Assembly: GCA_018660505.1 (NCBI GenBank)
Contig: JABJKE010000010.1
Location: 1-64,000 of the forward strand
Source of the DNA: Rhodobiaceae bacterium
Lineage (GTDB): Bacteria; Pseudomonadota; Alphaproteobacteria; RS24
Direction of reading: 5' to 3'
DNA length: 64,000 bases
Positions 1 through 64,000 of this stretch are shown one piece after another (position 1 is the stretch's first letter; each line of letters begins with the position of its first letter). The position numbers were made by a program, and so were the translations under genes. The notes below the pieces were generated by a model. It saw only the letters and a list, made by a program, of their open reading frames with translations. It was not told the origin of the DNA and did no database searches.

Positions 1-272
<272 letters not shown>

Positions 273-361
273 CTTTTCGTAAATCCACAAGATGTAGCGA
301 TATCGCCGTCTGGCGCGCCCATATCTGCCCGTTTTGGCGCGAAAACCGCGCCTTAATTCCA

Positions 362-411
362 TTGACACCCATATATTCCCATGCTATCCCAAGTTATCCC
401 ATAAATGCCCT
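362..411 (+). promoter_or_regulatory. putative mraZ promoter with MraZ operator repeats
   Basis: A perfect -35-like TTGACA lies at 362-367, with a weak -10-like TATCCC at 385-390 (17-base spacer). The same stretch carries CCC triplets at 368, 378, 388, 398 and 408, four of them followed by A, an exact 10-bp period. Read on the minus strand these are TGGG direct repeats, the kind of site that MraZ binds in front of its own operon in characterised bacteria. Position, 83 bases or more before mraZ, and overlap with the promoter fit autorepression of the dcw cluster. The repeats are seen directly; binding is inferred. Confidence 0.72.
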
Positions 412-431
412 GGCCCGTACGGGTGGGGTGT

Positions 432-450
432 CCCCGCGCCAGCCGCGGGG
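432..450 (+). other. GC-rich hairpin in mraZ leader
   Basis: CCCCGCG at 432-438 and CGCGGGG at 444-450 form a perfect 7-bp stem with a 5-base loop in the untranslated leader of mraZ, about 44 bases before its start codon. There is no T-tract, so it is not an intrinsic terminator. It might stabilise the 5' end of the transcript or separate it from the rnpB transcript. Function unknown. Confidence 0.4.
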
Positions 451-493
451 AAGGGGAGTGAGCGAAGCGCTGTCAAACGAAGGAGAAGCCGAC

Positions 494-1009
494 ATGGCCA
501 TGTTCATGTCTACCGTCACGAGCAAGATAGACGCCAAGGGTCGCGTCTCGGTTCCGTCTGTCTTCCGTTCGGCGATTATCGCTCAAAACAGCGCGCAAAA
601 TGCAGCGCAAGCCGCGCCCCAAGATGGGCCGCATGGTATTTTCGTTTATCCCTCTTTCACCGAAGCCGCGATTGAAGGCGGCGGGCAATCGCTGATGAGC
701 GATATTGGCGCTATGGTCGAGCGTCTCGATTTATTCACCGAAGAGCGCGATGCTTTGGCCGCCTCTTTGTTTGCCGATAGCCACCATTTAACTTTCGATG
801 GCGATGGTCGGGTTTCTTTGCCAGCACCTTTATTGGCCCATGCGGGGGTGGAAAAAGAACTGATGTTTGTTGGGCTGGGCACCAAGTTTCAGATTTGGAA
901 TCCGGCCAGCTATGCCGACTTTAGAGCGAAAGCACGCGCGATGGCGCTGCAGCAAAGGGGGTTATTGCGATCACTTTCGTCGCCGCCGCCGGGTGAGGGC
1001 AAGCAATGA
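494..1009 (+). CDS. mraZ: transcriptional regulator MraZ
   Basis: MraZ is a DNA-binding protein with two AbrB-like (SpoVT-type) domains and is the first gene of the dcw cluster, where it normally represses its own operon. The 171-residue product has both signature motifs: DAKGR at residues 13-17 and DGDGR at 102-106, each followed by V-S-[VL]-P. I chose the ATG at 494 because AAGGAGAAG precedes it at a good distance and the protein then starts just before the first domain; an in-frame extension upstream to 362 would run through the operator repeats. Its stop overlaps the rsmH start (ATGA). The C-terminal tail after residue 150 is not conserved. Confidence 0.95.
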   Translation: MAMFMSTVTSKIDAKGRVSVPSVFRSAIIAQNSAQNAAQAAPQDGPHGIFVYPSFTEAAIEGGGQSLMSDIGAMVERLDLFTEERDALAASLFADSHHLTFDGDGRVSLPAPLLAHAGVEKELMFVGLGTKFQIWNPASYADFRAKARAMALQQRGLLRSLSSPPPGEGKQ

Positions 1010-2049
1010 GTAGCGGGGGTGACGTGTTCAATAGGCAGCAAGCTAGCGTGCCCCCGGTTTCCGCTCCCCATATTTCTGTCTTATTAGACGAAGTGGTGGC
1101 CGCTCTGGCACCGCAAGCGAACGAAACCCACGTCGATGGCACCTTTGGCGCGGGCGGTTATAGCCAAGCCCTGTTGCAGGCCGCCGATTGCACCGTGGTG
1201 GCCATCGACCGCGACCCCGATACGAAAAAACACGCCGATGCTTTGGCGCAAGACTTTGGCGCGCGTCTGATTTACCTCTCTGGCTGCTTTGGCGATATGG
1301 AGGCTTTATTGGCCGAGGCTGGCCAAGCGCAAGTCGATGGCGTGACGCTTGATTTGGGCGTCTCTTCCATGCAATTAGACGAAGCGGAGCGCGGCTTTTC
1401 GTTTATGCGCCAAGGCCCTTTGGATATGCGGATGAGCCAGAGCGGGCAAAGCGCGGCTGATTTATTAAACCAAGCCGAGCCGGATTTGCTGAGCGATATC
1501 TTACATGTCTATGGCGAAGAAAAACGCGCCCGTGCGATTGTGAAAGCCATTGTCGCGCGCCGCGCCGAGACGCCATTTGCGACGACGCAAGATTTGGTGG
1601 AGGTGGTTATCTCGGTTTTGGGAGCGCCACGATTTGGCAAATCTCATCCTGCGACGCGCACTTTCCAAGCCATTCGAATTTATCTCAATGATGAATTGGG
1701 CGAGCTATTGCGGGGCCTTCAGGCTGCTGAGCAAGTGTTGAAACCGGGCGGTCGTTTGGCCGTGGTGACGTTTCATTCGCTGGAAGACCGCATGGTGAAA
1801 CAATTTTTCAGCCCGCGCACGGGGCGTGCGGGGCGTCCGTCGCGCCACCAGCCAGACATTGAAATGGCAGCGCCTAGTTTTGCCGAACCGGTCAAACGCA
1901 CCATTAAAGCCAGTGCCGAAGAAATTCAGGAAAACCCGCGCTCGCGCTCGGCGCGTCTGCGGGTGGCGCTGCGCACGGAAGCGGCGGCTTTTCCAGAAAG
2001 CGGCGATTTAATGCCGCGCCGCGCGCCGCAAATAGAGGTGTCTCCATGA
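1006..2049 (+). CDS. rsmH: 16S rRNA (cytosine(1402)-N(4))-methyltransferase
   Basis: RsmH (formerly MraW) transfers a methyl group from S-adenosylmethionine to N4 of C1402 in the decoding centre of 16S rRNA. The 347-residue protein carries the SAM-binding motif I (VDGTFGAGGYS, residues 43-53), LDLGVSSMQLD, and GRLAVVTFHSLEDR, all typical of the family. The length is a little above the E. coli enzyme because of an N-terminal extension of about 20 residues; a later start near the VPPVSAPHISVLLDEV segment cannot be excluded, but the ATG at 1006 overlaps the mraZ stop as at the other junctions in this cluster. Confidence 0.96.
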   Translation: MSSGGDVFNRQQASVPPVSAPHISVLLDEVVAALAPQANETHVDGTFGAGGYSQALLQAADCTVVAIDRDPDTKKHADALAQDFGARLIYLSGCFGDMEALLAEAGQAQVDGVTLDLGVSSMQLDEAERGFSFMRQGPLDMRMSQSGQSAADLLNQAEPDLLSDILHVYGEEKRARAIVKAIVARRAETPFATTQDLVEVVISVLGAPRFGKSHPATRTFQAIRIYLNDELGELLRGLQAAEQVLKPGGRLAVVTFHSLEDRMVKQFFSPRTGRAGRPSRHQPDIEMAAPSFAEPVKRTIKASAEEIQENPRSRSARLRVALRTEAAAFPESGDLMPRRAPQIEVSP

Positions 2050-2381
2050 TACGTCTATTGAATATCTCCCTAGGTGTGCTGCTGATTATGTGCATTGCCG
2101 CGCTTTACCACATTCGCTATTCGGCCGAAGCCGAGGCGCGGGCGTTGCGCCACGTGGAGCGGGAAATCAATCTCGAAAAAGACCGTCAACGCACATTGCG
2201 TGCCGAGTGGAGCAGCCTCAACGATCCGCGTCGGTTGCAATTGCTGTCGCGTCACTATTTGCAATTAGATTATTTGCGCCTCTCGCAAGTGGAAGATATG
2301 CGTGGCGATGAAACCCAAACCATTCCGGTGCTCTTGGTGCCGCAAAATACCAAGACGGGAGGGGTTTATGAGCCGCGCTAA
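2046..2381 (+). CDS. ftsL: cell division protein FtsL
   Basis: FtsL is a small bitopic inner-membrane protein of the divisome that pairs with FtsB and helps activate the FtsWI synthase. The 111-residue product has one hydrophobic segment at about residues 4-21, then a charged, heptad-like stretch (about 25-60, rich in E, R and L) expected to form the periplasmic coiled coil, and the conserved LQLDYLRL segment. Sequence conservation in this family is low; the assignment rests on size, topology and its fixed place between rsmH and ftsI. The start overlaps the rsmH stop (ATGA); the end overlaps ftsI by 14 bases. Confidence 0.9.
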   Translation: MIRLLNISLGVLLIMCIAALYHIRYSAEAEARALRHVEREINLEKDRQRTLRAEWSSLNDPRRLQLLSRHYLQLDYLRLSQVEDMRGDETQTIPVLLVPQNTKTGGVYEPR

Positions 2382-4104
2382 ACTTCCCGTCGTCGCCGCA
2401 GGGCGAGATTGGGCCGCCGTTTTAGGTGGGCGGTTGACTTTGGGGCCCGGTGATTTATCGCATCACGCGGTCGAGGTCACGCGCAACCGATTGCGCTTGG
2501 CGCTGATTTGTTTCGTCCTTGTTTTCACCGTCTTGGGCGGACGTTTGGTGCAATTAACGGTGTTGGAAAATCAACCCGCTTGGCAGGCTGGCGCGCAAAC
2601 ACACCAACAAATGCTGCGTCCAACGATTGTCGATCGCAATGGCGTCGTTTTGGCTACGCAAATCTCGACCCTGACTTTGGGCGCCGATGTGGCGATGATT
2701 GACGACGGCCAAGCCATGGCCGCGCGCCTCAAGCAAATATTGCCAGATTTGAAGCAAGCGCGGGCGGCGCGCTTAATGTCTGGCAAAGACCGCTATGTCG
2801 AATTGCAATCGGGCTTGACGCCAGCTCAACGCCAAGCGGTTTTGGCTCTTGGCGACCCGGCGCTAAAACTGACGCGGGCCAGCAGTCGGGTCTATCCCAC
2901 CGGCCATGTGATGTCGCATAGCGTCGGCTTTACCAGCTCGGATATGCGCGGCCTCGCGGGCCTCGAGCTTTATCTTGACCGTTTGGTGGCGGAAGAAGAT
3001 TTCGAAGGCGTGTTTGAAAGCAGCCTAGATGTGCGGGTGCAACATAATGTGCGCGACGTGCTGCAAGAAACCATGGCCAAATATCAAGCTAAGGCGGCCG
3101 CCGCGATTGTGGTGGATGTGCATTCGGGCGAAATTATCTCGCTGGTGTCACTGCCAGATTTTGATGCCAATGAGCCGATGGCGCAAGGCCACGCCCCGCA
3201 TTTCAATCAGGTGACCTCGGGGGTTTATGAGCTTGGCTCGATTTTCAAAATCTTCACGGCCGCTATGGCACTCGACACAGGCCTGGTGGCCGAAGACGAA
3301 AGTTTCGATGTCCGCGAGCCGATAACCATTGGCCGCAAAACCTTTAAAGACGACCACGGCCAAGAGCGCGTGTTAACCATGGATGAAGTTATCGTGCATT
3401 CGTCGAACATTGGCACGGTTCAAATGGTCATGCGCGTGCCGGCGGATGTGCATTATGAATTTATTGGCAAGCTCGGGTTTCTTGACTCGGTGCCTTTCGA
3501 ATTGCCAGAAACGGCAGAGCCGCTGGTGCCCGCGCGCTGGACCGATATTGAGCGCGCGACCTCTTCGTTTGGCTATAGTTTTTCAGTTTCGCCTCTGGCA
3601 GCGGTTATGGCGGGCGCGGCGATGGTCAATGGCGGGGTGTTATACGAGCCGAGCCTGCGCAAAGTCGGCCTGCCGGTGGGCCAACGAATTATCGCTGCCG
3701 AAACCAGTCGCTCGCTGCGTCGGATGATGCGCTCTGTGGTGACCCATGGCACGGCGCGGCAAGCCAATGTGCCGGGCTATCAGATTTTGGGCAAAACCGG
3801 CTCGGCCGAAAAACACATGGTCGGCGGATATAATAAAGAAGCTTTGGTGACGTCTTTCCTCGGCGCTTTTCCCGCCCGCGCGCCGCGCTATGCGATGCTG
3901 GTTATGTTCGACGAGCCGCAAGGCCATGCCGAAACTTTCGGGCTTAATCTCGCTGGCTGGAATGCAGCGCCAGCGGCCGGCGAGATTGTGCGCCGAACCG
4001 CTAGCCTTCTGGGTGTCTTGCCGCGGGCCGAATTTCCCGCCGAACAAGCCGCTGTGGTGGAGACAGAAAAACCAATCGCGGAGGTGGCTTATGCGCCTCG
4101 ATGA
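2368..4104 (+). CDS. ftsI: peptidoglycan D,D-transpeptidase FtsI (PBP3)
   Basis: FtsI is the class B penicillin-binding protein that cross-links septal peptidoglycan together with FtsW. The 578-residue protein has a cytoplasmic N-terminus, a membrane anchor at about residues 43-61, a PBP dimerisation domain and a C-terminal transpeptidase domain. All three active-site motifs are present: S291-I-F-K294, S345-S-N347 and K476-T-G478. The ATG at 2368 is preceded by GGGAGGGG and gives a normal N-terminus; the longer frame starting at 2302 only reads through ftsL. It overlaps murE by 14 bases. Confidence 0.96.
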   Translation: MSRAKLPVVAAGRDWAAVLGGRLTLGPGDLSHHAVEVTRNRLRLALICFVLVFTVLGGRLVQLTVLENQPAWQAGAQTHQQMLRPTIVDRNGVVLATQISTLTLGADVAMIDDGQAMAARLKQILPDLKQARAARLMSGKDRYVELQSGLTPAQRQAVLALGDPALKLTRASSRVYPTGHVMSHSVGFTSSDMRGLAGLELYLDRLVAEEDFEGVFESSLDVRVQHNVRDVLQETMAKYQAKAAAAIVVDVHSGEIISLVSLPDFDANEPMAQGHAPHFNQVTSGVYELGSIFKIFTAAMALDTGLVAEDESFDVREPITIGRKTFKDDHGQERVLTMDEVIVHSSNIGTVQMVMRVPADVHYEFIGKLGFLDSVPFELPETAEPLVPARWTDIERATSSFGYSFSVSPLAAVMAGAAMVNGGVLYEPSLRKVGLPVGQRIIAAETSRSLRRMMRSVVTHGTARQANVPGYQILGKTGSAEKHMVGGYNKEALVTSFLGAFPARAPRYAMLVMFDEPQGHAETFGLNLAGWNAAPAAGEIVRRTASLLGVLPRAEFPAEQAAVVETEKPIAEVAYAPR

Positions 4105-5569
4105 ATTGACCTCATTGCAAAATATAGCCGCCAGTTCGGCGCTGGCGTCGATGGATGTGCGCGGCCTCAGCGCTGATAGCCGCACCGTGCAACCGGGATA
4201 TTTATTCGCCGCTCTGCCCGGCACGCAAGTCGATGGTCAGGCTTTCATCGGGCAGGCGATTGAAAATGGCGCCTGCGCCGTCTTGGCCCGCGAACCGCTT
4301 GCGGCGCAACCTTTGCGCGGCGATGTGGCTTTTGTCTCGAGCGATAATCCGCATCGCGATTTGGCCCATATGGCGGCGCGTTTCTTCGAGTTTCAACCGG
4401 CCCATATCGGCTGCATCACGGGCACCAATGGCAAAACCTCGACGGCGAGTTTCTTGCGTCAATTGTTGGCCGCGCAGGGTCACAAATCAGCGGCCATGGG
4501 CACGCTTGGGGTAGAGGCGGACGGATATTTCGAGCAGCAGCACCACACAACCCCAGACCCGGTTCGCCTGCATGCGGCCTTGCGCGATTTGAGCGCGCAT
4601 GGCGTGACGCATCTGGCTATGGAAGCCTCGAGCCACGGTTTGGCGCAGCACCGCGTCGATGGCGTGCAAATCGAGGTGGCAGGTTTCACCAATCTATCGC
4701 GCGATCATCTGGATTATCACGCCACGCCCGAAGCCTATGAGGCGGCCAAGCAACGTTTGTTCACCGAGCTGTTGAGCGAAACCGGAACGGCGGTGATTGT
4801 CATGCGTCAAGCGTCTGGCGAGCGGCTGCACCAATTGTGCGAACGCTTGGGCCGCTCTATTATTTGCGTTGGTCGCCCTCAGGATGAGGTTTTCGTCAGC
4901 GTGGTGGCACGCACGGCCACGGGGCTGCAGCTCGATATTCGTTTGAACGCCAAACAACAGCGTGTTGCGGTGCCGCTCATTGGCGATTTTCAAACCGAGA
5001 ACCTCGCGCTGGCTTTGGGCATGGCGCAAGCCTTTGGCGTTGCCGATGACGCTTTATTTGCCGCCTGCGGGCATCTGCAAGCGCCGCGTGGCCGGATGCA
5101 ATTTGTCGGTCGCTCGCAAAATGGCGCCAGTGTTTACGTCGATTACGCGCATACGCCAGACGCTCTGGACAATGCGCTAGACGCTTTGCGCGCTCATGTT
5201 CCAGACGGTGGAAACCTATCGGTCTTATTTGGCTGCGGTGGAAACCGCGATGCCGGCAAGCGCCCCGAGATGGGCAAAATCGCAGCGGCCAAAGCCGATA
5301 GCGTTTTTGTGACCGATGACAATCCGCGCCAAGAGGCGGCAGCGGCCATCCGGGCGGATATTCTGGCGGCCTGTCCTAAGGCGCAAGAAATTGGCGATCG
5401 CGGCACCGCGATTGGCGCGATTATCGACGCTGCCAAAGCCGATGATATTGTGCTGCTGGCCGGCAAAGGCCACGAGAGCGGCCAAATAATCGGGGACACA
5501 ATTTTGCCGTTTGACGATGCCAAAGTGGCGCAATCACATCTTTCTGCGAAAGGGGGCCAGCATGGCTAA
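4091..5569 (+). CDS. murE: UDP-MurNAc-tripeptide synthetase MurE (meso-DAP adding)
   Basis: MurE is the cytoplasmic ATP-dependent ligase that adds the third amino acid to UDP-MurNAc-L-Ala-D-Glu. The 492-residue protein has the Mur ligase N-terminal, central and C-terminal domains, the ATP-binding loop GTNGKTS at 111-117, and a DNPR motif at residues 410-413, which in characterised MurE enzymes marks specificity for meso-diaminopimelate. The ATG at 4091 follows CGGAGG and overlaps the ftsI end; upstream in-frame methionines lie inside ftsI. It overlaps murF by 8 bases. Confidence 0.96.
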   Translation: MRLDELTSLQNIAASSALASMDVRGLSADSRTVQPGYLFAALPGTQVDGQAFIGQAIENGACAVLAREPLAAQPLRGDVAFVSSDNPHRDLAHMAARFFEFQPAHIGCITGTNGKTSTASFLRQLLAAQGHKSAAMGTLGVEADGYFEQQHHTTPDPVRLHAALRDLSAHGVTHLAMEASSHGLAQHRVDGVQIEVAGFTNLSRDHLDYHATPEAYEAAKQRLFTELLSETGTAVIVMRQASGERLHQLCERLGRSIICVGRPQDEVFVSVVARTATGLQLDIRLNAKQQRVAVPLIGDFQTENLALALGMAQAFGVADDALFAACGHLQAPRGRMQFVGRSQNGASVYVDYAHTPDALDNALDALRAHVPDGGNLSVLFGCGGNRDAGKRPEMGKIAAAKADSVFVTDDNPRQEAAAAIRADILAACPKAQEIGDRGTAIGAIIDAAKADDIVLLAGKGHESGQIIGDTILPFDDAKVAQSHLSAKGGQHG

Positions 5570-7019
5570 TCCTCTGTGGAAGGGCTCGCAAGTGATAACG
5601 GCTGTGGCGAAATATCTGCTGGGCGATGATGTGCCGAGCGCCAATGTGCCGAGCGATTGGGTGGCCCATGGGGTCAGCATAGATACCCGCGATTTGAAGC
5701 CGGGCGATATTTTTGTCGCTCTGCCGGGGGAGCGCGTGGATGGGCATGATTATGTCGAGGCGGCGTTTGAAGCCGGCGCGGCAGCGGCTTTTGTGCGGCA
5801 AGATTTTACCAGCGACAAGCTGCCCGCAAGCGCGGTTTTACTGCCCGTGTCGGATGTTTTGGGTGCGCTAGAGGCCTTGGGTCGGGCGGCGCGCCAGCGA
5901 AGCCAAGCGCATATTATGGCGGTGACGGGCAGCGTCGGCAAAACCAGCGTCAAAGAAACCTTGGCTGCGGCTTTGTCGAAAAGCGGCACGGTGCATGCCT
6001 CCGAGCGCTCGTTTAACAATCACATTGGCGTGCCGCTCAGTCTGGCGCGCCTGCCAGAGGCGAAAGATTTCGCGGTGTTTGAACTGGGCATGAACCATGC
6101 GGGCGAATTGACCGATTTGGTGGATATGGTGCGCCCGCAGTGCGCCATCATCACCACGATTGGCACGGCGCATATCGAAAACTTTGACGACATGACAGCG
6201 CTCGCCCAAGCCAAAGCCGAAATACTCAGCGGCGTGGTGGCGGGCGGCGTCGCGATATTGCCGCGCGATAATGAGCATTACAATGTGTTGCAACAGGCGG
6301 CGGGCGAAACTCGAATGATCGATTTTTCGGCGGAAGGCAATACGCAGGCACAAGCCTTCACGGCGCAAGTGAAATTGCACGACACCTGTAGCTGCGTAAC
6401 GGCGCATATTCTCGGGCAAGAAGTGATTTACAAAATCGGCACGCCGGGCGCGCATCATGTCGCCAATAGTCTGGCGGTCTTAGCGGCGGTGCAAAATGCG
6501 GGCGCAGATTTAGCGCTGGCGGCTTTGTCGCTGGGCGACAATGAAGGCCTATCGGGGCGTGGTCGGCGCTATCGCATCGGCGAGGCGGAAGCCAATATGA
6601 CCCTCATTGACGAGAGCTATAATGCTAATCCCACATCGATGGCGGCGGCGCTGAAAGTTTTAGGATTGGCACCGCGCTTAGGCCGCGGCCGCCGCATCGC
6701 CGTCTTGGGCGATATGGCTGAATTGGGCCAAGAGGCGCCTGCCTTGCACGCGGGCCTGGCGGAAAACATCGAGCAGGCGGACATTGATTTAGTGCTGACC
6801 TGCGGCGATTTAATGAAGCATTTGCACACTCATTTACCGCCCGGTCGCATGGGCCCGCACGTCAATACGAGTGATGAAATTATGGCAATTCTGCACCGAG
6901 AGTTGCGCGCCAATGATGTGGTGATGGTCAAGGGTTCGCACTCCAGCGGCATGGAAAAAGTGGTCGACGCCTTACTGGCGACATCGGCGGCAGAGATGAA
7001 AAAGGCGAGGGTCGGATAA
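5562..7019 (+). CDS. murF: UDP-MurNAc-tripeptide--D-Ala-D-Ala ligase MurF
   Basis: MurF adds the D-Ala-D-Ala dipeptide made by Ddl (encoded downstream at 14217) to the UDP-MurNAc-tripeptide, completing the cytoplasmic precursor. The 485-residue product shows the P-loop GSVGKTS at 123-129, the [14 protein letters not shown] segment, [20 protein letters not shown] and VLGDMAELG, all typical of MurF. The ATG at 5562 is preceded by AAAGGGGGCC and lies within the last codons of murE. The end shares one base with the mraY start (TAATG). Confidence 0.96.
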
Positions 7020-8110
7020 TGCTTTACCAATTCATGTTGTATTTTAGCGAGCAAGTGCCGGGCGGTAATCTGTTCAATTATATCACTTTTCGCGCCGGGG
7101 GCGCGGTGATGACCTCCTTGCTGATCAGCTTCCTATTGGGGCCTTGGATGATTGGCGCTCTGCGCGCTCGCCAAGGCAAAGGCCAGCCCATTCGCGAAGA
7201 CGGCCCGCAATCGCATTTGGTGACGAAAGTCGGAACGCCAACCATGGGCGGACTGCTCATTTTGTTGGGGGCGATGGGCTCAACCTTGATTTGGGGCAAT
7301 CTGAGCAATCCGTTTTTATGGATTGTGCTGCTGACCACAGCTGGCTTTGGGCTGATTGGGTTTGCCGATGATTATCTAAAACTTCGCGGTGGCTCGAGCG
7401 CGGGCGTGCCGGGTCGTTGGAAACTAGTATTTGAATCGATTGTCGCGATTTGCGCCATTTTGGCGATTAGCCATCATCTGCCCGAGCCCTTGTCGACCAC
7501 TTATGCCATTCCTTTCTTGAAAGATGTGCTGCTGCCCTTCGGTCTGCCGCTTTATCTATTCGCGGGTCTCATTGTCATTGTCGGCGCCTCCAATGCGGTT
7601 AATCTCACCGATGGCCTCGACGGCCTCGCGATTGTGCCGACGATGATTGCGGCGGCCAGTTTCGGCTTCATCGCCTATCTGGTGGGTAATGCGATTTTTG
7701 CCAATTATTTGCAAGTCCATTACGTGCCGGGCACGGGCGAGCTGGCGGTATTTTGTGCCGCGCTCATCGGCTCGGGGCTTGGGTTCCTTTGGTATAATGC
7801 GCCGCCAGCCGCGGTTTTCATGGGCGACACGGGCTCCTTGGCTTTGGGGGGCGCGCTGGGTTCCATCGCCGTGGCCACAAAACATGAATTGGTGCTGGCC
7901 ATCATCGGCGGGCTATTTGTGCTCGAAGCCGTGTCGGTGATTGTGCAAGTGGCCTCGTTTAAACTGACGGGCAAACGGGTGTTTGCCATGGCGCCTCTGC
8001 ATCATCATTTCGAGCAACGCGGCTGGGCCGAGCCGACGATTGTTATACGGTTTTGGATTATCTCCGTCATTCTCGCCCTCATCGGGCTCGCCACGTTGAA
8101 GCTGAGGTAG
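7019..8110 (+). CDS. mraY: phospho-MurNAc-pentapeptide transferase MraY
   Basis: MraY moves phospho-MurNAc-pentapeptide from UDP to undecaprenyl phosphate, forming lipid I at the inner membrane. The 363-residue protein is strongly hydrophobic with about ten transmembrane segments, and contains the family signatures [16 protein letters not shown] (near residue 195-204), [11 protein letters not shown] and PLHHHFE with the conserved histidine cluster. Length agrees with the E. coli enzyme (360). It is translationally coupled to murF by TAATG and followed after 4 bases by murD. Confidence 0.97.
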
Positions 8111-8114
8111 GGTT

Positions 8115-9512
8115 ATGATGCAGCTTCCCACACTTTCTGGTGAAACCGCCGTCTTCGGACTGGGCCGCTCTGGCTTGGCTTGTGTGGCGGCGCTGGTGGC
8201 TGCGGGAAATCAAGTGGTGGCCTGGGACGACCAAATGGGCCCGCGCCAGCAGGCGGAAACATTGGGCGCAAGCTTGCGCAATCTAGCCGAAGACTTTGGC
8301 GCGCCGTCGCAACTCATCGTCAGCCCTGGCGTGCCGCTTACCCACCCTGCGCCCCACCCGATTGTGGCTTCAGCGCAAGCGGTTGGCTGTGCGGTTCTCG
8401 GCGATATGGATTTATTCGCCATGGGGCTCGAGGCGGCTGGCCTGCGCGATAAAGCCACGCTCATCGGCATTACCGGCACCAATGGCAAATCGACGACCAC
8501 GGCTTTAGTGCATCACATGCTGCAATCGGCAGGTTTTGCGGTGCATATGGGCGGCAATATTGGCACGCCGATTTTGCAAGTGCCGATGCCCAATGGGGAC
8601 GCTGAAAAAACCATTTATGTTTTGGAGCTATCGTCTTACCAGCTCGACTTGAACCGACAATTGTCTTGCGACATGGGGGTGATGTTAAACCTGACGCCCG
8701 ACCACCTAGACCGGCATGGCGATATGGCAGGCTATGCAATTGCCAAAGAAGCGCTGTTTGAAAATGGCAAATGCCATGACTTGCGCGTTATCGGGCTGGA
8801 CGATGCGCCAAGCCGCGAGATGGCCGAGCGTCAGCTGTCGGCCAAACGCGTCACCATCTCCAGCACGCATTCGCAAGGCGATATTCATGTCACCGAGCAT
8901 GGCTTGCAACAGGGCGCTGGCGCGTCGCTCGATTTACGGGCCTGCCCCGCCTTGCCGGGCGCCCATAATGGGCAAAATGCTGCCGCCGCTTTGGCCATTG
9001 GTCAGGCCTTGGGGCTCTCCCAAAAGGCGATTGCGGCCAGCTTTGAAAGTTTCACCGGCATGGCGCATCGCCTGCAATCGGTGGCGCGTCACGCGACGTT
9101 AAATTTCGTCAATGACAGCAAAGCCACCAATGCCGAAGCGACGCGCCATGCTTTGGCCGCCTTCGAGAATATCTACTGGATTGCGGGCGGCGTCGCGAAA
9201 GCGGGCGGCCTGTCGGGCTTGGACGCGCATTACACCAATGTGCGGGCCGCTTATCTCATCGGCGACGCGGCCGATGGTTTTGCGCAAAGCTTGGCCGGAA
9301 AAATGTCTGTCGAAATATCGCGCACCATGGATATCGCGCTGCGCCAAGCCGCCGACCAAGCGCAAGCCGATGCGCTTGCGCCAGCGACTATTTTACTGTC
9401 GCCAGCTTGTGCCTCTTTCGACCAATTCGAAGACTTCGAAGCCCGCGGGCTGGCTTTTCAAGCCGCCGTCAGCACTTGGATAGAAGCGCAAGAAGCCGGA
9501 GGTGTCGCATGA
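8115..9512 (+). CDS. murD: UDP-MurNAc-L-alanine--D-glutamate ligase MurD
   Basis: MurD adds D-glutamate to UDP-MurNAc-L-alanine. The 465-residue protein has an N-terminal Rossmann-like domain (FGLGRSG), the ATP loop GTNGKST at residues 121-127, LSSYQL, LNLTPDHLDRH and FVNDSKATN, the usual MurD signatures. Two ATG codons stand in tandem at 8115 and 8118, and either could be used. The stop overlaps the ftsW start. Confidence 0.96.
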   Translation: MMQLPTLSGETAVFGLGRSGLACVAALVAAGNQVVAWDDQMGPRQQAETLGASLRNLAEDFGAPSQLIVSPGVPLTHPAPHPIVASAQAVGCAVLGDMDLFAMGLEAAGLRDKATLIGITGTNGKSTTTALVHHMLQSAGFAVHMGGNIGTPILQVPMPNGDAEKTIYVLELSSYQLDLNRQLSCDMGVMLNLTPDHLDRHGDMAGYAIAKEALFENGKCHDLRVIGLDDAPSREMAERQLSAKRVTISSTHSQGDIHVTEHGLQQGAGASLDLRACPALPGAHNGQNAAAALAIGQALGLSQKAIAASFESFTGMAHRLQSVARHATLNFVNDSKATNAEATRHALAAFENIYWIAGGVAKAGGLSGLDAHYTNVRAAYLIGDAADGFAQSLAGKMSVEISRTMDIALRQAADQAQADALAPATILLSPACASFDQFEDFEARGLAFQAAVSTWIEAQEAGGVA

Positions 9513-10684
9513 GCCGAATGTTCGCCCGCACGAATCGAAGCCTTTTGTCGCAATGGTGGTGGACCGTCGACCGCCAAATGGTTATGGGCGTTATGGCGCT
9601 CATCGGGCTTGGCTATCTGATGGCTTTTGCCGCCAGTCCGGCGGTGGCGCAGACCATCGGTAAATCGATTTATTATTTTGCCAATAAGCAATTCGTCTTT
9701 CTATCGCTGGCCGGCCTTGTGTTTCTAGCCGTGTCGATGCTCTCGCCCAAAGCCATTCGATATTTCGCCGTATTATTATTAATAGGCTCGATTGGCGGCG
9801 TTATCGCCACGCTGTTTTTCGGGGTCACCGTGAAAGGCGCCAGTCGTTGGCTGCTCATCGCCGGCATATCGGTGCAGCCATCGGAAGTTTTAAAACCAGC
9901 TTTTGTGGTGGTGACAGCTTGGTTGTTCGCGCGCCAAAGAGCCAAATTTGTGGCCTATGACATGTGGTTGGCGGTGGCGCTTTTGCTGGGCAGTTGCGCG
10001 CTTTTGGCCATGCAGCCAGACTTTGGCCAGACGATTTTGCTGAGCTTGGTTTGGATGTGCCTGTTCTTCTTGTCGGGTGGTTCGATGAAATTAATCAGCG
10101 CCATGGCCAGCCTTGGGCTTTTGGCGGGGGCTTATGTGTATTCCACTTACGGCTATTTCCAGAGCCGCATCGACCGCTTCCTCGACCCCGCCTCGGGCGA
10201 CACTTATCAGGTTGATAAAGCGATGGATGCCATCCGCTCTGGCGGCATCACCGGCGTTGGCCCGGGCGATGGTCGGGTGAAATCCATTTTGCCAGACGCC
10301 CATGCCGATTACGTATTTGCCGTGGCGGCCGAAGAGGGCGGGTTGATTATCGGCTCTTTCATTATTCTGACCTTCGCCTTTTTGGTCTGGCGCGCGCTTT
10401 GGGCGCTGCGCGAGGAGCGCGAGCATTGGGTGCAATTGGCCGCTTCGGGTCTCATTTGCCTGTTCGGCCTGCAAGCGATTATCAATTTGGCGGTAAATCT
10501 AAACCTCATGCCGTCCAAGGGCATGACCTTGCCTTTCCTGTCTTATGGCGGCTCTTCGCTGCTCGCCTCGGCCATAACCATGGGTATGTTGGTCGGTCTG
10601 ATGCGTCGCCGCGCCAGCTCTGACATGCGCCTGCGCACGCTGCCAGCCAGTGGCATTCAACTAATTGCAGGAGGTCGCACATGA
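9509..10684 (+). CDS. ftsW: septal peptidoglycan polymerase FtsW
   Basis: FtsW is the SEDS-family glycosyltransferase that polymerises lipid II at the septum with FtsI. The 391-residue product has about ten hydrophobic segments and the SEDS hallmarks: ASRWLLIAGISVQPSE, QPDFGQTILL, HADYVFAVAAEEGG and the terminal LPFLSYGGSSLLAS. A paralogue, rodA, is at 61299. The ATG at 9509 overlaps the murD stop and follows CCGGAGG; the longer frame from 9407 runs inside murD and was not used. Confidence 0.95.
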   Translation: MSRMFARTNRSLLSQWWWTVDRQMVMGVMALIGLGYLMAFAASPAVAQTIGKSIYYFANKQFVFLSLAGLVFLAVSMLSPKAIRYFAVLLLIGSIGGVIATLFFGVTVKGASRWLLIAGISVQPSEVLKPAFVVVTAWLFARQRAKFVAYDMWLAVALLLGSCALLAMQPDFGQTILLSLVWMCLFFLSGGSMKLISAMASLGLLAGAYVYSTYGYFQSRIDRFLDPASGDTYQVDKAMDAIRSGGITGVGPGDGRVKSILPDAHADYVFAVAAEEGGLIIGSFIILTFAFLVWRALWALREEREHWVQLAASGLICLFGLQAIINLAVNLNLMPSKGMTLPFLSYGGSSLLASAITMGMLVGLMRRRASSDMRLRTLPASGIQLIAGGRT

Positions 10685-11859
10685 ACCAAGCCTCTACCCA
10701 AAAACCGATTGCCTTGCTGGCGGCTGGCGGCACGGGCGGGCATATGTTCCCGGCCAGTGTTTTGGCCGAGCAATTAAAAGCCGCAGGCTATGGGGTGCAT
10801 TTGGCCACCGATGCGCGCGGCCTCGCCTATGTCGATCAATTGACGCCAATGGAAACCCATACGGTTCCCGCCGCCACGGTCTTCAATGGCGGCATTCTGG
10901 CGCTGCCGTTTCGTATTTTGACTTTGGCGCTTTCGGTTCTCAAATGTTGGTGGCTGGTGCGAAAACTGCGCCCCGCCGTGGTGGTGGGCTTTGGCGGCTA
11001 TCCGTCATTTGGGCCGGTGCTGGCTGGTTTATGGCTGGGCCGTCCGGTGTTGGTGCATGAGCAAAATGCGGTTCTGGGTCGGGTCAATCGATGGGCCGCA
11101 AATTACGGTGCCTCGGTGGCGACGAGTTATAATCAAACCGCCAAAGTGCCAGCTAAAGCTAGCGAGCGCTTGCGCCGCACGGGCAATCCATTGCGCGCCG
11201 CCGTGCTCCAAACTGCCAAAAATTCTTATTCCGAGGCCAGAAAATCTGGCATTTTCGAGCTCTTGGTGTTTGGCGGCAGTCAGGGCGCAAGCGTGTTTTC
11301 GGACGTGGTGCCAAGGGCAATTGAGGCATTACCAAATGGTCTGCAAAACCGCCTGCGGCTTGTCCATCAAGTGCGCAGAGCGGATTTGCAAGAGGCGTTT
11401 GATTTTTACGGAAAGTTAGGCGTAGATGCGGAAATAAGAGAGTTTTTCGACGATTTACCGAGCCGTATGCGGCGTGCGCATTTGGTTATTTCTCGCGGCG
11501 GTGCTTTAACGATTGGGGAGATTGCCGCGCTGGGGGCCCCCTCTCTTATTGTGCCGCTGCCAGGTTCTTTAGATCAAGACCAAGCGTTAAATGCCATCGA
11601 ATTGAGCCAAATGGGCGGTGCGGTAATGGTGCGTCAGGCCGATTTCACGCCTGCCTATCTGGCAGAAAAACTCAGCCAATGGATGCAAGCGCCAGAGCTT
11701 CTAAGTGCCATGTCGCAGCGTGCGTCGGCTTCTGGCGAATTGGATGCGGCGGGTCGATTGTTCCGCTATGCGCATTGCTTGGCTTCTGGCCTGCCCGTTC
11801 AAATTGATTTACCTGCCGCCGACATGCGCCAGCCCGAAGAGGAGGTGCGCCATGGATAG
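10681..11859 (+). CDS. murG: UDP-GlcNAc--lipid I GlcNAc transferase MurG
   Basis: MurG adds GlcNAc to lipid I to give lipid II on the cytoplasmic face of the inner membrane. The 392-residue protein is a GT-B fold glycosyltransferase: glycine-rich GGTGGHMFPA starting at residue 16, VVVGFGGYPSFGP, HEQNAVLGRVNR, a second glycine motif VFGGSQGAS, and SRGGALTIGEIAALG with PLPGSLDQDQ for the UDP-GlcNAc site. It is about 35 residues longer than the E. coli enzyme, mainly at the C-terminus. It starts in the ftsW stop (ATGA, preceded by GGAGG) and overlaps murC by 8 bases. Confidence 0.96.
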   Translation: MNQASTQKPIALLAAGGTGGHMFPASVLAEQLKAAGYGVHLATDARGLAYVDQLTPMETHTVPAATVFNGGILALPFRILTLALSVLKCWWLVRKLRPAVVVGFGGYPSFGPVLAGLWLGRPVLVHEQNAVLGRVNRWAANYGASVATSYNQTAKVPAKASERLRRTGNPLRAAVLQTAKNSYSEARKSGIFELLVFGGSQGASVFSDVVPRAIEALPNGLQNRLRLVHQVRRADLQEAFDFYGKLGVDAEIREFFDDLPSRMRRAHLVISRGGALTIGEIAALGAPSLIVPLPGSLDQDQALNAIELSQMGGAVMVRQADFTPAYLAEKLSQWMQAPELLSAMSQRASASGELDAAGRLFRYAHCLASGLPVQIDLPAADMRQPEEEVRHG

Positions 11860-13279
11860 GCCAATGACCCTGCCCAAAGGCCTGCGCCCCTTCGGCCGCG
11901 TGCATATTGTCGGTATCGGCGGCATTGGCATGAGCGGTATCGGGGAAGTGATGCACCTGATGGGCTATGAGGTGCAAGGCAGCGATATGGGCACCAATGC
12001 CAATACCGCGCGTCTGGCCGCCATGGGCATTGAGATTATGCAAGGCCATGATGCCGCCCACGTCGAAAAAGCTGGCGTGGTGACGATTTCATCGGCTGTG
12101 CCGGACGACAACCCAGAAGTACAAGCAGCACGCGCCGCCCATATTCCGGTGGTGCGCCGCGCCGAAATGCTGGCCGAGCTGATGCGCCTGAAGCCATGCA
12201 TCACCATTGCGGGCACGCATGGCAAAACCACAACCACTTCATTAACCGCAGCCTTGCTCGATGCCGCCGCCCTCGACCCAACGGTGATGAACGGCGGTAT
12301 TATTAACGCCTATGGCACCAATGCGCGGCTGGGCCAAGGCGAGTGGATGGTGGTGGAAGCCGATGAAAGCGACGGCACTTTCGTGCGCCTGCCGACAACC
12401 ATTGCCATTGTCACCAATATCGACCCAGAGCATCTCGAACATTACGGCGACTTCGATGGGCTGCGCGCCGCTTTCGACCGTTATATTCAAAATATTCCTT
12501 TCTATGGTGTCGGCATTGTCTGCCTTGACCACCCAGAAGTGCAAAGCCTCGTGGGCCGCGTGACCGACCGTCGCCTGATAACCTATGGCCTGGGCGAGCA
12601 AGCCGATGTGCGGGCGATCGACATTCGCGAAGAAGGGCTGACCCAATCTTTCGATGTGCTCTGGCGCGACCGGCGCAGCGATAGCCAAAAACATTTGCGC
12701 GATTTATCGCTGCCGATGGCGGGCAAACATAATTTGCAAAACGCTCTGGCCGCGATTGCCGCCGCTATCGAAGTGGGGGGCGATGAGGCCACCATCCGCA
12801 AAGGCTTGGCGGGCTTTGGCGGGGTCAAACGCCGCTTCACCCCGGTGACGACGCTGGAGGGCAATATTCGCTGGTTCGATGATTACGCGCATCATCCGGT
12901 CGAAATCGAGGCGGTTCTCGAAAGCGCGCGGGCGGTCACCAAAGGGCGGGTCATCGGCGTTATGCAACCGCATCGCTACACTCGCTTGCGAGATTTATTC
13001 GAAGGATTTTGCGCCAGTATGAACGGCGCCGATACGGTTTTGGTCACCCCCGTGTTCGAAGCGGGCGAGCGCCCCATCGATGGCTTCGATAGCGCCACCC
13101 TCGCAGATGGCTTGCGCGCGCATGGCCATCGCCACGTGGTTCACGTCGAGGACCATGCGAAATTAGCCGATGTTCTGGCGCAAGAAATGCAAGCCGATGA
13201 CGTGGTGATTTTCATGGGCGCCGGTTCCATCTCCAACCTGGCCTATGCGGCGGCTGAAAAACTGGGAGGCAAACTGTAA
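11852..13279 (+). CDS. murC: UDP-MurNAc--L-alanine ligase MurC
   Basis: MurC carries out the first amino acid addition to UDP-MurNAc. The 475-residue protein begins with the nucleotide-fold motif VHIVGIGGIGMSGIGE (residues 17-32), has the ATP loop GTHGKTT at 121-127, VEADESDGTF, NIDPEHLEHY, and FDDYAHHPVE in the C-terminal domain. The ATG at 11852 follows GAGGAGG; the alternative upstream starts are inside murG. Its last base is the first base of the murB start (TAATG). Confidence 0.96.
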   Translation: MDRPMTLPKGLRPFGRVHIVGIGGIGMSGIGEVMHLMGYEVQGSDMGTNANTARLAAMGIEIMQGHDAAHVEKAGVVTISSAVPDDNPEVQAARAAHIPVVRRAEMLAELMRLKPCITIAGTHGKTTTTSLTAALLDAAALDPTVMNGGIINAYGTNARLGQGEWMVVEADESDGTFVRLPTTIAIVTNIDPEHLEHYGDFDGLRAAFDRYIQNIPFYGVGIVCLDHPEVQSLVGRVTDRRLITYGLGEQADVRAIDIREEGLTQSFDVLWRDRRSDSQKHLRDLSLPMAGKHNLQNALAAIAAAIEVGGDEATIRKGLAGFGGVKRRFTPVTTLEGNIRWFDDYAHHPVEIEAVLESARAVTKGRVIGVMQPHRYTRLRDLFEGFCASMNGADTVLVTPVFEAGERPIDGFDSATLADGLRAHGHRHVVHVEDHAKLADVLAQEMQADDVVIFMGAGSISNLAYAAAEKLGGKL

Positions 13280-14220
13280 TGCAAAACCGCGCACCCCAGA
13301 TGCAAGATTGGCCGCTGCCGAAAGTGCGTGGCAAATATGTGCACGATGTGGCTCTGGCCGACCTGTGCTGGTTCCGCGTTGGGGGCACGGCCGATGTGGT
13401 GTTTATGCCTGCCGATGCGCAAGACCTGTCGCATTTCTTATCCGAGCTTCCCCAAGAGGTGCCGCTGCATATTCTGGCCGCGGGCTCCAATACGCTGGTG
13501 CGAGATGGCGGCGTGCGCGGCGTCGTTATTCGCCTCGGCGCGGCATTTGGCCAAGTGGAGCCAGCCTCGGAGACCCAACTATGGGCCGGGGCGGCGAGTT
13601 TGGATGTGAAACTGGCGCGCGCGGCCGCCGATAGCTCGCTTTCGGGCCTCGAGTTTTATCGGGGCATTCCCGGCGCCATTGGCGGTGCCATTGCCATGAA
13701 CGCGGGCGCCTATGGCGGCGAGACCAGCGATGTCTTGGTCGAAGTCGAAGGAGTCGATAGAGCCGGCCAGCTTCAGGTTTTCTCGCCCGCCGATTTGCAG
13801 TTGAGTTATCGCCATAATGGGCACACAGATTTCATCGTCTACACGCGGGCGCGGTTTGCGGCGACACCGGGCGACAAGAAAACCATCCTTGCGGCGATGG
13901 ACGAGATTTCAGCCAAGCGCGAAGAAACCCAACCGATTAAATCTCGCACGGGCGGCTCGACCTTTAAAAATCCGGGCGGGGCCAATCCGCAAGGCCCGAA
14001 AGCTTGGAAGCTGATTGACGCGGCCGGGGCGCGCGGTCTGCGGGTTGGCGATGCGCAAATGTCAGAGCTGCATTGCAATTTCATGATCAATCACGGTCGG
14101 GCCAGCGCCGCCGATTTGGAAACCCTGGGCGAGCAAGTGCGTACCCTTGTGGCCAAAACCAGCGGCGAAACCTTGCACTGGGAGATTAAACGCATTGGCG
14201 ATAGGGGGGCGGGTGCATGA
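13279..14220 (+). CDS. murB: UDP-N-acetylenolpyruvoylglucosamine reductase MurB
   Basis: MurB is the FAD- and NADPH-dependent enzyme that reduces UDP-GlcNAc-enolpyruvate to UDP-MurNAc. The 313-residue protein shows the flavin-binding region AAGSNTLVRDGG near residue 67-78, GIPGAIGGAIAMNAGAYGGE and GSTFKNPGG with the catalytic serine, followed by the C-terminal substrate domain ending with a conserved histidine and glutamate region. murA is not in this window. It is coupled to murC by TAATG and to ddl by ATGA. Confidence 0.96.
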   Translation: MQNRAPQMQDWPLPKVRGKYVHDVALADLCWFRVGGTADVVFMPADAQDLSHFLSELPQEVPLHILAAGSNTLVRDGGVRGVVIRLGAAFGQVEPASETQLWAGAASLDVKLARAAADSSLSGLEFYRGIPGAIGGAIAMNAGAYGGETSDVLVEVEGVDRAGQLQVFSPADLQLSYRHNGHTDFIVYTRARFAATPGDKKTILAAMDEISAKREETQPIKSRTGGSTFKNPGGANPQGPKAWKLIDAAGARGLRVGDAQMSELHCNFMINHGRASAADLETLGEQVRTLVAKTSGETLHWEIKRIGDRGAGA

Positions 14221-15131
14221 GCGAAGCCCTACATATCGGCGTGCTGATGGGCGGATGGTCGCCAGAGCGGGAAGTGAGCCTGATTTCCGGCGCGCAATGC
14301 GCCGCCGCTTTGCGCGAGCTGGGCTATCGGGTCTCCGAGATAGATGCCAGCCACGCCCTCGACCGGCAATTGGCCCAAGTGCAACCCGATGTTTGTTTCA
14401 ACGCCCTGCATGGCGTCGGTGGCGAAGATGGCGAAGTGCAAGGCCTGCTGGAAGTATTGCAAATTCCCTACACGCATTCGGGCGTGCGCGCCTCGGCTTT
14501 GGCCATGGATAAACATTTGTCGAAACAAGTCTTTGCCGCCATCGGATTGCCCATCGCTGCCTCGGTTTTGGTAGAAAAAGGCAGCGTGACGGCGCACCCG
14601 ATGGAGCCCCCCTATGTGGTGAAACCGGTGAACCAAGGCTCGAGCGTTGGCATTGAGATTGTCGTCGATGGGTCCAACGCGGTGCCTGATTGTTTAACCG
14701 AAGCGGGTTGGGCTTTTGACGGCATGGCCATGGTCGAGGCCTATGTGGCGGGCCGCGAATTAACCTGCGCCGTGATGGGCCCGCAAAGCCTCGATGTGAT
14801 GGAGATTGTGCCGAGCAATGGCTGGTATGATTATCGGGCCAAATATGAAGAGGGCGGCTCGCGCCATGATTTGCCGGCCGATATTCCCCAAGCTCTAGCC
14901 AGCCAAATTCAAGAGATAAGCCTAGCCGCGCATGTCGCGCTTGGCTGTCGCGGGGTCAGCCGTGCAGATTTTCGTTTCGACGCCGATAGCGAGCAACTCG
15001 CGCTTTTAGAAATCAACACCCAACCCGGCATGACGCCGCTGTCTTTGGTGCCAGAAATGGCCGCCCATAGAGGCATTGGCTTTGCCGATTTAGTTCAATG
15101 GATTGTGGAGGATGCCTCATGCCAGCGGTAA
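14217..15131 (+). CDS. ddl: D-alanine--D-alanine ligase
   Basis: Ddl joins two D-alanines using ATP to give the dipeptide used by MurF. The 304-residue protein has the ATP-grasp layout: N-terminal MGGWSPEREVSLISG, VKPVNQGSSVGIEIV for nucleotide binding, and EINTQPGMTPLSLVPE for the magnesium and active-site region near the C-terminus. Length matches DdlB (306), the form usually found in the dcw cluster. It starts on the murB stop and overlaps ftsQ by 13 bases. Confidence 0.96.
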   Translation: MSEALHIGVLMGGWSPEREVSLISGAQCAAALRELGYRVSEIDASHALDRQLAQVQPDVCFNALHGVGGEDGEVQGLLEVLQIPYTHSGVRASALAMDKHLSKQVFAAIGLPIAASVLVEKGSVTAHPMEPPYVVKPVNQGSSVGIEIVVDGSNAVPDCLTEAGWAFDGMAMVEAYVAGRELTCAVMGPQSLDVMEIVPSNGWYDYRAKYEEGGSRHDLPADIPQALASQIQEISLAAHVALGCRGVSRADFRFDADSEQLALLEINTQPGMTPLSLVPEMAAHRGIGFADLVQWIVEDASCQR

Positions 15132-16027
15132 AACAAACGAAACCAAATAAGCCGAGTTTAAAAAATCGCTTGGGCGATGCGCTCATCTCTATTCTGGTGA
15201 CGCCGCTCAACTTGATGGCGATTGGCCTGCGGGTGCTATGGTCGGGGCGCAAGCTGCGGTTGGCCAGTATGGCGCTTTTGTGTGCCGCTCTGGTCGTCAG
15301 TGTTTTCCGCTTCGATAAGTTCACGCCCGCGGCTGAATTGGTGCGCGATAAAACCCATGCCATCAGCGCCGCCATGGGGTTTCAAATCAATGATATTACG
15401 GTCGAAGGCCGCCAGCGCACGCAAGCCGCCGATTTGCTGGCCGCCATTGACGCGCAACAGGGAGGCGCTATTTTCGCACTCGACCTCGACGATATGCACG
15501 CCCGGGTCGAGGCCCTGCCTTGGGTGAAAGAAGCCGTAGTCTTGCGCCGTCTGCCGAATATTATTCACGTCAAATTAACCGAGCGCCAACCGTTCGCGCT
15601 CTATCAAGACAATCGTCAAAAAGCCCTGATTGACCGCAATGGCGTGGCCATTACGCGCCATCATCTGCGTGCCTTTGAGCATCTGCCAACGTTTTCTGGC
15701 GAAGGCTCTACCTTGCGCGCCAGCGACCTGATGGACCAATTGAAAGACTATCCGGTATTGCGCAATCGCATGGTGGCCGCGCATTGGACGGGCGGGCGCC
15801 GCTGGACAGTGCGGCTCGACCATGGCGGCCAAGTTTTATTGCCCGAAGGCAATATTGAAGGCGCGCTCGAGCGTTTGATGCAATTGGAAAAAGACCGCCG
15901 CATTTTAGCCGTCGAGAACCAAGCGATTGATTTGCGCTTCCCCGACCGCGTGCTGTTGCGCCCCGATTCCAAACGCTCTCATCAGACGCCCCAACCGAAA
16001 CGCAAGAACCCAAAGGTGACTTCGTGA
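15119..16027 (+). CDS. ftsQ: cell division protein FtsQ
   Basis: FtsQ is a bitopic divisome protein linking cytoplasmic and periplasmic division proteins through FtsL and FtsB. The 302-residue product has a basic cytoplasmic N-terminus, one membrane span at about residues 46-64, a POTRA-like region beginning near residue 80 (FQINDITVEGRQRT) and the FtsQ domain with VKEAVVLRRLPNIIHV. Alphaproteobacterial FtsQ proteins commonly carry long cytoplasmic tails, as here. The ATG at 15119 follows GGAGG within ddl; a longer frame from 15098 is unlikely. Confidence 0.93.
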   Translation: MPAVKQTKPNKPSLKNRLGDALISILVTPLNLMAIGLRVLWSGRKLRLASMALLCAALVVSVFRFDKFTPAAELVRDKTHAISAAMGFQINDITVEGRQRTQAADLLAAIDAQQGGAIFALDLDDMHARVEALPWVKEAVVLRRLPNIIHVKLTERQPFALYQDNRQKALIDRNGVAITRHHLRAFEHLPTFSGEGSTLRASDLMDQLKDYPVLRNRMVAAHWTGGRRWTVRLDHGGQVLLPEGNIEGALERLMQLEKDRRILAVENQAIDLRFPDRVLLRPDSKRSHQTPQPKRKNPKVTS

Positions 16028-17301
16028 ACCAGCCCCTCACCCTCGCGCAATTTGACCGACGCACGGCCATGCCGCTGCGCCGCGGGGTCATTGCGGCGCT
16101 GGATGTTGGCACCTCGAAAGTGGCGTGTCTCATCGGCGAGCATAGTGTCGATGACGCGGGGAAAAATGGATTGGTCCGCATTTCCGGCCTCGGTCATCAT
16201 GTCTCGCAAGGTCTGGTAGCGGGGCAAGTGGTGGATATGCGGGCGGCAGAAGACAGCATTCGCTCGGCCGTCGATGCCGCCGAACGAATGGCGAGCCTCG
16301 AGGTGCGCGATGTCGTTATCGGTGTTTCCTCGGCGCTATTGAGCAGTCAATTGGTGGAGGCCGAAGTGCCCCTTTTGGGGCAAAGCGTAACCCACGAGCA
16401 TATGGCGATGGCCTTGCGCGGCGCGCATGAAGATTTTTGGTCGCCGGATACGGAAATTCTCCACGCCATTCCCATCGGGTATGGCGTCGATGATAGCTAT
16501 GGCATTATCAACCCCCACGGCATGCGGGGCGATAAGTTGAAAGTCACCATGCATATGGTGGCCATGCCCGCGGGCCCGGCGCGCAATCTGCTGAGCTGCA
16601 TCGAGCAATGCCATTTGCGCTGCGAAAAATTAGTCGCCACCCCCTATGCCAGTGCTTTGTCGACCCTGTTGCAAGACGAGATTGACCTCGGCGCTTTGCA
16701 TCTCGATATGGGCGCGGGAACCACGAGCGCCAGCATATTTTTCCAGGGCGATGCCATATTCTCTTGCGTTGTGCCCATCGGCGGGCGCCATATCACAACC
16801 GATATCGCGCAAGGCTTGAATGTCTCCATGGTCACGGCGGAGCGCATTAAAACGCTTTATGGCAGTGCTTTGGCGACGACCAATGGCGAGCGGGAGCAGT
16901 TTGAAGTTCCGGTCATGGGCGGCGACCATCAAACCCTGCCGCGCAGCGAGCTGACCAAGATTATTCGCCCGCGCGTAGAGGAGATTTTTGAGATGGTGCA
17001 AACGCGCTTAACCGAAAGCGGCTTTGCTGGCATGGCAGGCGGACGCGTGGTGTTAACGGGCGGTGCGGCGCAGCTCAATGGCGCGCGCGAATTGGCCCAT
17101 ACGATTTTAGAAAAACAGGCCCGCATGGGGTCTCCCATGCGCCTGACAGGTCTGCCCGAAAGTGCGACAGGCCCCGCTTTTTCCGCTTGTGCGGGTCTTT
17201 TGACCTATGCCGGGCGAAATCACGCCGATGCTGTGCTGAAGGAGGGGCGTGCTTCTGGCGCGTTCGGCTGGCTCGGAAACTGGCTACGGAGGAATTTCTA
17301 A
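16024..17301 (+). CDS. ftsA: cell division protein FtsA
   Basis: FtsA is the actin-like membrane tether of FtsZ. The 425-residue protein has the actin-fold phosphate-binding segments ALDVGTSKVACLIGE and LDMGAGTTSASIF, the SHS2 (1C) domain region, and an adenosine motif VVLTGGAAQLNGARELA. The C-terminus (WLGNWLRRNF) is a short amphipathic, membrane-targeting tail. The start is a GTG at 16024 overlapping the ftsQ stop (GTGA); an internal ATG at 16068 is the main alternative. An 84-base gap separates it from ftsZ. Confidence 0.94.
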   Translation: MNQPLTLAQFDRRTAMPLRRGVIAALDVGTSKVACLIGEHSVDDAGKNGLVRISGLGHHVSQGLVAGQVVDMRAAEDSIRSAVDAAERMASLEVRDVVIGVSSALLSSQLVEAEVPLLGQSVTHEHMAMALRGAHEDFWSPDTEILHAIPIGYGVDDSYGIINPHGMRGDKLKVTMHMVAMPAGPARNLLSCIEQCHLRCEKLVATPYASALSTLLQDEIDLGALHLDMGAGTTSASIFFQGDAIFSCVVPIGGRHITTDIAQGLNVSMVTAERIKTLYGSALATTNGEREQFEVPVMGGDHQTLPRSELTKIIRPRVEEIFEMVQTRLTESGFAGMAGGRVVLTGGAAQLNGARELAHTILEKQARMGSPMRLTGLPESATGPAFSACAGLLTYAGRNHADAVLKEGRASGAFGWLGNWLRRNF

Positions 17302-17385
17302 TGCCCAAACTTATAGTCCCAAGTTTTATCCATCAAAACGCAAACCAGATCTCGCTAAATTCGGCGAGTAGATAAGGAGAAAGTC

Positions 17386-19149
17386 ATGAGTATTCAATTA
17401 ACGGTTCCACCAAAACGTGAACTCAAACCCCGTATTGTTGTGTTTGGCGTCGGCGGCGCAGGCGGTAATGCCGTCAATAATATGGTCGCTGCCGGTCTGG
17501 AAGGCGTCGATTTTGTTGTCGCCAATACCGATGCGCAAGCTCTGAGTAATTCAAGCGCTGACCGGCGTATCCAAATCGGCTCGAAAATCACCGAAGGCCT
17601 TGGCGCGGGCTCCAACCCAGAAGTGGGCAAAGCGGCAGCCGAAGAAACCATGGCCGAGATTGTCGACATGTTGCAAGGCTCGCATATGGCGTTTGTCACG
17701 GCCGGCATGGGCGGTGGCACCGGCACAGGGGCAGCCCCCGTGATTGCTCGTGCGGCGCGCGAGCAAGGCATTTTGACGGTCGGTGTGGTTACCACGCCGT
17801 TTGATTTCGAGGGCGGTCGGCGCATGCGCTCCGCCAAAGCCGGTATCGAAGAGCTGGCCAAAGAAGTCGATACGCTGATTATCATCCCGAACCAAAACCT
17901 GTTCCGCATTGCCAATGCGCAGACAACTTTTGCCGAAGCCTTTGCGATGGCCGATGAAGTCTTGCATTCCGGCGTTGCTGGCATCACGGATTTGATGATG
18001 AAGCCAGGTCTTATCAATCTCGATTTCGCCGATGTGCGCACGGTGATGAACGAGATGGGCAAAGCCATGATGGGCACGGGCGAAGCGGAAGGCGACAAAC
18101 GCGCCGTCGAAGCCGCCGAAGCCGCCATTGCCAACCCCTTGCTCGACGATGTGTCGATGCAAGGCGCGCGCGGTGTGCTGATTAACATCACTGGCGGCAA
18201 TGACATGACCCTGTATGAGCTGGATGAGGCCGCTAGCCGCATCAAGCAAGAAGTCGACCCAGAAGCCAATATCATCATCGGCTCGACCTTCGACGAAGCG
18301 TTGAACGGCATGATGCGGGTTTCGGTTGTGGCCACGGGCATTGATGCGGAAGCGGCTAAATTGACCGCTTTGGATGGCGGTCGGATTATCCAAATGACGC
18401 CCAATGAAGAAGCCCCTGCTGCCGAGGCAGGCCAGCCGCTAGCGGCAACGCCAGAGCTGCCAGCGGCTGCATCTATGGAGGCGCCCGCGCCTGCCGCAGC
18501 GGATAGCGACCTGCCGAGCTTCTTGGCCGGAGAGCGTGCCGAACAGCCGTCTCACCAGCCAATTTCGAAACGCAAACGCTCGTTCATTGATCGGGTGTTT
18601 GGGGCCAAGAAAGATACAACCTCGGCCCAAACCATGCCAACGCCGCGCATTGCCATCGATGAAACGGTTCCGCAAACCCCGGTGAGCGACGCCCCTGCGG
18701 CGCCGTTGGAAGTCACCGAGGCGCCAATGCCTGTGGGCTTGCCCGAAGCGGCACCCATGAGCCAGCCGGCAGCGTTTCAAAACGAGCTGGATGGCACGCC
18801 GGAAGCCCCTGCTGCGGTAGCTGAAACAAGCGCGCCCGCGCCAGTGATGGAAACTCAAGCCGAGGAAGTAGCGCAAGCGCCAAGCTTGGATTTGGGAACC
18901 CAAGATAGCGCGGCCAAGGGTGCGGCGGAGCCGAAAGCGGAAGCGACGGCAGAAGTTAAAGAGGCCCCCAAGGCCGCTTCTCCAAAGGTCTCGGCGCCAG
19001 CGGTTTCGGCTCCAGCGGTATCGGCGCCAAGTGCGGATGCGGTGAGCTCTGAGCCGATTGTTCAGACCAGCATGCAAACCGGGCCGACCATGACGGCCTC
19101 TTCGTTTGATGCGGACCAGCTCGATATTCCAGCTTTCTTGCGTCGTTAA
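17386..19149 (+). CDS. ftsZ: cell division protein FtsZ with long Ala/Pro linker
   Basis: FtsZ is the tubulin-like GTPase that forms the division ring. The 587-residue protein has the GTP-binding glycine motif [10 protein letters not shown] at 21-30, the tubulin signature GGGTGTG at 109-115, and a T7-loop region [11 protein letters not shown]. The globular domain ends near residue 340; a linker of about 240 residues rich in Ala, Pro, Glu and Ser follows, including tandem SAPAV units near the end, then the C-terminal peptide LDIPAFLRR at 579-587 that binds FtsA and other partners. Long linkers are known in Alphaproteobacteria. AAGGAGA precedes the ATG by five bases. It is the last gene of the cluster. 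Confidence 0.97.
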
Positions 19150-19177
19150 ACGAAAGTAATACCTATCGATTTGGAAG

Positions 19178-19208
19178 CGGCTCGGGGCAACCTGGGCCGT
19201 TTTCTTTT
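19178..19208 (+). terminator. intrinsic terminator after ftsZ
   Basis: CGGCTCGGG at 19178-19186 and CCTGGGCCG at 19191-19199 form a 9-bp stem, with G-T wobbles, around a GCAA tetraloop, followed by TTTTCTTTT. It lies 29 bases after the ftsZ stop and probably ends the dcw transcript. Confidence 0.8.
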
Positions 19209-19247
19209 GACTTATCCCCGCGCCCAAAGGGGCGCCCATAATGGGGT

Positions 19248-19703
19248 ATGAAACTATCGGCGCATTTTATTTTGAGCGAGCTTACCAGATCGCAAACCGC
19301 GGCGCGTTTGGGCCTGGCCAATCAGCCTTCGGCGAGCCAAATAGCGGCGTTGAAAAACCTATGTGAACACGTATTGGAGCCCGTGCGGGGGCATTTCCAA
19401 ACGCCAATACATCCTTCCAGCGGCTATCGATCTCCGGCGTTAAATGCGGCCATTGGCGGCAGTGCCAATAGCCAGCATTGCGGGGGCGAGGCTGTCGACT
19501 TTGCCATCGCTGGCGTGGACCACCGAAACGTCGTCGCTTGGATAGAGAAAAACATCCCCTTTGATCAACTTATTTTAGAATTTCCACAGGCAGAAGACGT
19601 GAACGCGGGCTGGGTGCATGTCTCGCTGGTGACGGGGCATAATCGTAGGCAGAGCCTCACAAAAACCAGAAATGGCGTATTTGTGGGATTTTCGGCGTTC
19701 TGA
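19248..19703 (+). CDS. M15-family peptidase, D-Ala-D-Ala carboxypeptidase-like
   Basis: A 151-residue protein of the peptidase M15A type, zinc enzymes that cut D-Ala-containing peptide bonds in peptidoglycan. It shows SGYRSPALNAAIGG, the zinc-ligand motif SQHCGGEAVDF (His and Asp) and WVHVS with the third histidine. No signal peptide is evident, as in phage-type endolysins of this family; a muralytic role is likely but the substrate is not certain. It stands alone between the ftsZ terminator and lpxC, on the same strand. No strong ribosome binding site precedes the ATG. Confidence 0.82.
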   Translation: MKLSAHFILSELTRSQTAARLGLANQPSASQIAALKNLCEHVLEPVRGHFQTPIHPSSGYRSPALNAAIGGSANSQHCGGEAVDFAIAGVDHRNVVAWIEKNIPFDQLILEFPQAEDVNAGWVHVSLVTGHNRRQSLTKTRNGVFVGFSAF

Positions 19704-19729
19704 CTATGTTCTAACTATGTTGCAAAAGG

Positions 19730-19757
19730 TTACAGCCATGTAACAAAGGGCAATAAT
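19730..19757 (+). promoter_or_regulatory. putative lpxC promoter
   Basis: TTACAG at 19730-19735 and AATAAT at 19752-19757 with a 16-base spacer resemble a housekeeping promoter. They sit about 85 bases before the lpxC start in the only non-coding stretch ahead of it. Assigned by eye only. Confidence 0.33.
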
Positions 19758-19841
19758 CTGTTAATTGAGGTGCCCCAGCGGCTTGGGTAGAACACACTCA
19801 TAGAAGTCTCACCTCCGTGAGGCGCATATGAGGAAACCCCG

Positions 19842-20819
19842 ATGGCCGCACCCGCCAGCATAGCAGAGATGAACGCGCAATTTAGCGCCGTGTCTCCGGC
19901 TGCCTTGCCAGCTGCGGCGCGCATGGGGATTTGGCAAACCACATTGCGCGGGGACGCCAGCCTATCGGGCATTGGCTTGCATTCTGGCAAAACCGTTACC
20001 TTACGTATTCGTCCAGCCGCTGCCGATACTGGCATTGTGTTTATGCGCACCGATATTGAAACACCAGAAGAAGCGATTATCCCAGCGCTTTGCGCCAGTG
20101 TTTGCGAAGTGACTTTATCGTCTAAAATCGGCAATCGCTTTGGCCATGTTGTCGGCACGGTAGAACATCTGATGGCCGCTTTGGCGGGCCTGCGGGTGGA
20201 TAATGCGATTGTAGAAATTGACGCGCCAGAAGTGCCTATCATGGACGGCAGCGCCAAGCCTTTCGTGGCGATGATTCAACAAGCTGGCTTGCGCGAGCTG
20301 GGCGTATCGCGCCGCGTGGTTCGGATTAAAAAACCTGTTCGGGTTGGCAATGGCGACAGCTATTGCGAATTAGTGCCCGACGACGAAAGCGTGTTTGAAG
20401 CCGAGATTGATTTTGAAAGCGGCGCCATTGGTCGCCAGTCTTATGCGCTAAAATTGGACGATGGAAACTTCGATACCGATGTGGTGAGCGCACGCACGTT
20501 CTGCATGTTGCAGCAAGTGGAAGCCATGCATAAAGCTGGCTTGGCGCTGGGCGGCTCGGTCGAAAACGCGATTGTGGTCGATGGCGACACGGTGATGAAC
20601 GAAGAAGGCTTGCGCTCAGAGCGTGAATTTGTTCAGCACAAACTCCTCGATGCGATTGGTGATTTATATCTCATGGGGCTGCATTTGATTGGTCGCTATC
20701 GTGGCTATAAGTCTGGCCATGCGCTGCACAATGATTTGCTGAACGCTCTGTTTCAAGAAGATGACGCCTTTGAGTTGGTCAATCTAGCCGACGGCGAAAC
20801 CATTCTTGCGGCTGAATAA
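19842..20819 (+). CDS. lpxC: UDP-3-O-acyl-N-acetylglucosamine deacetylase LpxC
   Basis: LpxC performs the committed, zinc-dependent deacetylation step of lipid A synthesis, so this organism makes lipopolysaccharide. The 325-residue protein contains GTVEHLMAALAGL (zinc histidine H109), PIMDGSAKPFV, HKLLDAIGDLYL with further zinc ligands and SGHALHN with the catalytic histidine. The start at 19842 has GAGGAAA upstream; the first 27 residues extend beyond the conserved GIWQTTL start of the fold, so initiation at the internal ATG at 19923 is possible. lpxC directly after ftsZ is a widespread arrangement. Confidence 0.95.
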   Translation: MAAPASIAEMNAQFSAVSPAALPAAARMGIWQTTLRGDASLSGIGLHSGKTVTLRIRPAAADTGIVFMRTDIETPEEAIIPALCASVCEVTLSSKIGNRFGHVVGTVEHLMAALAGLRVDNAIVEIDAPEVPIMDGSAKPFVAMIQQAGLRELGVSRRVVRIKKPVRVGNGDSYCELVPDDESVFEAEIDFESGAIGRQSYALKLDDGNFDTDVVSARTFCMLQQVEAMHKAGLALGGSVENAIVVDGDTVMNEEGLRSEREFVQHKLLDAIGDLYLMGLHLIGRYRGYKSGHALHNDLLNALFQEDDAFELVNLADGETILAAE

Positions 20820-20867
20820 GCCCTTTTTTACCCGATTTTAAAACCGATTTAGCGCTTTGACGCTGGC

Positions 20868-20896
20868 TTGTGCTGGCGCAATGCAGTAAATATACA
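20868..20896 (+). promoter_or_regulatory. putative bamD promoter
   Basis: TTGTGC at 20868-20873 and TATACA at 20891-20896 with a 17-base spacer look like a housekeeping promoter, 22 bases before the bamD start codon. This would give a short leader. Assigned by eye. Confidence 0.42.
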
Positions 20897-20918
20897 AGCT
20901 CAACTTGGGAATCGCTAA

Positions 20919-21731
20919 ATGCGCTGGAAACATAGTTTTATTACTGCTTGGGTCGCTGTCACATTGTCGGCGTGCGGTGGGGCAAAAGATATCGCGTCGC
21001 TCTACGTAGAGCGTCCGGTCGAGGTGATTTACAATAATGCCCATGAGGAGCTGGCGCGCGGAAATTATATTCTGGCGACGCAAGAGTTCGACGAAGTCGA
21101 GCGCCAACACCCTTATTCTTTATGGGCGCGCCGCGCTTTGGTGATGTCGGCCTATACTTATTATTTGCAAAATAAATACGATGAATCGATTGCCACAGCG
21201 CAGCGGTTTCTGGCTCTCTATCCGGGCAATAAACAAGCGCCTTACGCTTATTATCTGATGGCGATGTGCCAATATGAACGCATCTCGGATATTAAATTAG
21301 ACCAACGCACCACCGAGCTGGCGCAATATGCTTTGGGCGAAGTCATTCGCCGCTATCCAGATACAGATTACGCAAGAGATGCGGTTTTAAAGCTCGATTT
21401 AACGCGCGATAATTTGGCTGGCAAAGAGATGGATGTCGGTCGCTTCTACCAAAAACGGGGCGATTATATTGCTGCCGCCACGCGGTTTCGCAACGTCATT
21501 GAAGCCTATAGCCGCACCAGCCATGTGCCCGAAGCCTTGCACCGCATAACCGAGACGTTTTTGCTGTTGGGCGTGCCCGAGGAAGCGCAAAATGCCGCCG
21601 CCGTATTGGGCTATAATTACCCGTCGAGCCCATGGTATCGATATAGTTACCGTATTCTTCGGCAGCGAGACTTAGAGCCAGTTAAGGACGAGACCTCCTG
21701 GATTAGTCGAGCCCTTAGCACCGTATTTTAG
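20919..21731 (+). CDS. bamD: outer membrane protein assembly lipoprotein BamD
   Basis: BamD is the essential lipoprotein of the BAM complex that inserts beta-barrel proteins in the outer membrane. The 270-residue product has a lipoprotein signal with the lipobox LSAC (Cys19) and tetratricopeptide-like helical repeats across its length, with the family segments RPVEVIYNNAHEEL, YATQEFDEVERQHPYS-like and YPGNKQAPYAYYLMAMCQYE. Size and order next to lpxC and recN are typical of Alphaproteobacteria. recN follows after 8 bases. Confidence 0.95.
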   Translation: MRWKHSFITAWVAVTLSACGGAKDIASLYVERPVEVIYNNAHEELARGNYILATQEFDEVERQHPYSLWARRALVMSAYTYYLQNKYDESIATAQRFLALYPGNKQAPYAYYLMAMCQYERISDIKLDQRTTELAQYALGEVIRRYPDTDYARDAVLKLDLTRDNLAGKEMDVGRFYQKRGDYIAAATRFRNVIEAYSRTSHVPEALHRITETFLLLGVPEEAQNAAAVLGYNYPSSPWYRYSYRILRQRDLEPVKDETSWISRALSTVF

Positions 21732-21739
21732 GGGCGACT

Positions 21740-25527
<3,788 letters not shown>

Positions 25528-25536
25528 GCGCGGGGC

Positions 25537-27354
25537 TTACAGCGGTTTACAATTGGCTTTCAGCCAGCTGCGCGTCGCCTTATCGACTTTCGAGGAAAGC
25601 GTTTTTTCCACCCGCGCGTGATAGGCGTTCAGCCAAGTCACCTCCGCTGGGCTCAGCATGGTTTTATCGATGAGGCGTCGGTCGATGGGGGCCAGCGTCA
25701 GGGTTTCAAATTCCAACATAGCGCGTCTGCCTTTGGCGGTTTTGGCCGGGCGCACATATTGCAGGTTTTCAATACGAATACCGAATTTACCGGCCGCATA
25801 ATACCCCGGCTCATTGGAGACAATCATGCCGTCTTGCAAAGCCACCAGCCCACCTTTGGAAATCCGTTGCGGGCCTTCATGCACCGATAGATAGCTGCCG
25901 ACGCCATGGCCGGTTCCATGGTCGAAATCTTGGCCCACGTCCCAAAGCGGCGCGCGCGCCAATGTGTCGAGCTGCATACCATTGGTGCCTTGGGGAAAGC
26001 GGACGGCGGCCAAGGCAATATGGCCGCGCAAAACCCGCGTAAAGGCCTCAATGGCCCCTTTGGGCGGCGTGGCTTTTTTGCCCTTGGGGGCATCGATGAA
26101 AACCGTGCGCGTCACATCGGTCGTGCCTTTTTGATATTGTCCGCCGCTATCGATTAAAAACAAATCGCCAGATTTCAAAAGCCGATTGGTTTTCTCCGTC
26201 ACACGATAATGAACAATGGCGCCATGCGGGCCAGCGCCAGCGATGGTATCAAAGCTCAAATCTAGCAATTTTCCGGTGGCGGCGCGATAGGCCTCGGCTT
26301 TTTTGGCGGCATCGATTTCGCTCAATTTTCCAGCGCGGCTGTTTTTATCGAGCCAAGCGAGAAAATTACATAAAGCCGTGCCATCCATAATATGTGCTTC
26401 GGTGGTGGCTTTTATTTCGGCTTCGGTTTTATTGGCCTTGGGCAAAGCGCATGGGTCGGGCTGGCGATGAATATTGGCATGGACCAATTGCGCGCCAAAC
26501 CAAGCGGGCGTGTGGCTCGGGTCATAGGCGAGGCTTTCGGCCTTTATCGCGTTCAGGGTTTTGGCCAGTTTCTCTGGCGCGAGCAAACGCAAGCCCCTGC
26601 CAATATGTTGGCGCACGGCTTGGCTCACGCGGGCGCTGTCGATAAACCAATCGAAGCTGGCGTTTTTATTCAAAATACCAAAGGACAGGGCAAAAGGCGT
26701 ATGCGGCACATCGCTGGCGCGGCAATTAAGCAGCCAAGCGATGTTCTCGGGCTGCGCGATAAGCAGCCGATCAAGGCCAGCGGCTTTCATTTGCTGCGCC
26801 AAAACCTTGCGCTTGTCTAACGACGGTACCCCCGCCAATTTATCCGGATGCGCCCGAACGAGCGTTTGCGGCAGGGCGGGGCGGTCTTGCCAAATCGCAT
26901 CCAGCGGATTGTCCTCGACAAACACCAGACGCGCGCCTTTTGCGGCCAGCCGATCGCGATAGGCCTGCACGGCCGCCTCGCTGTGCAATTTAGGGTCGAT
27001 GCCAATATCAAAACCGGGCTTGGCTTGGGCAGCCAGCCATTGGCTGGGCGGGTTCTGCATGAGGTTGAGAATATCAAAAACTCGCTTGTCGACTTGCTGC
27101 GGCGCTTGCAAAATATAGCGTCCGTCAACGAAGACGGCGGCTTTTTTGGCCAAGACAATCGCCGTCCCCGCCGAGCCGCCAAAGCCGGTTAAATATTTTA
27201 ATCGCTCATTGGCCTCTGGCACATATTCGCCTTGAAACTCATCTTCGCGCGGCACAATAAAGCCGTCGAGTTTGCGCGCGGTCAATTGCGCGCGCAGCTG
27301 TTTTAAGGTTTGGGGGTTGCCGCCGAAATCATCATCATCAAAATTTTGAAACAT
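25537..27354 (-). CDS. pepP: Xaa-Pro aminopeptidase (M24B family)
   Basis: A 605-residue dimetal aminopeptidase that removes an N-terminal residue preceding proline. It has two creatinase-like N-terminal domains and a C-terminal pita-bread fold with the metal ligands visible in DSGGQYQKGTTDVTRT (two Asp), GTGHGVGSYLSVHEGP (His), SNEPGYY (Glu) and ENLQYV (Glu). The length fits the large, three-domain aminopeptidase P type. I chose the ATG at 27354; a GTG two codons earlier (27360) is an alternative. It follows prmA by less than 10 bases. The symbol pepP is used in the loose sense. Confidence 0.92.
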   Translation of the reverse strand: MFQNFDDDDFGGNPQTLKQLRAQLTARKLDGFIVPREDEFQGEYVPEANERLKYLTGFGGSAGTAIVLAKKAAVFVDGRYILQAPQQVDKRVFDILNLMQNPPSQWLAAQAKPGFDIGIDPKLHSEAAVQAYRDRLAAKGARLVFVEDNPLDAIWQDRPALPQTLVRAHPDKLAGVPSLDKRKVLAQQMKAAGLDRLLIAQPENIAWLLNCRASDVPHTPFALSFGILNKNASFDWFIDSARVSQAVRQHIGRGLRLLAPEKLAKTLNAIKAESLAYDPSHTPAWFGAQLVHANIHRQPDPCALPKANKTEAEIKATTEAHIMDGTALCNFLAWLDKNSRAGKLSEIDAAKKAEAYRAATGKLLDLSFDTIAGAGPHGAIVHYRVTEKTNRLLKSGDLFLIDSGGQYQKGTTDVTRTVFIDAPKGKKATPPKGAIEAFTRVLRGHIALAAVRFPQGTNGMQLDTLARAPLWDVGQDFDHGTGHGVGSYLSVHEGPQRISKGGLVALQDGMIVSNEPGYYAAGKFGIRIENLQYVRPAKTAKGRRAMLEFETLTLAPIDRRLIDKTMLSPAEVTWLNAYHARVEKTLSSKVDKATRSWLKANCKPL

Positions 27355-27363
27355 GCTCACACT

Positions 27364-28224
27364 CTAACGCTTTAGGCACAGGCTCGTCCATGCACCAATT
27401 ATCTTTTGGCTCTCGACCCGAAAGCCAGCCGCGCGACAGCGGGCCTTCACGCGCCGCGCTTGTTCGTTTAAGAGGCCCGATAAAATGACCCGGCCCGTAG
27501 CGCTTACATGGGCTTCAAAATCAGCCGCCAAATGCACCAAAGGCCCGGCCATAATATTGGCAAATATCACATCGAAACGGCGCCCCTGATAGGCTTTGTG
27601 CTGCATGCCCAAGGCGGTAAAGGCGCGTATTTGGGGCGCGACGCGATTAAGCGCCAGATTGCTTCGGGTGACGCGCACCGCCACCGGGTCATTATCGCTG
27701 GCCAAAATCGTGTCGCTCGAGCCGCATAATTTCGCTGCCGCAATGGCCAAAGTGCCCGAGCCACATCCGATATCAGCGATGGTGTGCGGCGTATAGCGTT
27801 TTAACAGCTCGACGAATAAATAAAGGCACCCCTGGGTGGTGCCATGATGGCCAGAGCCGAAAGCTTGGCCAGCCTGCATTTCGATATTGCGCCAATGGCC
27901 GTCGCGCGGGCGGTCATGGCTGCCATGTAAATATAATGGCGCAATGGCGATGGGCGGCAGGTTCTGTTGATTTTGCGACACCCAATCGCGGGGCGGCACG
28001 GGCGCTAATGTGGCCACCGCATCCTCGGGTAGCTGCAAGCTGGAGAGGTCTGGCTTGCCCTCAAAATAAACCCCGAACCGCCAATCGCCCTCGATATCGT
28101 CTTGGGTAAGCAGCGGATTGTCTATTTTCTCAGAGGCCCAAGTGGTGGCGCCAAACAGCTCCAGCGCCGCTTCGGCTTGCTGCATGTGGGCGGTGATAAA
28201 ATCGAGTTTCCAAACGGCGCTCAT
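27364..28224 (-). CDS. prmA: ribosomal protein L11 methyltransferase
   Basis: PrmA trimethylates ribosomal protein L11 with S-adenosylmethionine. The 286-residue protein has the SAM motif IADIGCGSGTLAIAAAKL, ASDNDPVAV, and IFANIMAGPL which contains the substrate-side N-x-x-x-P-like motif, plus FGSGHHGTTQ just before the methyltransferase core. The N-terminal L11-recognition domain is present. It lies between the uvrD-type helicase and the aminopeptidase on the minus strand, with short gaps suggesting one transcript. Confidence 0.93.
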   Translation of the reverse strand: MSAVWKLDFITAHMQQAEAALELFGATTWASEKIDNPLLTQDDIEGDWRFGVYFEGKPDLSSLQLPEDAVATLAPVPPRDWVSQNQQNLPPIAIAPLYLHGSHDRPRDGHWRNIEMQAGQAFGSGHHGTTQGCLYLFVELLKRYTPHTIADIGCGSGTLAIAAAKLCGSSDTILASDNDPVAVRVTRSNLALNRVAPQIRAFTALGMQHKAYQGRRFDVIFANIMAGPLVHLAADFEAHVSATGRVILSGLLNEQARRVKARCRAAGFRVESQKIIGAWTSLCLKR

Positions 28225-28233
28225 AGCCTAGCG

Positions 28234-30630
28234 CTAGGGCTTCTCGACGTAACTGTCGAGAACTTTTTTGGTTCCCGCTTTTTCAAATGCCACGGTGAGC
28301 TTATTGCCCTCAATGTTTTGAATGCGTCCATAGCCAAACTTCTGGTGAAAAATCCGGTCGCCGCGCGCATGCTCGCTATCCGATAGGGTGGAGGGGGTGC
28401 TCTCCCCACGACCTTGTAGGGTGGCGCCGGCATATTTTTGTTTCTGGGCCGCTTTATAAGATTGGGCGCGTTGCCAGCCCGGACTATTATAGGTCGAGCC
28501 CGAAAAATCATTGGCGAAACGGCTTTGCGTGCCCAGGCCAGCGCCATCATGGCTATTCTCGGCCACCTCAACATGGTCCATCGGCAATTCGTCGATAAAG
28601 CGCGACGGCAGCGCCGAATTCCATTGGCCATGCGTGCGACGATTGCCAGCAAAGGAAATTGTGGCGCGAATTTTAGCCCGCGTGATCCCGACGTAAGCCA
28701 AACGGCGTTCTTCTTCCAGCCCCTTATCGCCGCTCTCGTCGAGGCTGCGTTGATGGGGAAATAAGCCTTCTTCCCAGCCCGGCAGAAACACGGTTTCAAA
28801 CTCAAGGCCTTTGGCGGCGTGCAAAGTCATGATGGAGACTTTATCCTCATTGTCATTGGTGGCGGCTTCCATCACCAGCGAGATATGCTCGAGATAGCCG
28901 GTCAGCGTTTCAAACTCTTCCATAGAGCGGACTAATTCTTTGAGGTTTTCCAATTTGCCGGGGGCTTCGGGCGATTTATCGGCCTGCCACATGGCGGTAT
29001 AGCCGCTCTCATCAAGAATTAATTCAGATAATTCCGTATGGGTCATCGTGTCGACCAGCGAGCGCCAATGGGTGACCGCGCGCACAAAGCCAGACAGGGC
29101 GCGCCGTGCCGCGGGTTTTAGCTCTTCCGTGTCGATAATATCTTCGGCGGCGCGAAACATCGAGCGGTTTTGCTTGCGCGCGACAAGGCGCAGCGTTTGC
29201 AAAGCCACTTTGCCCAACCCCCGACGCGGCTTATTGCAAATCCGCTCGAAAGCGAGGTCATCATCGGGTTGGGCGATGAGGCGCAAATAGGCATTGGCGT
29301 CGCGAATTTCAGCGCGTTCATAAAACCGCGGCCCGCCGATAACCCGATAGGGAATGCCCAGCGATAAAAACCGATCTTCAAACTCCCGCATTTGAAAACT
29401 GGCCCGCACCAGCACCGCCATCTCGTTGAGGTTTTGGCCTTTGCGTTGATGGTTTTCAATGTCGTCGGCGGTTTGGCGAGCTTCTTCTTCGCCGTCCCAA
29501 GTGCCGCGAACTTTTACTTTCTCGCCGTCTTCATTGCTGTCGGTCCACAAGGTTTTGCCCAAGCGACCTTCGTTCTTTTTAATCAAGCCAGAGGCGGCGG
29601 CCAAAATATTGCCCGTCGAGCGATAATTGCGCTCCAGCTTAATCACGCCGGCGCCCGGAAAATCCTTGTCAAAGCGCAGAATATTGTCGACTTCGGCGCC
29701 GCGCCAACCGTAAATCGATTGGTCGTCATCGCCCACGCAGCAAAGATTATTATGGCCTTGCGCCAGCAAGCGCAACCAGAGGTATTGCACGGCATTGGTA
29801 TCTTGGTATTCATCCACCAGAATATGTTTGAAGCGTTGCTGATACTCGACCAGAACCGCATCATTCTCGCGGAAGAGGCGCAGGCATTCCAATAGAAGAT
29901 CGCCAAAATCAGCGGCGTTGAGCACTTTCAACCGAGCTTGATATTGCGCGTAAATCTTGCCGCCTTGGCCATTGGCAAAAAACCCGCTTTCGCCTTGCGG
30001 CACGTTTTCGGGCAACCAGCCACGGTTTTTCCAACGGTCGATGAGCATCGCCATCTGCCGCGCGGGCCAGCGTTTATCATCAATATTCTCGGCCTGAATA
30101 AGTTGTTTCAGCAGGCGAATTTGGTCGTCTGTATCGAGAATGGTGAAATCGGGGCGCAGCTGCACCAGCTCGGCATGGCGGCGCATGATTTTGGCTGACA
30201 AAGAGTGAAACGTGCCCAGCCAAGGCATCCCCTCGACGGTTTCTCCCAGCATATTGCCAATCCGGTCTTTCATCTCGCGCGCCGCTTTATTGGTAAAGGT
30301 CACGGCTAGAATTTGGCTCGGCCAAGCCTGTTGGGTGGCAATTTTATAGGCGATGCGCGTCGTTAGCGCGCGGGTTTTGCCGGTGCCGGCCCCTGCCAAT
30401 AAAAGCAGCGGTCCATCGGGGGCGGTAACGGCTTGGCGTTGCTCGTCGTTCAAGCCTTCCAGCAGCGGCTCAATGCGCGGGGCCGAGGCGGCTTGGGCGG
30501 CACGCTGCGACACGCTCAAGCCTTGCGGCGGCTCGGGCGTTTGCGGGCGATTGCCTGCCAGGGGCTCAGAATTTTGCGAGGCCACGGGGGCCTGCGTATC
30601 ATCGCCCAAATCGAACGGATCACTTTCCAT
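28234..30630 (-). CDS. uvrD: UvrD/PcrA-type superfamily 1 DNA helicase
   Basis: A 798-residue 3'-5' DNA helicase for excision repair and clearing of recombination intermediates. It shows Walker A GAGTGKT at residues 80-86, TFTNKAAREMK, the Walker B motif VDEYQDTN, GDDDQSIYGWRGA, LERNYRST, VSIMTLHAAKGLEFE and RRLAYVGITRA, that is, the complete set of SF1A motifs in order. An N-terminal extension of about 55 residues precedes the helicase core and the C-terminus has the Tudor-like FHQKFGYGRIQNIEGNKL segment found in UvrD/PcrA. Whether uvrD or pcrA is the better name cannot be decided by eye. Confidence 0.95.
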   Translation of the reverse strand: MESDPFDLGDDTQAPVASQNSEPLAGNRPQTPEPPQGLSVSQRAAQAASAPRIEPLLEGLNDEQRQAVTAPDGPLLLLAGAGTGKTRALTTRIAYKIATQQAWPSQILAVTFTNKAAREMKDRIGNMLGETVEGMPWLGTFHSLSAKIMRRHAELVQLRPDFTILDTDDQIRLLKQLIQAENIDDKRWPARQMAMLIDRWKNRGWLPENVPQGESGFFANGQGGKIYAQYQARLKVLNAADFGDLLLECLRLFRENDAVLVEYQQRFKHILVDEYQDTNAVQYLWLRLLAQGHNNLCCVGDDDQSIYGWRGAEVDNILRFDKDFPGAGVIKLERNYRSTGNILAAASGLIKKNEGRLGKTLWTDSNEDGEKVKVRGTWDGEEEARQTADDIENHQRKGQNLNEMAVLVRASFQMREFEDRFLSLGIPYRVIGGPRFYERAEIRDANAYLRLIAQPDDDLAFERICNKPRRGLGKVALQTLRLVARKQNRSMFRAAEDIIDTEELKPAARRALSGFVRAVTHWRSLVDTMTHTELSELILDESGYTAMWQADKSPEAPGKLENLKELVRSMEEFETLTGYLEHISLVMEAATNDNEDKVSIMTLHAAKGLEFETVFLPGWEEGLFPHQRSLDESGDKGLEEERRLAYVGITRAKIRATISFAGNRRTHGQWNSALPSRFIDELPMDHVEVAENSHDGAGLGTQSRFANDFSGSTYNSPGWQRAQSYKAAQKQKYAGATLQGRGESTPSTLSDSEHARGDRIFHQKFGYGRIQNIEGNKLTVAFEKAGTKKVLDSYVEKP

Positions 30631-30697
30631 ATATTTGCCTTAAATTGATTCTGCCACGATAGCATCTGTGGCCCCTCAACCGAATAGGAATTCATAG

Positions 30698-30717
30698 CCA
30701 AGCCAGTGTCGGCTTGG
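30698..30717 (+). other. hairpin in divergent uvrD / asmA-like intergenic region
   Basis: CCAAGCC at 30698-30704 and GGCTTGG at 30711-30717 form a perfect 7-bp stem with a 6-base loop, between the divergent starts of the helicase (minus) and the AsmA-like gene (plus). No T-tract follows. It could be an operator dyad or a leader hairpin; nothing more is seen in this 120-base gap. Confidence 0.35.
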
Positions 30718-30750
30718 TATCGTGAGAGGCTAAAGTCGTGAAGGAACCCC

Positions 30751-33700
30751 ATGCGTTTTCCCGCCATACCTATTTTAATACTTCTGCTGCTGTTTATCAG
30801 CGCGGCCGTGGTGGTGCCCAATAGCTTGCGCTTGGGCGCGGCGACGCAAGATTTACTGTCGACGCTGGCCCAAGAAGCGGGGCTAGAGGTGCGCTTTGAG
30901 CAGGATATAGAGAGCAGTGTGCGGCTGCGCGTGTTGCCGCGTCCGCAATTGATTTTAACCAATTTAACGGTCGCCAATCGTGGCCAAACAGCGGCCCGCG
31001 TGAGCGCCAGACTGCCGCGCCTAATTGTTGATTTAGATATGGGCGCGCTTGTGCAGCGTCGCTTTGAGGCCAAAAGTGTTTGGCTGCTCAACGCCGATAT
31101 TCGAGCGCATATGAGCCAAGCCCCAGAAGATTTTCTAGGCTCCTTGCTGTCCATGTCCCATCCCGGGCTTTATTTTCTGGATAGTCGGGTTGATATATCT
31201 GGTTTAAACGCGCGCGATGTCGCCAAGTCCGTGCAAGCGCCATCGCTCTCTTTGGCTTTGCCGCGCCGCGCCGCTGGTGCTCCATTGAAGCTGTCGATGC
31301 GGCACAAATTAGCCAATAATGAGCTGGCCCGATTTACGCTCTTCTTAACCCAACATGGCCCGCAAAGCCGTTCTCCACGCGTGGAAATATGGTCGGAACT
31401 CGCGCTGGCGGTGAATGAAAAACTATCTTTCGAAGGCTTTGTCTCCCCGCGGGCCAATTGGCGGCTGGACGGGGAGCTCAGCCTGTCCTCCTTCCGCACG
31501 GTGGCCGATCTCTTCGAGCAGCACCTGCCGATAAAAATCTCGCCCGAAGCTAGAGCGGTTTCTTTCTCGGGTCTGGTGCGCGGCGACGCCACGGGCATTC
31601 GCTCGCAAAATCTTGAAATATCGGCGTTGAACACGCTCTTTCAATCGCGCCTTGCCCTTGATTGGCCGCCTCAAAAAGATGAGACGGGGTCCAATCGGCA
31701 AAACCGGCCTTTACTGGTCGGGCGATTATCCACGGGGTCGTTGAATTTAGATGCTTTGCGCGCCGCCCCCCTAAGCGCCTCGTCGCCGCCGATTGCCGAC
31801 CATCTTTGGCGAAGTTTCGCGCCCGATTTGGGCATGGGTCTGCGCCTTGAGGCCAATCAATTCGAGCTTGGCGGTGAAACGGGCAGCGATTTGGTTCTGG
31901 CCTTTGATTGGCGCGGCGAAGAGGTCGACATTGAACGCTTGTCCCTCAACCTGCCTTTTCGCAGCGCGCTTTTGGCGGTGGGCAAGGCGAGCCTTGGCGC
32001 GCCGACGCCGCGTTTTAAGGGTAGTTTTTCGGCGCGCAGCTCCGATGGTCTGGCGGCGATGATTTGGGCGGGAGATCAATTTTCCGCCGATGTATCAGGG
32101 TTTGCCGAGACGGTCGACCCCTCGCGTCTGCAACGGGTGAGCCTTGTTGGCGATGTCGAATGGGGCCCTGAAAATTTGCAGCTCACACAATTTTCGGGCC
32201 GTTTAGAAGACGATCGGGTGTCTGGTAAAATGACCTTAGGTTTGGGGTCGGCGCTCAATGTGAATGCCAATTTAACTTTCTCTCGCCTCGATATGAACGA
32301 TTGGGGCATGGCGGACGGGCAGACCAATCGCGCGCTCAAGCTGGCCTCCGTCTGGCAGCCTCTCAATCGCGCCATGGAAAGCTGGTTGCAAGCGCCAAAT
32401 GCGCAGCGGAAAATCGACCTGAGTTTGGCCACCGACCAGCTATATTCTGGCGCGCAAAGTTTTGGTCCCTTGCAGATGCAAACGCGCATAAGCGACCAAA
32501 CCCTCGACTTGACGTCGGTGCGCTTGGGCGATTTCAATGGCGCCGAGATTATCGCCCAAGGCCGGATGAATTATTCCGCGAGCCAGCCGCATGGCGACAT
32601 CAATGTGCAGTTCCAAAGTATTGGCCTCAGTCAGCTTGCGGCGCCCGGATTGCGGCGCTTCGTTCCGCTTTCTTTTCCGCCCGAAACGCCCATTTCTCTC
32701 ACCGGAAACCTGCGCCTAAGCGCGCCCGACGCCCCAGATTGGCCCGACGTTGAATTTTCTGGCCTTGGCGATATTGGCGATTTGACCGGCCATTTCAATA
32801 TCATCACGCCCTCCCGCTCGATGGACTATGGGGTGTCTGGCAGCACTGTTTTACTGTCGCTCGAAGGGGCGGCCAATGCGGTGGCCCAGACGCTTTCTTT
32901 GCCAAGCCAGTATGACGAGACAGCCGAGGGGCGCGTGCAAATTTCGCTGAACACGCAAAGTGCAGATGTCTCGGCGTTGCGTGCCGACCTGCTGTTGAGC
33001 GACGATAAAGCCCAAGTTTCGGGTCGCTTGCGACCTTCCGCCGATGGCCCTCGCCTCGAGGGGGCGTTGAGTTTCACAACTACCGATGTGGTGCCATTTT
33101 TTGGCCTGGCGCCGGGTGCGCGCAAACTTTCGGCCTCGGCGCGCGGGCAAGTGAATGCCTCGGCGTTGAATATTGGCTTTTCGGGTTTCGAAGGTCTCTT
33201 GGGCGAGGGCAAAATCAAAGCCGATGGGGTTTTGCAGCGCACCGGGCCGATGCCGCAATTGACGGCGGATGTTATATTGGAGGGGTCGGATTTAACTTGG
33301 CTATTGCCAGAGTGGCGGGCCAAAGGGTGGTCGCAAGCAACCCTGGATTGGCCGCTCCTTGGCGCCGCCAATGCCGATATGAACCTGCGGCTGCTGAACA
33401 CAAATTTGGGGCCCGTGCCGATAGACAGTGCGGTGGCACGGCTCAAACTGATTGAAGGTGTGCTGGAAGCACCAGAAATAAAGCTGCAATTGCTCGGTGG
33501 CGAATTGACTGCGAATTTACAAGCCGAAGGAGGCAGTCTCAATCCGTTTTTCAACCTCGATGCGAGCTTCGCTCAAATCCGTCCGCCCAGCTTCGGGGCC
33601 GCCAAGTCTCGAAATAATATCTGGGATGCGCCGCATAATGGCACGCTGGGTTTGCGCGGGCGCGGCACATCTGTCGCCGCCATGATGGGCTCGCTGTCGG

Positions 33701-34116
33701 GCGCGCTGCAAGTCGAGGTGGGCAGCGGCGCGTTTACCTTCCTCAACCTAGATCAATTGGCCGCTGAATTGGCCTTGCCGAGTTATGATGGCAAAGCGGC
33801 CGACTTGGTTGCTCGTCTCAGCGGGGCCGGCGAGACCGCCTTTGAGCGCGGCGTGGGCGTGGCGCAAATTCGAAGCGGGCGGGTGGAAACCGCCAAGGCC
33901 GATTTTATTTTCGCGGCACCAAGAGGCGAAGCTAGCCTTATCGCCCAAGTCGATTTGCTGACTCGCGAAGTGCTGGGGCGCTTGCAAGTGCCAATCATCG
34001 GCCCTGATAGAGCCATCATTTGGGATATCACGGGCGATGTCGCCAAGCCGAAAGTGACGTTGGGGGCTGCCCGCCTAAGTGGTGTTTCTAGTCCGCCCGC
34101 GCCCAGTTCAGAATAG
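30751..34116 (+). CDS. AsmA family envelope protein
   Basis: A 1121-residue protein with one N-terminal signal/anchor segment (residues about 4-22) and a very long, mostly beta-predicted periplasmic body. The N-terminal part has the AsmA-like layout, SVRLRVLPRPQLILTNLTV, and the C-terminal 200 residues contain the AsmA_2-type region VARLSGAGETAFERGVGVAQIRSGRVET and REVLGRLQVPIIGP. AsmA-like proteins (AsmA, TamB, YhdP) are proposed to bridge the periplasm and move phospholipids to the outer membrane. AAGGA precedes the start. Which subfamily it belongs to is not resolved. Confidence 0.83.
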   Translation: MRFPAIPILILLLLFISAAVVVPNSLRLGAATQDLLSTLAQEAGLEVRFEQDIESSVRLRVLPRPQLILTNLTVANRGQTAARVSARLPRLIVDLDMGALVQRRFEAKSVWLLNADIRAHMSQAPEDFLGSLLSMSHPGLYFLDSRVDISGLNARDVAKSVQAPSLSLALPRRAAGAPLKLSMRHKLANNELARFTLFLTQHGPQSRSPRVEIWSELALAVNEKLSFEGFVSPRANWRLDGELSLSSFRTVADLFEQHLPIKISPEARAVSFSGLVRGDATGIRSQNLEISALNTLFQSRLALDWPPQKDETGSNRQNRPLLVGRLSTGSLNLDALRAAPLSASSPPIADHLWRSFAPDLGMGLRLEANQFELGGETGSDLVLAFDWRGEEVDIERLSLNLPFRSALLAVGKASLGAPTPRFKGSFSARSSDGLAAMIWAGDQFSADVSGFAETVDPSRLQRVSLVGDVEWGPENLQLTQFSGRLEDDRVSGKMTLGLGSALNVNANLTFSRLDMNDWGMADGQTNRALKLASVWQPLNRAMESWLQAPNAQRKIDLSLATDQLYSGAQSFGPLQMQTRISDQTLDLTSVRLGDFNGAEIIAQGRMNYSASQPHGDINVQFQSIGLSQLAAPGLRRFVPLSFPPETPISLTGNLRLSAPDAPDWPDVEFSGLGDIGDLTGHFNIITPSRSMDYGVSGSTVLLSLEGAANAVAQTLSLPSQYDETAEGRVQISLNTQSADVSALRADLLLSDDKAQVSGRLRPSADGPRLEGALSFTTTDVVPFFGLAPGARKLSASARGQVNASALNIGFSGFEGLLGEGKIKADGVLQRTGPMPQLTADVILEGSDLTWLLPEWRAKGWSQATLDWPLLGAANADMNLRLLNTNLGPVPIDSAVARLKLIEGVLEAPEIKLQLLGGELTANLQAEGGSLNPFFNLDASFAQIRPPSFGAAKSRNNIWDAPHNGTLGLRGRGTSVAAMMGSLSGALQVEVGSGAFTFLNLDQLAAELALPSYDGKAADLVARLSGAGETAFERGVGVAQIRSGRVETAKADFIFAAPRGEASLIAQVDLLTREVLGRLQVPIIGPDRAIIWDITGDVAKPKVTLGAARLSGVSSPPAPSSE

Positions 34117-34297
34117 CTACTCGCAAAGTGCTGGACAGGCTGGCCTCTCGCGATCCGGCATCGAGCTGGCGAATGAGATCTGGCAGCGAGCAGCCCTGCG
34201 CGGCGGCCATATCTTTTAACGCGTCCCAAAACACCGGCTCCAAAGACACGCTGGTGGCGTGTCCGGCTATCGAAATAGAGCGTTTCTCCGGCTTCAT
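34088..34297 (-). CDS. ribbon-helix-helix domain protein
   Basis: A 69-residue protein resembling the short ribbon-helix-helix family (RHH_4) common in Alphaproteobacteria: KRSISIAGHATSVSLEPVFWDALK forms the strand and first helix, followed by the second helix SLPDLIRQLDAG. Such proteins usually bind DNA as dimers, but no target is known. It follows fumC by 8 bases on the minus strand with AGAGG in front, so it is likely co-transcribed with fumC. Its 3' end overlaps the convergent AsmA-like gene by 29 bases. Confidence 0.8.
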   Translation of the reverse strand: MKPEKRSISIAGHATSVSLEPVFWDALKDMAAAQGCSLPDLIRQLDAGSREASLSSTLRVAILNWARAD

Positions 34298-34305
34298 GCA
34301 GACCT

Positions 34306-35709
34306 CTATTTTGGAGCAATCATATCCTCGGGGCGCACGACAGCGTCAAATTCCGCTTCGGTGACAAATCCCATGCCGACCGCTTCTTCGCGCAAGGTCG
34401 TGCCGTTTTTATGCGCGGTTTTGGCCACTTTGGTGGCATTGTCATAGCCAATGCTCGGCGCCAAAGCGGTTACCAACATCAAAGAGCGCGCCATGAGCGC
34501 GGCGATATTATCTTCATTGGCCTGAATGCCAACGACGCAATTATCGGTAAAGCTAACGGCGGCATCGGCCAGCAGGCGAATGGATTGCAGCACATTGGCG
34601 GCAATCACCGGCTTATAAACATTGAGCTCGAAATGGCCTTGCGAGCCAGCAAAAGTGACGGCGGTATTATTGCCCATCACTTGCGCGCAAACCATGGTCA
34701 GAGCCTCGCATTGGGTGGGGTTCACTTTGCCGGGCATGATGGAGGAGCCGGGCTCATTTTCGGGCAGGCTTAATTCGCCAAGTCCCGAGCGCGGGCCCGA
34801 GCCCAGCAAGCGAATGTCATTGGCGATTTTAAATAAAGAGACCGCCACTTCGTTCAAACTGCCATGCGCTTCCACCATGGCATCATGGGTGGCAAGGGCT
34901 TCGAATTTATTCGGCGCGGTCACGAAAGGTAATTTTGTATAGGCGGCCACATGTTCGGCAAACCCTTCGGCGAAACCGATTTTGGCGTTAATGCCGGTGC
35001 CAACGGCGGTGCCGCCTTGGGCTAATTCATAAAGCTTTGGCAACACGGCTTGCACGCGGCCAATGCCGTTTTCCACCATGGCGACATAGCCAGAAAACTC
35101 TTGCCCTAAAGTCAGCGGCGTCGCGTCTTGGGTGTGCGTGCGCCCAATTTTAATAATCTCTTTGAAAGCCTGTTTTTTATCGTTGAGCGCATTGGCCAAT
35201 TTGTTCAGGCTCGGCACCAGCAGATGAACAATTTCTTCCGCCGCCGCAATATGCATGGCGGTGGGAAAAGTATCATTCGACGATTGGCTGCGGTTGCAAT
35301 GGTCGTTTGGATGCACCGGGTCTTTCGAGCCCATGGTGCCGCCCATGGCTTCAATCGCGCGATTGGAAATCACTTCATTGGCGTTCATATTCGACTGCGT
35401 GCCAGAGCCGGTTTGCCAAATCACCAGCGGGAAATGGTCGTTTAATTTGCCTTCGGCCACTTCTGCGGCGGCGTTGACAATGGCTTCGCCAATGTCGCTT
35501 GGTAGATTATCGAGCGCCATATTGGCTTGCGCGGCAGACATTTTAACAATGCCGAGCGCCCGAACGAGCGGCAGTGGCATTTTTTCGGTGCCGATTTTAA
35601 AATTGCCCAAAGAACGCTGCGTCTGCGCGCCCCAATACTTATCCGCTGGCACTTCCAGCGGGCCAAAGCTATCGGTTTCTTTGCGTATATGGGTGCGTGT
35701 ATCGGTCAT
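34306..35709 (-). CDS. fumC: class II fumarate hydratase
   Basis: FumC interconverts fumarate and L-malate in the TCA cycle; the class II enzyme needs no iron-sulfur cluster. The 467-residue protein carries the superfamily signature [11 protein letters not shown] at 321-331, [16 protein letters not shown] and [14 protein letters not shown] in the substrate site, and [14 protein letters not shown]. Length equals that of the E. coli enzyme (467). GGGAGA lies upstream of the ATG. It is downstream of sspB on the same strand with a 65-base gap. Confidence 0.96.
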
Positions 35710-35774
35710 GACCGTGTCTCCCTAATCGTCGGTTTTGCTCAAGCGGTCTAGCATAGCTATGCCGCTTTTGTCTC

Positions 35775-36320
35775 TTACTTATCGCGAAAACTATCGAGGC
35801 TTACCACGTCGCCAGTGGCGCCATCTGGCTTTGGCGCCGCTTTTTGTTGATTGTCGGCAAGGCCCATATCTGTGGCTATATCAGGCGTTATGTCTGGCGC
35901 GTCGCTGGCCGCTTGGGCAAGCGGTGGCTCCACATCAAACATCAACCCGAAAGCGACGGAAGGGTCGTAGAATTTCGACAGCGTTTGAAACGGCACCACA
36001 AGGCGTTCTGGCTGATTGTCGAAGCTCAAGGTGACGGAAAAACCATCGTCATCGACTTGCAGGTCTTCAAACTGGTTTTGCAAAACAATGGTGATTTCTT
36101 CCGGATGGGCTTCGCGTAATTTATCCGAAATAACCACGCCATCGCTTTGAGTAAAATAGGTCAGATAAAAATGATGCTCGCCATGCAGCCCGTCTTTGGC
36201 CACTTCGCGCAGCACATTTTTCACCATATCCAGCAGAGCGGATTGCGCTCTTTCGGCATATTGATAAAAGTCTTGGGGGCTGCCAGAAGGCGGCAAACTT
36301 GTCGTATTATCGTCTGACAT
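35775..36320 (-). CDS. sspB: SspB-like ClpXP adaptor, alpha type
   Basis: A 181-residue protein of the stringent starvation protein B family. SspB binds the ssrA degradation tag and hands tagged proteins to ClpXP. The conserved core covers residues 15-130, including LREVAKDGLHGEHHFYLTYF, SDKLREAHPEEITIVLQNQFEDL and VPFQTLSKFYDPSVAFGLMF; an acidic, disordered region follows and the C-terminus VVSLDSFRDK probably is the short ClpX-binding tail. GGAAACCCC precedes the ATG. It lies directly downstream of the tmRNA gene (36358-36666, same strand), the RNA that encodes the tag it should recognise. Confidence 0.9.
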   Translation of the reverse strand: MSDDNTTSLPPSGSPQDFYQYAERAQSALLDMVKNVLREVAKDGLHGEHHFYLTYFTQSDGVVISDKLREAHPEEITIVLQNQFEDLQVDDDGFSVTLSFDNQPERLVVPFQTLSKFYDPSVAFGLMFDVEPPLAQAASDAPDITPDIATDMGLADNQQKAAPKPDGATGDVVSLDSFRDK

Positions 36321-36349
36321 AGAGGGGTTTCCAGTAAAGGGTTTGTCTC

Positions 36350-36385
36350 AAAAAAGTGGAAGGCTTCTGTTGCCAGGTGCCTTCC
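36350..36385 (-). terminator. intrinsic terminator of ssrA
   Basis: On the minus strand GGAAGGC (36385-36379) and GCCTTCC (36364-36358) form a 7-bp stem around a 14-base loop, followed by a run of T (36355-36350). The stem may also be part of the 3' end of the tmRNA coding piece. It separates ssrA from sspB, which starts 30 bases further on. Confidence 0.75.
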
Positions 36386-36666
36386 GAACCCCGCCAAAAC
36401 CTGCGAAGGAATTGGACTTAATGTGAAGGTCGTGACTGCTTACGCAGCGACGGCTACTTCCGCATAGTTGTCATTTGCAACTACTAAAATGGCCCGATAA
36501 CGATGGTACCATGCCGAGCGACGGATACATCCTTTACGCCCTCGTCGATCCTAGTTCGCCCCCCAAAAGCTAAAAGAATTGGTGGAGGCGCCGGGTACTG
36601 CCCCCGGGTCCGATAGGTTTATTACGAAGCCCGTTTATCGCCATAGTCGGCAAGCCGACACCGCCT
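36358..36666 (-). ncRNA. ssrA: two-piece (circularly permuted) tmRNA
   Basis: tmRNA rescues stalled ribosomes and tags the nascent chain. The gene is permuted as in Alphaproteobacteria: the acceptor piece is upstream (about 36666-36580) and ends in CCACCA, then a spacer at 36564-36579 of 16 bases, then the coding piece starting at 36563. The first 7 bases of the coding piece (36563-36557, GGGGGCG) pair with 36590-36584 (CGCCTCC), giving a G-U pair at the third position, the alanine identity element. The tag frame runs from 36478 to a TAA at 36442-36440 and encodes ANDNYAEVAVAA, preceded by the charged alanine. Outer ends are approximate. A -10-like GATATA lies just before the 5' end. Confidence 0.93.
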
Positions 36667-36748
36667 TTATATCATTTCTCACAGCTAATTAACAGAGGCC
36701 GCGCGAAAGGCATTGCACCCGCCCACAAGAATCGTTGAATATATCCCC

Positions 36749-37543
36749 ATGAAACAATATTTAGAGCTTCTAGAGCGCGTGCTGCATACAGGCGTAAAGC
36801 GCGAAGACCGCACCGGAACCGGCACTCTATCTGTGTTCGGCCATCAAATGCGCTTCGACTTGGGTCGCGGCTTTCCGGTTTTGACGACTAAAAAACTACA
36901 TTTGAAATCGATTATCCACGAATTGCTATGGTTTCTCTCGGGCGACACAAACATCGCCTATTTAAAAGAAAATGGCGTCTCGATTTGGGATGATTGGGCC
37001 GATGAAAACGGCGAGCTAGGCCCGGTTTACGGCAAACAATGGCGCAGTTGGCAAACCCCGGGCGGGGCGCATATCGACCAGATTACCCAGCTGGTCCAAC
37101 AGTTGAAAAACAATCCAGACTCGCGCCGGCATATTGTCACCGCTTGGAACCCCGCCGAGGTGGAAGACATGGCTTTGCCGCCGTGTCATTGCCTGTTTCA
37201 GTTTTATATTGCGCGCGGCAAACTGTCTTGCCAGCTGTATCAGCGCTCGGCGGATATTTTTCTGGGCGTGCCGTTTAACATCGCCTCCTATGCTTTGCTG
37301 ACGCAAATGTTGGCGCAAGTGTGCGATTTAGAACCCGGCGATTTCGTCCATACTTTGGGCGATGCGCATCTGTATCTCAACCATATCGACCAAGCCAAAG
37401 AACAGCTGATGCGCAAACCGGGCCAACTGCCGGGCTTGCAGATGAACGCCGAGAAAAAAGATATTTTCGATTTCACTTTTGATGATTTTGAGCTGACCGA
37501 TTATGTGGCCCAGCCGCATATTGCGGCACCGATTGCGGTCTAA
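36749..37543 (+). CDS. thyA: thymidylate synthase
   Basis: ThyA converts dUMP to dTMP with methylene-tetrahydrofolate, producing dihydrofolate. The product from the ATG at 36749 is 264 residues, exactly the E. coli length, and the catalytic cysteine in [10 protein letters not shown] is residue 146, also the same position. Other signatures: [38 protein letters not shown] and the C-terminal AAPIAV. An in-frame TTG at 36713 would add 12 unconserved residues. folA, encoding the enzyme that recycles its product, follows after one base. Confidence 0.96.
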
Positions 37544-37544
37544 A

Positions 37545-38033
37545 ATGGCGAAACTAGAAATGGTTGTGGCCGTGGCCGAAAATGGCATCATCGGCAAGGA
37601 TGGCGATATGCCATGGCGGCTGCCATCTGATTTGCAGCATTTCAAACAAGTGACCATGGGCTGCCCGATTGTGATGGGACGGCGCACGTGGCAATCCATT
37701 GGCCGCGCTTTGCCGGGGCGTCTCAATATTGTGATTAGCCGCAGCGCGCTCCAGCTGCCCGACGGCGTGGTCGGGGTCGCCTCGGCGCAAGCGGGCGTGC
37801 AAGCGGGGGGCGATGCGGAAAAAATAATGATTATCGGCGGCGGACAAATATATAAAATATTCGAGCCAATGGCGACCACCGTGCATTTAACAAAAGTCCA
37901 CGCAAAGCCCGATGGCGACACAAGTTTCGCGCTCACCAACCCAGAAGATTGGCAAGAGACAACCCGCGAGAGATTTTCCGCTAGCGAAAAAGACAGCGCC
38001 GACTATAGTTTTATTACGCTGCAACGCCGCTAA
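37545..38033 (+). CDS. folA: dihydrofolate reductase
   Basis: FolA reduces dihydrofolate, the by-product of ThyA, to tetrahydrofolate with NADPH. The 162-residue protein has the typical N-terminus VVAVAENGIIGKDGDMPWRLPSDLQHFK, with the conserved Trp and acidic residue, then IVMGRRTWQSIGRALPGR for cofactor binding and IIGGGQIY. The ATG at 37545 is one base after the thyA stop, so the two are almost certainly co-translated; upstream in-frame methionines lie in thyA. Confidence 0.95.
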   Translation: MAKLEMVVAVAENGIIGKDGDMPWRLPSDLQHFKQVTMGCPIVMGRRTWQSIGRALPGRLNIVISRSALQLPDGVVGVASAQAGVQAGGDAEKIMIIGGGQIYKIFEPMATTVHLTKVHAKPDGDTSFALTNPEDWQETTRERFSASEKDSADYSFITLQRR

Positions 38034-38070
38034 ATCATCCCCAACACTAGGGGGCTATAAGGAGAGCGCT

Positions 38071-38979
38071 ATGCAAGAAATCGCATCCGGACTTCGGTTT
38101 CCAGAAGGCCCCATTGCTATGCCAGATGGCTCGGTTCTTTTGGTAGAGATTGCGCGCGGCACGCTGAGCCGGGTGACGCCGAAAGGCACAATTGAAGTTG
38201 TCGCAGATTTAGGCGGCGGGCCAAATGGCGCAGCCATTGGCCCCGACGGCGCGGTGTATATTTGTAACAATGGTGGCTTTGATTGGGCCGAGCATAATGG
38301 CGCCTTGCACCCGGGCGATATCGCGGCCGATTATTCGGGCGGGCGCATCGAGCGGGTCGATTTGGCGACGGGCAAATCAGACGTTTTATATACCGCCTGC
38401 AATGGCGAAGCTTTGCGCGGGCCCAATGATATTGTGTTCGATAAAACCGGCGGCTTTTGGTTCACCGATTTAGGCAAAGGCTTCGATAGATTAAAAGACC
38501 GCGGCGCGGTGTATTACGCCAAGCCCGACGGCAGCTTTATCGAGCAAGTGATATTTCCCATCGAGACCCCCAATGGCATCGGCCTCAGCCCGAACGAAGA
38601 CCGCGTCTATGTGGCCGAAACCCAAGGCGCGCGCCTATGGGGATTTGAGCTCGAAGCGCCGGGCAAAATTAAAGGTCGCGCCCAGACCAGCCAAAAGACC
38701 TTCATCGCCTCGCCATCGGGGTTAAATTTTTTCGACAGTCTCGCGGTCGAAGCCGATGGCACCGTGTGCGTCGCGACGATTGTGGGCGGCGGCATTTCGC
38801 GCATTCACCCCGAAACGGGTGCCATTCGCCATGTCGCGACGGATGATTTTATGACCACTAATATTTGCTTTGGCGGCGCAGAGCTAAAAACCGCTTACAT
38901 CACGGCCTCGAGTACGGGACGCCTGCTCAAAACAGATTGGGACGCGGCCGGGCTGGCGCTTAATTTTTTAAATCTCTAG
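38071..38979 (+). CDS. SMP-30/gluconolactonase-like protein
   Basis: A 302-residue six-bladed beta-propeller of the SMP-30/gluconolactonase/LRE family, calcium- or zinc-dependent enzymes that open sugar lactones or related esters. Family segments: GLRFPEGPIAMPDGSVLLVEI with the metal-binding glutamate, GGGPNGAAIGPDGAVYICNNGG, GPNDIVFDKTGGFWFTDLGKG and ETPNGIGLSPNEDRVYVAET. The actual substrate cannot be told. The ATG at 38071 follows AAGGAGA, 37 bases after folA, so it may be the third gene of that transcript. It overlaps the convergent DUF1737 gene by 20 bases. Confidence 0.87.
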   Translation: MQEIASGLRFPEGPIAMPDGSVLLVEIARGTLSRVTPKGTIEVVADLGGGPNGAAIGPDGAVYICNNGGFDWAEHNGALHPGDIAADYSGGRIERVDLATGKSDVLYTACNGEALRGPNDIVFDKTGGFWFTDLGKGFDRLKDRGAVYYAKPDGSFIEQVIFPIETPNGIGLSPNEDRVYVAETQGARLWGFELEAPGKIKGRAQTSQKTFIASPSGLNFFDSLAVEADGTVCVATIVGGGISRIHPETGAIRHVATDDFMTTNICFGGAELKTAYITASSTGRLLKTDWDAAGLALNFLNL

Positions 38980-39160
38980 GTAAAAACGCCGGCAAGATGA
39001 CGGCCTGTCCGCAATGGCGCTTGCCTTGGGCGTCGACCTCAAGGCTGGTGGGGCCATAAAGCACCCAGCCGTCGCGCAGGGCCTGCGAGACGCGGTGACA
39101 AAATTCAGCATCATCCGGGCCGGTTAAATATCGGTAGGCTTTTTTATCGCTATCGCTCAT
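38960..39160 (-). CDS. DUF1737 family protein
   Basis: A 66-residue protein with the DUF1737 pattern: YRYLTGPDDAEFCHRVSQALRDGWVLYGPTSL. Function unknown; members are small soluble proteins found widely in proteobacteria. I used the ATG at 39160, which gives MSDSDKKAYRYLTG; the frame stays open to 39181. It lies 44 bases downstream of mrp on the same strand and overlaps the end of the convergent SMP-30 gene. Confidence 0.82.
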   Translation of the reverse strand: MSDSDKKAYRYLTGPDDAEFCHRVSQALRDGWVLYGPTSLEVDAQGKRHCGQAVILPAFLPRDLKN

Positions 39161-39178
39161 TTCGATTTCCGTCCTTAT

Positions 39179-39216
39179 CAAGAGGCTAGATTTGGGGCAA
39201 GAGGCTAGATTTGGGG
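39179..39216. repeat. 19-bp perfect tandem duplication at the mrp stop codon
   Basis: Two identical 19-base units stand head to tail at 39179-39197 and 39198-39216. The mrp-proximal copy contains the last codons and stop of mrp (39205-39207); the second copy lies in the spacer before DUF1737. It looks like a recent slippage duplication with no coding effect. Confidence 0.9.
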
Positions 39217-40278
39217 CAAAAGGGCCTCGGCCATAAGGGTGAAGGCTTGGGCGGTATAGCCCTCTTGGTCTTGGGCGCTCACCGGCATGCCATTTTCACT
39301 GGCGGCTTGCACAGCGACATCCAAGGGCAGGGCGGCGAGGTGTTGGAGCCCCAGATTATGGGCTAATTCGGGGCCGCCTTCGCCGAAGGGGAATAATTTG
39401 CCGCCATCGGGCGCGTTCATAAAGGCCATGTTTTCGACCAGACCCAATACGCGAATTTCGGTTTTCTCAAACATCGCAATGGCGCGTTTCACATCGGCCG
39501 TGGCCAGACTAGACGGCGTGGTGACAATCAGCGCGCCGGTTACCGGAATACGCTGCGCCATGGTCAGTTGAATGTCGCCTGTGCCGGGCGGCATATCCAA
39601 AATAAGCACATCCAGCTCTGGCCAAGCGACGTCGTCGAGCATTTGAATGAGCGCGCTTTGCACCATAGGCCCGCGCCAAATCATCGCCTGTTCGGGCGAC
39701 ACCATATAGCCGATGGACATGGTAAAAATGCCATGGCGTTCGACGGGAATAAGTTTCTTCTCGTCATTGACCTCTGGCTTATCGGTAATGTTTAAAAGCT
39801 GCGGCGCCGAGGGGCCATAAATATCGGCATCCAACAGGCCGACGCGTTTGCCTTGTTTGGCCATGGCGATGGCGAGATTGACGGCGACGGTTGATTTACC
39901 GACCCCGCCCTTGCCAGAAGCCACGGCGATAACGGCGCCGATTTTTTCAAATATTTTTGGCACTTCGGTGCTGGCGCTATTATGCGGGCCGTTATTTTGC
40001 GGCTGTTTTTCTGCGCTCGCGCTGGGTGCCTTATGCGCCGTGAGCACGCAAGTGACCGATAAAACCCCCGGTATCGCCCGCACGACGTCTTCGGCTTGTT
40101 GCTTCACCTCGTTGACCCGTTCGCCGTTCAGCCCATCGACTTCAATCGAAAAGCCAATATTGCCGCCTTTCACCACAATCCCTTGCACGCGATCGCTGGC
40201 GATGAGCGATTGCGTCTCGCCATCTGGCACGATGCTATCGAGGGTTTCGCGAATTTTCGCTTCGGTGATTTGGCTCAT
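39205..40278 (-). CDS. mrp: Mrp/ApbC family iron-sulfur carrier ATPase
   Basis: Mrp/ApbC proteins are P-loop ATPases that carry and transfer iron-sulfur clusters in the cytoplasm. The 357-residue protein has an N-terminal MIP18/DUF59-like domain (residues 1-85), a low-complexity linker, and an ATPase domain with the deviant Walker A GKGGVGKST at 122-130, LDADIYGPS and LDMPPGTGD. At the site where E. coli Mrp has a CxxC pair, this protein reads ENMAFMNAPDGGKLF (282-296) with no cysteine; the same loss occurs in some alphaproteobacterial relatives as far as I recall. It is divergent from hflK. Confidence 0.93.
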   Translation of the reverse strand: MSQITEAKIRETLDSIVPDGETQSLIASDRVQGIVVKGGNIGFSIEVDGLNGERVNEVKQQAEDVVRAIPGVLSVTCVLTAHKAPSASAEKQPQNNGPHNSASTEVPKIFEKIGAVIAVASGKGGVGKSTVAVNLAIAMAKQGKRVGLLDADIYGPSAPQLLNITDKPEVNDEKKLIPVERHGIFTMSIGYMVSPEQAMIWRGPMVQSALIQMLDDVAWPELDVLILDMPPGTGDIQLTMAQRIPVTGALIVTTPSSLATADVKRAIAMFEKTEIRVLGLVENMAFMNAPDGGKLFPFGEGGPELAHNLGLQHLAALPLDVAVQAASENGMPVSAQDQEGYTAQAFTLMAEALLPQI

Positions 40279-40470
40279 GTCGAATTGTTTCCTCGAGGTG
40301 CTTGAAAAGCGGGGGCGTCGTCCCCATTTAACCTACTATATGATGGCTCTGGGCCAAACTTTCAATGGGTTTGGTATCTCGCGCTATCGCCAACAAATTT
40401 ATTGCGCGGTTACATTGTGGTCGGTAATGGCCTAGCCTATAAAGAGCTAGACCTATTAGGAGGAAGTTTC

Positions 40471-41616
40471 ATGCCCTGGGATAATAAATCAGACAATCCA
40501 AACCCTTGGGGGAGCGGCGGTGGTTCTAATGGGGGCGGCTCCAATGGCCGCGGTCCGGGTTCCAATGGTCGCGGGCCCAATCGGGGCCCCAATCGTGGAA
40601 ACGACCCTGATTTAGATCAAATCATTCGAGATTTAAAAGCGCGTTTCGGCGGCCTCGTGCCCGGCGCGGGCGGCGCTTCGGGCATTCTGGTCATTCTGGC
40701 TGTCCTGATTGGCATTTGGGCGGTTAGCGGGTTTTACCGTGTGGGCGCCGATGAGCAGGGCGTTGTTTTGCGCTTTGGCAAGTTTCACACGCAAACCGCG
40801 CCGGGTCTGAATTACCATCTGCCCTATCCGATTGAGAACGCGGTAACGCCCAAGGTAACGACGGTAAACCGGGTCGATATTGGTATGCGGGCTGGCGACG
40901 ACCGCCGTTCGGCAGGCGTCACGCGTGATGTGCCAGAAGAAAGCCTAATGCTGACGGGCGATGAAAACATCGTCGACGTCGATTTCTCGGTTTTCTGGGT
41001 CATCGATGATGCGCCCAACTTCCTGTTTAACATTCAAAACCCAACCGGCACGGTGAAAGCCGTGGCCGAAAGCACCATGCGCGAGATTGTGGGGCAAAAC
41101 GACATTCAACCGATTTTGACCGAGCAACGCCAAACCAATGAAGAGCAGGTCAAAGCGCTGATGCAAACCACGCTGGATAGTTATAATTCGGGCATTGGCA
41201 TCACCCAGGTGAAAATGCAAAAAGTCGACCCCCCGGCTGCGGTTATCGATGCGTTCCGCGATGTGCAAGCCGCGCGTGCCGACCAAGAACGGGCCCGCAA
41301 TGAAGCCAATTCTTATGCCAATCGGGTGGTTCCAGAAGCGCAAGGGGAGGCCGTTCGCATTCGTCGCGACTCGGAAGCTTATCGCGCCCAAACCGTGGCC
41401 GAAGCCGATGGGGAGGCCACTCGTTTCGCCTCGATTTACGCTGAATATCGTGGCGCCCAAGGCGTTACCCGTCAGCGGATTTTCTTAGAGACGCTGGAAA
41501 AAGTTCTGGCGGGCACCAATAAAGTGATTATCGAAAACAACGGCAATAGTAACGGCGTCGTGCCTTATCTGCCCTTAGACCAATTGAACAAACGCTCAAG
41601 CCAGGAGGCAAAATAA
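40471..41616 (+). CDS. hflK: FtsH protease modulator HflK
   Basis: HflK is one half of the HflKC complex, a cage of SPFH/band 7 proteins around the membrane protease FtsH. The 381-residue product starts with a glycine- and asparagine-rich cytoplasmic stretch (residues 12-45), one membrane span at about 69-86, and then the band 7 domain (GADEQGVVLRFGKFHTQTAPGLNYHLPYPIE) and a helical region. The ATG at 40471 is preceded by TAGGAGGAA; the longer frame from 40402 is not supported. hflC overlaps by one base (TAATG). Confidence 0.95.
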   Translation: MPWDNKSDNPNPWGSGGGSNGGGSNGRGPGSNGRGPNRGPNRGNDPDLDQIIRDLKARFGGLVPGAGGASGILVILAVLIGIWAVSGFYRVGADEQGVVLRFGKFHTQTAPGLNYHLPYPIENAVTPKVTTVNRVDIGMRAGDDRRSAGVTRDVPEESLMLTGDENIVDVDFSVFWVIDDAPNFLFNIQNPTGTVKAVAESTMREIVGQNDIQPILTEQRQTNEEQVKALMQTTLDSYNSGIGITQVKMQKVDPPAAVIDAFRDVQAARADQERARNEANSYANRVVPEAQGEAVRIRRDSEAYRAQTVAEADGEATRFASIYAEYRGAQGVTRQRIFLETLEKVLAGTNKVIIENNGNSNGVVPYLPLDQLNKRSSQEAK

Positions 41617-42623
41617 TGCAACGCACAGGATTGATTGCCGTTTTTCTTCTCATCGTGCTGGGCGTTATCGCTTCGGCCACTTTGTTCACCGTGCATCAAA
41701 CGCAGCAGGCTTTGGTGTTGCAATTTGGCGACCCGCGCCGCGTGATTACCGAGCCTGGGCTTAATTTCAAAGTGCCCTTTGTTCAAAATGTGATTTTTGT
41801 CGACAAGCGTATTCTCGATTTGGATACGCCGGCCGAAGAGCTCATTGCCTCGGACCAAAAGCGTTTGGTGGTCGATGCTTTCACCCGCTATAAAATCACC
41901 GACCCGTTGCAGTTCTACAAAGCACTGCGCGATGAACGTCGGGCACGCTCGCGTTTGGCGGCGCTGGTGTCGTCGTCGATGCGGTCGGTTTTGGGCGAAG
42001 AAGAGTTTCAAACCGTGGTGCGCGACGAGCGCTCCAAGCTGATGACCCGCATTACCAAATTGGTGAATGCGCAAGCGGCTGACTTTGGCATTGAGATTGT
42101 CGATGTGCGCATTCGCCGTGCCGACTTGCCGCAAGCCAACAGCCAAGCGATTTATCGCCGTATGCAGACCGAACGCGAGCAAGAAGCTGCCGAGTTTCGG
42201 GCCCGAGGCCAAGAAGTCGGCCGCGCCATTCGCGCCCAAGCGGATAAGCAAGTGACGGTTTTAACGGCGGAAGCGACCCGTGACAGTGAAGTCATTCGCG
42301 GCCAAGGCGATGCGTGTCGCACACGGGTGTTTGCTCGCGTCTTCGGCCAAGACCCAGATTTCTTTGCTTTCTATCGCTCGATGCAAGCCTATACGACAGC
42401 GCTGGAGCAAGACACCACAATGGTCATGTCGCCCGATAGCTCGTTCTTGCAGTTTCTGAAAAACCCAAACAGCGTTTTGGCGCCCAGCAAACGCGGCACG
42501 GTAAAACGCGGCGCACGGGTTAATGTCGCGAAATTAACCGCCGATGGCCGTTCGCTGAGCGACACGCTTTGCCCAGAGATTGCCGCCAAGGCCAAAGCCG
42601 ATGCGGAAATAGCCCTGCCATAA
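41616..42623 (+). CDS. hflC: FtsH protease modulator HflC
   Basis: HflC is the partner of HflK. The 335-residue protein has an N-terminal membrane anchor (about residues 5-24) and a band 7 domain (TQQALVLQFGDPRRVITEPGLNFKVPF, ERRARSRLAALVSSSMR-like region, MQTEREQEAAEFRARGQEVGR). The C-terminal 40 residues are variable. It is coupled to both neighbours by TAATG overlaps, so hflK-hflC-DUF2065 form one transcript, probably continuing into the downstream protease gene. Confidence 0.95.
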   Translation: MQRTGLIAVFLLIVLGVIASATLFTVHQTQQALVLQFGDPRRVITEPGLNFKVPFVQNVIFVDKRILDLDTPAEELIASDQKRLVVDAFTRYKITDPLQFYKALRDERRARSRLAALVSSSMRSVLGEEEFQTVVRDERSKLMTRITKLVNAQAADFGIEIVDVRIRRADLPQANSQAIYRRMQTEREQEAAEFRARGQEVGRAIRAQADKQVTVLTAEATRDSEVIRGQGDACRTRVFARVFGQDPDFFAFYRSMQAYTTALEQDTTMVMSPDSSFLQFLKNPNSVLAPSKRGTVKRGARVNVAKLTADGRSLSDTLCPEIAAKAKADAEIALP

Positions 42624-42823
42624 TGCTGGAGAAAGTGTTTTTGGCTTTTGCCTTGGTGCTGGCTTTTGAGGGCGCTCTTTATGCCCTTTTTCCGACATTT
42701 TTGCGCACTATGATGAAGCAATTGGAACAGCTAGATGACGCCACCCTAAGACAGGGGGGAATTATCGCTCTGGGCCTTGGGGTCGGTTTGGTCTGGCTTC
42801 TCACGTCGTACGCCGCACTTTAA
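42623..42823 (+). CDS. DUF2065 family small membrane protein
   Basis: A 66-residue protein with two hydrophobic segments (about 4-20 and 45-62) and the DUF2065 pattern FLAFALVLAFEGALYALFP and LRQGGIIALGLGVGLVWL. The family is often found directly after hflC, as here, where its ATG overlaps the hflC stop; function unknown, possibly linked to HflKC-FtsH. The reading frame continues upstream within hflC but the overlap start is the most likely. Confidence 0.86.
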   Translation: MLEKVFLAFALVLAFEGALYALFPTFLRTMMKQLEQLDDATLRQGGIIALGLGVGLVWLLTSYAAL

Positions 42824-42836
42824 ACTAGGAATTATC

Positions 42837-44285
42837 ATGCCGTCTTTTCGTTTCTCTCTGCTTCTTTCCTTCATGGTTTTGCCCCTTTTGATGTCGCCAA
42901 GTTGGGCGCGTCCGATAGCAGGGTTTGCTGATTTAGCCGAACGCCTAATGCCTGCCGTGGTAAATATTTCCACCTCGCAAACCGTGCAACAACGCAATTC
43001 GCGCGGCCCCGGCCAGCCCCCCTTTGGCGATTTTTTCGAAGAGTTTTTCAATCAACGTCGTGGCCCCAATGGCGCGCCCAATCGCCAAAGCCCGCAAAGC
43101 CGCAAAGTCTCCTCCTTGGGCTCTGGCTTCGTGGTCGACCCGAGCGGCATCATCATCACCAATAATCACGTCATCGAAGAGGCCGACGAGATTACCATTA
43201 ATTTCTCCGACGGCTCGAAATTACCGGCCGAAATTATCGGTCGCGACCCGAAAACAGATTTGGCCGTCTTGCAGGTTAAAACCAAAAAGCAATTGGCCTT
43301 CGTGCCCATGGGCGATAGCGCCAAAGCCCGCGTGGGCGATTGGGTCATCGCCATTGGCAATCCATTTGGTCTGGGCGGCTCGCTTTCCGCGGGCGTGATT
43401 TCCGCCATTAAACGCGACATTAACGCAGGCCCCTATGATAGTTTCATCCAAACCGATGCCGCCATTAACAAAGGCAATTCGGGCGGCCCGCTGTTCAATA
43501 TGCAGGGCGAGGTCATCGGCGTAAACTCGGCGATTATCTCGCCATCTGGCGGCTCGGTCGGTATTGGCTTTTCCATTCCGTCCAATCTGGCGACCTCGGT
43601 TATCGCGCAATTGCGCCAATATGGCGAAACCCGTCGCGGCTGGTTGGGCGTGCGCATTCAAGAGGTCACCGACGAATTGGCCGACAGCCTATCGCTGGGC
43701 AAAGCCCGCGGCGCTCTGGTATCGGAAGTCTCGCCCGGCGGTCCAGCTGAAAAAGGTGGCGTGAAAGTGGGCGACGTGATTGTGAAATTCGACAATAAGC
43801 CAGTGCCCCAAATGCGCGATTTGCCGCGCATTGTGGCGGAGACCACGATTGATAAACCGGTCAACGTCGAGCTCATCCGTCGCGGCCGCACCAAGCGAAT
43901 TAAAATTGTGACCGGACGTTTGCAAGAAGCAGCGCTGGACAATAAGCCAGCGGAAAGCAAAACCGAAAAACCACAAGACGCGAGCGTGCATACGCATTTG
44001 GGTTTGACCTTGCAAAACATCAATCCGAAATCGCGTCGAGATTTCGAGCTGGGCGATGATGCCAGCGGCGCTTTGGTTATCGAAATCGACCGCGCCAGCG
44101 TGGCCTTCGAGGCGGGCATTCGCGTCGGTGATGTGATTTCCGAGATTGATCAAAAAACCATCGGCTCGGCAAAAACCGCCGTGGAAGCTTTGAAAAAGGC
44201 CGAAAAATCGGGCCGTAAATCGGTTCTAGTATTTGTGAGATCAGGCGGCTCTGTGCGCTTTATCGCGGTTCCGCTGAATAATTAA
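42837..44285 (+). CDS. degP: Do/HtrA family periplasmic serine protease
   Basis: A 482-residue periplasmic protease-chaperone for misfolded envelope proteins. It has a signal peptide (about residues 1-23, ending SPSWA), a trypsin-like domain with the triad His111 (NNHVIEE), Asp141 (KTDLAVL) and Ser215 (GNSGGPL), and two PDZ domains beginning near RRGWLGVRIQEV and THLGLTLQNI. The ATG at 42837 follows CTAGGA. The last gene of the hfl cluster on this strand; DegP, HflKC and FtsH all act in envelope protein quality control. It may equally be named DegQ or MucD. Confidence 0.94.
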   Translation: MPSFRFSLLLSFMVLPLLMSPSWARPIAGFADLAERLMPAVVNISTSQTVQQRNSRGPGQPPFGDFFEEFFNQRRGPNGAPNRQSPQSRKVSSLGSGFVVDPSGIIITNNHVIEEADEITINFSDGSKLPAEIIGRDPKTDLAVLQVKTKKQLAFVPMGDSAKARVGDWVIAIGNPFGLGGSLSAGVISAIKRDINAGPYDSFIQTDAAINKGNSGGPLFNMQGEVIGVNSAIISPSGGSVGIGFSIPSNLATSVIAQLRQYGETRRGWLGVRIQEVTDELADSLSLGKARGALVSEVSPGGPAEKGGVKVGDVIVKFDNKPVPQMRDLPRIVAETTIDKPVNVELIRRGRTKRIKIVTGRLQEAALDNKPAESKTEKPQDASVHTHLGLTLQNINPKSRRDFELGDDASGALVIEIDRASVAFEAGIRVGDVISEIDQKTIGSAKTAVEALKKAEKSGRKSVLVFVRSGGSVRFIAVPLNN

Positions 44286-44292
44286 CCCGCGC

Positions 44293-45183
44293 TTAAGCGG
44301 TTTTAAACTGGCTTTCGCTATAGCCTTGCAAGTATAGCAGGCCGGTTAAATCGCCATGCTGAATGGTATATTGCGCGGCTTCGGCCACGGCAGGCTTGGC
44401 CCGAAAGGCCACGCCCATGCCCGCGATTTTCAACATGGCCAAATCATTGGAGCCATCGCCCGTGGCCAAAACATCTTTGGGGCCAAAGCCCAGCTCTTGC
44501 GCCCAAGCGGTCAGAATTTCGGCCTTGGCGGCGCGCCCCAAAATGGGCTCGACGACCGTGCCGTCTAAAACCCCATCGGTTATCTTCAAATCATTGCACT
44601 GAAAGCGGTGAAAGCCGAGGCGGCTGGCAATGCGTTCGGCAAAAAACGCGAAACCACCAGAGACCAAGCCGCAAAAGACATCTTGGTCGCGCAAAGTGGC
44701 CAATAAGGTTTGGGCGCCCGGCATCAGCGTTACGCCGTTGTCGTAGAGGTCTTGCAAAGCGCTTTCTGGCAGGCCTTTGAGCATGGCGACGCGCTCTTTA
44801 AGGGCCGGTTCGAAATCCAATTCGCCCCGCATCGCGCGCCTTGTGATATCGACCATCACCGCTTGTTGGTCGATAACCACGGCTAATTCATCCAGACATT
44901 CTTGTTCGATGATGGTGGATTCCAAATCGGCAATCAGCATTTTCTTGCACCGATGCGCGCCGTCCACAAAGTTCACATCGAAAGGGTGCGCCGTTAGCTG
45001 TGCCGCCAATTGGGCGTCGGCTTGCTCGAGCGCATATTCAACCGCGTCTTGGCTCAAGAGTTTCGGCTCGGGCAGGGCGGGAAATTGGGCGGCCAATTCG
45101 GTCAATCGCGCGGCGGAAAAATAACCGCTCTGCGGGGCGGCCGTTAGAACCAAATAAGTGCTATCATTGATTTGTTGTGTCAT
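44293..45183 (-). CDS. serB: phosphoserine phosphatase SerB
   Basis: SerB removes phosphate from O-phosphoserine, the last step of serine synthesis. The 296-residue HAD-family protein has an N-terminal ACT-like region and a catalytic core with SGGFAFFAERIASRLGF, VEPILGRAAKAEIL (lysine) and ATGDGSNDLAMLKIAGMGVAF. The first HAD motif, normally DxDST, reads D86-L-E88-S-T: the nucleophile is kept but the second Asp is Glu. The rest is unmistakably SerB, so I expect it to be active. It is convergent with degP (7-base gap) and divergent from miaA. Confidence 0.92.
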   Translation of the reverse strand: MTQQINDSTYLVLTAAPQSGYFSAARLTELAAQFPALPEPKLLSQDAVEYALEQADAQLAAQLTAHPFDVNFVDGAHRCKKMLIADLESTIIEQECLDELAVVIDQQAVMVDITRRAMRGELDFEPALKERVAMLKGLPESALQDLYDNGVTLMPGAQTLLATLRDQDVFCGLVSGGFAFFAERIASRLGFHRFQCNDLKITDGVLDGTVVEPILGRAAKAEILTAWAQELGFGPKDVLATGDGSNDLAMLKIAGMGVAFRAKPAVAEAAQYTIQHGDLTGLLYLQGYSESQFKTA

Positions 45184-45212
45184 CTGTCCTCAACCCTGTA
45201 AGACTTATCTCT

Positions 45213-46166
45213 ATGTCTACCCATGCGACGCGCGAAATTTTACCCCTTCTTATTGCAGGCTCCACCGCCAGCGGCAAGTCCGCATTGGCTTTGGCTCTGG
45301 CCAAGCAGTGCAATGGGCGCATCATCAATGCCGATAGTCTACAAGTCTATGATGGTTTGCGCCAACTGACGGCGCGCCCCAGCCTCGAAGAAGAAGCGCA
45401 AGCCCTCCATGTTCTTTATGGCCATGTGCCGCCAGGCGCGCCGTATAGTGTGGGCCTATGGCAGGTGCAAGCACTGGCCGAAATCGAGGCGGCGCAAGCG
45501 GCGGGTCAAGTGCCCATCGTGGTGGGCGGCACCGGGCTTTATTTCAAAAGCCTGACCGAAGGGCTGGTCGATTTGCCAGACATTCCCTCGCAGGTGCGCG
45601 CGCATTGGCGCCAGCAGTTGGAGATAATCGGCGTTGCGGCTTTATACGCCGAGCTGCAACAGCGCGATGCGCCACTGGCGGCGCGTCTGCAGCCTAGCGA
45701 TAAACAGCGCATCCTGCGCGGGCTAGAAGTGCTGGAGGCGACGGGCACGCGGCTATCGGATTGGCAAAAAATAAAACCACAAGCACCGCTCCAACAGGCG
45801 CATAAAATTTGGCTGCACCCAGATAGAGACTGGCTCTATGCGCGCTGCAATTTGCGCTTTGAGCAGATGATGCAAGGCGCGGCGATACAAGAGGTCGAGG
45901 CTTTGGCGGCGTTACGTCTCGCCCCCGATAGCTCGGTGATGAAAGCGCTCGGCGTGGCAGAGATTACCGCCTTTTTACAAGGCAGCCTGACCCGCGAACA
46001 AGCCATCGAGCAAGCCCAGCAAGCCACAAGGCGTTACGCCAAGCGGCAAATGACTTGGTTTCGCAATCAAATGGTCGGCTGGCAGAGCTTCTCTGAGAAA
46101 GATTACAACGATAACTATGATAAAATCTTTTCATTTATTTCAAAAAATAGCTTGACCACGAACTAA
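45213..46166 (+). CDS. miaA: tRNA dimethylallyltransferase MiaA
   Basis: MiaA attaches a dimethylallyl group to N6 of adenosine 37 in tRNAs reading UNN codons. The 317-residue protein has the P-loop GSTASGKS at residues 16-23, INADSLQVYDGLRQLTARP, VVGGTGLYFKSL and the C-terminal RRYAKRQMTWFRNQ. The ATG at 45213 is favoured; the frame continues to 45177 across the divergent serB start, which is less likely. ilvB follows after 95 bases. Confidence 0.94.
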   Translation: MSTHATREILPLLIAGSTASGKSALALALAKQCNGRIINADSLQVYDGLRQLTARPSLEEEAQALHVLYGHVPPGAPYSVGLWQVQALAEIEAAQAAGQVPIVVGGTGLYFKSLTEGLVDLPDIPSQVRAHWRQQLEIIGVAALYAELQQRDAPLAARLQPSDKQRILRGLEVLEATGTRLSDWQKIKPQAPLQQAHKIWLHPDRDWLYARCNLRFEQMMQGAAIQEVEALAALRLAPDSSVMKALGVAEITAFLQGSLTREQAIEQAQQATRRYAKRQMTWFRNQMVGWQSFSEKDYNDNYDKIFSFISKNSLTTN

Positions 46167-46195
46167 TTATTGCTATTTTCGCTGCTTCACGAGGT

Positions 46196-46226
46196 GGCAC
46201 CGCCATTTGGGTTGCGGTGCGCCCAA
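46196..46226 (+). promoter_or_regulatory. structured element in the ilvB leader
   Basis: GCACCGC at 46197-46203 and GCGGTGC at 46214-46220 form a perfect 7-bp stem. Its 10-base loop contains TTGGG (46207-46211), complementary to CCCAA at 46222-46226 just past the stem. The two pairings cannot easily coexist with so short a connecting loop, so this is either a strained pseudoknot or a pair of alternative structures. It lies 35 bases before the ilvB start. There is no T-tract. A role in controlling ilvB is an inference. Confidence 0.4.
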
Positions 46227-46261
46227 TCACGTTTGGAGGCGGCTTTGGCCGTTAAGCTAAG

Positions 46262-48019
46262 ATGGATAAACAATTAAACGGCGCGCAAATCGTTCTGCAA
46301 TCTTTGCAGGACCATGGTGTGGAGCATATTTTTGGCTACCCCGGCGGCGCGGTCTTGCCGATTTACGATGAGATTTTCCAGCAGGAAAGCATCGAACATA
46401 TTCTGGTGCGCCACGAGCAAGGCGCCACCCATGCGGCGGAAGGCTATGCCCGTTCGACCGGAAAATGCGGCGTGGTTTTGGTCACCTCCGGCCCCGGTGC
46501 CACCAATGCAGTCACCGGCCTGACCGATGCTTTGATGGACAGCATTCCGATGGTTTGCATCACCGGTCAGGTGCCGACGCATCTTATCGGCGGCGATGCG
46601 TTTCAAGAGGCCGACACAGTTGGCATCACGCGCCCCTGCACCAAGCACAATTATTTGGTCAAAGACGTCAATGATTTGGCGCGCATCATGCATGAGGCGT
46701 TTCAGGTTGCGACCACCGGTCGTCCGGGCCCTGTGGTTGTGGATATTCCAAAAGACATCCAATTTGCGCTCGGCCCCTATATGAAGCCAAAAGCGGTGAA
46801 GCACAAAAGCTATCAGCCGCAAATCAAAGGCGATATGGCCGCCATCAAGCAAGCGGTGGCGCTGATTGCCAATGCCAAGAAACCGGTATTTTATACTGGC
46901 GGCGGCATTATTAACTCTGGCCCGCAGGCCAGCCAATTGCTGCGCGAGTTCGTCAAATTGACGGGCTTTCCCATCACCTCCACCCTTATGGGCTTGGGCA
47001 GTTATCCTTCGGCCGATAAGCAATGGTTGGGCATGTTGGGCATGCATGGCACGTATGAAGCCAATTTGGCGATGCATGATTGCGACGTGATGATTAACAT
47101 CGGCGCGCGCTTCGATGACCGCATCACGGGCACTTTGGATAAGTTCTCGCCGAATTCGAAGAAAATTCATGTCGATATTGATCCCTCGAGCATCAATAAA
47201 AACGTCATGGTCGATGTCGCCATTGTCGGCGATTGCGCGCATGTGTTGGAAGATATGCTGCGGGTTTATAAATCCGATGCGGTGACGCCCGATAAAAAAG
47301 CTTTGGCCAGCTGGTGGAGCGAGATTGAAGGCTGGCGCGATAGAAAATGCTTGGCTTACAAAAAAGACGAAAAAGCCATTAAGCCGCAATATGCGGTCGA
47401 GCGCCTGTATGAGCTGACCAAAGGGCCAGATACTTTCATCACCACCGAAGTGGGCCAGCACCAAATGTGGGCGGCGCAATATTATCGTTTCGAAGATCCC
47501 AATCGCTGGATGACCTCTGGCGGGCTGGGCACGATGGGCTATGGCATTCCAGCGGCCGTGGGGGTGCAAGTGGCGCATCCCAAAAGCTTGGTTATCGATA
47601 TCGCTGGCGAGGCCTCGGTGCAAATGACCATGCAGGAGCTATCGACGGCGGTGCAATATCGCTTGCCGATTAAGATTTTCATCTTGAACAATGAATATAT
47701 GGGCATGGTGCGCCAGTGGCAGGAATTGCTGCACGGCGGGCGCTATTCCAGCTCCTATTCGGAAGCGCTGCCAGATTTTGTCAAACTCGCAGAAGCCTAT
47801 GGCGCCACGGGCATTCGAGCCCATACGCCCGGCGAGCTGGATGACGCCATTAAACGGATGGTCGATACACCGGGTCCGGTTATTTTCGATTGCGTGGTGA
47901 CCAAAGATGAAAACTGTTACCCGATGATACCATCGGGCGCGGCGCATAATGAAATGCTTCTGGCCGACAGCGAAGGTCTGGATATCGAAGTTTCGGATGC
48001 GGGCAAAGCGCTGGTTTAA
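46262..48019 (+). CDS. ilvB: acetolactate synthase, large catalytic subunit
   Basis: The thiamine diphosphate enzyme that makes acetolactate and acetohydroxybutyrate, the first common step of valine and isoleucine synthesis. The 585-residue protein has HIFGYPGGAVLPIYDEIF, the catalytic glutamate in RHEQGATHAAEGYAR, FAD-binding GARFDDRITG and the ThDP segment ending FILNNEYMGMVRQW. In the ThDP/magnesium motif the usual GDxS reads GEAS (Glu450). The regulatory subunit gene ilvH is downstream. The ATG at 46262 has only a weak ribosome binding site; GGAGG is about 25 bases away. Confidence 0.95.
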   Translation: MDKQLNGAQIVLQSLQDHGVEHIFGYPGGAVLPIYDEIFQQESIEHILVRHEQGATHAAEGYARSTGKCGVVLVTSGPGATNAVTGLTDALMDSIPMVCITGQVPTHLIGGDAFQEADTVGITRPCTKHNYLVKDVNDLARIMHEAFQVATTGRPGPVVVDIPKDIQFALGPYMKPKAVKHKSYQPQIKGDMAAIKQAVALIANAKKPVFYTGGGIINSGPQASQLLREFVKLTGFPITSTLMGLGSYPSADKQWLGMLGMHGTYEANLAMHDCDVMINIGARFDDRITGTLDKFSPNSKKIHVDIDPSSINKNVMVDVAIVGDCAHVLEDMLRVYKSDAVTPDKKALASWWSEIEGWRDRKCLAYKKDEKAIKPQYAVERLYELTKGPDTFITTEVGQHQMWAAQYYRFEDPNRWMTSGGLGTMGYGIPAAVGVQVAHPKSLVIDIAGEASVQMTMQELSTAVQYRLPIKIFILNNEYMGMVRQWQELLHGGRYSSSYSEALPDFVKLAEAYGATGIRAHTPGELDDAIKRMVDTPGPVIFDCVVTKDENCYPMIPSGAAHNEMLLADSEGLDIEVSDAGKALV

Positions 48020-48079
48020 GGACGCGGAATAATCGGGCTTTTAACCACCCAATGAGTGCGCTATAGAAAGGCGCAAGAA

Positions 48080-48102
48080 CGGGTGACTTGACCCGCTTTT
48101 TT
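48080..48102 (+). terminator. terminator-like hairpin between ilvB and ilvH
   Basis: CGGGT at 48080-48084 and ACCCG at 48091-48095 form a 5-bp stem with a 6-base loop, followed by CTTTTTT (48096-48102), 14 bases before the ilvH start. It could reduce read-through into ilvH or act as an attenuator; no convincing leader peptide lies in the 60 bases before it. Confidence 0.55.
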
Positions 48103-48115
48103 GAGAAAGTTAAAG

Positions 48116-48628
48116 ATGAGCGCAGAAAATCAAATTGAGCGGCATACGCTTTCCATCCTCGTCGATAATGAGGCGGGTGTTTTGGCGCGCGTCATCGGCC
48201 TGTTTTCGGGCCGTGGCTATAATATCGACAGCTTAACCGTGGCCGAGGTGGACGACCAAGAGCATATGTCGCGCATCACCATTGTGACTGTGGGCACGCC
48301 GCCGATTATCGAACAAATTAAAGCGCAATTAGGTCGTCTGGTGCCGGTGCATCGGGTGGTCGATTTAACCGTTGAATGCGAGAGCGTGGAGCGCGAATTG
48401 GCCTTGATTAAAGTGACCGGAAAAGGCGATGCGCGCGTCGAAGCGCTGCGCATGTCCGAGGCTTTCCGCGCCCGTGTGGTGGATGCCACGCCAGATAGTT
48501 TCGTGTTTGAGATTACTGGCAATACCGAAAAAATTGATGCTTTCATCGGGCTGATGAAACCGCTTGGCCTGCGAGAAGTGTCGCGCACGGGCGCGGCGGC
48601 TATCTCTCGTGGGCCGGAAGCTATGTAA
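48116..48628 (+). CDS. ilvH: acetolactate synthase, small regulatory subunit
   Basis: The regulatory subunit of acetolactate synthase, which activates the large subunit and binds the feedback inhibitor valine. The 170-residue protein has an N-terminal ACT domain (RHTLSILVDNEAGVLARVIGLFSGRGYNIDSL) and a C-terminal second ACT-like domain. I used the ATG at 48116; the frame extends to a TTG at 48101, which would start inside the T-tract of the preceding hairpin. ilvN is an equivalent name. Confidence 0.95.
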   Translation: MSAENQIERHTLSILVDNEAGVLARVIGLFSGRGYNIDSLTVAEVDDQEHMSRITIVTVGTPPIIEQIKAQLGRLVPVHRVVDLTVECESVERELALIKVTGKGDARVEALRMSEAFRARVVDATPDSFVFEITGNTEKIDAFIGLMKPLGLREVSRTGAAAISRGPEAM

Positions 48629-48698
48629 TTCGACATAATGAAAATTGAAATAATTTAAATTCTACGTAAACCCTAACCAGACTTTAAGGAATAGATGG

Positions 48699-49709
48699 AT
48701 GGAAATGCTGTATGACCGCGATGCGGATGTAAACCTGATTAAAGGCAAAAAAGTAGCTGTGATTGGCTATGGTTCGCAAGGCCACGCGCATTTGCTAAAC
48801 TTGCGCGATAGCGGTGTTACCGATATCTGCGTTGGCTTGCGGGCGGGCTCTGCCTCTGCCGCGAAAGCCGAAGCCGAGGGCATTGCGGTTAAATCCATCG
48901 CCGACGCCTCTGCTTGGGCCGATGTTGTGATGATTTTAACCCCCGATGAGCTGCAAAAAGACATTTACAATGCCGATATCGCGGAGAATATTCGCGAGGG
49001 CGGCACTTTGATGTTTGCTCACGGTCTGGCCATTCACTTCGGTCTTATCCAAGCGCGTCCTGATTTGGATGTGTCGATGGTGGCTCCCAAAGGCCCGGGC
49101 CACACGGTGCGTGGCGAATATGCCAAAGGCGGCGGCGTGCCGTGCCTTGTGGCGGTGGCGCAAGATGCTTCGGGTTCGGCGCGCGATTTAGCTATGTCCT
49201 ACGCTTGTGGCGTTGGCGGCGGTCGTTCGGGCATTATCGAAACCACTTTCCGCGACGAATGCGAAACCGATTTATTCGGCGAGCAAGCTGTTTTATGCGG
49301 CGGCGTGGTCGAGCTGATTAAAGCTGGCTACGAAACGCTGACCGAGGCTGGCTACCCAGCCGAAATGGCTTATTTCGAATGCCTGCACGAAGTCAAACTC
49401 ATCGTCGACCTGATTTATGAAGGCGGCATTGCCAATATGAACTACTCGATTTCCAACACCGCCGAGTTTGGCGAATATGTGTCGGGCCCGCGCGTGGTGA
49501 CCTCTGAAACCAAAGCCGAGATGAAGAAAATCCTTGAGGATATTCAAACTGGCAAGTTTACCGATCGCTGGATGCAAGGCGGACAAGAAGAGATTAAAGA
49601 GTTCCGTAAAGTCAATGACGCGCACCCGATTGAAAAAGTCGGCAGTGATTTGCGCAGCAAAATGCCTTGGATTGCAGCCAACCAATTGGTGGACCAAAGC
49701 AAAAACTAA
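48699..49709 (+). CDS. ilvC: ketol-acid reductoisomerase (NADP+)
   Basis: IlvC isomerises and reduces the acetolactate made by IlvBH. The 336-residue protein is the short class I form: [19 protein letters not shown] for NADPH binding, [37 protein letters not shown] with the magnesium-binding Asp and Glu residues, and [20 protein letters not shown] lies 8-9 bases before the ATG at 48699; an ATG two codons later is possible. A terminator follows 21 bases after the stop. Confidence 0.96.
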
Positions 49710-49730
49710 AGCTGACTTGAGCTATATATA

Positions 49731-49763
49731 AGGGCGGCCTCGACACGAGTGCCGCCCTTTTTG
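49731..49763 (+). terminator. intrinsic terminator after ilvC
   Basis: AGGGCGGC at 49731-49738 and GCCGCCCT at 49751-49758 form a perfect 8-bp stem followed by TTTTG. It ends the ilvC transcript and lies next to the convergent lipoprotein gene end at 49774. Confidence 0.9.
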
Positions 49764-49773
49764 TTTGCGGCGA

Positions 49774-50310
49774 TTACTGCAAGCGGAAGCCTTGAAACTT
49801 ACTCACTTTGCCGAACTGCATTTCCGCGCCCTCGCGGCAATCATGGTTGGATTGGATGCGGGTTTCGGTTTGCCCCACATAGGTTAGCAGGGCTTGGCCC
49901 AAGGCATAGTCGCAAGGCCGCGCCACTTGGGCAGAAGATAAAACCTCTTCCCCGTCGCGATAGATAATTTGAACGCCGTCGATTAATTTAGACGCGCCTT
50001 GGCCAAGGCGACCCGCCTCGGACCCCACGACGGCGCCAAGCGCGCCACCGCCCGAAGAGCGATTGGAATCATTGCCAATGGCGGCCCCCAAAAGCCCGCC
50101 CACAACCGCTCCGACGCCGGACGCAATATCTCGGTTGCGCCGATTAGAGACGCTTACTTTGGCCGGTGTGACGGCGAGAATAGAGACGATTTTCACTTGC
50201 TGGCGCTGGTTCACTTCAGAGGCGGAAAAGGAGCCGGCTCTATTTTCTTCGCCAGGCGTGGCGCAAGCCGTGAGTAAAATAAGGCCACTAATGGAGAGAC
50301 TTCGAAGCAT
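49774..50310 (-). CDS. glycine-zipper outer membrane lipoprotein (SlyB-like)
   Basis: A 178-residue predicted lipoprotein: signal peptide with lipobox LTAC (Cys16), then after about 70 residues a glycine-zipper stretch GVGAVVGGLLGAAIG...GGGALGAVVGSEAG, as in the SlyB/Pcp family of outer membrane lipoproteins, and a soluble C-terminal part. Such proteins are thought to insert a hairpin in the outer membrane and stabilise it; the exact role here is unknown. The ATG at 50310 is preceded by GGAGGAAA; the nine residues added by the longer frame would spoil the signal peptide. First of three minus-strand lipoprotein genes counted from ilvC. Confidence 0.85.
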   Translation of the reverse strand: MLRSLSISGLILLTACATPGEENRAGSFSASEVNQRQQVKIVSILAVTPAKVSVSNRRNRDIASGVGAVVGGLLGAAIGNDSNRSSGGGALGAVVGSEAGRLGQGASKLIDGVQIIYRDGEEVLSSAQVARPCDYALGQALLTYVGQTETRIQSNHDCREGAEMQFGKVSKFQGFRLQ

Positions 50311-50447
50311 GGGGTTTCCTCCTTCTAAAGGACGCAAAGGGTATCTTTTTCATCTTAGGGCGAAATAAATCCGAAGAGAAGTGTGCCGAGCAATGCCGCT
50401 TAAGGATGTACGGCGGGTTTGGGCCTGACATTGGGTCTGTCTTGCGG

Positions 50448-50786
50448 TCAGTTGCATTTCTTAGCGGCGGCCAAATCGTTGAGTTTGTTCATGCGAGCGC
50501 CTATTGCATATTGCTCGACTTCAGGGGCCTCGCTGACGTTAATGAAAAACAGAGGCACAAGCAAAAAAGTGCCAGCGATGCCGACGTTAATGTTGTACCT
50601 ATTGATGCGACTACGCTCTAGTTGCAGATTGACCAAAGTGCGACCATGGGCGTTAAGTTCACTGTGAATATTAGCGCAAGACATTTGCCGATCAGAAGCA
50701 TGGTTCGCTAAAATTGGGTTGGCGTAACGACCAGCGCAAGAAGCGAGGGTGAGGGAGGCCGCAAGGACAATCACAGTTTTTTTCAT
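50448..50786 (-). CDS. hypothetical lipoprotein
   Basis: A 112-residue predicted lipoprotein: basic N-terminus MKKT, hydrophobic core and lipobox LASC (Cys17). The mature part has a helical, charged region and one further hydrophobic stretch (GIAGTFLLVPLFFINVSE, about residues 70-87) that could be a membrane segment, then a short polar tail ending in KKCN. I do not recognise the family. The start at 50786 gives the best signal peptide. It lies between the glycine-zipper lipoprotein and the Bor-like gene, all on the minus strand. Confidence 0.75.
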   Translation of the reverse strand: MKKTVIVLAASLTLASCAGRYANPILANHASDRQMSCANIHSELNAHGRTLVNLQLERSRINRYNINVGIAGTFLLVPLFFINVSEAPEVEQYAIGARMNKLNDLAAAKKCN

Positions 50787-50826
50787 TTTTTGTTCCAATT
50801 CAGAGTTTTTTCAATAGTGCAAAAGT

Positions 50827-50850
50827 GGCAGCGCCGTTCCCAGCGCTGCC
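50827..50850 (-). terminator. bidirectional-looking terminator after bor-like gene
   Basis: GGCAGCGC at 50827-50834 and GCGCTGCC at 50843-50850 form a perfect 8-bp stem. On the minus strand it follows the bor-like stop codon by 6 bases and is followed by ACTTTTG, so it can terminate that gene. On the plus strand a run of six T (50853-50858) follows, overlapping the stop codon. Confidence 0.72.
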
Positions 50851-50856
50851 GGTTTT

Positions 50857-51159
50857 TTAACGTGAGCAAATAACGCGATATTGGCGCGGCGAATATATAC
50901 CGCTCGTTAAACCGCTTAGCAGACCATTCAGGAATGTTTGTTCAGCTTCGACTGCAGCAACATTTCCTTTGCCGCCACAAATTTGTGCGGCATTAATTCT
51001 TTGGCTTTGGCCAATGCCGCCAACGAAGAATGTGCTTGCCGCATCTTTTGCTACGCGCGAACCACCATCGTCCAGAACAAATGTCTGTTTGGAACAAGCA
51101 CTGACGCTAAGGGCTACGCCAATTGCGACGACAGGAAGTATCTTAGAAAATTTAGTCAT
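50857..51159 (-). CDS. Bor family lipoprotein
   Basis: A 100-residue lipoprotein (lipobox SVSAC, Cys22) that closely follows the pattern of phage lambda Bor: CSKQTF after the lipid site, FFVGGIGQ at 44-51, NAAQICGGKGNV at 56-67 and TFLNGLLSGLTSGIY at 75-89, then a final cysteine. Bor is a lysogenic conversion protein of the outer membrane that raises serum survival in E. coli; free-living bacteria also have chromosomal copies with unknown roles. No phage genes are nearby. It is divergent from the bufferin operon with 280 bases between the starts. Confidence 0.88.
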   Translation of the reverse strand: MTKFSKILPVVAIGVALSVSACSKQTFVLDDGGSRVAKDAASTFFVGGIGQSQRINAAQICGGKGNVAAVEAEQTFLNGLLSGLTSGIYSPRQYRVICSR

Positions 51160-51439
51160 TGGGATTTTCTCCTCTTATTGTTGTGCGGAAAACCTTCTTG
51201 GCTCGCCACTTTAATGTTGGAGTACAGTGTTTCAAAGCGTATGCTCGCAAACTTGGCTCCAACTCTCAAAAGCCTAGCAAACCAAAGCCTGCTGGCAAGA
51301 GAGCTATTGTCAAAATTAACGCTCCATTAATCTTACTGCTTTATAAAATTCTTCGTGAGCAGAGTTGAGTTCGCGCTTGTTTTCTCGTTCCCCATTGCTA
51401 TGGTGAACGGGCCTAAAAATAAAAGAAAGGGTATTTAAA

Positions 51440-51742
51440 ATGAAACTTCTATCTACTTCTCTCGTTGTCGCCAGTGCATTTGCAGTCGCGCTCGGCACTA
51501 TGTCGGTCACGCCTGCGGAGGCCAAGAAACGCGAAAAATGTTACGGCGTCTCCAAAGCTGGCAAAAATGATTGCGCCGCCGGACCTGGCACAAGTTGCGC
51601 TGGCACCTCTAAGGTCGATTACCAAGGCAATGCTTGGAAATTTATCTCGGCCGGTAAATGCGAGAAAATCAAATTGCCGAAACAAAGCAACGGCATGCGT
51701 CGTCATGGCTCTCTGGAAGCGTTGAAACGCGACCCAGCTTAA
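51440..51742 (+). CDS. bufA: bufferin-type RiPP metallophore precursor (DUF2282)
   Basis: A 100-residue precursor with a Sec signal peptide (about 1-28, ending TPAEA) and a four-cysteine core: Cys34 (KCYGV), Cys45 (NDCAAG), Cys53 ([10 protein letters not shown]) and Cys74 (GKCEK). This is the DUF2282 pattern of bufferins, peptides in which a DUF692 enzyme turns core cysteines into thiooxazole rings that bind copper in the periplasm; the best studied case is in Caulobacter. A tail of about 25 residues after Cys74, basic and ending ALKRDPA, is longer than in relatives I remember. GAAAGGG precedes the start. First gene of a four-gene operon; the 280 bases before it hold no convincing gene. Confidence 0.9.
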
Positions 51743-51757
51743 TCGCCTAGACGAATA

Positions 51758-52663
51758 ATGACCGACCTTCCAGGCGCCATTGGCGTTGGTTTTAAGCCTT
51801 GTCATTTTCCCCATCTTCTCGCCTCTCAAGGGCCTGTAAGATGGGCGGAGGTGCATGCCGAAAACTATCTTATGGAAGGCGGCTCTATGCGGGCGCAGCT
51901 TTTTGAGTTGCGCTCGTATATGCCTATTTCGCTGCATGGTGTGGGGCTATCGCTCGGTGGCGCGCAAAAGCCCGATGCGGCGCATTTGGCGCGCCTGCGC
52001 GGTCTCATCGATGAATTGAAACCAGCACAATTTTCCGAACATCTGGCTTGGTCAACCCATGATTGGGATGGCAATGCTGCGTCTTCTGAGGGGGCGCCCA
52101 GTTTCGCAAATGACTTATTGCCGGTGGTCTATAGCCCTGAAACTCTGGCCCGTGTGGCGGCAAATATAGATGCTGCGCAACAGGCCTTAGGGCGCAAAAT
52201 TCTCATTGAAAATCCATCGCTCTATCTCGCGGCGCAAGGGTGCGATAGCGCCGCGGCCGAAACCGATTTCCTCAGCGCTTTGGTGGCCCAATCTGGCTGC
52301 GGCTTGCTGGTCGATGTGAATAATATTTTTGTCACCTGCCACAACCTCGGCTGGGACCGCGAGGCCTATCTGCGCGGCCTGCCGCTGGCCGCCATTGGGG
52401 AAGTGCATTTGGCCGGTCACGCCAGCGACACGGACGCGGCTGGCACGCCGGTGCTTATCGACCATCATGGCGCGCCTGTGGCGCCTGAAGTTTGGGCGCT
52501 TTACGAAGATTTGCTCAAAGCCAGCGGCCCGCTGCCGAGCCTTATCGAATGGGACACAAATGTGCCGGAATGGCCTGTCTTGCAGGCCGAATGCGCCAAG
52601 GCAGAGGCGATTTTGACGCGTTTTTCGGGCGCCGAATCGCAGCCCAAGGAGAGCGTGGCATGA
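51758..52663 (+). CDS. bufB: DUF692 multinuclear non-heme iron oxidative enzyme
   Basis: A 301-residue TIM-barrel protein of the DUF692/MNIO family, iron enzymes that oxidatively modify cysteine residues of peptide precursors. Conserved segments include EVHAENYL (31-38), HGVGLSLGG (60-68), SEHLAWS, IENPSLYL, LLVDVNNIFVTCHNLG, GEVHLAGH, DHHGAPV and EWDTNVP, whose His, Glu, Asp and Asn residues match iron ligands in known family members. It should modify the product of the gene just upstream (15-base gap). It overlaps its partner gene by 4 bases (ATGA). Confidence 0.93.
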   Translation: MTDLPGAIGVGFKPCHFPHLLASQGPVRWAEVHAENYLMEGGSMRAQLFELRSYMPISLHGVGLSLGGAQKPDAAHLARLRGLIDELKPAQFSEHLAWSTHDWDGNAASSEGAPSFANDLLPVVYSPETLARVAANIDAAQQALGRKILIENPSLYLAAQGCDSAAAETDFLSALVAQSGCGLLVDVNNIFVTCHNLGWDREAYLRGLPLAAIGEVHLAGHASDTDAAGTPVLIDHHGAPVAPEVWALYEDLLKASGPLPSLIEWDTNVPEWPVLQAECAKAEAILTRFSGAESQPKESVA

Positions 52664-53433
52664 GCCAGAACAGCGAATTTTTTAATGCGCTCTTTGAGCC
52701 AGAAGCGGGCGTTCCGAGCGCTTTTTCGCATCCGCAAAAAGACCAAGAGGCCACCGCCCGATTTTCGATTTATCGCAATAATGTGGTGGTGTCGCTGAAG
52801 CAAAACCTAGCCGATGGGTTTCCGCTTCTCTTGAGTTTGCTGGGCGGCGAGGCGTTTGATGCGCTGGCCGATGCTTTCGTGCGCGCGCATCCGCCGCGCT
52901 CGCCTTTAATGTTTGCTTACGGCGAGGCGCTGCCCGATTTCCTGGGTCAGTTTCCACCGTTTGCCGAGCTGCCCTATGCGGTCGACGTGGCGCGCCTCGA
53001 GCTGGCGATGCGCAAATCCGCCCATGCCAAGGATGTGATGGCGGGCACTGATTTACATTTGCACGACGCCGATGCGCAAGGGTTGCAAATGGCGCCTTGC
53101 GTGCAATTGGTGACCTCGGTTTGGCCGCTGTATGATCTATGGCTTTTCTTGCAAGACCGCGCCGAGGCGCCTGAGGATATGAGCCTCGGCCAATCGCTCT
53201 TAGTCTATCGGACGCCAGATTATGAGATTGAATTGGCCTGTTTGCCGCCTGATGGCGTGGCGTTCATCATGGCTTTGCTGGATGGAAAATCGCTCTCCGC
53301 GGCGGTCTCGATGGACCCAGAGAAACCGCTTAGCCAAGCCGATGCGACGACATTATTGACACGCCTGATGGAAGCCGGGCTGGTGACAGCCATGCGCGAC
53401 GTGAAACCTGAAACCAAAAAGAGGAATAAATAA
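52660..53433 (+). CDS. bufC: DUF2063 (HvfC/BufC-type) partner protein
   Basis: A 257-residue protein whose N-terminal 95 residues fit the DUF2063 domain: FSIYRNNVVVSLKQNLADGFPLL, LLGGEAFDALADAFVRAHPP and FAYGEALPDFL. In bufferin and related pathways this protein pairs with the DUF692 enzyme and is thought to present the precursor to it. The C-terminal part (HDADAQGLQMAPCVQLVTSVWPLYDLW, then a PQQD-like region LACLPPDGVAFIMALLDG...TTLLTRLMEAGLV) resembles the second domain of these partners. The ATG at 52660 follows AAGGAGA and overlaps the bufB stop; upstream frame is inside bufB. Confidence 0.9.
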   Translation: MSQNSEFFNALFEPEAGVPSAFSHPQKDQEATARFSIYRNNVVVSLKQNLADGFPLLLSLLGGEAFDALADAFVRAHPPRSPLMFAYGEALPDFLGQFPPFAELPYAVDVARLELAMRKSAHAKDVMAGTDLHLHDADAQGLQMAPCVQLVTSVWPLYDLWLFLQDRAEAPEDMSLGQSLLVYRTPDYEIELACLPPDGVAFIMALLDGKSLSAAVSMDPEKPLSQADATTLLTRLMEAGLVTAMRDVKPETKKRNK

Positions 53434-53434
53434 A

Positions 53435-54001
53435 ATGACGAAACTGCAACACATCTGGCGCGATGGATTAGCGCTTTATATCCGCTTTATGAATTATCTC
53501 GGCGCGGGGGCGGGGCAGTGGTTTCTTCCCCTAGCGGCGCGGTTTACCTTTGTCGCCGTTCGGGCTGGCTATTATTGGGCCTCGGCCATGACCAAACTTT
53601 CCGAAGGTATTTTTAGCCCTACATTGGGCGCTTATTATCAAATTCTGCCCAGCGTGACGGAAGCCGCGGAATACGATATTGAGGCCATTTCTATCTTTTT
53701 CACCCCGATTGTCTTGCTTGGCAGTTGGGCTGAATTTATTTTGCCGGCTCTCTTGCTGCTTGGCCTGTTCACCCGTGGCGCCGCTTTGGCGATGATTGGC
53801 TTTGTGATTGTGCAATCCCTGACCGATATTTGGGGCCATGGGGTCGAGGCGGCCACCATTGGGGCTTGGTTCGACCGCGGCTCAGATGCGCTTATTCTCG
53901 ATCAGCGCCTGCTCTGGGTGTTTGTGCTTTCGGTTCTGGTCATCAAAGGCGGTGGGCGGTTGTCGCTCGATAATTGGCTGAACATCGACCGCAAAGCCTA
54001 A
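53435..54001 (+). CDS. bufD: DoxX family membrane protein
   Basis: A 188-residue inner-membrane protein with about four hydrophobic segments in the DoxX pattern (AGYYWASAMTKLSEGIF, FILPALLLLGLFTRGAALAMIGFVIVQSL). It starts one base after the stop of the DUF2063 gene and so belongs to the operon. DoxX proteins close the bufferin operon in Caulobacter as well; a role in redox chemistry or export at the membrane has been suggested, not proven. The symbol is by analogy. Confidence 0.86.
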   Translation: MTKLQHIWRDGLALYIRFMNYLGAGAGQWFLPLAARFTFVAVRAGYYWASAMTKLSEGIFSPTLGAYYQILPSVTEAAEYDIEAISIFFTPIVLLGSWAEFILPALLLLGLFTRGAALAMIGFVIVQSLTDIWGHGVEAATIGAWFDRGSDALILDQRLLWVFVLSVLVIKGGGRLSLDNWLNIDRKA

Positions 54002-54033
54002 GGTCGTAAACCCCAATATTGCAAATCTTGCGT

Positions 54034-54053
54034 TGCAAAATTGCAATTTTGCA
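54034..54053. promoter_or_regulatory. 20-bp perfect palindrome before LysR gene
   Basis: TGCAAAATTGCAATTTTGCA at 54034-54053 is a perfect palindrome, and GCAAAT (54021-54026) and ATTTGC (54055-54060) extend the theme on each side. It ends 26 bases before the LysR start codon, a place where LysR-type regulators commonly bind their own promoter. The TTGCAA core repeats are AT-rich against the GC-rich surroundings. Confidence 0.65.
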
Positions 54054-54078
54054 TATTTGCAGCTAGACTATTGCGATT

Positions 54079-55011
54079 ATGAGGGATTTAGATTGGGATG
54101 ATTTACGGTTTTTTCTCGCGGTAGCTGCGGCTGGCAGTCTGTCGGCCGCCGCCCGCGAGCTCAACGTCAATACCACCACGGTGTTGCGCCGTATTGGCAA
54201 TTTGGAAGAGGCGCTGGAAGCACGGCTTTTCGAGCGCCTTCGCAGCGGCTATACGCTCACCCAAGATGGCACAAGACTGTTGCAATCTTTGGAACCCGTT
54301 GACACCAGTCTTTCCTCTCTGCAAAGGGATTTCCAAGCTGATTCAGGGGCTTATGGCGGCATTGTGCGCCTTTCGGCCAGTGATGTGGTGGCCGGTGGGC
54401 TGATTGGCCCGGCGGTGCCCGAATTTTTAAAAAGCGCGCCCGATATTGCTCTCGATATTATCACTGACCCGAGTTTGTCGGGCCCCGGTGGGGCGCCCCG
54501 GGTGATGAATGTGCTGCGCGATGTCGATATTGCGCTGCGGCTGGCGCGCCCAACCCAAGGCGATATGTTGGCGCGCAAATTATGCGATGTCGCTTATGGC
54601 GTCTATGCGACGCCCGCCTATACCCGAAAATTTGGCCCAATTGACAGCTCCGGCGATTTATCGGGCCATCAAGTGGTTGCCTTTTCGGAGGAAGAGCGCC
54701 CCCTTGGCCCCGTATGGTGGCTCTCGCGGGCCGAAAAAAACGCCAAAGTGGTTATGCGCTCGTCGAGCGTCGCCACGCGGATGACGGCGGTTTTGGGCGG
54801 CGAGGCTTTGGCTGCTTTGCCCTGTTTCATCGCGCGCCCGCAAGCTGATTTGCAGCCGCTTATCGGGCCCGATATCGTGGGCAATTTAGAATTATGGTTG
54901 CTGACGCGCAGTGATTTGGCCCGGCTTGGCCATGTCCGCGCGGTGATGGATTTTTTAATCCAACATGTGGCCGCACAGGCGGCTCATTTGGCCGGTCGAG
55001 ACGCAGGCTAG
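54079..55011 (+). CDS. LysR family transcriptional regulator
   Basis: A 310-residue LysR-type regulator. The N-terminal winged helix-turn-helix covers LRFFLAVAAAGSLSAAARELNVNTTTVLRRIGNLEE, with the recognition helix in NVNTTTVLRRIGNLE, followed by a linker helix and a periplasmic-binding-protein-like effector domain (GIVRLSASDVVAGGLIGP, VDIALRLARP). The effector and targets are unknown. It is on the same strand as the bufferin operon, 77 bases after the DoxX gene, behind its own palindrome, and so may be expressed separately; it could regulate that operon, but nothing in the sequence proves it. Confidence 0.9.
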   Translation: MRDLDWDDLRFFLAVAAAGSLSAAARELNVNTTTVLRRIGNLEEALEARLFERLRSGYTLTQDGTRLLQSLEPVDTSLSSLQRDFQADSGAYGGIVRLSASDVVAGGLIGPAVPEFLKSAPDIALDIITDPSLSGPGGAPRVMNVLRDVDIALRLARPTQGDMLARKLCDVAYGVYATPAYTRKFGPIDSSGDLSGHQVVAFSEEERPLGPVWWLSRAEKNAKVVMRSSSVATRMTAVLGGEALAALPCFIARPQADLQPLIGPDIVGNLELWLLTRSDLARLGHVRAVMDFLIQHVAAQAAHLAGRDAG

Positions 55012-55108
55012 CTGACGAAAAAGGCTTGCCATGGCTGTTTTGCTTGGATAAACATGAAGAGTGATGATTTTTAACAGAGCTGGCAACGGCTCTTCCAAGA
55101 GGCGCGCG

Positions 55109-55264
55109 ATGATGGCTCAGGCCAATTTTACAAAACCGTTGACCCCATTGCCCTTTGGCGATGTTGCGGCTTTGTGCGTGCCTTCGCGTGATGGCGGCAA
55201 ACGGGTCGAGATACTGTCGCGGCCTAACGATTTACTTACCATCCTTCTCCTAACCTGCCCCTGA
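55109..55264 (+). CDS. candidate leu leader peptide
   Basis: A 51-codon frame whose end reads DLLTILLLTCP: five leucine codons and one isoleucine codon among its last ten sense codons, all before the stop TGA at 55262-55264. AAGAGG stands before two tandem ATG codons (55109, 55112). Its stop lies inside the 5' arm of a strong hairpin (55258-55299) and leuA begins 107 bases later. This is the layout of an amino acid leader peptide for ribosome-mediated attenuation. The peptide is longer than most known leaders, and a shorter one with a non-ATG start is possible. No homology is recognised. Confidence 0.5.
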   Translation: MMAQANFTKPLTPLPFGDVAALCVPSRDGGKRVEILSRPNDLLTILLLTCP

Positions 55265-55299
55265 GATCGGACAGGCCACGCAAGGCGCGTTCTCAGGGG
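55258..55299 (+). promoter_or_regulatory. leuA leader hairpin (attenuator candidate)
   Basis: CCCCTGAGA at 55258-55266 and TCTCAGGGG at 55291-55299 form a perfect 9-bp stem around a 24-base loop. The leader peptide stop codon is in the 5' arm, so a ribosome terminating there would keep the hairpin open. The bases after it (TGATTTAGGA) are not a T-tract, so simple intrinsic termination is not supported; Rho or translational control is possible. The 360 bases between lysR and leuA otherwise hold only the leader frame. Confidence 0.5.
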
Positions 55300-55371
55300 G
55301 TGATTTAGGACTAAAACCAATGGCAAATGTCGAAAAATAGCAGACAAAGCCCCTAAACGAAGGATGAAGAA

Positions 55372-56940
55372 ATGAGCAATTCCATAAAACAAACAGGCGC
55401 CGCAAGCGACCGCATTTATATTTTTGATACAACCCTGCGCGATGGCGAACAATCGCCTGGCGCCAGCATGACTTTGGAAGAAAAACTACAAGTCGCAGAA
55501 GTGTTGGACACAATGGGCGTCGATGTTATCGAAGCCGGGTTCCCGATTGCCTCCAATGGCGATTTTGAAAGCGTCTCCGAAGTCGCCAAATTGGTCAAAA
55601 ATGCCCAAGTCTGTGGCTTGGCGCGGGCTGGCTCGAAAGATATTGACCGCGCGGCCGATGCTTTGAAACACGCCAAAAACCCGCGCATTCATACTTTTAT
55701 CTCCACCAGCCCGGTGCATATGAAGCATAAGCTGCAAATGGCGCCAGAAGACGTGATGGAAGCCATTGCGGCTTCGGTGGCACGCGCGCGCGACCATACC
55801 GATAATGTGGAATGGTCGCCCGAAGATGCGACACGTACCGAGCATGATTTCCTGTGTGCCAGCGTCGAGACCGCCATTAAAGCAGGCGCCACGACGATTA
55901 ATATTCCCGATACCGTGGGCTATACGATGCCGCAGGAATATTTCGAGATGATTACCATGTTGCGCGAACGTGTGCCCAATATCGACAAAGCCATTCTCTC
56001 GACTCATTGCCATAATGATTTGGGGCTGGCGGTGGCTAACTCCTTGGCGGGGGTTCGTGCCGGTGCGCGTCAAATCGAATGCACCATTAACGGCCTTGGC
56101 GAGCGGGCGGGCAATGCCGCGTTAGAAGAAGTGGTCATGGCGTTAAACGTGCGCAATGATTTAATGCCGCAGTGGAGCCGTATCGAAACCGAGATGCTGT
56201 CTCGGGCCTCCAAATTGGTTTCTTCGGTCACAGCCTTTCCGGTGCAATATAATAAAGCGATTGTGGGCCAAAATGCTTTCGCCCATGAAAGCGGCATTCA
56301 CCAAGATGGTATGCTGAAGAACAATCAGACCTATGAAATCATGACGCCGGAGAGTGTCGGGATTTCGCAAACCTCTTTGGTGATGGGCAAACATTCGGGG
56401 CGCCATGCGTTTCGCGATAAGATTAATAATCTCGGCTACCAATTGGGCGACAACCAATTGCAAGAGGCTTTCGTGCGTTTCAAAGAGCTGGCCGACCGCA
56501 AAAAACATGTGTTTGACGACGATATTATCGCCTTGATTGATGATGAAGTGGCCAAAGGTATCGACCGGATTAAGCTGGTTTCCTTGGCCGTTGTGGCAGG
56601 CTCGCATGGGCCGCAACAAGCGACGTTAAAGCTTGATGTCGATGGCACAGAATCGGAAGTGGAAAGCACAGGCGACGGGCCGGTGGATGCAACCTTTAAT
56701 GCCATTAAGGCGTTGTTCCCGCATGAGGCGGATTTGCAGCTTTATCAAGTCCACGCGGTGACGCAAGGCACGGACGCGCAAGCCGAAGTCAGTGTGCGCT
56801 TGGAAGAAAACGGCAAAACCGTCATTGGCCGTGCGGCCGATACAGACACGATGGTCGCTTCGGCCCGAGCGTATATTAGCGCGCTGAATAAATTGTTGAT
56901 TAAACGAGAAAAGCAGGCCCCAGATAGTCTGACTGCCTGA
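55372..56940 (+). CDS. leuA: 2-isopropylmalate synthase
   Basis: LeuA condenses acetyl-CoA with 2-ketoisovalerate, the committed and feedback-inhibited step of leucine synthesis. The 522-residue protein has the HMGL-like catalytic barrel (FDTTLRDGEQSPGASM, metal-binding HCHNDLGLAVANSLAG, NGLGERAGNAALEEVVM), a linker with HESGIHQDGMLK and a C-terminal regulatory domain (residues about 390-522). Length agrees with the standard form 1 enzyme. AAGGATGAAG lies before the ATG. It shares its substrate pathway with ilvBHC upstream. Confidence 0.96.
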   Translation: MSNSIKQTGAASDRIYIFDTTLRDGEQSPGASMTLEEKLQVAEVLDTMGVDVIEAGFPIASNGDFESVSEVAKLVKNAQVCGLARAGSKDIDRAADALKHAKNPRIHTFISTSPVHMKHKLQMAPEDVMEAIAASVARARDHTDNVEWSPEDATRTEHDFLCASVETAIKAGATTINIPDTVGYTMPQEYFEMITMLRERVPNIDKAILSTHCHNDLGLAVANSLAGVRAGARQIECTINGLGERAGNAALEEVVMALNVRNDLMPQWSRIETEMLSRASKLVSSVTAFPVQYNKAIVGQNAFAHESGIHQDGMLKNNQTYEIMTPESVGISQTSLVMGKHSGRHAFRDKINNLGYQLGDNQLQEAFVRFKELADRKKHVFDDDIIALIDDEVAKGIDRIKLVSLAVVAGSHGPQQATLKLDVDGTESEVESTGDGPVDATFNAIKALFPHEADLQLYQVHAVTQGTDAQAEVSVRLEENGKTVIGRAADTDTMVASARAYISALNKLLIKREKQAPDSLTA

Positions 56941-56954
56941 TTGGTACTCTTTGA

Positions 56955-58007
<1,053 letters not shown>

Positions 58008-58028
58008 GCGAGAATCTGAGGGGATAAA

Positions 58029-58895
58029 TTGGCGAAAATTGGCGGCGGAGTTAGCGAAACACGCTTTGTCAGCACAACGGGTATTGCCTTGTTATGTGTG
58101 CTGGTGGGGGTGTTATTGCTGTTTTCCCTGCCGCGCGACGACCCGCGGGTCACGCAAATACGCCAGGCCGCTTTTGATGTTTTCATGCCGATAATGGATA
58201 CTTTGGGGCGCCCCTTTGTGGCGCTTCGCGAAACCACCTTAGAAGTCTCTGAGCTAGGCGGGCTGCGCGACGAGAACCACCGTTTGCTGGCAGAAAACCA
58301 AGCGCTGCGGCTTAAAATCAATGAAATGACCCAATCGCAATTCCTGATGCAGCAATATCGCGCTTTGTTGGATTTGCCACCGGAGCCGGGGCTTGAGCTA
58401 TTGCCCGTGCGGGTGGTGGCCGATCTATCTAGCCCATTTGTCAAAACCTTGGTCGCCAAGGGCGGCGAAAATATTGGCATTGAAGCTGGCTTGGCGGTCA
58501 TTGGCACCAATGGGTTGATCGGGCGGGTGATTTCAAGCGGTCAGCAATCTTCGCGTATTTTGCTGCTGACAGATTTTAACAGCAATATTCCTGTGGTGGC
58601 TTTGGCCAGTGATGTTCATGCGATTTTGGCGGGTCGAAATAATGCCTCGCCAGAGCTACAATTTATCCCGCGCAAAGCCGAGCTGAAAGATGGCGACTTG
58701 CTGGTAACCTCGGGTCGAGGCGGGCGTATCCCCATTGGTTTGCCGGTCGGTCTGCTGCGTTTAGACGCTGATGGCGGCGTGCCCAAAGTTGAACTTTTAG
58801 ACGATGTAAAAGGGCTTATTCATGTCCGCGTTGTCAAAAGCGCTCAGATAGAAGCCCCCCCGGATATCGACCCGTCGGCGCGGAAAGGGCGATAA
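58029..58895 (+). CDS. mreC: rod shape-determining protein MreC
   Basis: MreC is a bitopic membrane protein whose periplasmic domain links MreB to PBP2 and RodA. The 288-residue product has one membrane span at about residues 16-34, a coiled coil near residues 65-105 (LRDENHRLLAENQALRLKINE), and the MreC beta-domain (VVADLSSPFVKTLVAKGGENIGIEAGLAVI, GLIGRVISSGQQSSRILLLTD). It begins with a TTG at 58029, preceded by GAGGGGAT; no ATG is available near. The stop overlaps mreD. Confidence 0.93.
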   Translation: MAKIGGGVSETRFVSTTGIALLCVLVGVLLLFSLPRDDPRVTQIRQAAFDVFMPIMDTLGRPFVALRETTLEVSELGGLRDENHRLLAENQALRLKINEMTQSQFLMQQYRALLDLPPEPGLELLPVRVVADLSSPFVKTLVAKGGENIGIEAGLAVIGTNGLIGRVISSGQQSSRILLLTDFNSNIPVVALASDVHAILAGRNNASPELQFIPRKAELKDGDLLVTSGRGGRIPIGLPVGLLRLDADGGVPKVELLDDVKGLIHVRVVKSAQIEAPPDIDPSARKGR

Positions 58896-59440
58896 TGACC
58901 CCCTTGCGACGACCCGATGTTAGCGCCGCAGATGGTGGTTCTTTATGGCTGGTCCCCTATGCCGTTTTGGCCGGCTTCATTTTGCTCGACGGCCTGCCGA
59001 TCGACTATCAATGGCTGGGCCGTATTGAGCTTGGCCTGTATTTCGTACCGATTTTTTTCATTGCCATTTCGCCAAGTGAGCGTGATTTCGCGCCCTTTGG
59101 CATTATCTTGCTTGGCCTCGTCAATGATGTCTTGAGCGAGGCACCGATTGGCTATTGGACTTTCCTATTTGGTCTATTCTACCTTTTGGCGATGGGGCAA
59201 AGGAGCCTGTTGCAAGAGGCACGCCTTGGCGCCATATGGGCTAATTTTCTCGTGCTATGTGTCGCGACTTACCTAGCTGGCTATTTTATCGGCCTGCTGC
59301 GCGCAGACATGGCCATTGGCCTTGGCGTGTATTTTTCGTCGGCCTTTGTGACCAGTCTATTTTTTCCGCTGCTTTATATTCCCCTCGCTTGGTTGGAAAC
59401 CGGAGCTTTATCGGCGTCTCTTCTCAGGAGAGATGAGTAA
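58895..59440 (+). CDS. mreD: rod shape-determining protein MreD
   Basis: MreD is an integral membrane component of the elongasome. The 181-residue product is strongly hydrophobic with five or six segments, and shows the family region FGIILLGLVNDVLSEAPIGYWTFLFGLFYLLA. Conservation is low outside this, but size, topology and place between mreC and mrdA make the assignment safe. It is coupled to both neighbours by TAATG overlaps. Confidence 0.9.
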   Translation: MTPLRRPDVSAADGGSLWLVPYAVLAGFILLDGLPIDYQWLGRIELGLYFVPIFFIAISPSERDFAPFGIILLGLVNDVLSEAPIGYWTFLFGLFYLLAMGQRSLLQEARLGAIWANFLVLCVATYLAGYFIGLLRADMAIGLGVYFSSAFVTSLFFPLLYIPLAWLETGALSASLLRRDE

Positions 59441-61302
59441 TGGCTCTGTTTGAAAATGAAGCTGGATTATTTTCGCGTCGCCTATTTGTTTTGGGCGCCA
59501 CGCAAGCCAGCCTATTTGCTCTATTGGCCGGACGGTTGCAATATTTGCAAGTCTCGCAATCGGCAAATTACGAGACTTTGGCGGAGGCGAACCGTGTCAA
59601 TATTTCACAGCTAACGCCTGCGCGTGGCCTTATCACCGACCGCCAAGGCACGCTTTTGGCCGATAATGACCGCAAGCTTTTGGTGGAACTCGTGCCCGAA
59701 CAAATACGCGATTTAGACGGCACGCTAGCGGAGCTGCAAGAACATTTAGGCTTATCGAACGGGCGCCTGCGTGAATTACGCCGAAAAATAAAGCGCGGGC
59801 CTTCCTTCAAAGCCATCACCGTGGCCGAGGATGTCGACTGGGATGCCTTTGCCGCGATTAACTTACGGCTACCATTTTTGCCAGGTGTGGCGCCCCGCAC
59901 GGGCGAGAAACGAATTTATCCAGAAGGCGAAACTTTGGCGCATGTGGTGGGCTATGTGGGTGATAAAACAGCGGCTGATTTGCGACGCATGGGGCGCATT
60001 GTCGGCGATACCGTGGGGCGCAGCGGCGTCGAGCGCGAGTTTGAGCGCGACTTGCGCGGCACCGCCGGGGTGCGCCATGTAGAGGTAAATGCGCGCGGGC
60101 GCAATGTGCGCGAGCTGGAAACCACGCCCGGAAAACCCGGACAAAACATTACTCTGTCCATTGACGTGGCGCTGCAAAGAAAACTATCGGAGCGTTTGAA
60201 CGGCCACAGCGGCTCGGCGGTGGTGATGGATATTGAAACGGGCGAGCTGCTGGCCATGGCCTCTGTGCCGTCCTTTGACCCCAATGGGTTCTCGCGCGGG
60301 GTAGAGGCGAGCACTTGGGAAAAAATGCTGGTGGCCGAGCGCAAACCGCTGATGAATAAAGCCATTCGCGGGCAATATTCCCCGGGCTCGACTTTTAAGA
60401 TGCTCGTTGCCTTGGCCGCTTTGGAAGAAAAATTAGTCGCGCCCGAAGATGAAATAAACTGCTCGGGCGTGTATCCTTTTTCGGGCGAGAAGTTTCATTG
60501 CTGGCGCCCAGAGGGGCATGGCCAAGTCAATATGGTGCAGGCGATTGAGCGCTCCTGCGATAGTTATTTTTACGACTTGGCGTTGAAAGTCGGCATCAAT
60601 CGCATTGAGGCGATGGCGCGTCGGTTTGGCTTAGGCGCGGCAACGGGCATTAATCTTTTGGGCGAGAAAAACGGCACGATTCCGGGCCGCGATTGGAAAC
60701 GCGCCAATTATGATACCGGCTGGCGCGCGGGGGAGACGGTGATTACCGGCATCGGCCAAGGCTATTTGCTTACCACGCCCCTGCAATTGGTGGTTATGAC
60801 GGCGGCGCTGGCCAATGGCGGAAAGCTGGTCACACCGACACTGCTCGCGGGCCAAAGCGCACAAGCCCAGCCCCGCCCCATTGGCGTGGCGCCAGAGCAT
60901 CTGGCGATTGTGCAGCAAGGCATGTATCGCGCGGTCAATAAGCCAGATGGCACGGCCTATGCGTCGAGCCTATTGATTGGCAATCAGCGGATGTCGGGCA
61001 AAACGGGCACGGTGCAGGTTCGCCGTATTTCTCTTACCGAGCGCGAGGAGGGGGTCATCCCCAATTCGGAGCTGGACTGGCATTTGCGCGACCATGCGCT
61101 GTTTGTCGGTTATGTGCCGCATCGGGCGCCGCGCTATGCCATCTCGGTGGTCATTGAACATGGCGGCGGCGGCGGGCAAGTGGCGGCGCCCATCGCACGC
61201 GATATTATGGTCGATTTATTGCGCTCGCAAGAAACGCCGCCCCCGCCCGCGACACCAACGCCTAAAGCCGCGGCCTCTGCCAATCCAGGGGAAAGCTCAT
61301 GA
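59440..61302 (+). CDS. mrdA: elongation-specific transpeptidase PBP2 (MrdA)
   Basis: PBP2 is the class B transpeptidase of rod elongation, the counterpart of FtsI. The 620-residue protein has an N-terminal membrane anchor (about 17-35), a PBP dimerisation domain and the transpeptidase domain with S317-T-F-K320, the PBP2-typical S-C-D motif (IERSCDSYFYD) and K521-T-G523. The last 30 residues are proline- and alanine-rich. It starts on the mreD stop and its own stop overlaps rodA (ATGA). Confidence 0.96.
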   Translation: MALFENEAGLFSRRLFVLGATQASLFALLAGRLQYLQVSQSANYETLAEANRVNISQLTPARGLITDRQGTLLADNDRKLLVELVPEQIRDLDGTLAELQEHLGLSNGRLRELRRKIKRGPSFKAITVAEDVDWDAFAAINLRLPFLPGVAPRTGEKRIYPEGETLAHVVGYVGDKTAADLRRMGRIVGDTVGRSGVEREFERDLRGTAGVRHVEVNARGRNVRELETTPGKPGQNITLSIDVALQRKLSERLNGHSGSAVVMDIETGELLAMASVPSFDPNGFSRGVEASTWEKMLVAERKPLMNKAIRGQYSPGSTFKMLVALAALEEKLVAPEDEINCSGVYPFSGEKFHCWRPEGHGQVNMVQAIERSCDSYFYDLALKVGINRIEAMARRFGLGAATGINLLGEKNGTIPGRDWKRANYDTGWRAGETVITGIGQGYLLTTPLQLVVMTAALANGGKLVTPTLLAGQSAQAQPRPIGVAPEHLAIVQQGMYRAVNKPDGTAYASSLLIGNQRMSGKTGTVQVRRISLTEREEGVIPNSELDWHLRDHALFVGYVPHRAPRYAISVVIEHGGGGGQVAAPIARDIMVDLLRSQETPPPPATPTPKAAASANPGESS

Positions 61303-62423
61303 GCCATTCAAATTCGTTCAATCGAGAAGGCCTGCTAGAGCCTTTCAACAATCTGCATAAGCCGTTGTTTTTCTGCGTCGGATTATTGGGGCTCATCGGC
61401 GTGGTGGTGCTTTATTCGGTGGCGGGCGGCGATTTTTCGCCCTGGGCGTGGCGCCACGGCGTGCGCGTTGTGGCTGGCTTAGCCCTGATTTATTTTATTT
61501 CGACTTTGGAACTCAGAACTTTCTACGTTTTGGCCTATCCGGTTTTTGGGCTGGTGCTGATTTTATTGGTCGGCGTAGAGCTATTTGGCGCAAGGCATAT
61601 GGGTGCGCAGCGCTGGCTCGATTTAGGCTTTATGCAATTGCAGCCATCCGAGTTTATGCGCCTCGCTTTGGTGCTGGCCTTGGCCCGGTTTTATCACCGA
61701 ATTCATCAAAACGATGTTTCGCATCCGCTGAACCTCATTGTGCCGCTAGCGATGATTGCCGTGCCGTGCATGTTGGTGCTGAACCAACCAGACTTGGGCA
61801 CGTCGATTATGCTGGCCGGGGCGGGCTTGAGCGTGGTGTTTTTGGCTGGCGTGAATGTGCGCTATTTTATGGCTGGCAGCGTCGCCATTATCGCCGCCAT
61901 TCCGATTGTTTGGCAAAATATGCTGACCTATCAAAAAGAACGCGTCTTGGTGTTTTTAAATCCAGAACGAGACCCGCTGGGGGCTGGCTATCATATCATT
62001 CAATCGAAAATCGGCATTGGCTCGGGCGGTGTGTTCGGCAAGGGACTGGCACAAGGCACGCAGAGCCAGCTTAACTTTTTGCCAGAGCGTCATACCGATT
62101 TTATCTTCAGCAATTATGCCGAGGAAATGGGCTTCATCGGCGCGCTCGCCTTATTGGCCTTATTCCTGCTCACCTTGTTTTTTATCTTTCGAATTGCCAA
62201 TCAAATGCGCCACACATTCTCGCGTTTGGCCGTCGCCTCTATGGGGTTTTCCATCTCGATTTATGTGCTGGTTAATTTAGCCATGGTGATGGGCCTCGCG
62301 CCTGTGGTTGGCGTGCCCTTGCCATTTGTTTCCTATGGCGGGACTTCGCTCTTGACCTTTATGATGAGTATTGGCGTTATATTGGCAATGGAAAGACAAA
62401 CCATGGCAGATCTTTCCAAATAG
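61299..62423 (+). CDS. rodA: rod shape glycan polymerase RodA
   Basis: RodA is the SEDS-family glycosyltransferase that polymerises lateral-wall glycan together with PBP2. The 374-residue protein has about ten membrane segments and the hallmarks GARHMGAQRWLDLGFMQLQPSEFMRLALVL, LNQPDLGTSIML, LPERHTDFIFSNYAEEMGF and PLPFVSYGGTSLL. Distinguished from FtsW (9509) by gene context and the RodA-type N-terminus. Last recognised member of the rod-shape operon. Confidence 0.95.
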   Translation: MSHSNSFNREGLLEPFNNLHKPLFFCVGLLGLIGVVVLYSVAGGDFSPWAWRHGVRVVAGLALIYFISTLELRTFYVLAYPVFGLVLILLVGVELFGARHMGAQRWLDLGFMQLQPSEFMRLALVLALARFYHRIHQNDVSHPLNLIVPLAMIAVPCMLVLNQPDLGTSIMLAGAGLSVVFLAGVNVRYFMAGSVAIIAAIPIVWQNMLTYQKERVLVFLNPERDPLGAGYHIIQSKIGIGSGGVFGKGLAQGTQSQLNFLPERHTDFIFSNYAEEMGFIGALALLALFLLTLFFIFRIANQMRHTFSRLAVASMGFSISIYVLVNLAMVMGLAPVVGVPLPFVSYGGTSLLTFMMSIGVILAMERQTMADLSK

Positions 62424-62464
62424 GGGCAGGTGGCCAGAAAGCTAAATTTACCTTGGGGGGCATC

Positions 62465-63943
62465 ATGTTAAAGAAAAGAGTTTTACCAGCTTTTGGCGGG
62501 CTTATCGCCCTGGTTATCATTATCGTTTTGGCGCGGACCTTTACCCCCGCCGCTGAGCTGGGCGCGGCACAAGGTTTTGACTTTGCGCCCGATAGCGACC
62601 GCGTCGCCAGATTGATGAGCGAATCCGTGCGTTATAAAACCATTTCCTATGGTCGCGATAAACCCACCTCGAGCCAAGCCCTCTTGGCCTATCATGACTA
62701 TCTCGAGAAAAATTTCCCCAATGTGCATAAAACCATGACCCGCGAAGTGGTTGGCGATTATTCGCTGCTCTATACATGGGCGGGAAGCGAGTCGGTCTCG
62801 GACGCCAATAAACCGGTTATTTTTCTCGGCCACCTAGATGTCGTGCCGGTCATTCCGGGCACCGAAGCGGATTGGAAACAACCGCCGTTTAAAGGCGTGA
62901 TTGCCGATGGCTTCATTTGGGGCCGCGGGACGTTGGACAATAAAGTCAATATCGTCGGTCTGTTGGAAGCGGCCGAAAATATGCTGGCGCAGGGGCTGCG
63001 CCCCAAGCGCACAATCTATCTGGCTTTCGGCCATGATGAAGAACAAGGCGGTATCGATGGGGCTTTGGAAATGGCCAAAGTGCTGGAAGCGCGCGGCATC
63101 GAAGCCGAGTTTCTCATCGATGAAGGCGGTCTGGTCACCCAAGGCATTGTGCCCGGCGTGGCGCCTTTGATGGCGGTCATCGCTCCGGCCGAAAAAGGCA
63201 TTGTGACTTTGCAGCTGAAAGTGGTTGGCAAAGGCGGCCATTCTTCGGTGCCGCCCGTGCAAACCTCGATTGGCATTCTGGGCGCCTCGATTGCCGCATT
63301 GGAAGCCAATCAGTTTCCGCGTGATTTTTCGCACACCCAAAGTTTTCTCGAATCCGTGGCCGATGACATGCCTTTCGTCAATCGCATGGTGATGAAAAAC
63401 CTATGGCTGTTTAAACCCATTGTGATGAGCCAGCTGGAAAACGATACGCAAATTCAAGCGGGCATGCGCACCACCACGGCGGCGACGATGATTTCTGGCG
63501 GCATTAAAGCCAATGTGCTGCCGATTGATGCCTCGGCCAAGGTTAATTTCCGCATTCTGCCGGGCGAGACGCCCGACACGGTGCGCGAGCGCGTTATTCA
63601 GGTGATTAACGATTCCCGCGTCGAGGTTAGTTTTGACGGCTCGGGCCAACGCGGCATGGGGCCTTCGCCCGTCAGCCCGCAGTCGGGCTATGGTTGGGAG
63701 GCCCTGACAACGGCCATTCGCGATACTGCGGCGCCCGAACGGATTATCATTGCGCCACGCCTCTTGGTGGCTGCCACCGACACGCGCCATTACCGCGCGC
63801 TGACGCCAAACCATTATCGGTTCACCTATATGCAATTGGGCGCCAGTGATTTGGGCGCCATTCATGGCACCAATGAGCGCATCAGCGTTGCGACGCTAAA
63901 CGATACAGTGCGGTTTTTCTTCCGGATGATGTCGCGTCTCTAG
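62465..63943 (+). CDS. M20 family metallopeptidase, membrane-anchored
   Basis: A 492-residue zinc hydrolase of the M20 family with an N-terminal hydrophobic signal/anchor at about residues 5-24, so the enzyme should act in the periplasm. Metal site: H123-L-D125 (FLGHLDVVP), GRGTLDNK (bridging Asp158), HDEEQGG (Glu192/193) and a terminal histidine in ATDTRHY; the dimerisation lid domain lies between. The layout resembles the carboxypeptidase S / PM20D1 branch, which acts on peptides or N-acyl amino acids. The ATG at 62465 has GGGGGG just before it; a TTG at 62453 is in frame. It follows rodA by 41 bases. Confidence 0.88.
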   Translation: MLKKRVLPAFGGLIALVIIIVLARTFTPAAELGAAQGFDFAPDSDRVARLMSESVRYKTISYGRDKPTSSQALLAYHDYLEKNFPNVHKTMTREVVGDYSLLYTWAGSESVSDANKPVIFLGHLDVVPVIPGTEADWKQPPFKGVIADGFIWGRGTLDNKVNIVGLLEAAENMLAQGLRPKRTIYLAFGHDEEQGGIDGALEMAKVLEARGIEAEFLIDEGGLVTQGIVPGVAPLMAVIAPAEKGIVTLQLKVVGKGGHSSVPPVQTSIGILGASIAALEANQFPRDFSHTQSFLESVADDMPFVNRMVMKNLWLFKPIVMSQLENDTQIQAGMRTTTAATMISGGIKANVLPIDASAKVNFRILPGETPDTVRERVIQVINDSRVEVSFDGSGQRGMGPSPVSPQSGYGWEALTTAIRDTAAPERIIIAPRLLVAATDTRHYRALTPNHYRFTYMQLGASDLGAIHGTNERISVATLNDTVRFFFRMMSRL

Positions 63944-63950
63944 GCTTTGC

Positions 63951-64000
63951 TTAAGCCAGTAAAACGTCGAGCGCGCCTTTTTCTTCGAGCGCATACAGGT
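63951..64000 (-). CDS. 3' end of an unidentified gene, truncated by window edge
   Basis: On the minus strand a frame enters at the window edge and ends with a TAA at 63953-63951, giving the C-terminal residues LYALEEKGALDVLLA. It is convergent with the M20 peptidase gene with a 7-base gap. The composition looks like a real coding end with helical character, but 15 residues are too few to name a family. Confidence 0.55.
   Translation of the reverse strand, partial: LYALEEKGALDVLLA

Follow-up and report, generated by a model that had tools for sequence, protein, structure and literature searches.

MraZ is a widespread bacterial transcription factor, and its gene opens the cell-division cluster. 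The operator of mraZ in E. coli was reportedly described by Eraso et al. in 2014. In the mraZ leader of E. coli K-12, TGGG is repeated three times at 10-bp steps on the sense strand, after the sequences TTGACA and TAAACT, which are promoter hexamers by our own reading. Repression by MraZ of its own cluster via repeated boxes is stated, second-hand, for E. coli and Mollicutes in the available text of PMC8475190. The same kind of repression is supported for B. cenocepacia in the available text of PMC7761207, where an EMSA shows MraZ binding to a fragment with four such repeats. According to the entry titles, M. genitalium MraZ has been solved with a 4-box promoter (PDB 9r4j and 9sz7).

The locus analyzed here is in the first 64,000 nucleotides of contig JABJKE010000010.1 (hereafter, the window), and the host is a PS1-clade-like alphaproteobacterium. 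A phased array of CCC is located between rnpB and mraZ. It shares the core motif, the 10-bp period, and the position upstream of mraZ with the operator of E. coli. Its boxes are inverted and overlap the putative core promoter.

Results

A Phased Array between rnpB and mraZ

CCC is found at the positions 368–370, 378–380, 388–390, 398–400, and 408–410, and the spacing is exactly 10 bp. The five-unit pattern CCC(N7CCC)x4 has a single match (368–410) on both strands of the window. The same pattern is seen in none of 100 dinucleotide shuffles, and a chance origin of the phased array was rejected. The five copies with an exact 10-bp period described in the initial annotation are thus real. The annotation also read the units as TGGG on the other strand. 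This holds for four of them (CCCA at 368, 378, 388, and 398), which gives the repeated TGGG core at a 10-bp period that is expected of MraZ boxes, but not for the fifth, which is CCCT and reads AGGG.

All boxes are read on the reverse strand. Box 1 (367–371) is ACCCA, or TGGGT on the reverse strand. Boxes 2 (377–381), 3 (387–391), and 4 (397–401) are TCCCA, or TGGGA. Box 5 (407–411) is weak and lineage-specific, and its sequence is GCCCT, or AGGGC. In addition, a degenerate box 0 (357–361; TTCCA, or TGGAA) precedes box 1 by 10 bp and shares its register. An open reading frame (362–1009) crosses the array. Coding periodicity as the source of the array was rejected, because 10 bp is not a multiple of three and because the array is kept though its distance to the start codon varies.

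Downstream of the array, mraZ (494–1009) is on the forward strand. Its product matches PF02381 in two stretches with 73.1 bits, where the cut-off is 23 (E = 1.9e-20), and belongs to the MraZ family. The two halves of the protein contain the motifs DAKGR and DGDGR; both DxxGR motifs are invariant in 13 aligned alphaproteobacterial MraZ proteins. The AlphaFold2 monomer model shows a mean pLDDT of 84.9. The predicted fold corresponds to that of M. pneumoniae MraZ (1n0f; Z 17.7, rmsd 2.3, 139 residues). MraZ bound to its promoter in M. genitalium is matched by the model as well, with Z 17.1 (9r4j; rmsd 2.0 over 139 residues) and 16.8. The next gene on the forward strand (1006–2049) is an open reading frame which, from its translated product and the gene order, we take to be rsmH (mraW) of the dcw cluster.

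The upstream neighbor on the forward strand is the 3' part of rnpB, encoding RNase P RNA class A (1–273; Rfam RF00010, 231 bits). This placement of rnpB immediately ahead of the mraZ promoter recurs in at least one other alphaproteobacterial family (L110, 1–170). An Rfam look-up of eight loci, some with long leaders, found only RNase P RNA, in one locus.

As to an MraZ regulon, no second array was found within two mismatches in the source genome, which is 94% complete at 1.77 Mb. There are three matches to the 4-box pattern and four to the 3-box pattern, all of them inside the array. The reversed patterns, used as the control, have four and six matches (places not given). They are a poor background, because reversal leaves CCC at 10-bp steps, and such a pattern is matched by the array itself.

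Conservation in the Family

MraZ is present in 22 of the 25 genomes of the family to which the window belongs. The relatives G006 and G015, in which no rsmH was found, and G009, whose contig seems to end at rsmH, are not counted in the mraZ-negative set described below. Excluding G012, 21 of the 22 MraZ loci were examined. A promoter pattern, which demands box 3, was found in 20 of the 21, and the exception, L016, is truncated by the end of its contig. Throughout these 20 loci, boxes 1–4 (368–398 in the window) are CCC.

The ends of the array vary among the relatives. Nine of the 20 loci (L001, L003, L004, L006, L009, L014, L017, L023, and L024) contain an upstream fifth box, TCCCA or TCCCG before TTGAC, at box 0. 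Three loci, the window, L010, and L012, contain a downstream fifth box, GCCCT at box 5, together with TTCCA at box 0. TTCCA at box 0 is also seen in L005, one of the eight loci with neither the upstream nor the downstream fifth box (L002, L005, L011, L013, L015, L018, L019, and L022).

Number and Register of Boxes across Alphaproteobacteria

MraZ is detected by Pfam in 135 of 153 alphaproteobacterial genomes. Upstream DNA was read for 134 genomes including that of the window; G163 is absent from this set and present in the count of 148 genomes for orientation given below. The longest CCC run at a period of 10 is five units in 20 genomes, four in 44, three in 30, two in 26, and one in 14. Runs of three or more are therefore conserved immediately upstream of mraZ in 94 of the 134 genomes. 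When the period is changed from 7 to 13, such runs are found in 1, 0, 0, 94, 2, 0, and 1 genomes, respectively, and the corresponding numbers for GGG are 3, 7, 0, 3, 3, 2, and 1.

Five of the 134 regions scored too low to be aligned (L043, L050, L062, L102, and L153), and L102 among them is cut at a contig end. The run counts for 134 and 148 genomes are alignment-free, while the figures for each register come from an alignment trained on the same 129 rows. On the common register, CCC is found at boxes 0–4 in 53, 97, 106, 110, and 72 of the 129 rows, respectively, and at box 5 in six rows, versus about 1.7 at control offsets. The column following CCC is A in 125, 124, 123, and 95 rows at boxes 1–4, which corresponds to TGGG in the reverse complement. 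Among strict layouts, boxes 1–4 (31 rows), boxes 0–4 (15), and boxes 0–3 (12) are the most frequent. Boxes 1–5, the layout of the window, are seen in three. If one mismatch to CCCA is allowed, 57 of the 129 rows contain at least five consecutive units, and the window contains six (boxes 0–5); single control sites match CCCA with one mismatch in three to seven rows.

Based on the run lengths, the register occupancy, and the layouts across the class, five copies are the upper end of the normal range. The initial annotation had regarded five as exceptional. This view is not supported, as five strict phased CCC are seen in 20 of the 134 genomes and six in none. The fifth unit also departs from the TGGG box: on the other strand it is AGGG, and so few promoters have CCC in this register that, judged from sequence, the fifth strict unit is the least credible of the array. 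On the other hand, a phased array of MraZ boxes over the mraZ promoter, the main proposal of the annotation, gains support from the conservation in the family and in the class. The absence from close relatives that the annotation named as a refutation did not occur; boxes 1–4 are present in all the family loci matched.

As an addition to the reading of the array as an MraZ operator, the five boxes might be a functional extension, in which a wider arc of the MraZ ring is used and repression is tighter than with four boxes. The 20 genomes with five strict copies are consistent with this extension, and so is the extra box, which some relatives have upstream of the 4-box core and others downstream of it. 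However, the fifth unit in the window is AGGG and is common to only two of the other 19 family loci, box 0 is imperfect too, and the occupancy of register 5 is only slightly above the background. Such a functional extension is rather unlikely.

The G-rich strand, with GGGN7 repeated five times, might alternatively form a promoter-regulating G-quadruplex. The window contains at least four G3 tracts with 7-nt loops, which satisfy the usual rule for this structure. Loops of 7 nt are long for a stable G-quadruplex. Over the array, the four-tract motif is present in only 64 of the 129 aligned promoters, so the motif is not conserved as such. Besides, a G-quadruplex needs neither constant 7-nt loops nor the A and T next to CCC, whose columns are among the most conserved. 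In S. aureus, G-tracts by the mraZ promoter are given a G-quadruplex role in the available text of PMC11796246, which presents CD and NMR results; that report may concern MraZ boxes. For the array in the window, a regulatory G-quadruplex appears highly improbable, and boxes for MraZ are the preferred reading.

Overlap of the Boxes with the Putative Promoter

TTGACA (362–367, forward strand) abuts the first CCC and would be the −35 hexamer. The putative extended −10 element is TGCTATCCC (382–390, forward strand). Its hexamer, TATCCC, is 17 bp after TTGACA and ends in the CCC that belongs to box 3. Box 4 would be at the transcription start, which is expected near 397–398. A sigma-70 promoter scan of the window found no promoter, and TATCCC, as the putative −10 hexamer, matches the sigma-70 consensus poorly.

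Among the 129 aligned promoters, 90 keep TTGAC, and 97 have TGnTAT immediately ahead of the CCC in box 3. TTGANN and TATCCC are separated by 17 bp in 72 rows, 18 bp in 26 rows, and 20 bp in two rows, and TTGA is not found in 29 rows. Of the spacers in the alignment, the one that separates box 2 from box 3 (ATGnTAT) is by far the best conserved. This is as expected if it belongs to an extended −10 element whose last half is box 3. We infer from these sequences that TGnTATCCC is an extended −10 element fused to box 3.

The distance from TATCCC to the start codon, measured in 116 of the 129 rows, has a median of 88 nt, 5th and 95th percentiles of 17.5 and 187.5 nt, and a maximum of 315 nt. These distances span the published leader lengths. 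According to the available text of PMC5089854, the mraZ leader, as given by the start sites, has a length of 268 nt in R. sphaeroides and of 170 nt in S. meliloti; in Caulobacter it is at most 70 nt long.

Co-Occurrence with mraZ

Eighteen alphaproteobacterial genomes have no Pfam match to MraZ, and rsmH is found in all 18. A class-specific profile detected divergent MraZ proteins in three of them (G036, G060, and G138), which had been missed by PF02381 at E 0.001. After removal of these three, 15 genomes compose the mraZ-negative set; rsmH of one (G079) is split over two contigs. A phased run of three is seen in only one of the 15, within up to 1500 nt before rsmH. Likewise, CCA runs of at least three are seen in 123 of 148 genomes with MraZ versus one of 15 without detectable MraZ. 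The array thus co-occurs with mraZ.

Ahead of rsmH, G127 (L168), a genome of 0.8 Mb without detectable mraZ, retains TTGACG as well as three phased CCC and has lost box 3. This looks like a decaying operator. The genomes with divergent MraZ differ from one another. G060 (L166) contains an antisense array with a CCA run of four. G036 (L178) contains a sense TGG run of three, which is similar to E. coli and unlike most Alphaproteobacteria. In G138 (L171), neither a CCA run nor a TGG run is found.

The co-occurrence bears on another explanation, in which only the promoter is conserved and the phasing of CCC is its by-product, or in which a regulator other than MraZ reads the array. TTGAC and TGnTAT are certainly conserved, and the array overlaps both. 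Yet boxes 1, 2, and 4 are outside the promoter hexamers, and their CCCA and 10-bp register are conserved. TTGAC slides by one base, with the spacer being 17 or 18 bp, while the boxes hold their register. If the array served only the promoter or another regulator, its near absence from genomes without detectable mraZ would also be difficult to understand. There is very little room for this explanation, and MraZ remains by far the better candidate for the protein that recognizes the boxes.

Inverted Orientation in Alphaproteobacteria

Orientation was determined by runs of at least three CCA (antisense) or TGG (sense) at a period of 10 upstream of the MraZ domain match. Among the 148 alphaproteobacterial genomes with MraZ, 123 are antisense and one is sense, and 25 have no CCA run of three. 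Outside Alphaproteobacteria, the phylum is represented by 50 genomes, of which 37 are sense and six are antisense. The 50 genomes include 22 of a single family (f127), of which 18 are sense; without this family, 19 of 28, from 12 families, are sense. At the periods 9 and 11, runs of three are found in at most one of the 148 and in none of the 50. As a background, three of 102 end segments (600 nt) of the loci carry such a run of either motif.

A stricter 3-box score yields 120 antisense and one sense in the 148 alphaproteobacterial genomes. In the 50 others it yields 11 sense and one antisense, which is an undercount: the start codon was not found in four of the 148 and eight of the 50, for which a fixed offset defined the stretch to be searched, and this offset can miss an array near the gene, as L185, L186, L189, and L206 show a TGG run. 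In shuffles, the stricter score is reached in none of 394 on either strand. The layout of the E. coli type, sense TGGG downstream of the −10 hexamer, is thus seen neither in the window nor in most of the Alphaproteobacteria read, where the boxes are antisense over the putative −35 and −10 hexamers.

In 15 of the 22 genomes of f127 (L207, L211, L218–L220, L224–L228, and L230–L234), an antisense pair, CCACN6CCAC, is located about 80–270 bp further upstream of the sense TGG array. L198, L202, and L204 of the same family contain the pair without a sense run. From its sequence, the pair is perhaps a second MraZ operator.

Among the top-listed matches in the open-access literature, we noticed no description of alphaproteobacterial MraZ boxes or their orientation, and an earlier description may exist. 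The available text of PMC5089854, on the R. sphaeroides mraZ leader, does not contain "MraZ box", "repeats", or "TGGG".

Leader RNA

The mraZ leaders of the genus (432–450 in the window; L001–L006, L009, L010, and L012) contain hairpins before the ribosome site, each predicted from a single sequence. The stem sequence changes among them; that of the window, for example, is CCCCGCGCCAGCCGCGGGG. RNAalifold on a MAFFT alignment of the mraZ leader gives four pairs, none of which shows a two-sided change, and thus does not confirm covariation in a hairpin. GGG, as TGGGTG in several leaders, is kept downstream of box 4 at varying distances in the window (421–430) and in the genus leaders. In the RNA, base pairing between this GGG and CCCA of box 4 would be possible.

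Discussion

The phased array is very probably the operator of MraZ. As a whole, the evidence is best explained, and we say this with high confidence, by repression of the dcw cluster by MraZ via boxes covering the core promoter. In this mechanism, each subunit of the MraZ oligomer would read one box of the ATGGGA type. The four boxes (367–401), exactly 10 bp apart, are placed on about one face of DNA. They read TGGG on the template strand and alternate with the putative core promoter elements: TTGACA adjoins box 1, box 3 would supply the last half of the −10 element (TGCTATCCC), and box 4 would be at the expected start site. Because of this interleaving, bound MraZ would directly keep RNA polymerase from the −35 and −10. 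Occlusion of RNA polymerase is the simplest mechanism, since the boxes overlap both putative hexamers and the expected start site. When MraZ becomes scarce, transcription of mraZ, rsmH, and later genes would be freed.

The initial annotation hinted at wrapping of the ring-shaped MraZ oligomer by the DNA of the array. Such wrapping, on an opened or an intact ring, would be plausible. The solved M. genitalium MraZ-promoter complexes, one of them with a 4-box promoter by its title, set a precedent for an MraZ oligomer on phased boxes. The AT-rich spacers alternating with CCC would favor DNA bending.

It can be speculated that, early in Alphaproteobacteria, the operator was inverted and fused to the core promoter, and that MraZ has since competed with RNA polymerase for the −35 and −10 hexamers rather than acting downstream of the −10. 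With as many as five or six registers, a longer arc of the ring might engage DNA, and the number of end boxes might tune repression in each species. We offer this scenario tentatively and lean slightly against it in its entirety.

If the MraZ family uses boxes in the opposite orientation and position across most of the class, its arrangement on DNA may be independent of which way transcription runs. If the present reading is true, the alphaproteobacterial mraZ promoter would itself be built of repressor boxes. The register consensus should make the alphaproteobacterial MraZ operator easy to annotate.

Comparison with Known Systems

The E. coli mraZ operator and the array in the window share the TGGG core, the 10-bp period, and the position directly upstream of mraZ. 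They differ in number and layout. E. coli has three boxes in the sense orientation, downstream of TTGACA and TAAACT, whereas the window has four good boxes with weak ends, in the antisense orientation, over the putative −35 and −10 hexamers.

PmraBc of B. cenocepacia, as described in the available text of PMC7761207, has four phased repeats, as does the window. The motif there is GTG, and the repeats are located downstream of a putative −10 hexamer and over the start site; in contrast, the boxes in the window are inverted and further upstream. The site in Mollicutes, AAAGTG[T/G], attributed to Fisunov 2016 and given second-hand in the available text of PMC8475190, differs from the window in box sequence. 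What the Mollicutes system, including M. genitalium MraZ, has in common with the window is direct repeats, which an MraZ oligomer reads there and would read in the window. All in all, the array is an ordinary site for a regulator, and its peculiarity is a layout seen across the class, with boxes that are inverted and fused to the putative promoter.

Follow-up and report, generated by a model that had tools for sequence, protein, structure and literature searches.

A probable Buf1-type bufferin operon in a Rhodobiaceae bacterium, at a site of repeated operon loss in its relatives

Enzymes of the MNIO family (formerly DUF692) act together with a partner protein to convert cysteine into 5-thiooxazole, with the loss of four hydrogens (PMC12452194, PMC12668002). 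In bufferins of the Buf1 type, the two central cysteines of the precursor are modified and the outer two are disulfide-bonded; once exported, the peptide sequesters periplasmic copper (PMC12452194, PMC12668002). Cells under copper stress grow better with bufferins, which chelate the metal (PMC12452194). In Caulobacter, the Buf1 operons are controlled by sigma-F and its anti-sigma factor NrsF (PMC3511200). Catalogued Buf1 precursors now number in the thousands and MNIO enzymes about 14,000 (PMC12452194), so the opinion of an initial annotation of the DNA studied here, that such systems have hardly been studied outside a few species, is outdated. The bufferin system is already known, and the operon described below is one more ordinary member of a large known RiPP family.

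We analyzed a window of 64,000 nucleotides of Rhodobiaceae bacterium DNA (contig JABJKE010000010.1, positions 1 to 64,000). The initial annotation had proposed four tightly packed genes of a bufferin-type operon, with its place and strand given correctly. Four open reading frames lie on the plus strand at 51440-54001, with intergenic spacings of 15, -4 and 1 bp:

51440-51742, plus strand: bufA, Buf1-type (DUF2282) bufferin precursor, 100 aa (PF10048, 1e-24)
51758-52663, plus strand: bufB, MNIO maturase, 301 aa (PF05114, 3.2e-89; NF050167)
52660-53433, plus strand: bufC, MNIO partner with DUF2063 and a C-terminal RRE-like domain, 257 aa (PF09836, 1.6e-22)
53435-54001, plus strand: doxX, DoxX-family membrane protein, HvfX-like, 188 aa (PF07681, 3e-4; NF050144 HvfX, 5e-8)

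The start codon of bufC overlaps the stop codon of bufB (ATGA), the arrangement expected of translationally coupled genes. Of 80 loci encoding BufB relatives in genomes across species, 74 had bufA, 76 had bufC and 35 had a doxX that could be detected, and the order of the genes was almost always the one seen here. A search of the genome found this one locus of DUF2282, MNIO and DUF2063 and no further locus of any of them. Among named relatives, an "uncultured Rhodobiaceae bacterium" assembled from a metagenome is the nearest, and its BufB is 78% identical.

The assignment of the 100-residue protein to DUF2282 was borne out by its profile score (86.7 bits, cut-off 22.4). Its cysteines are Cys34, Cys45, Cys53 and Cys74. 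All four are kept in every homologue that covers the respective position (73 or 74 tblastn matches each), and all four are invariant in an alignment of 52 rows. Cys45 and Cys53, which the initial annotation had singled out, are the two central cysteines and correspond to the positions modified in characterised Buf1 (PMC12452194). A Sec-type signal peptide, as read from the sequence itself, spans residues 1-28, with a hydrophobic N-terminus and an AEA cleavage motif at 26-28 that ends at Ala28. BufA scored far below the cut-off of the NCBIfam BufA2 model (21.6, cut-off 60), as expected for a Buf1 protein. A fold search with the BufA model, which is only moderate (pLDDT 71), gave no structural match. 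The C-terminal tail GSLEALKRD (codons 85-100, 51692-51739) lies outside the DUF2282 profile. The pattern GSLxxLxRD was present in 19 of 24 alphaproteobacterial rows and in all 4 rows from the family, in 1 of 11 gammaproteobacterial rows and in none of 12 betaproteobacterial rows. This tail may be what BufC recognises.

BufB matched the MbnB_TglH_ChrH family (PF05114, the former DUF692) and also scored above the curated cut-off of the NCBIfam "bufferin maturase" model MNIO_BufB (323 bits, cut-off 310). The motifs SLHG, SEHL, IENPS, VDVNN, HLAGH, DHH and IEWD are all present, with the conserved residues H60, H95, E151, D186, N188/N189, H217, H221, D235-x-H237, E264 and D266. The structure of a diiron MNIO (3BWW) aligned with BufB across the conserved metal motifs, and the metal-ligand motifs of BufB are intact. 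Replacement of N175, D242 or H244 abolishes the activity of HvfB (PMC13419390); judged by motif, N188 or N189, D235 and H237 are the putative counterparts in BufB. For FonB, D249 has been proposed as the catalytic base (PMC12668002), a place that we infer would be occupied by D266 in BufB.

BufC combines DUF2063 with an RRE-like domain, and its 257 residues fall within the size range of PME-type 1 partners (about 250-260 aa). A sequence search of the PDB with BufC gave no match. A fold search with its AlphaFold model (pLDDT 94, pTM 0.90) did match, and the best structural matches were TglI (8hci, 8hi7) and NGO1945 (3dee), both partner proteins of MNIO enzymes. BufC is therefore predicted to share the fold of these known partners. 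NGO1945 was at one time taken for a transcription regulator (PMC2954202); this idea has since been replaced (PMC12452194). The product of the fourth gene scored slightly below the Pfam cut-off for DoxX (21.8 bits, cut-off 23.6) and below the model cut-off for HvfX. The 28 DoxX proteins that were aligned from bufferin loci all matched the DoxX profile. A doxX gene is frequent in Buf1 clusters and is not an obligatory criterion for them.

Profiles, gene order, active-site motifs and the fold of BufC all agree with the initial reading of a bufferin-type operon and place it in the Buf1 (DUF2282) family. We are highly confident that 51440-54001 is a Buf1-type operon with the modification and copper sequestration that family membership would imply. 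By analogy with characterised family members, BufA would be made in the cytoplasm with its Sec signal and be held by BufC for BufB, whose iron centre would use oxygen to convert Cys45 and Cys53 into 5-thiooxazoles (about -4 Da each). BufA would then be exported, its signal removed after Ala28 and a disulfide formed between Cys34 and Cys74. The mature peptide of about 72 residues would capture excess periplasmic copper, and DoxX would serve as a membrane accessory. By calculation, the monoisotopic mass of this peptide would be about 7709.9 without modification and 7699.8 once it carries two thiooxazoles and one disulfide. The modification, the disulfide, copper binding and the physiological role are all expectations from those family members.

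Copper is not necessarily the metal handled here, since in Caulobacter the Buf1 operons are part of the sigma-F regulon and are induced by chromium and cadmium stress (PMC3511200). The GIG operon of Legionella responds to gold and copper (PMC5413113), and a DoxX homologue guards against oxidative or sulfur stress (PMC12452194). The same machinery could thus serve mainly against chromium, cadmium, gold, or oxidative or sulfur stress, with copper secondary. We consider this unlikely in view of the copper chelation and copper-stress growth benefit known for bufferins. The distribution of copper-type P-ATPases also speaks against it: they were found in 3 of 28 genomes of the family, all three with a bufferin locus (Fisher p = 0.006, genomes not independent). 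Two of the three genomes belong to one genus, so this co-occurrence is suggestive only. In one of them, G010, a MerR-like regulator and efflux-like genes accompany the ATPase gene in what reads as a metal-resistance-like cluster. Very similar clusters occur in G010 (L158), G013 (L159) and G023 (L160), that is, in two genera and only in bufferin-positive genomes, which suggests horizontal spread of the cluster.

The genome itself (1.77 Mb, 94% complete, 46 contigs) encodes Cox11, which inserts copper into cytochrome oxidase; copper is therefore probably used by the organism. Searches of this 94% complete genome for a copper P-type ATPase, an HMA domain, a multicopper oxidase and CopB found none. 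Bufferin is thus the only recognised copper-defence locus among the families searched (CusA-type pumps, CopC and others lay outside the search). As these searches turned up no other copper-defence gene, a stand-alone copper buffer is a plausible role for the operon in this organism.

For the regulation of the operon, inspection by eye and alignment with the three relatives G010, G016 and G019 gave one candidate:

51377-51404, plus strand: putative housekeeping-type promoter, TTGTTT, 16 bp, TATGGT

A sigma-70 consensus scan upstream of the operon found nothing above shuffled sequences and missed this element, and the upstream alignment hints at no more than an ordinary promoter. We tentatively rejected sigma-F control of bufA. 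The motif GTAACC-N16-CGAA (at most 2 mismatches) was absent from the bufA strand in the region preceding the gene and was no more frequent in the window than expected by chance, and NrsF (PF06532) was not detected in the genome. Control by sigma-F and NrsF is a trait of some Buf1 members and does not define them.

A lysR gene (54079-55011) lies on the same strand, 77 bp 3' of doxX, a position from which it might belong to the operon and regulate the bufferin genes. This is very unlikely, as eight relatives without an intact bufferin operon retain lysR together with its repeat-rich TTGCA region. In operon-less relatives lysR is flanked by ilvC and leuA, which makes a role in its own control or in leucine synthesis more likely. 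The dense TTGCA/TGCAA repeats just 5' of lysR (54020-54078) are conserved in 12 genomes, whether or not these have the operon, and are likely a LysR operator.

On the other side, a Bor-family lipoprotein gene (50857-51159, minus strand; PF06291, 1.2e-21), related to phage lambda Bor, diverges from bufA; it was not detected at the corresponding place in G010. There (L140, 6004-8966), a 17-kDa-antigen-like gene and bufA are separated by about 3 kb of other cargo, which consists of two small lipoprotein-like ORFs and a gene for a protein of 600 residues. Carriage by a phage was rejected, as the DNA of the operon matched no phage record. BufA has plasmid relatives, and the copy described here lies in the ilvC-leuA context common to its relatives.

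The intact operon was found between ilvC and lysR-leuA in G000 and G010, which belong to the same genus, and in G016 and G019, which belong to another. At this site, seven relatives hold seven different remnants:

G001: 17-kDa-antigen-like gene fused to doxX at about codon 49, the two matches overlapping by 9 bp
G004: neighbouring lipoprotein gene fused to doxX at about codon 35
G007: bufC from codon 111, and complete doxX
G003: doxX codons 138-186
G022: bufA at about codon 44 fused out of frame to doxX codon 138
G002: last 15 or so codons of doxX
G006: trace only

The overlap in G001 suggests microhomology at the junction. Searches for DUF2282 and MNIO found no bufferin genes elsewhere in these seven genomes (G022 was searched for DUF2282 only). 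Mapped onto a tree built from IlvC, LysR and LeuA, the lost state takes four changes, at least three of them on well-supported branches. A first loss may be common to G002, G006, G003 and G007, which group in one clade. The breakpoints of G001 and G004 differ, and the exact placement of both in the tree is uncertain. The tree changes, the shared clade and the differing breakpoints together show independent losses of the operon, at least three and probably four in number, with the main caveat that many of the relatives' genomes are fragmented assemblies. The series is not mentioned in the bufferin landscape paper (PMC12452194).

The same distribution could be read the other way, as recent horizontal acquisition of the operon by this strain, with absence in the relatives ancestral. 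The patchiness would fit, with DUF2282 and MNIO both present in the same 2 of the 12 genomes that represent the genus, and so would a BufB tree that puts the genus among Rhodobacterales sequences, a tree that does not settle a tie to genus g6. However, the site is identical in two genera, and the bufA, bufC or doxX remnants in seven relatives contradict recent acquisition, which we regard as extremely unlikely.

Where it is intact, the operon is kept functional. Comparison of this genome with G010 gave dN/dS values of 0.034 for BufA, 0.11 for BufB, 0.20 for BufC and 0.085 for DoxX, indicating purifying selection. Identity was 93% for BufA, 78% for BufB and 67% for BufC, making the precursor the most constrained part. 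The operon is not an essential one, since most close relatives manage without it. A stand-alone, constitutive copper defence that was repeatedly deleted where copper stress is low, and hence a dispensable, habitat-dependent trait, is a possible account for this lineage that we put forward only tentatively.

Two further copies deserve a note. In G003 (L143, about 3558-3888), the last 49 doxX codons persist within a new short ORF. Compared with G007, this fragment has a dN/dS of 0.037 and a dS of 0.82, whereas the neighbouring genes have a dS of 0.16-0.28; either selection on the fragment or recombination could account for these values. In G013 (L155), bufB lies at a different chromosomal site and has an in-frame TAG, due either to a sequencing error or to decay of another copy.

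The main interest of the locus lies in the loss series, in which sister species with and without the operon can be compared at one locus with the breakpoints visible. Such matched pairs amount to a natural experiment on the value of bufferins to cells in nature. In contrast to this repeated loss, a related MNIO cluster has been reported to be obligately conserved in Microbulbifer (PMC12538549).

Among described systems, Caulobacter CC3254-CC3257 (Buf1) has the same four genes in the same order (PMC3511200, PMC12452194), encoding, as here, a DUF2282 precursor with four cysteines, an MNIO, a DUF2063-RRE partner and DoxX. Unlike in Caulobacter, no sigma-F/NrsF genes lie near the operon, NrsF being undetected in the genome, and the GSLxxLxRD tail of the precursor also counts as a difference from Buf1 clusters. 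The Buf2 systems likewise have a secreted, cysteine-rich precursor adjoining MNIO and DUF2063 genes, but those precursors have six or twelve cysteines, in contrast to the four of BufA and its low BufA2 score. Oxazolin/captophorin clusters (hvfABCX, fontiphorin) share the MNIO with a DUF2063-RRE partner, the secreted cysteine-containing precursor and the thiooxazole product (presumed here), and hvf also encodes a DoxX-like protein. Their precursors carry EGKCG repeats, which are absent from the 100 residues of BufA, and the HvfB, HvfC and HvfX models matched the operon proteins only below their cut-offs. Methanobactin MbnABC is similar in its MNIO enzyme family and in the logic of a copper-binding RiPP, but differs in its oxazolone-thioamide product, its unrelated short precursor and its MbnC partner; BufB scored 41 bits with the MbnB model, compared to 325.
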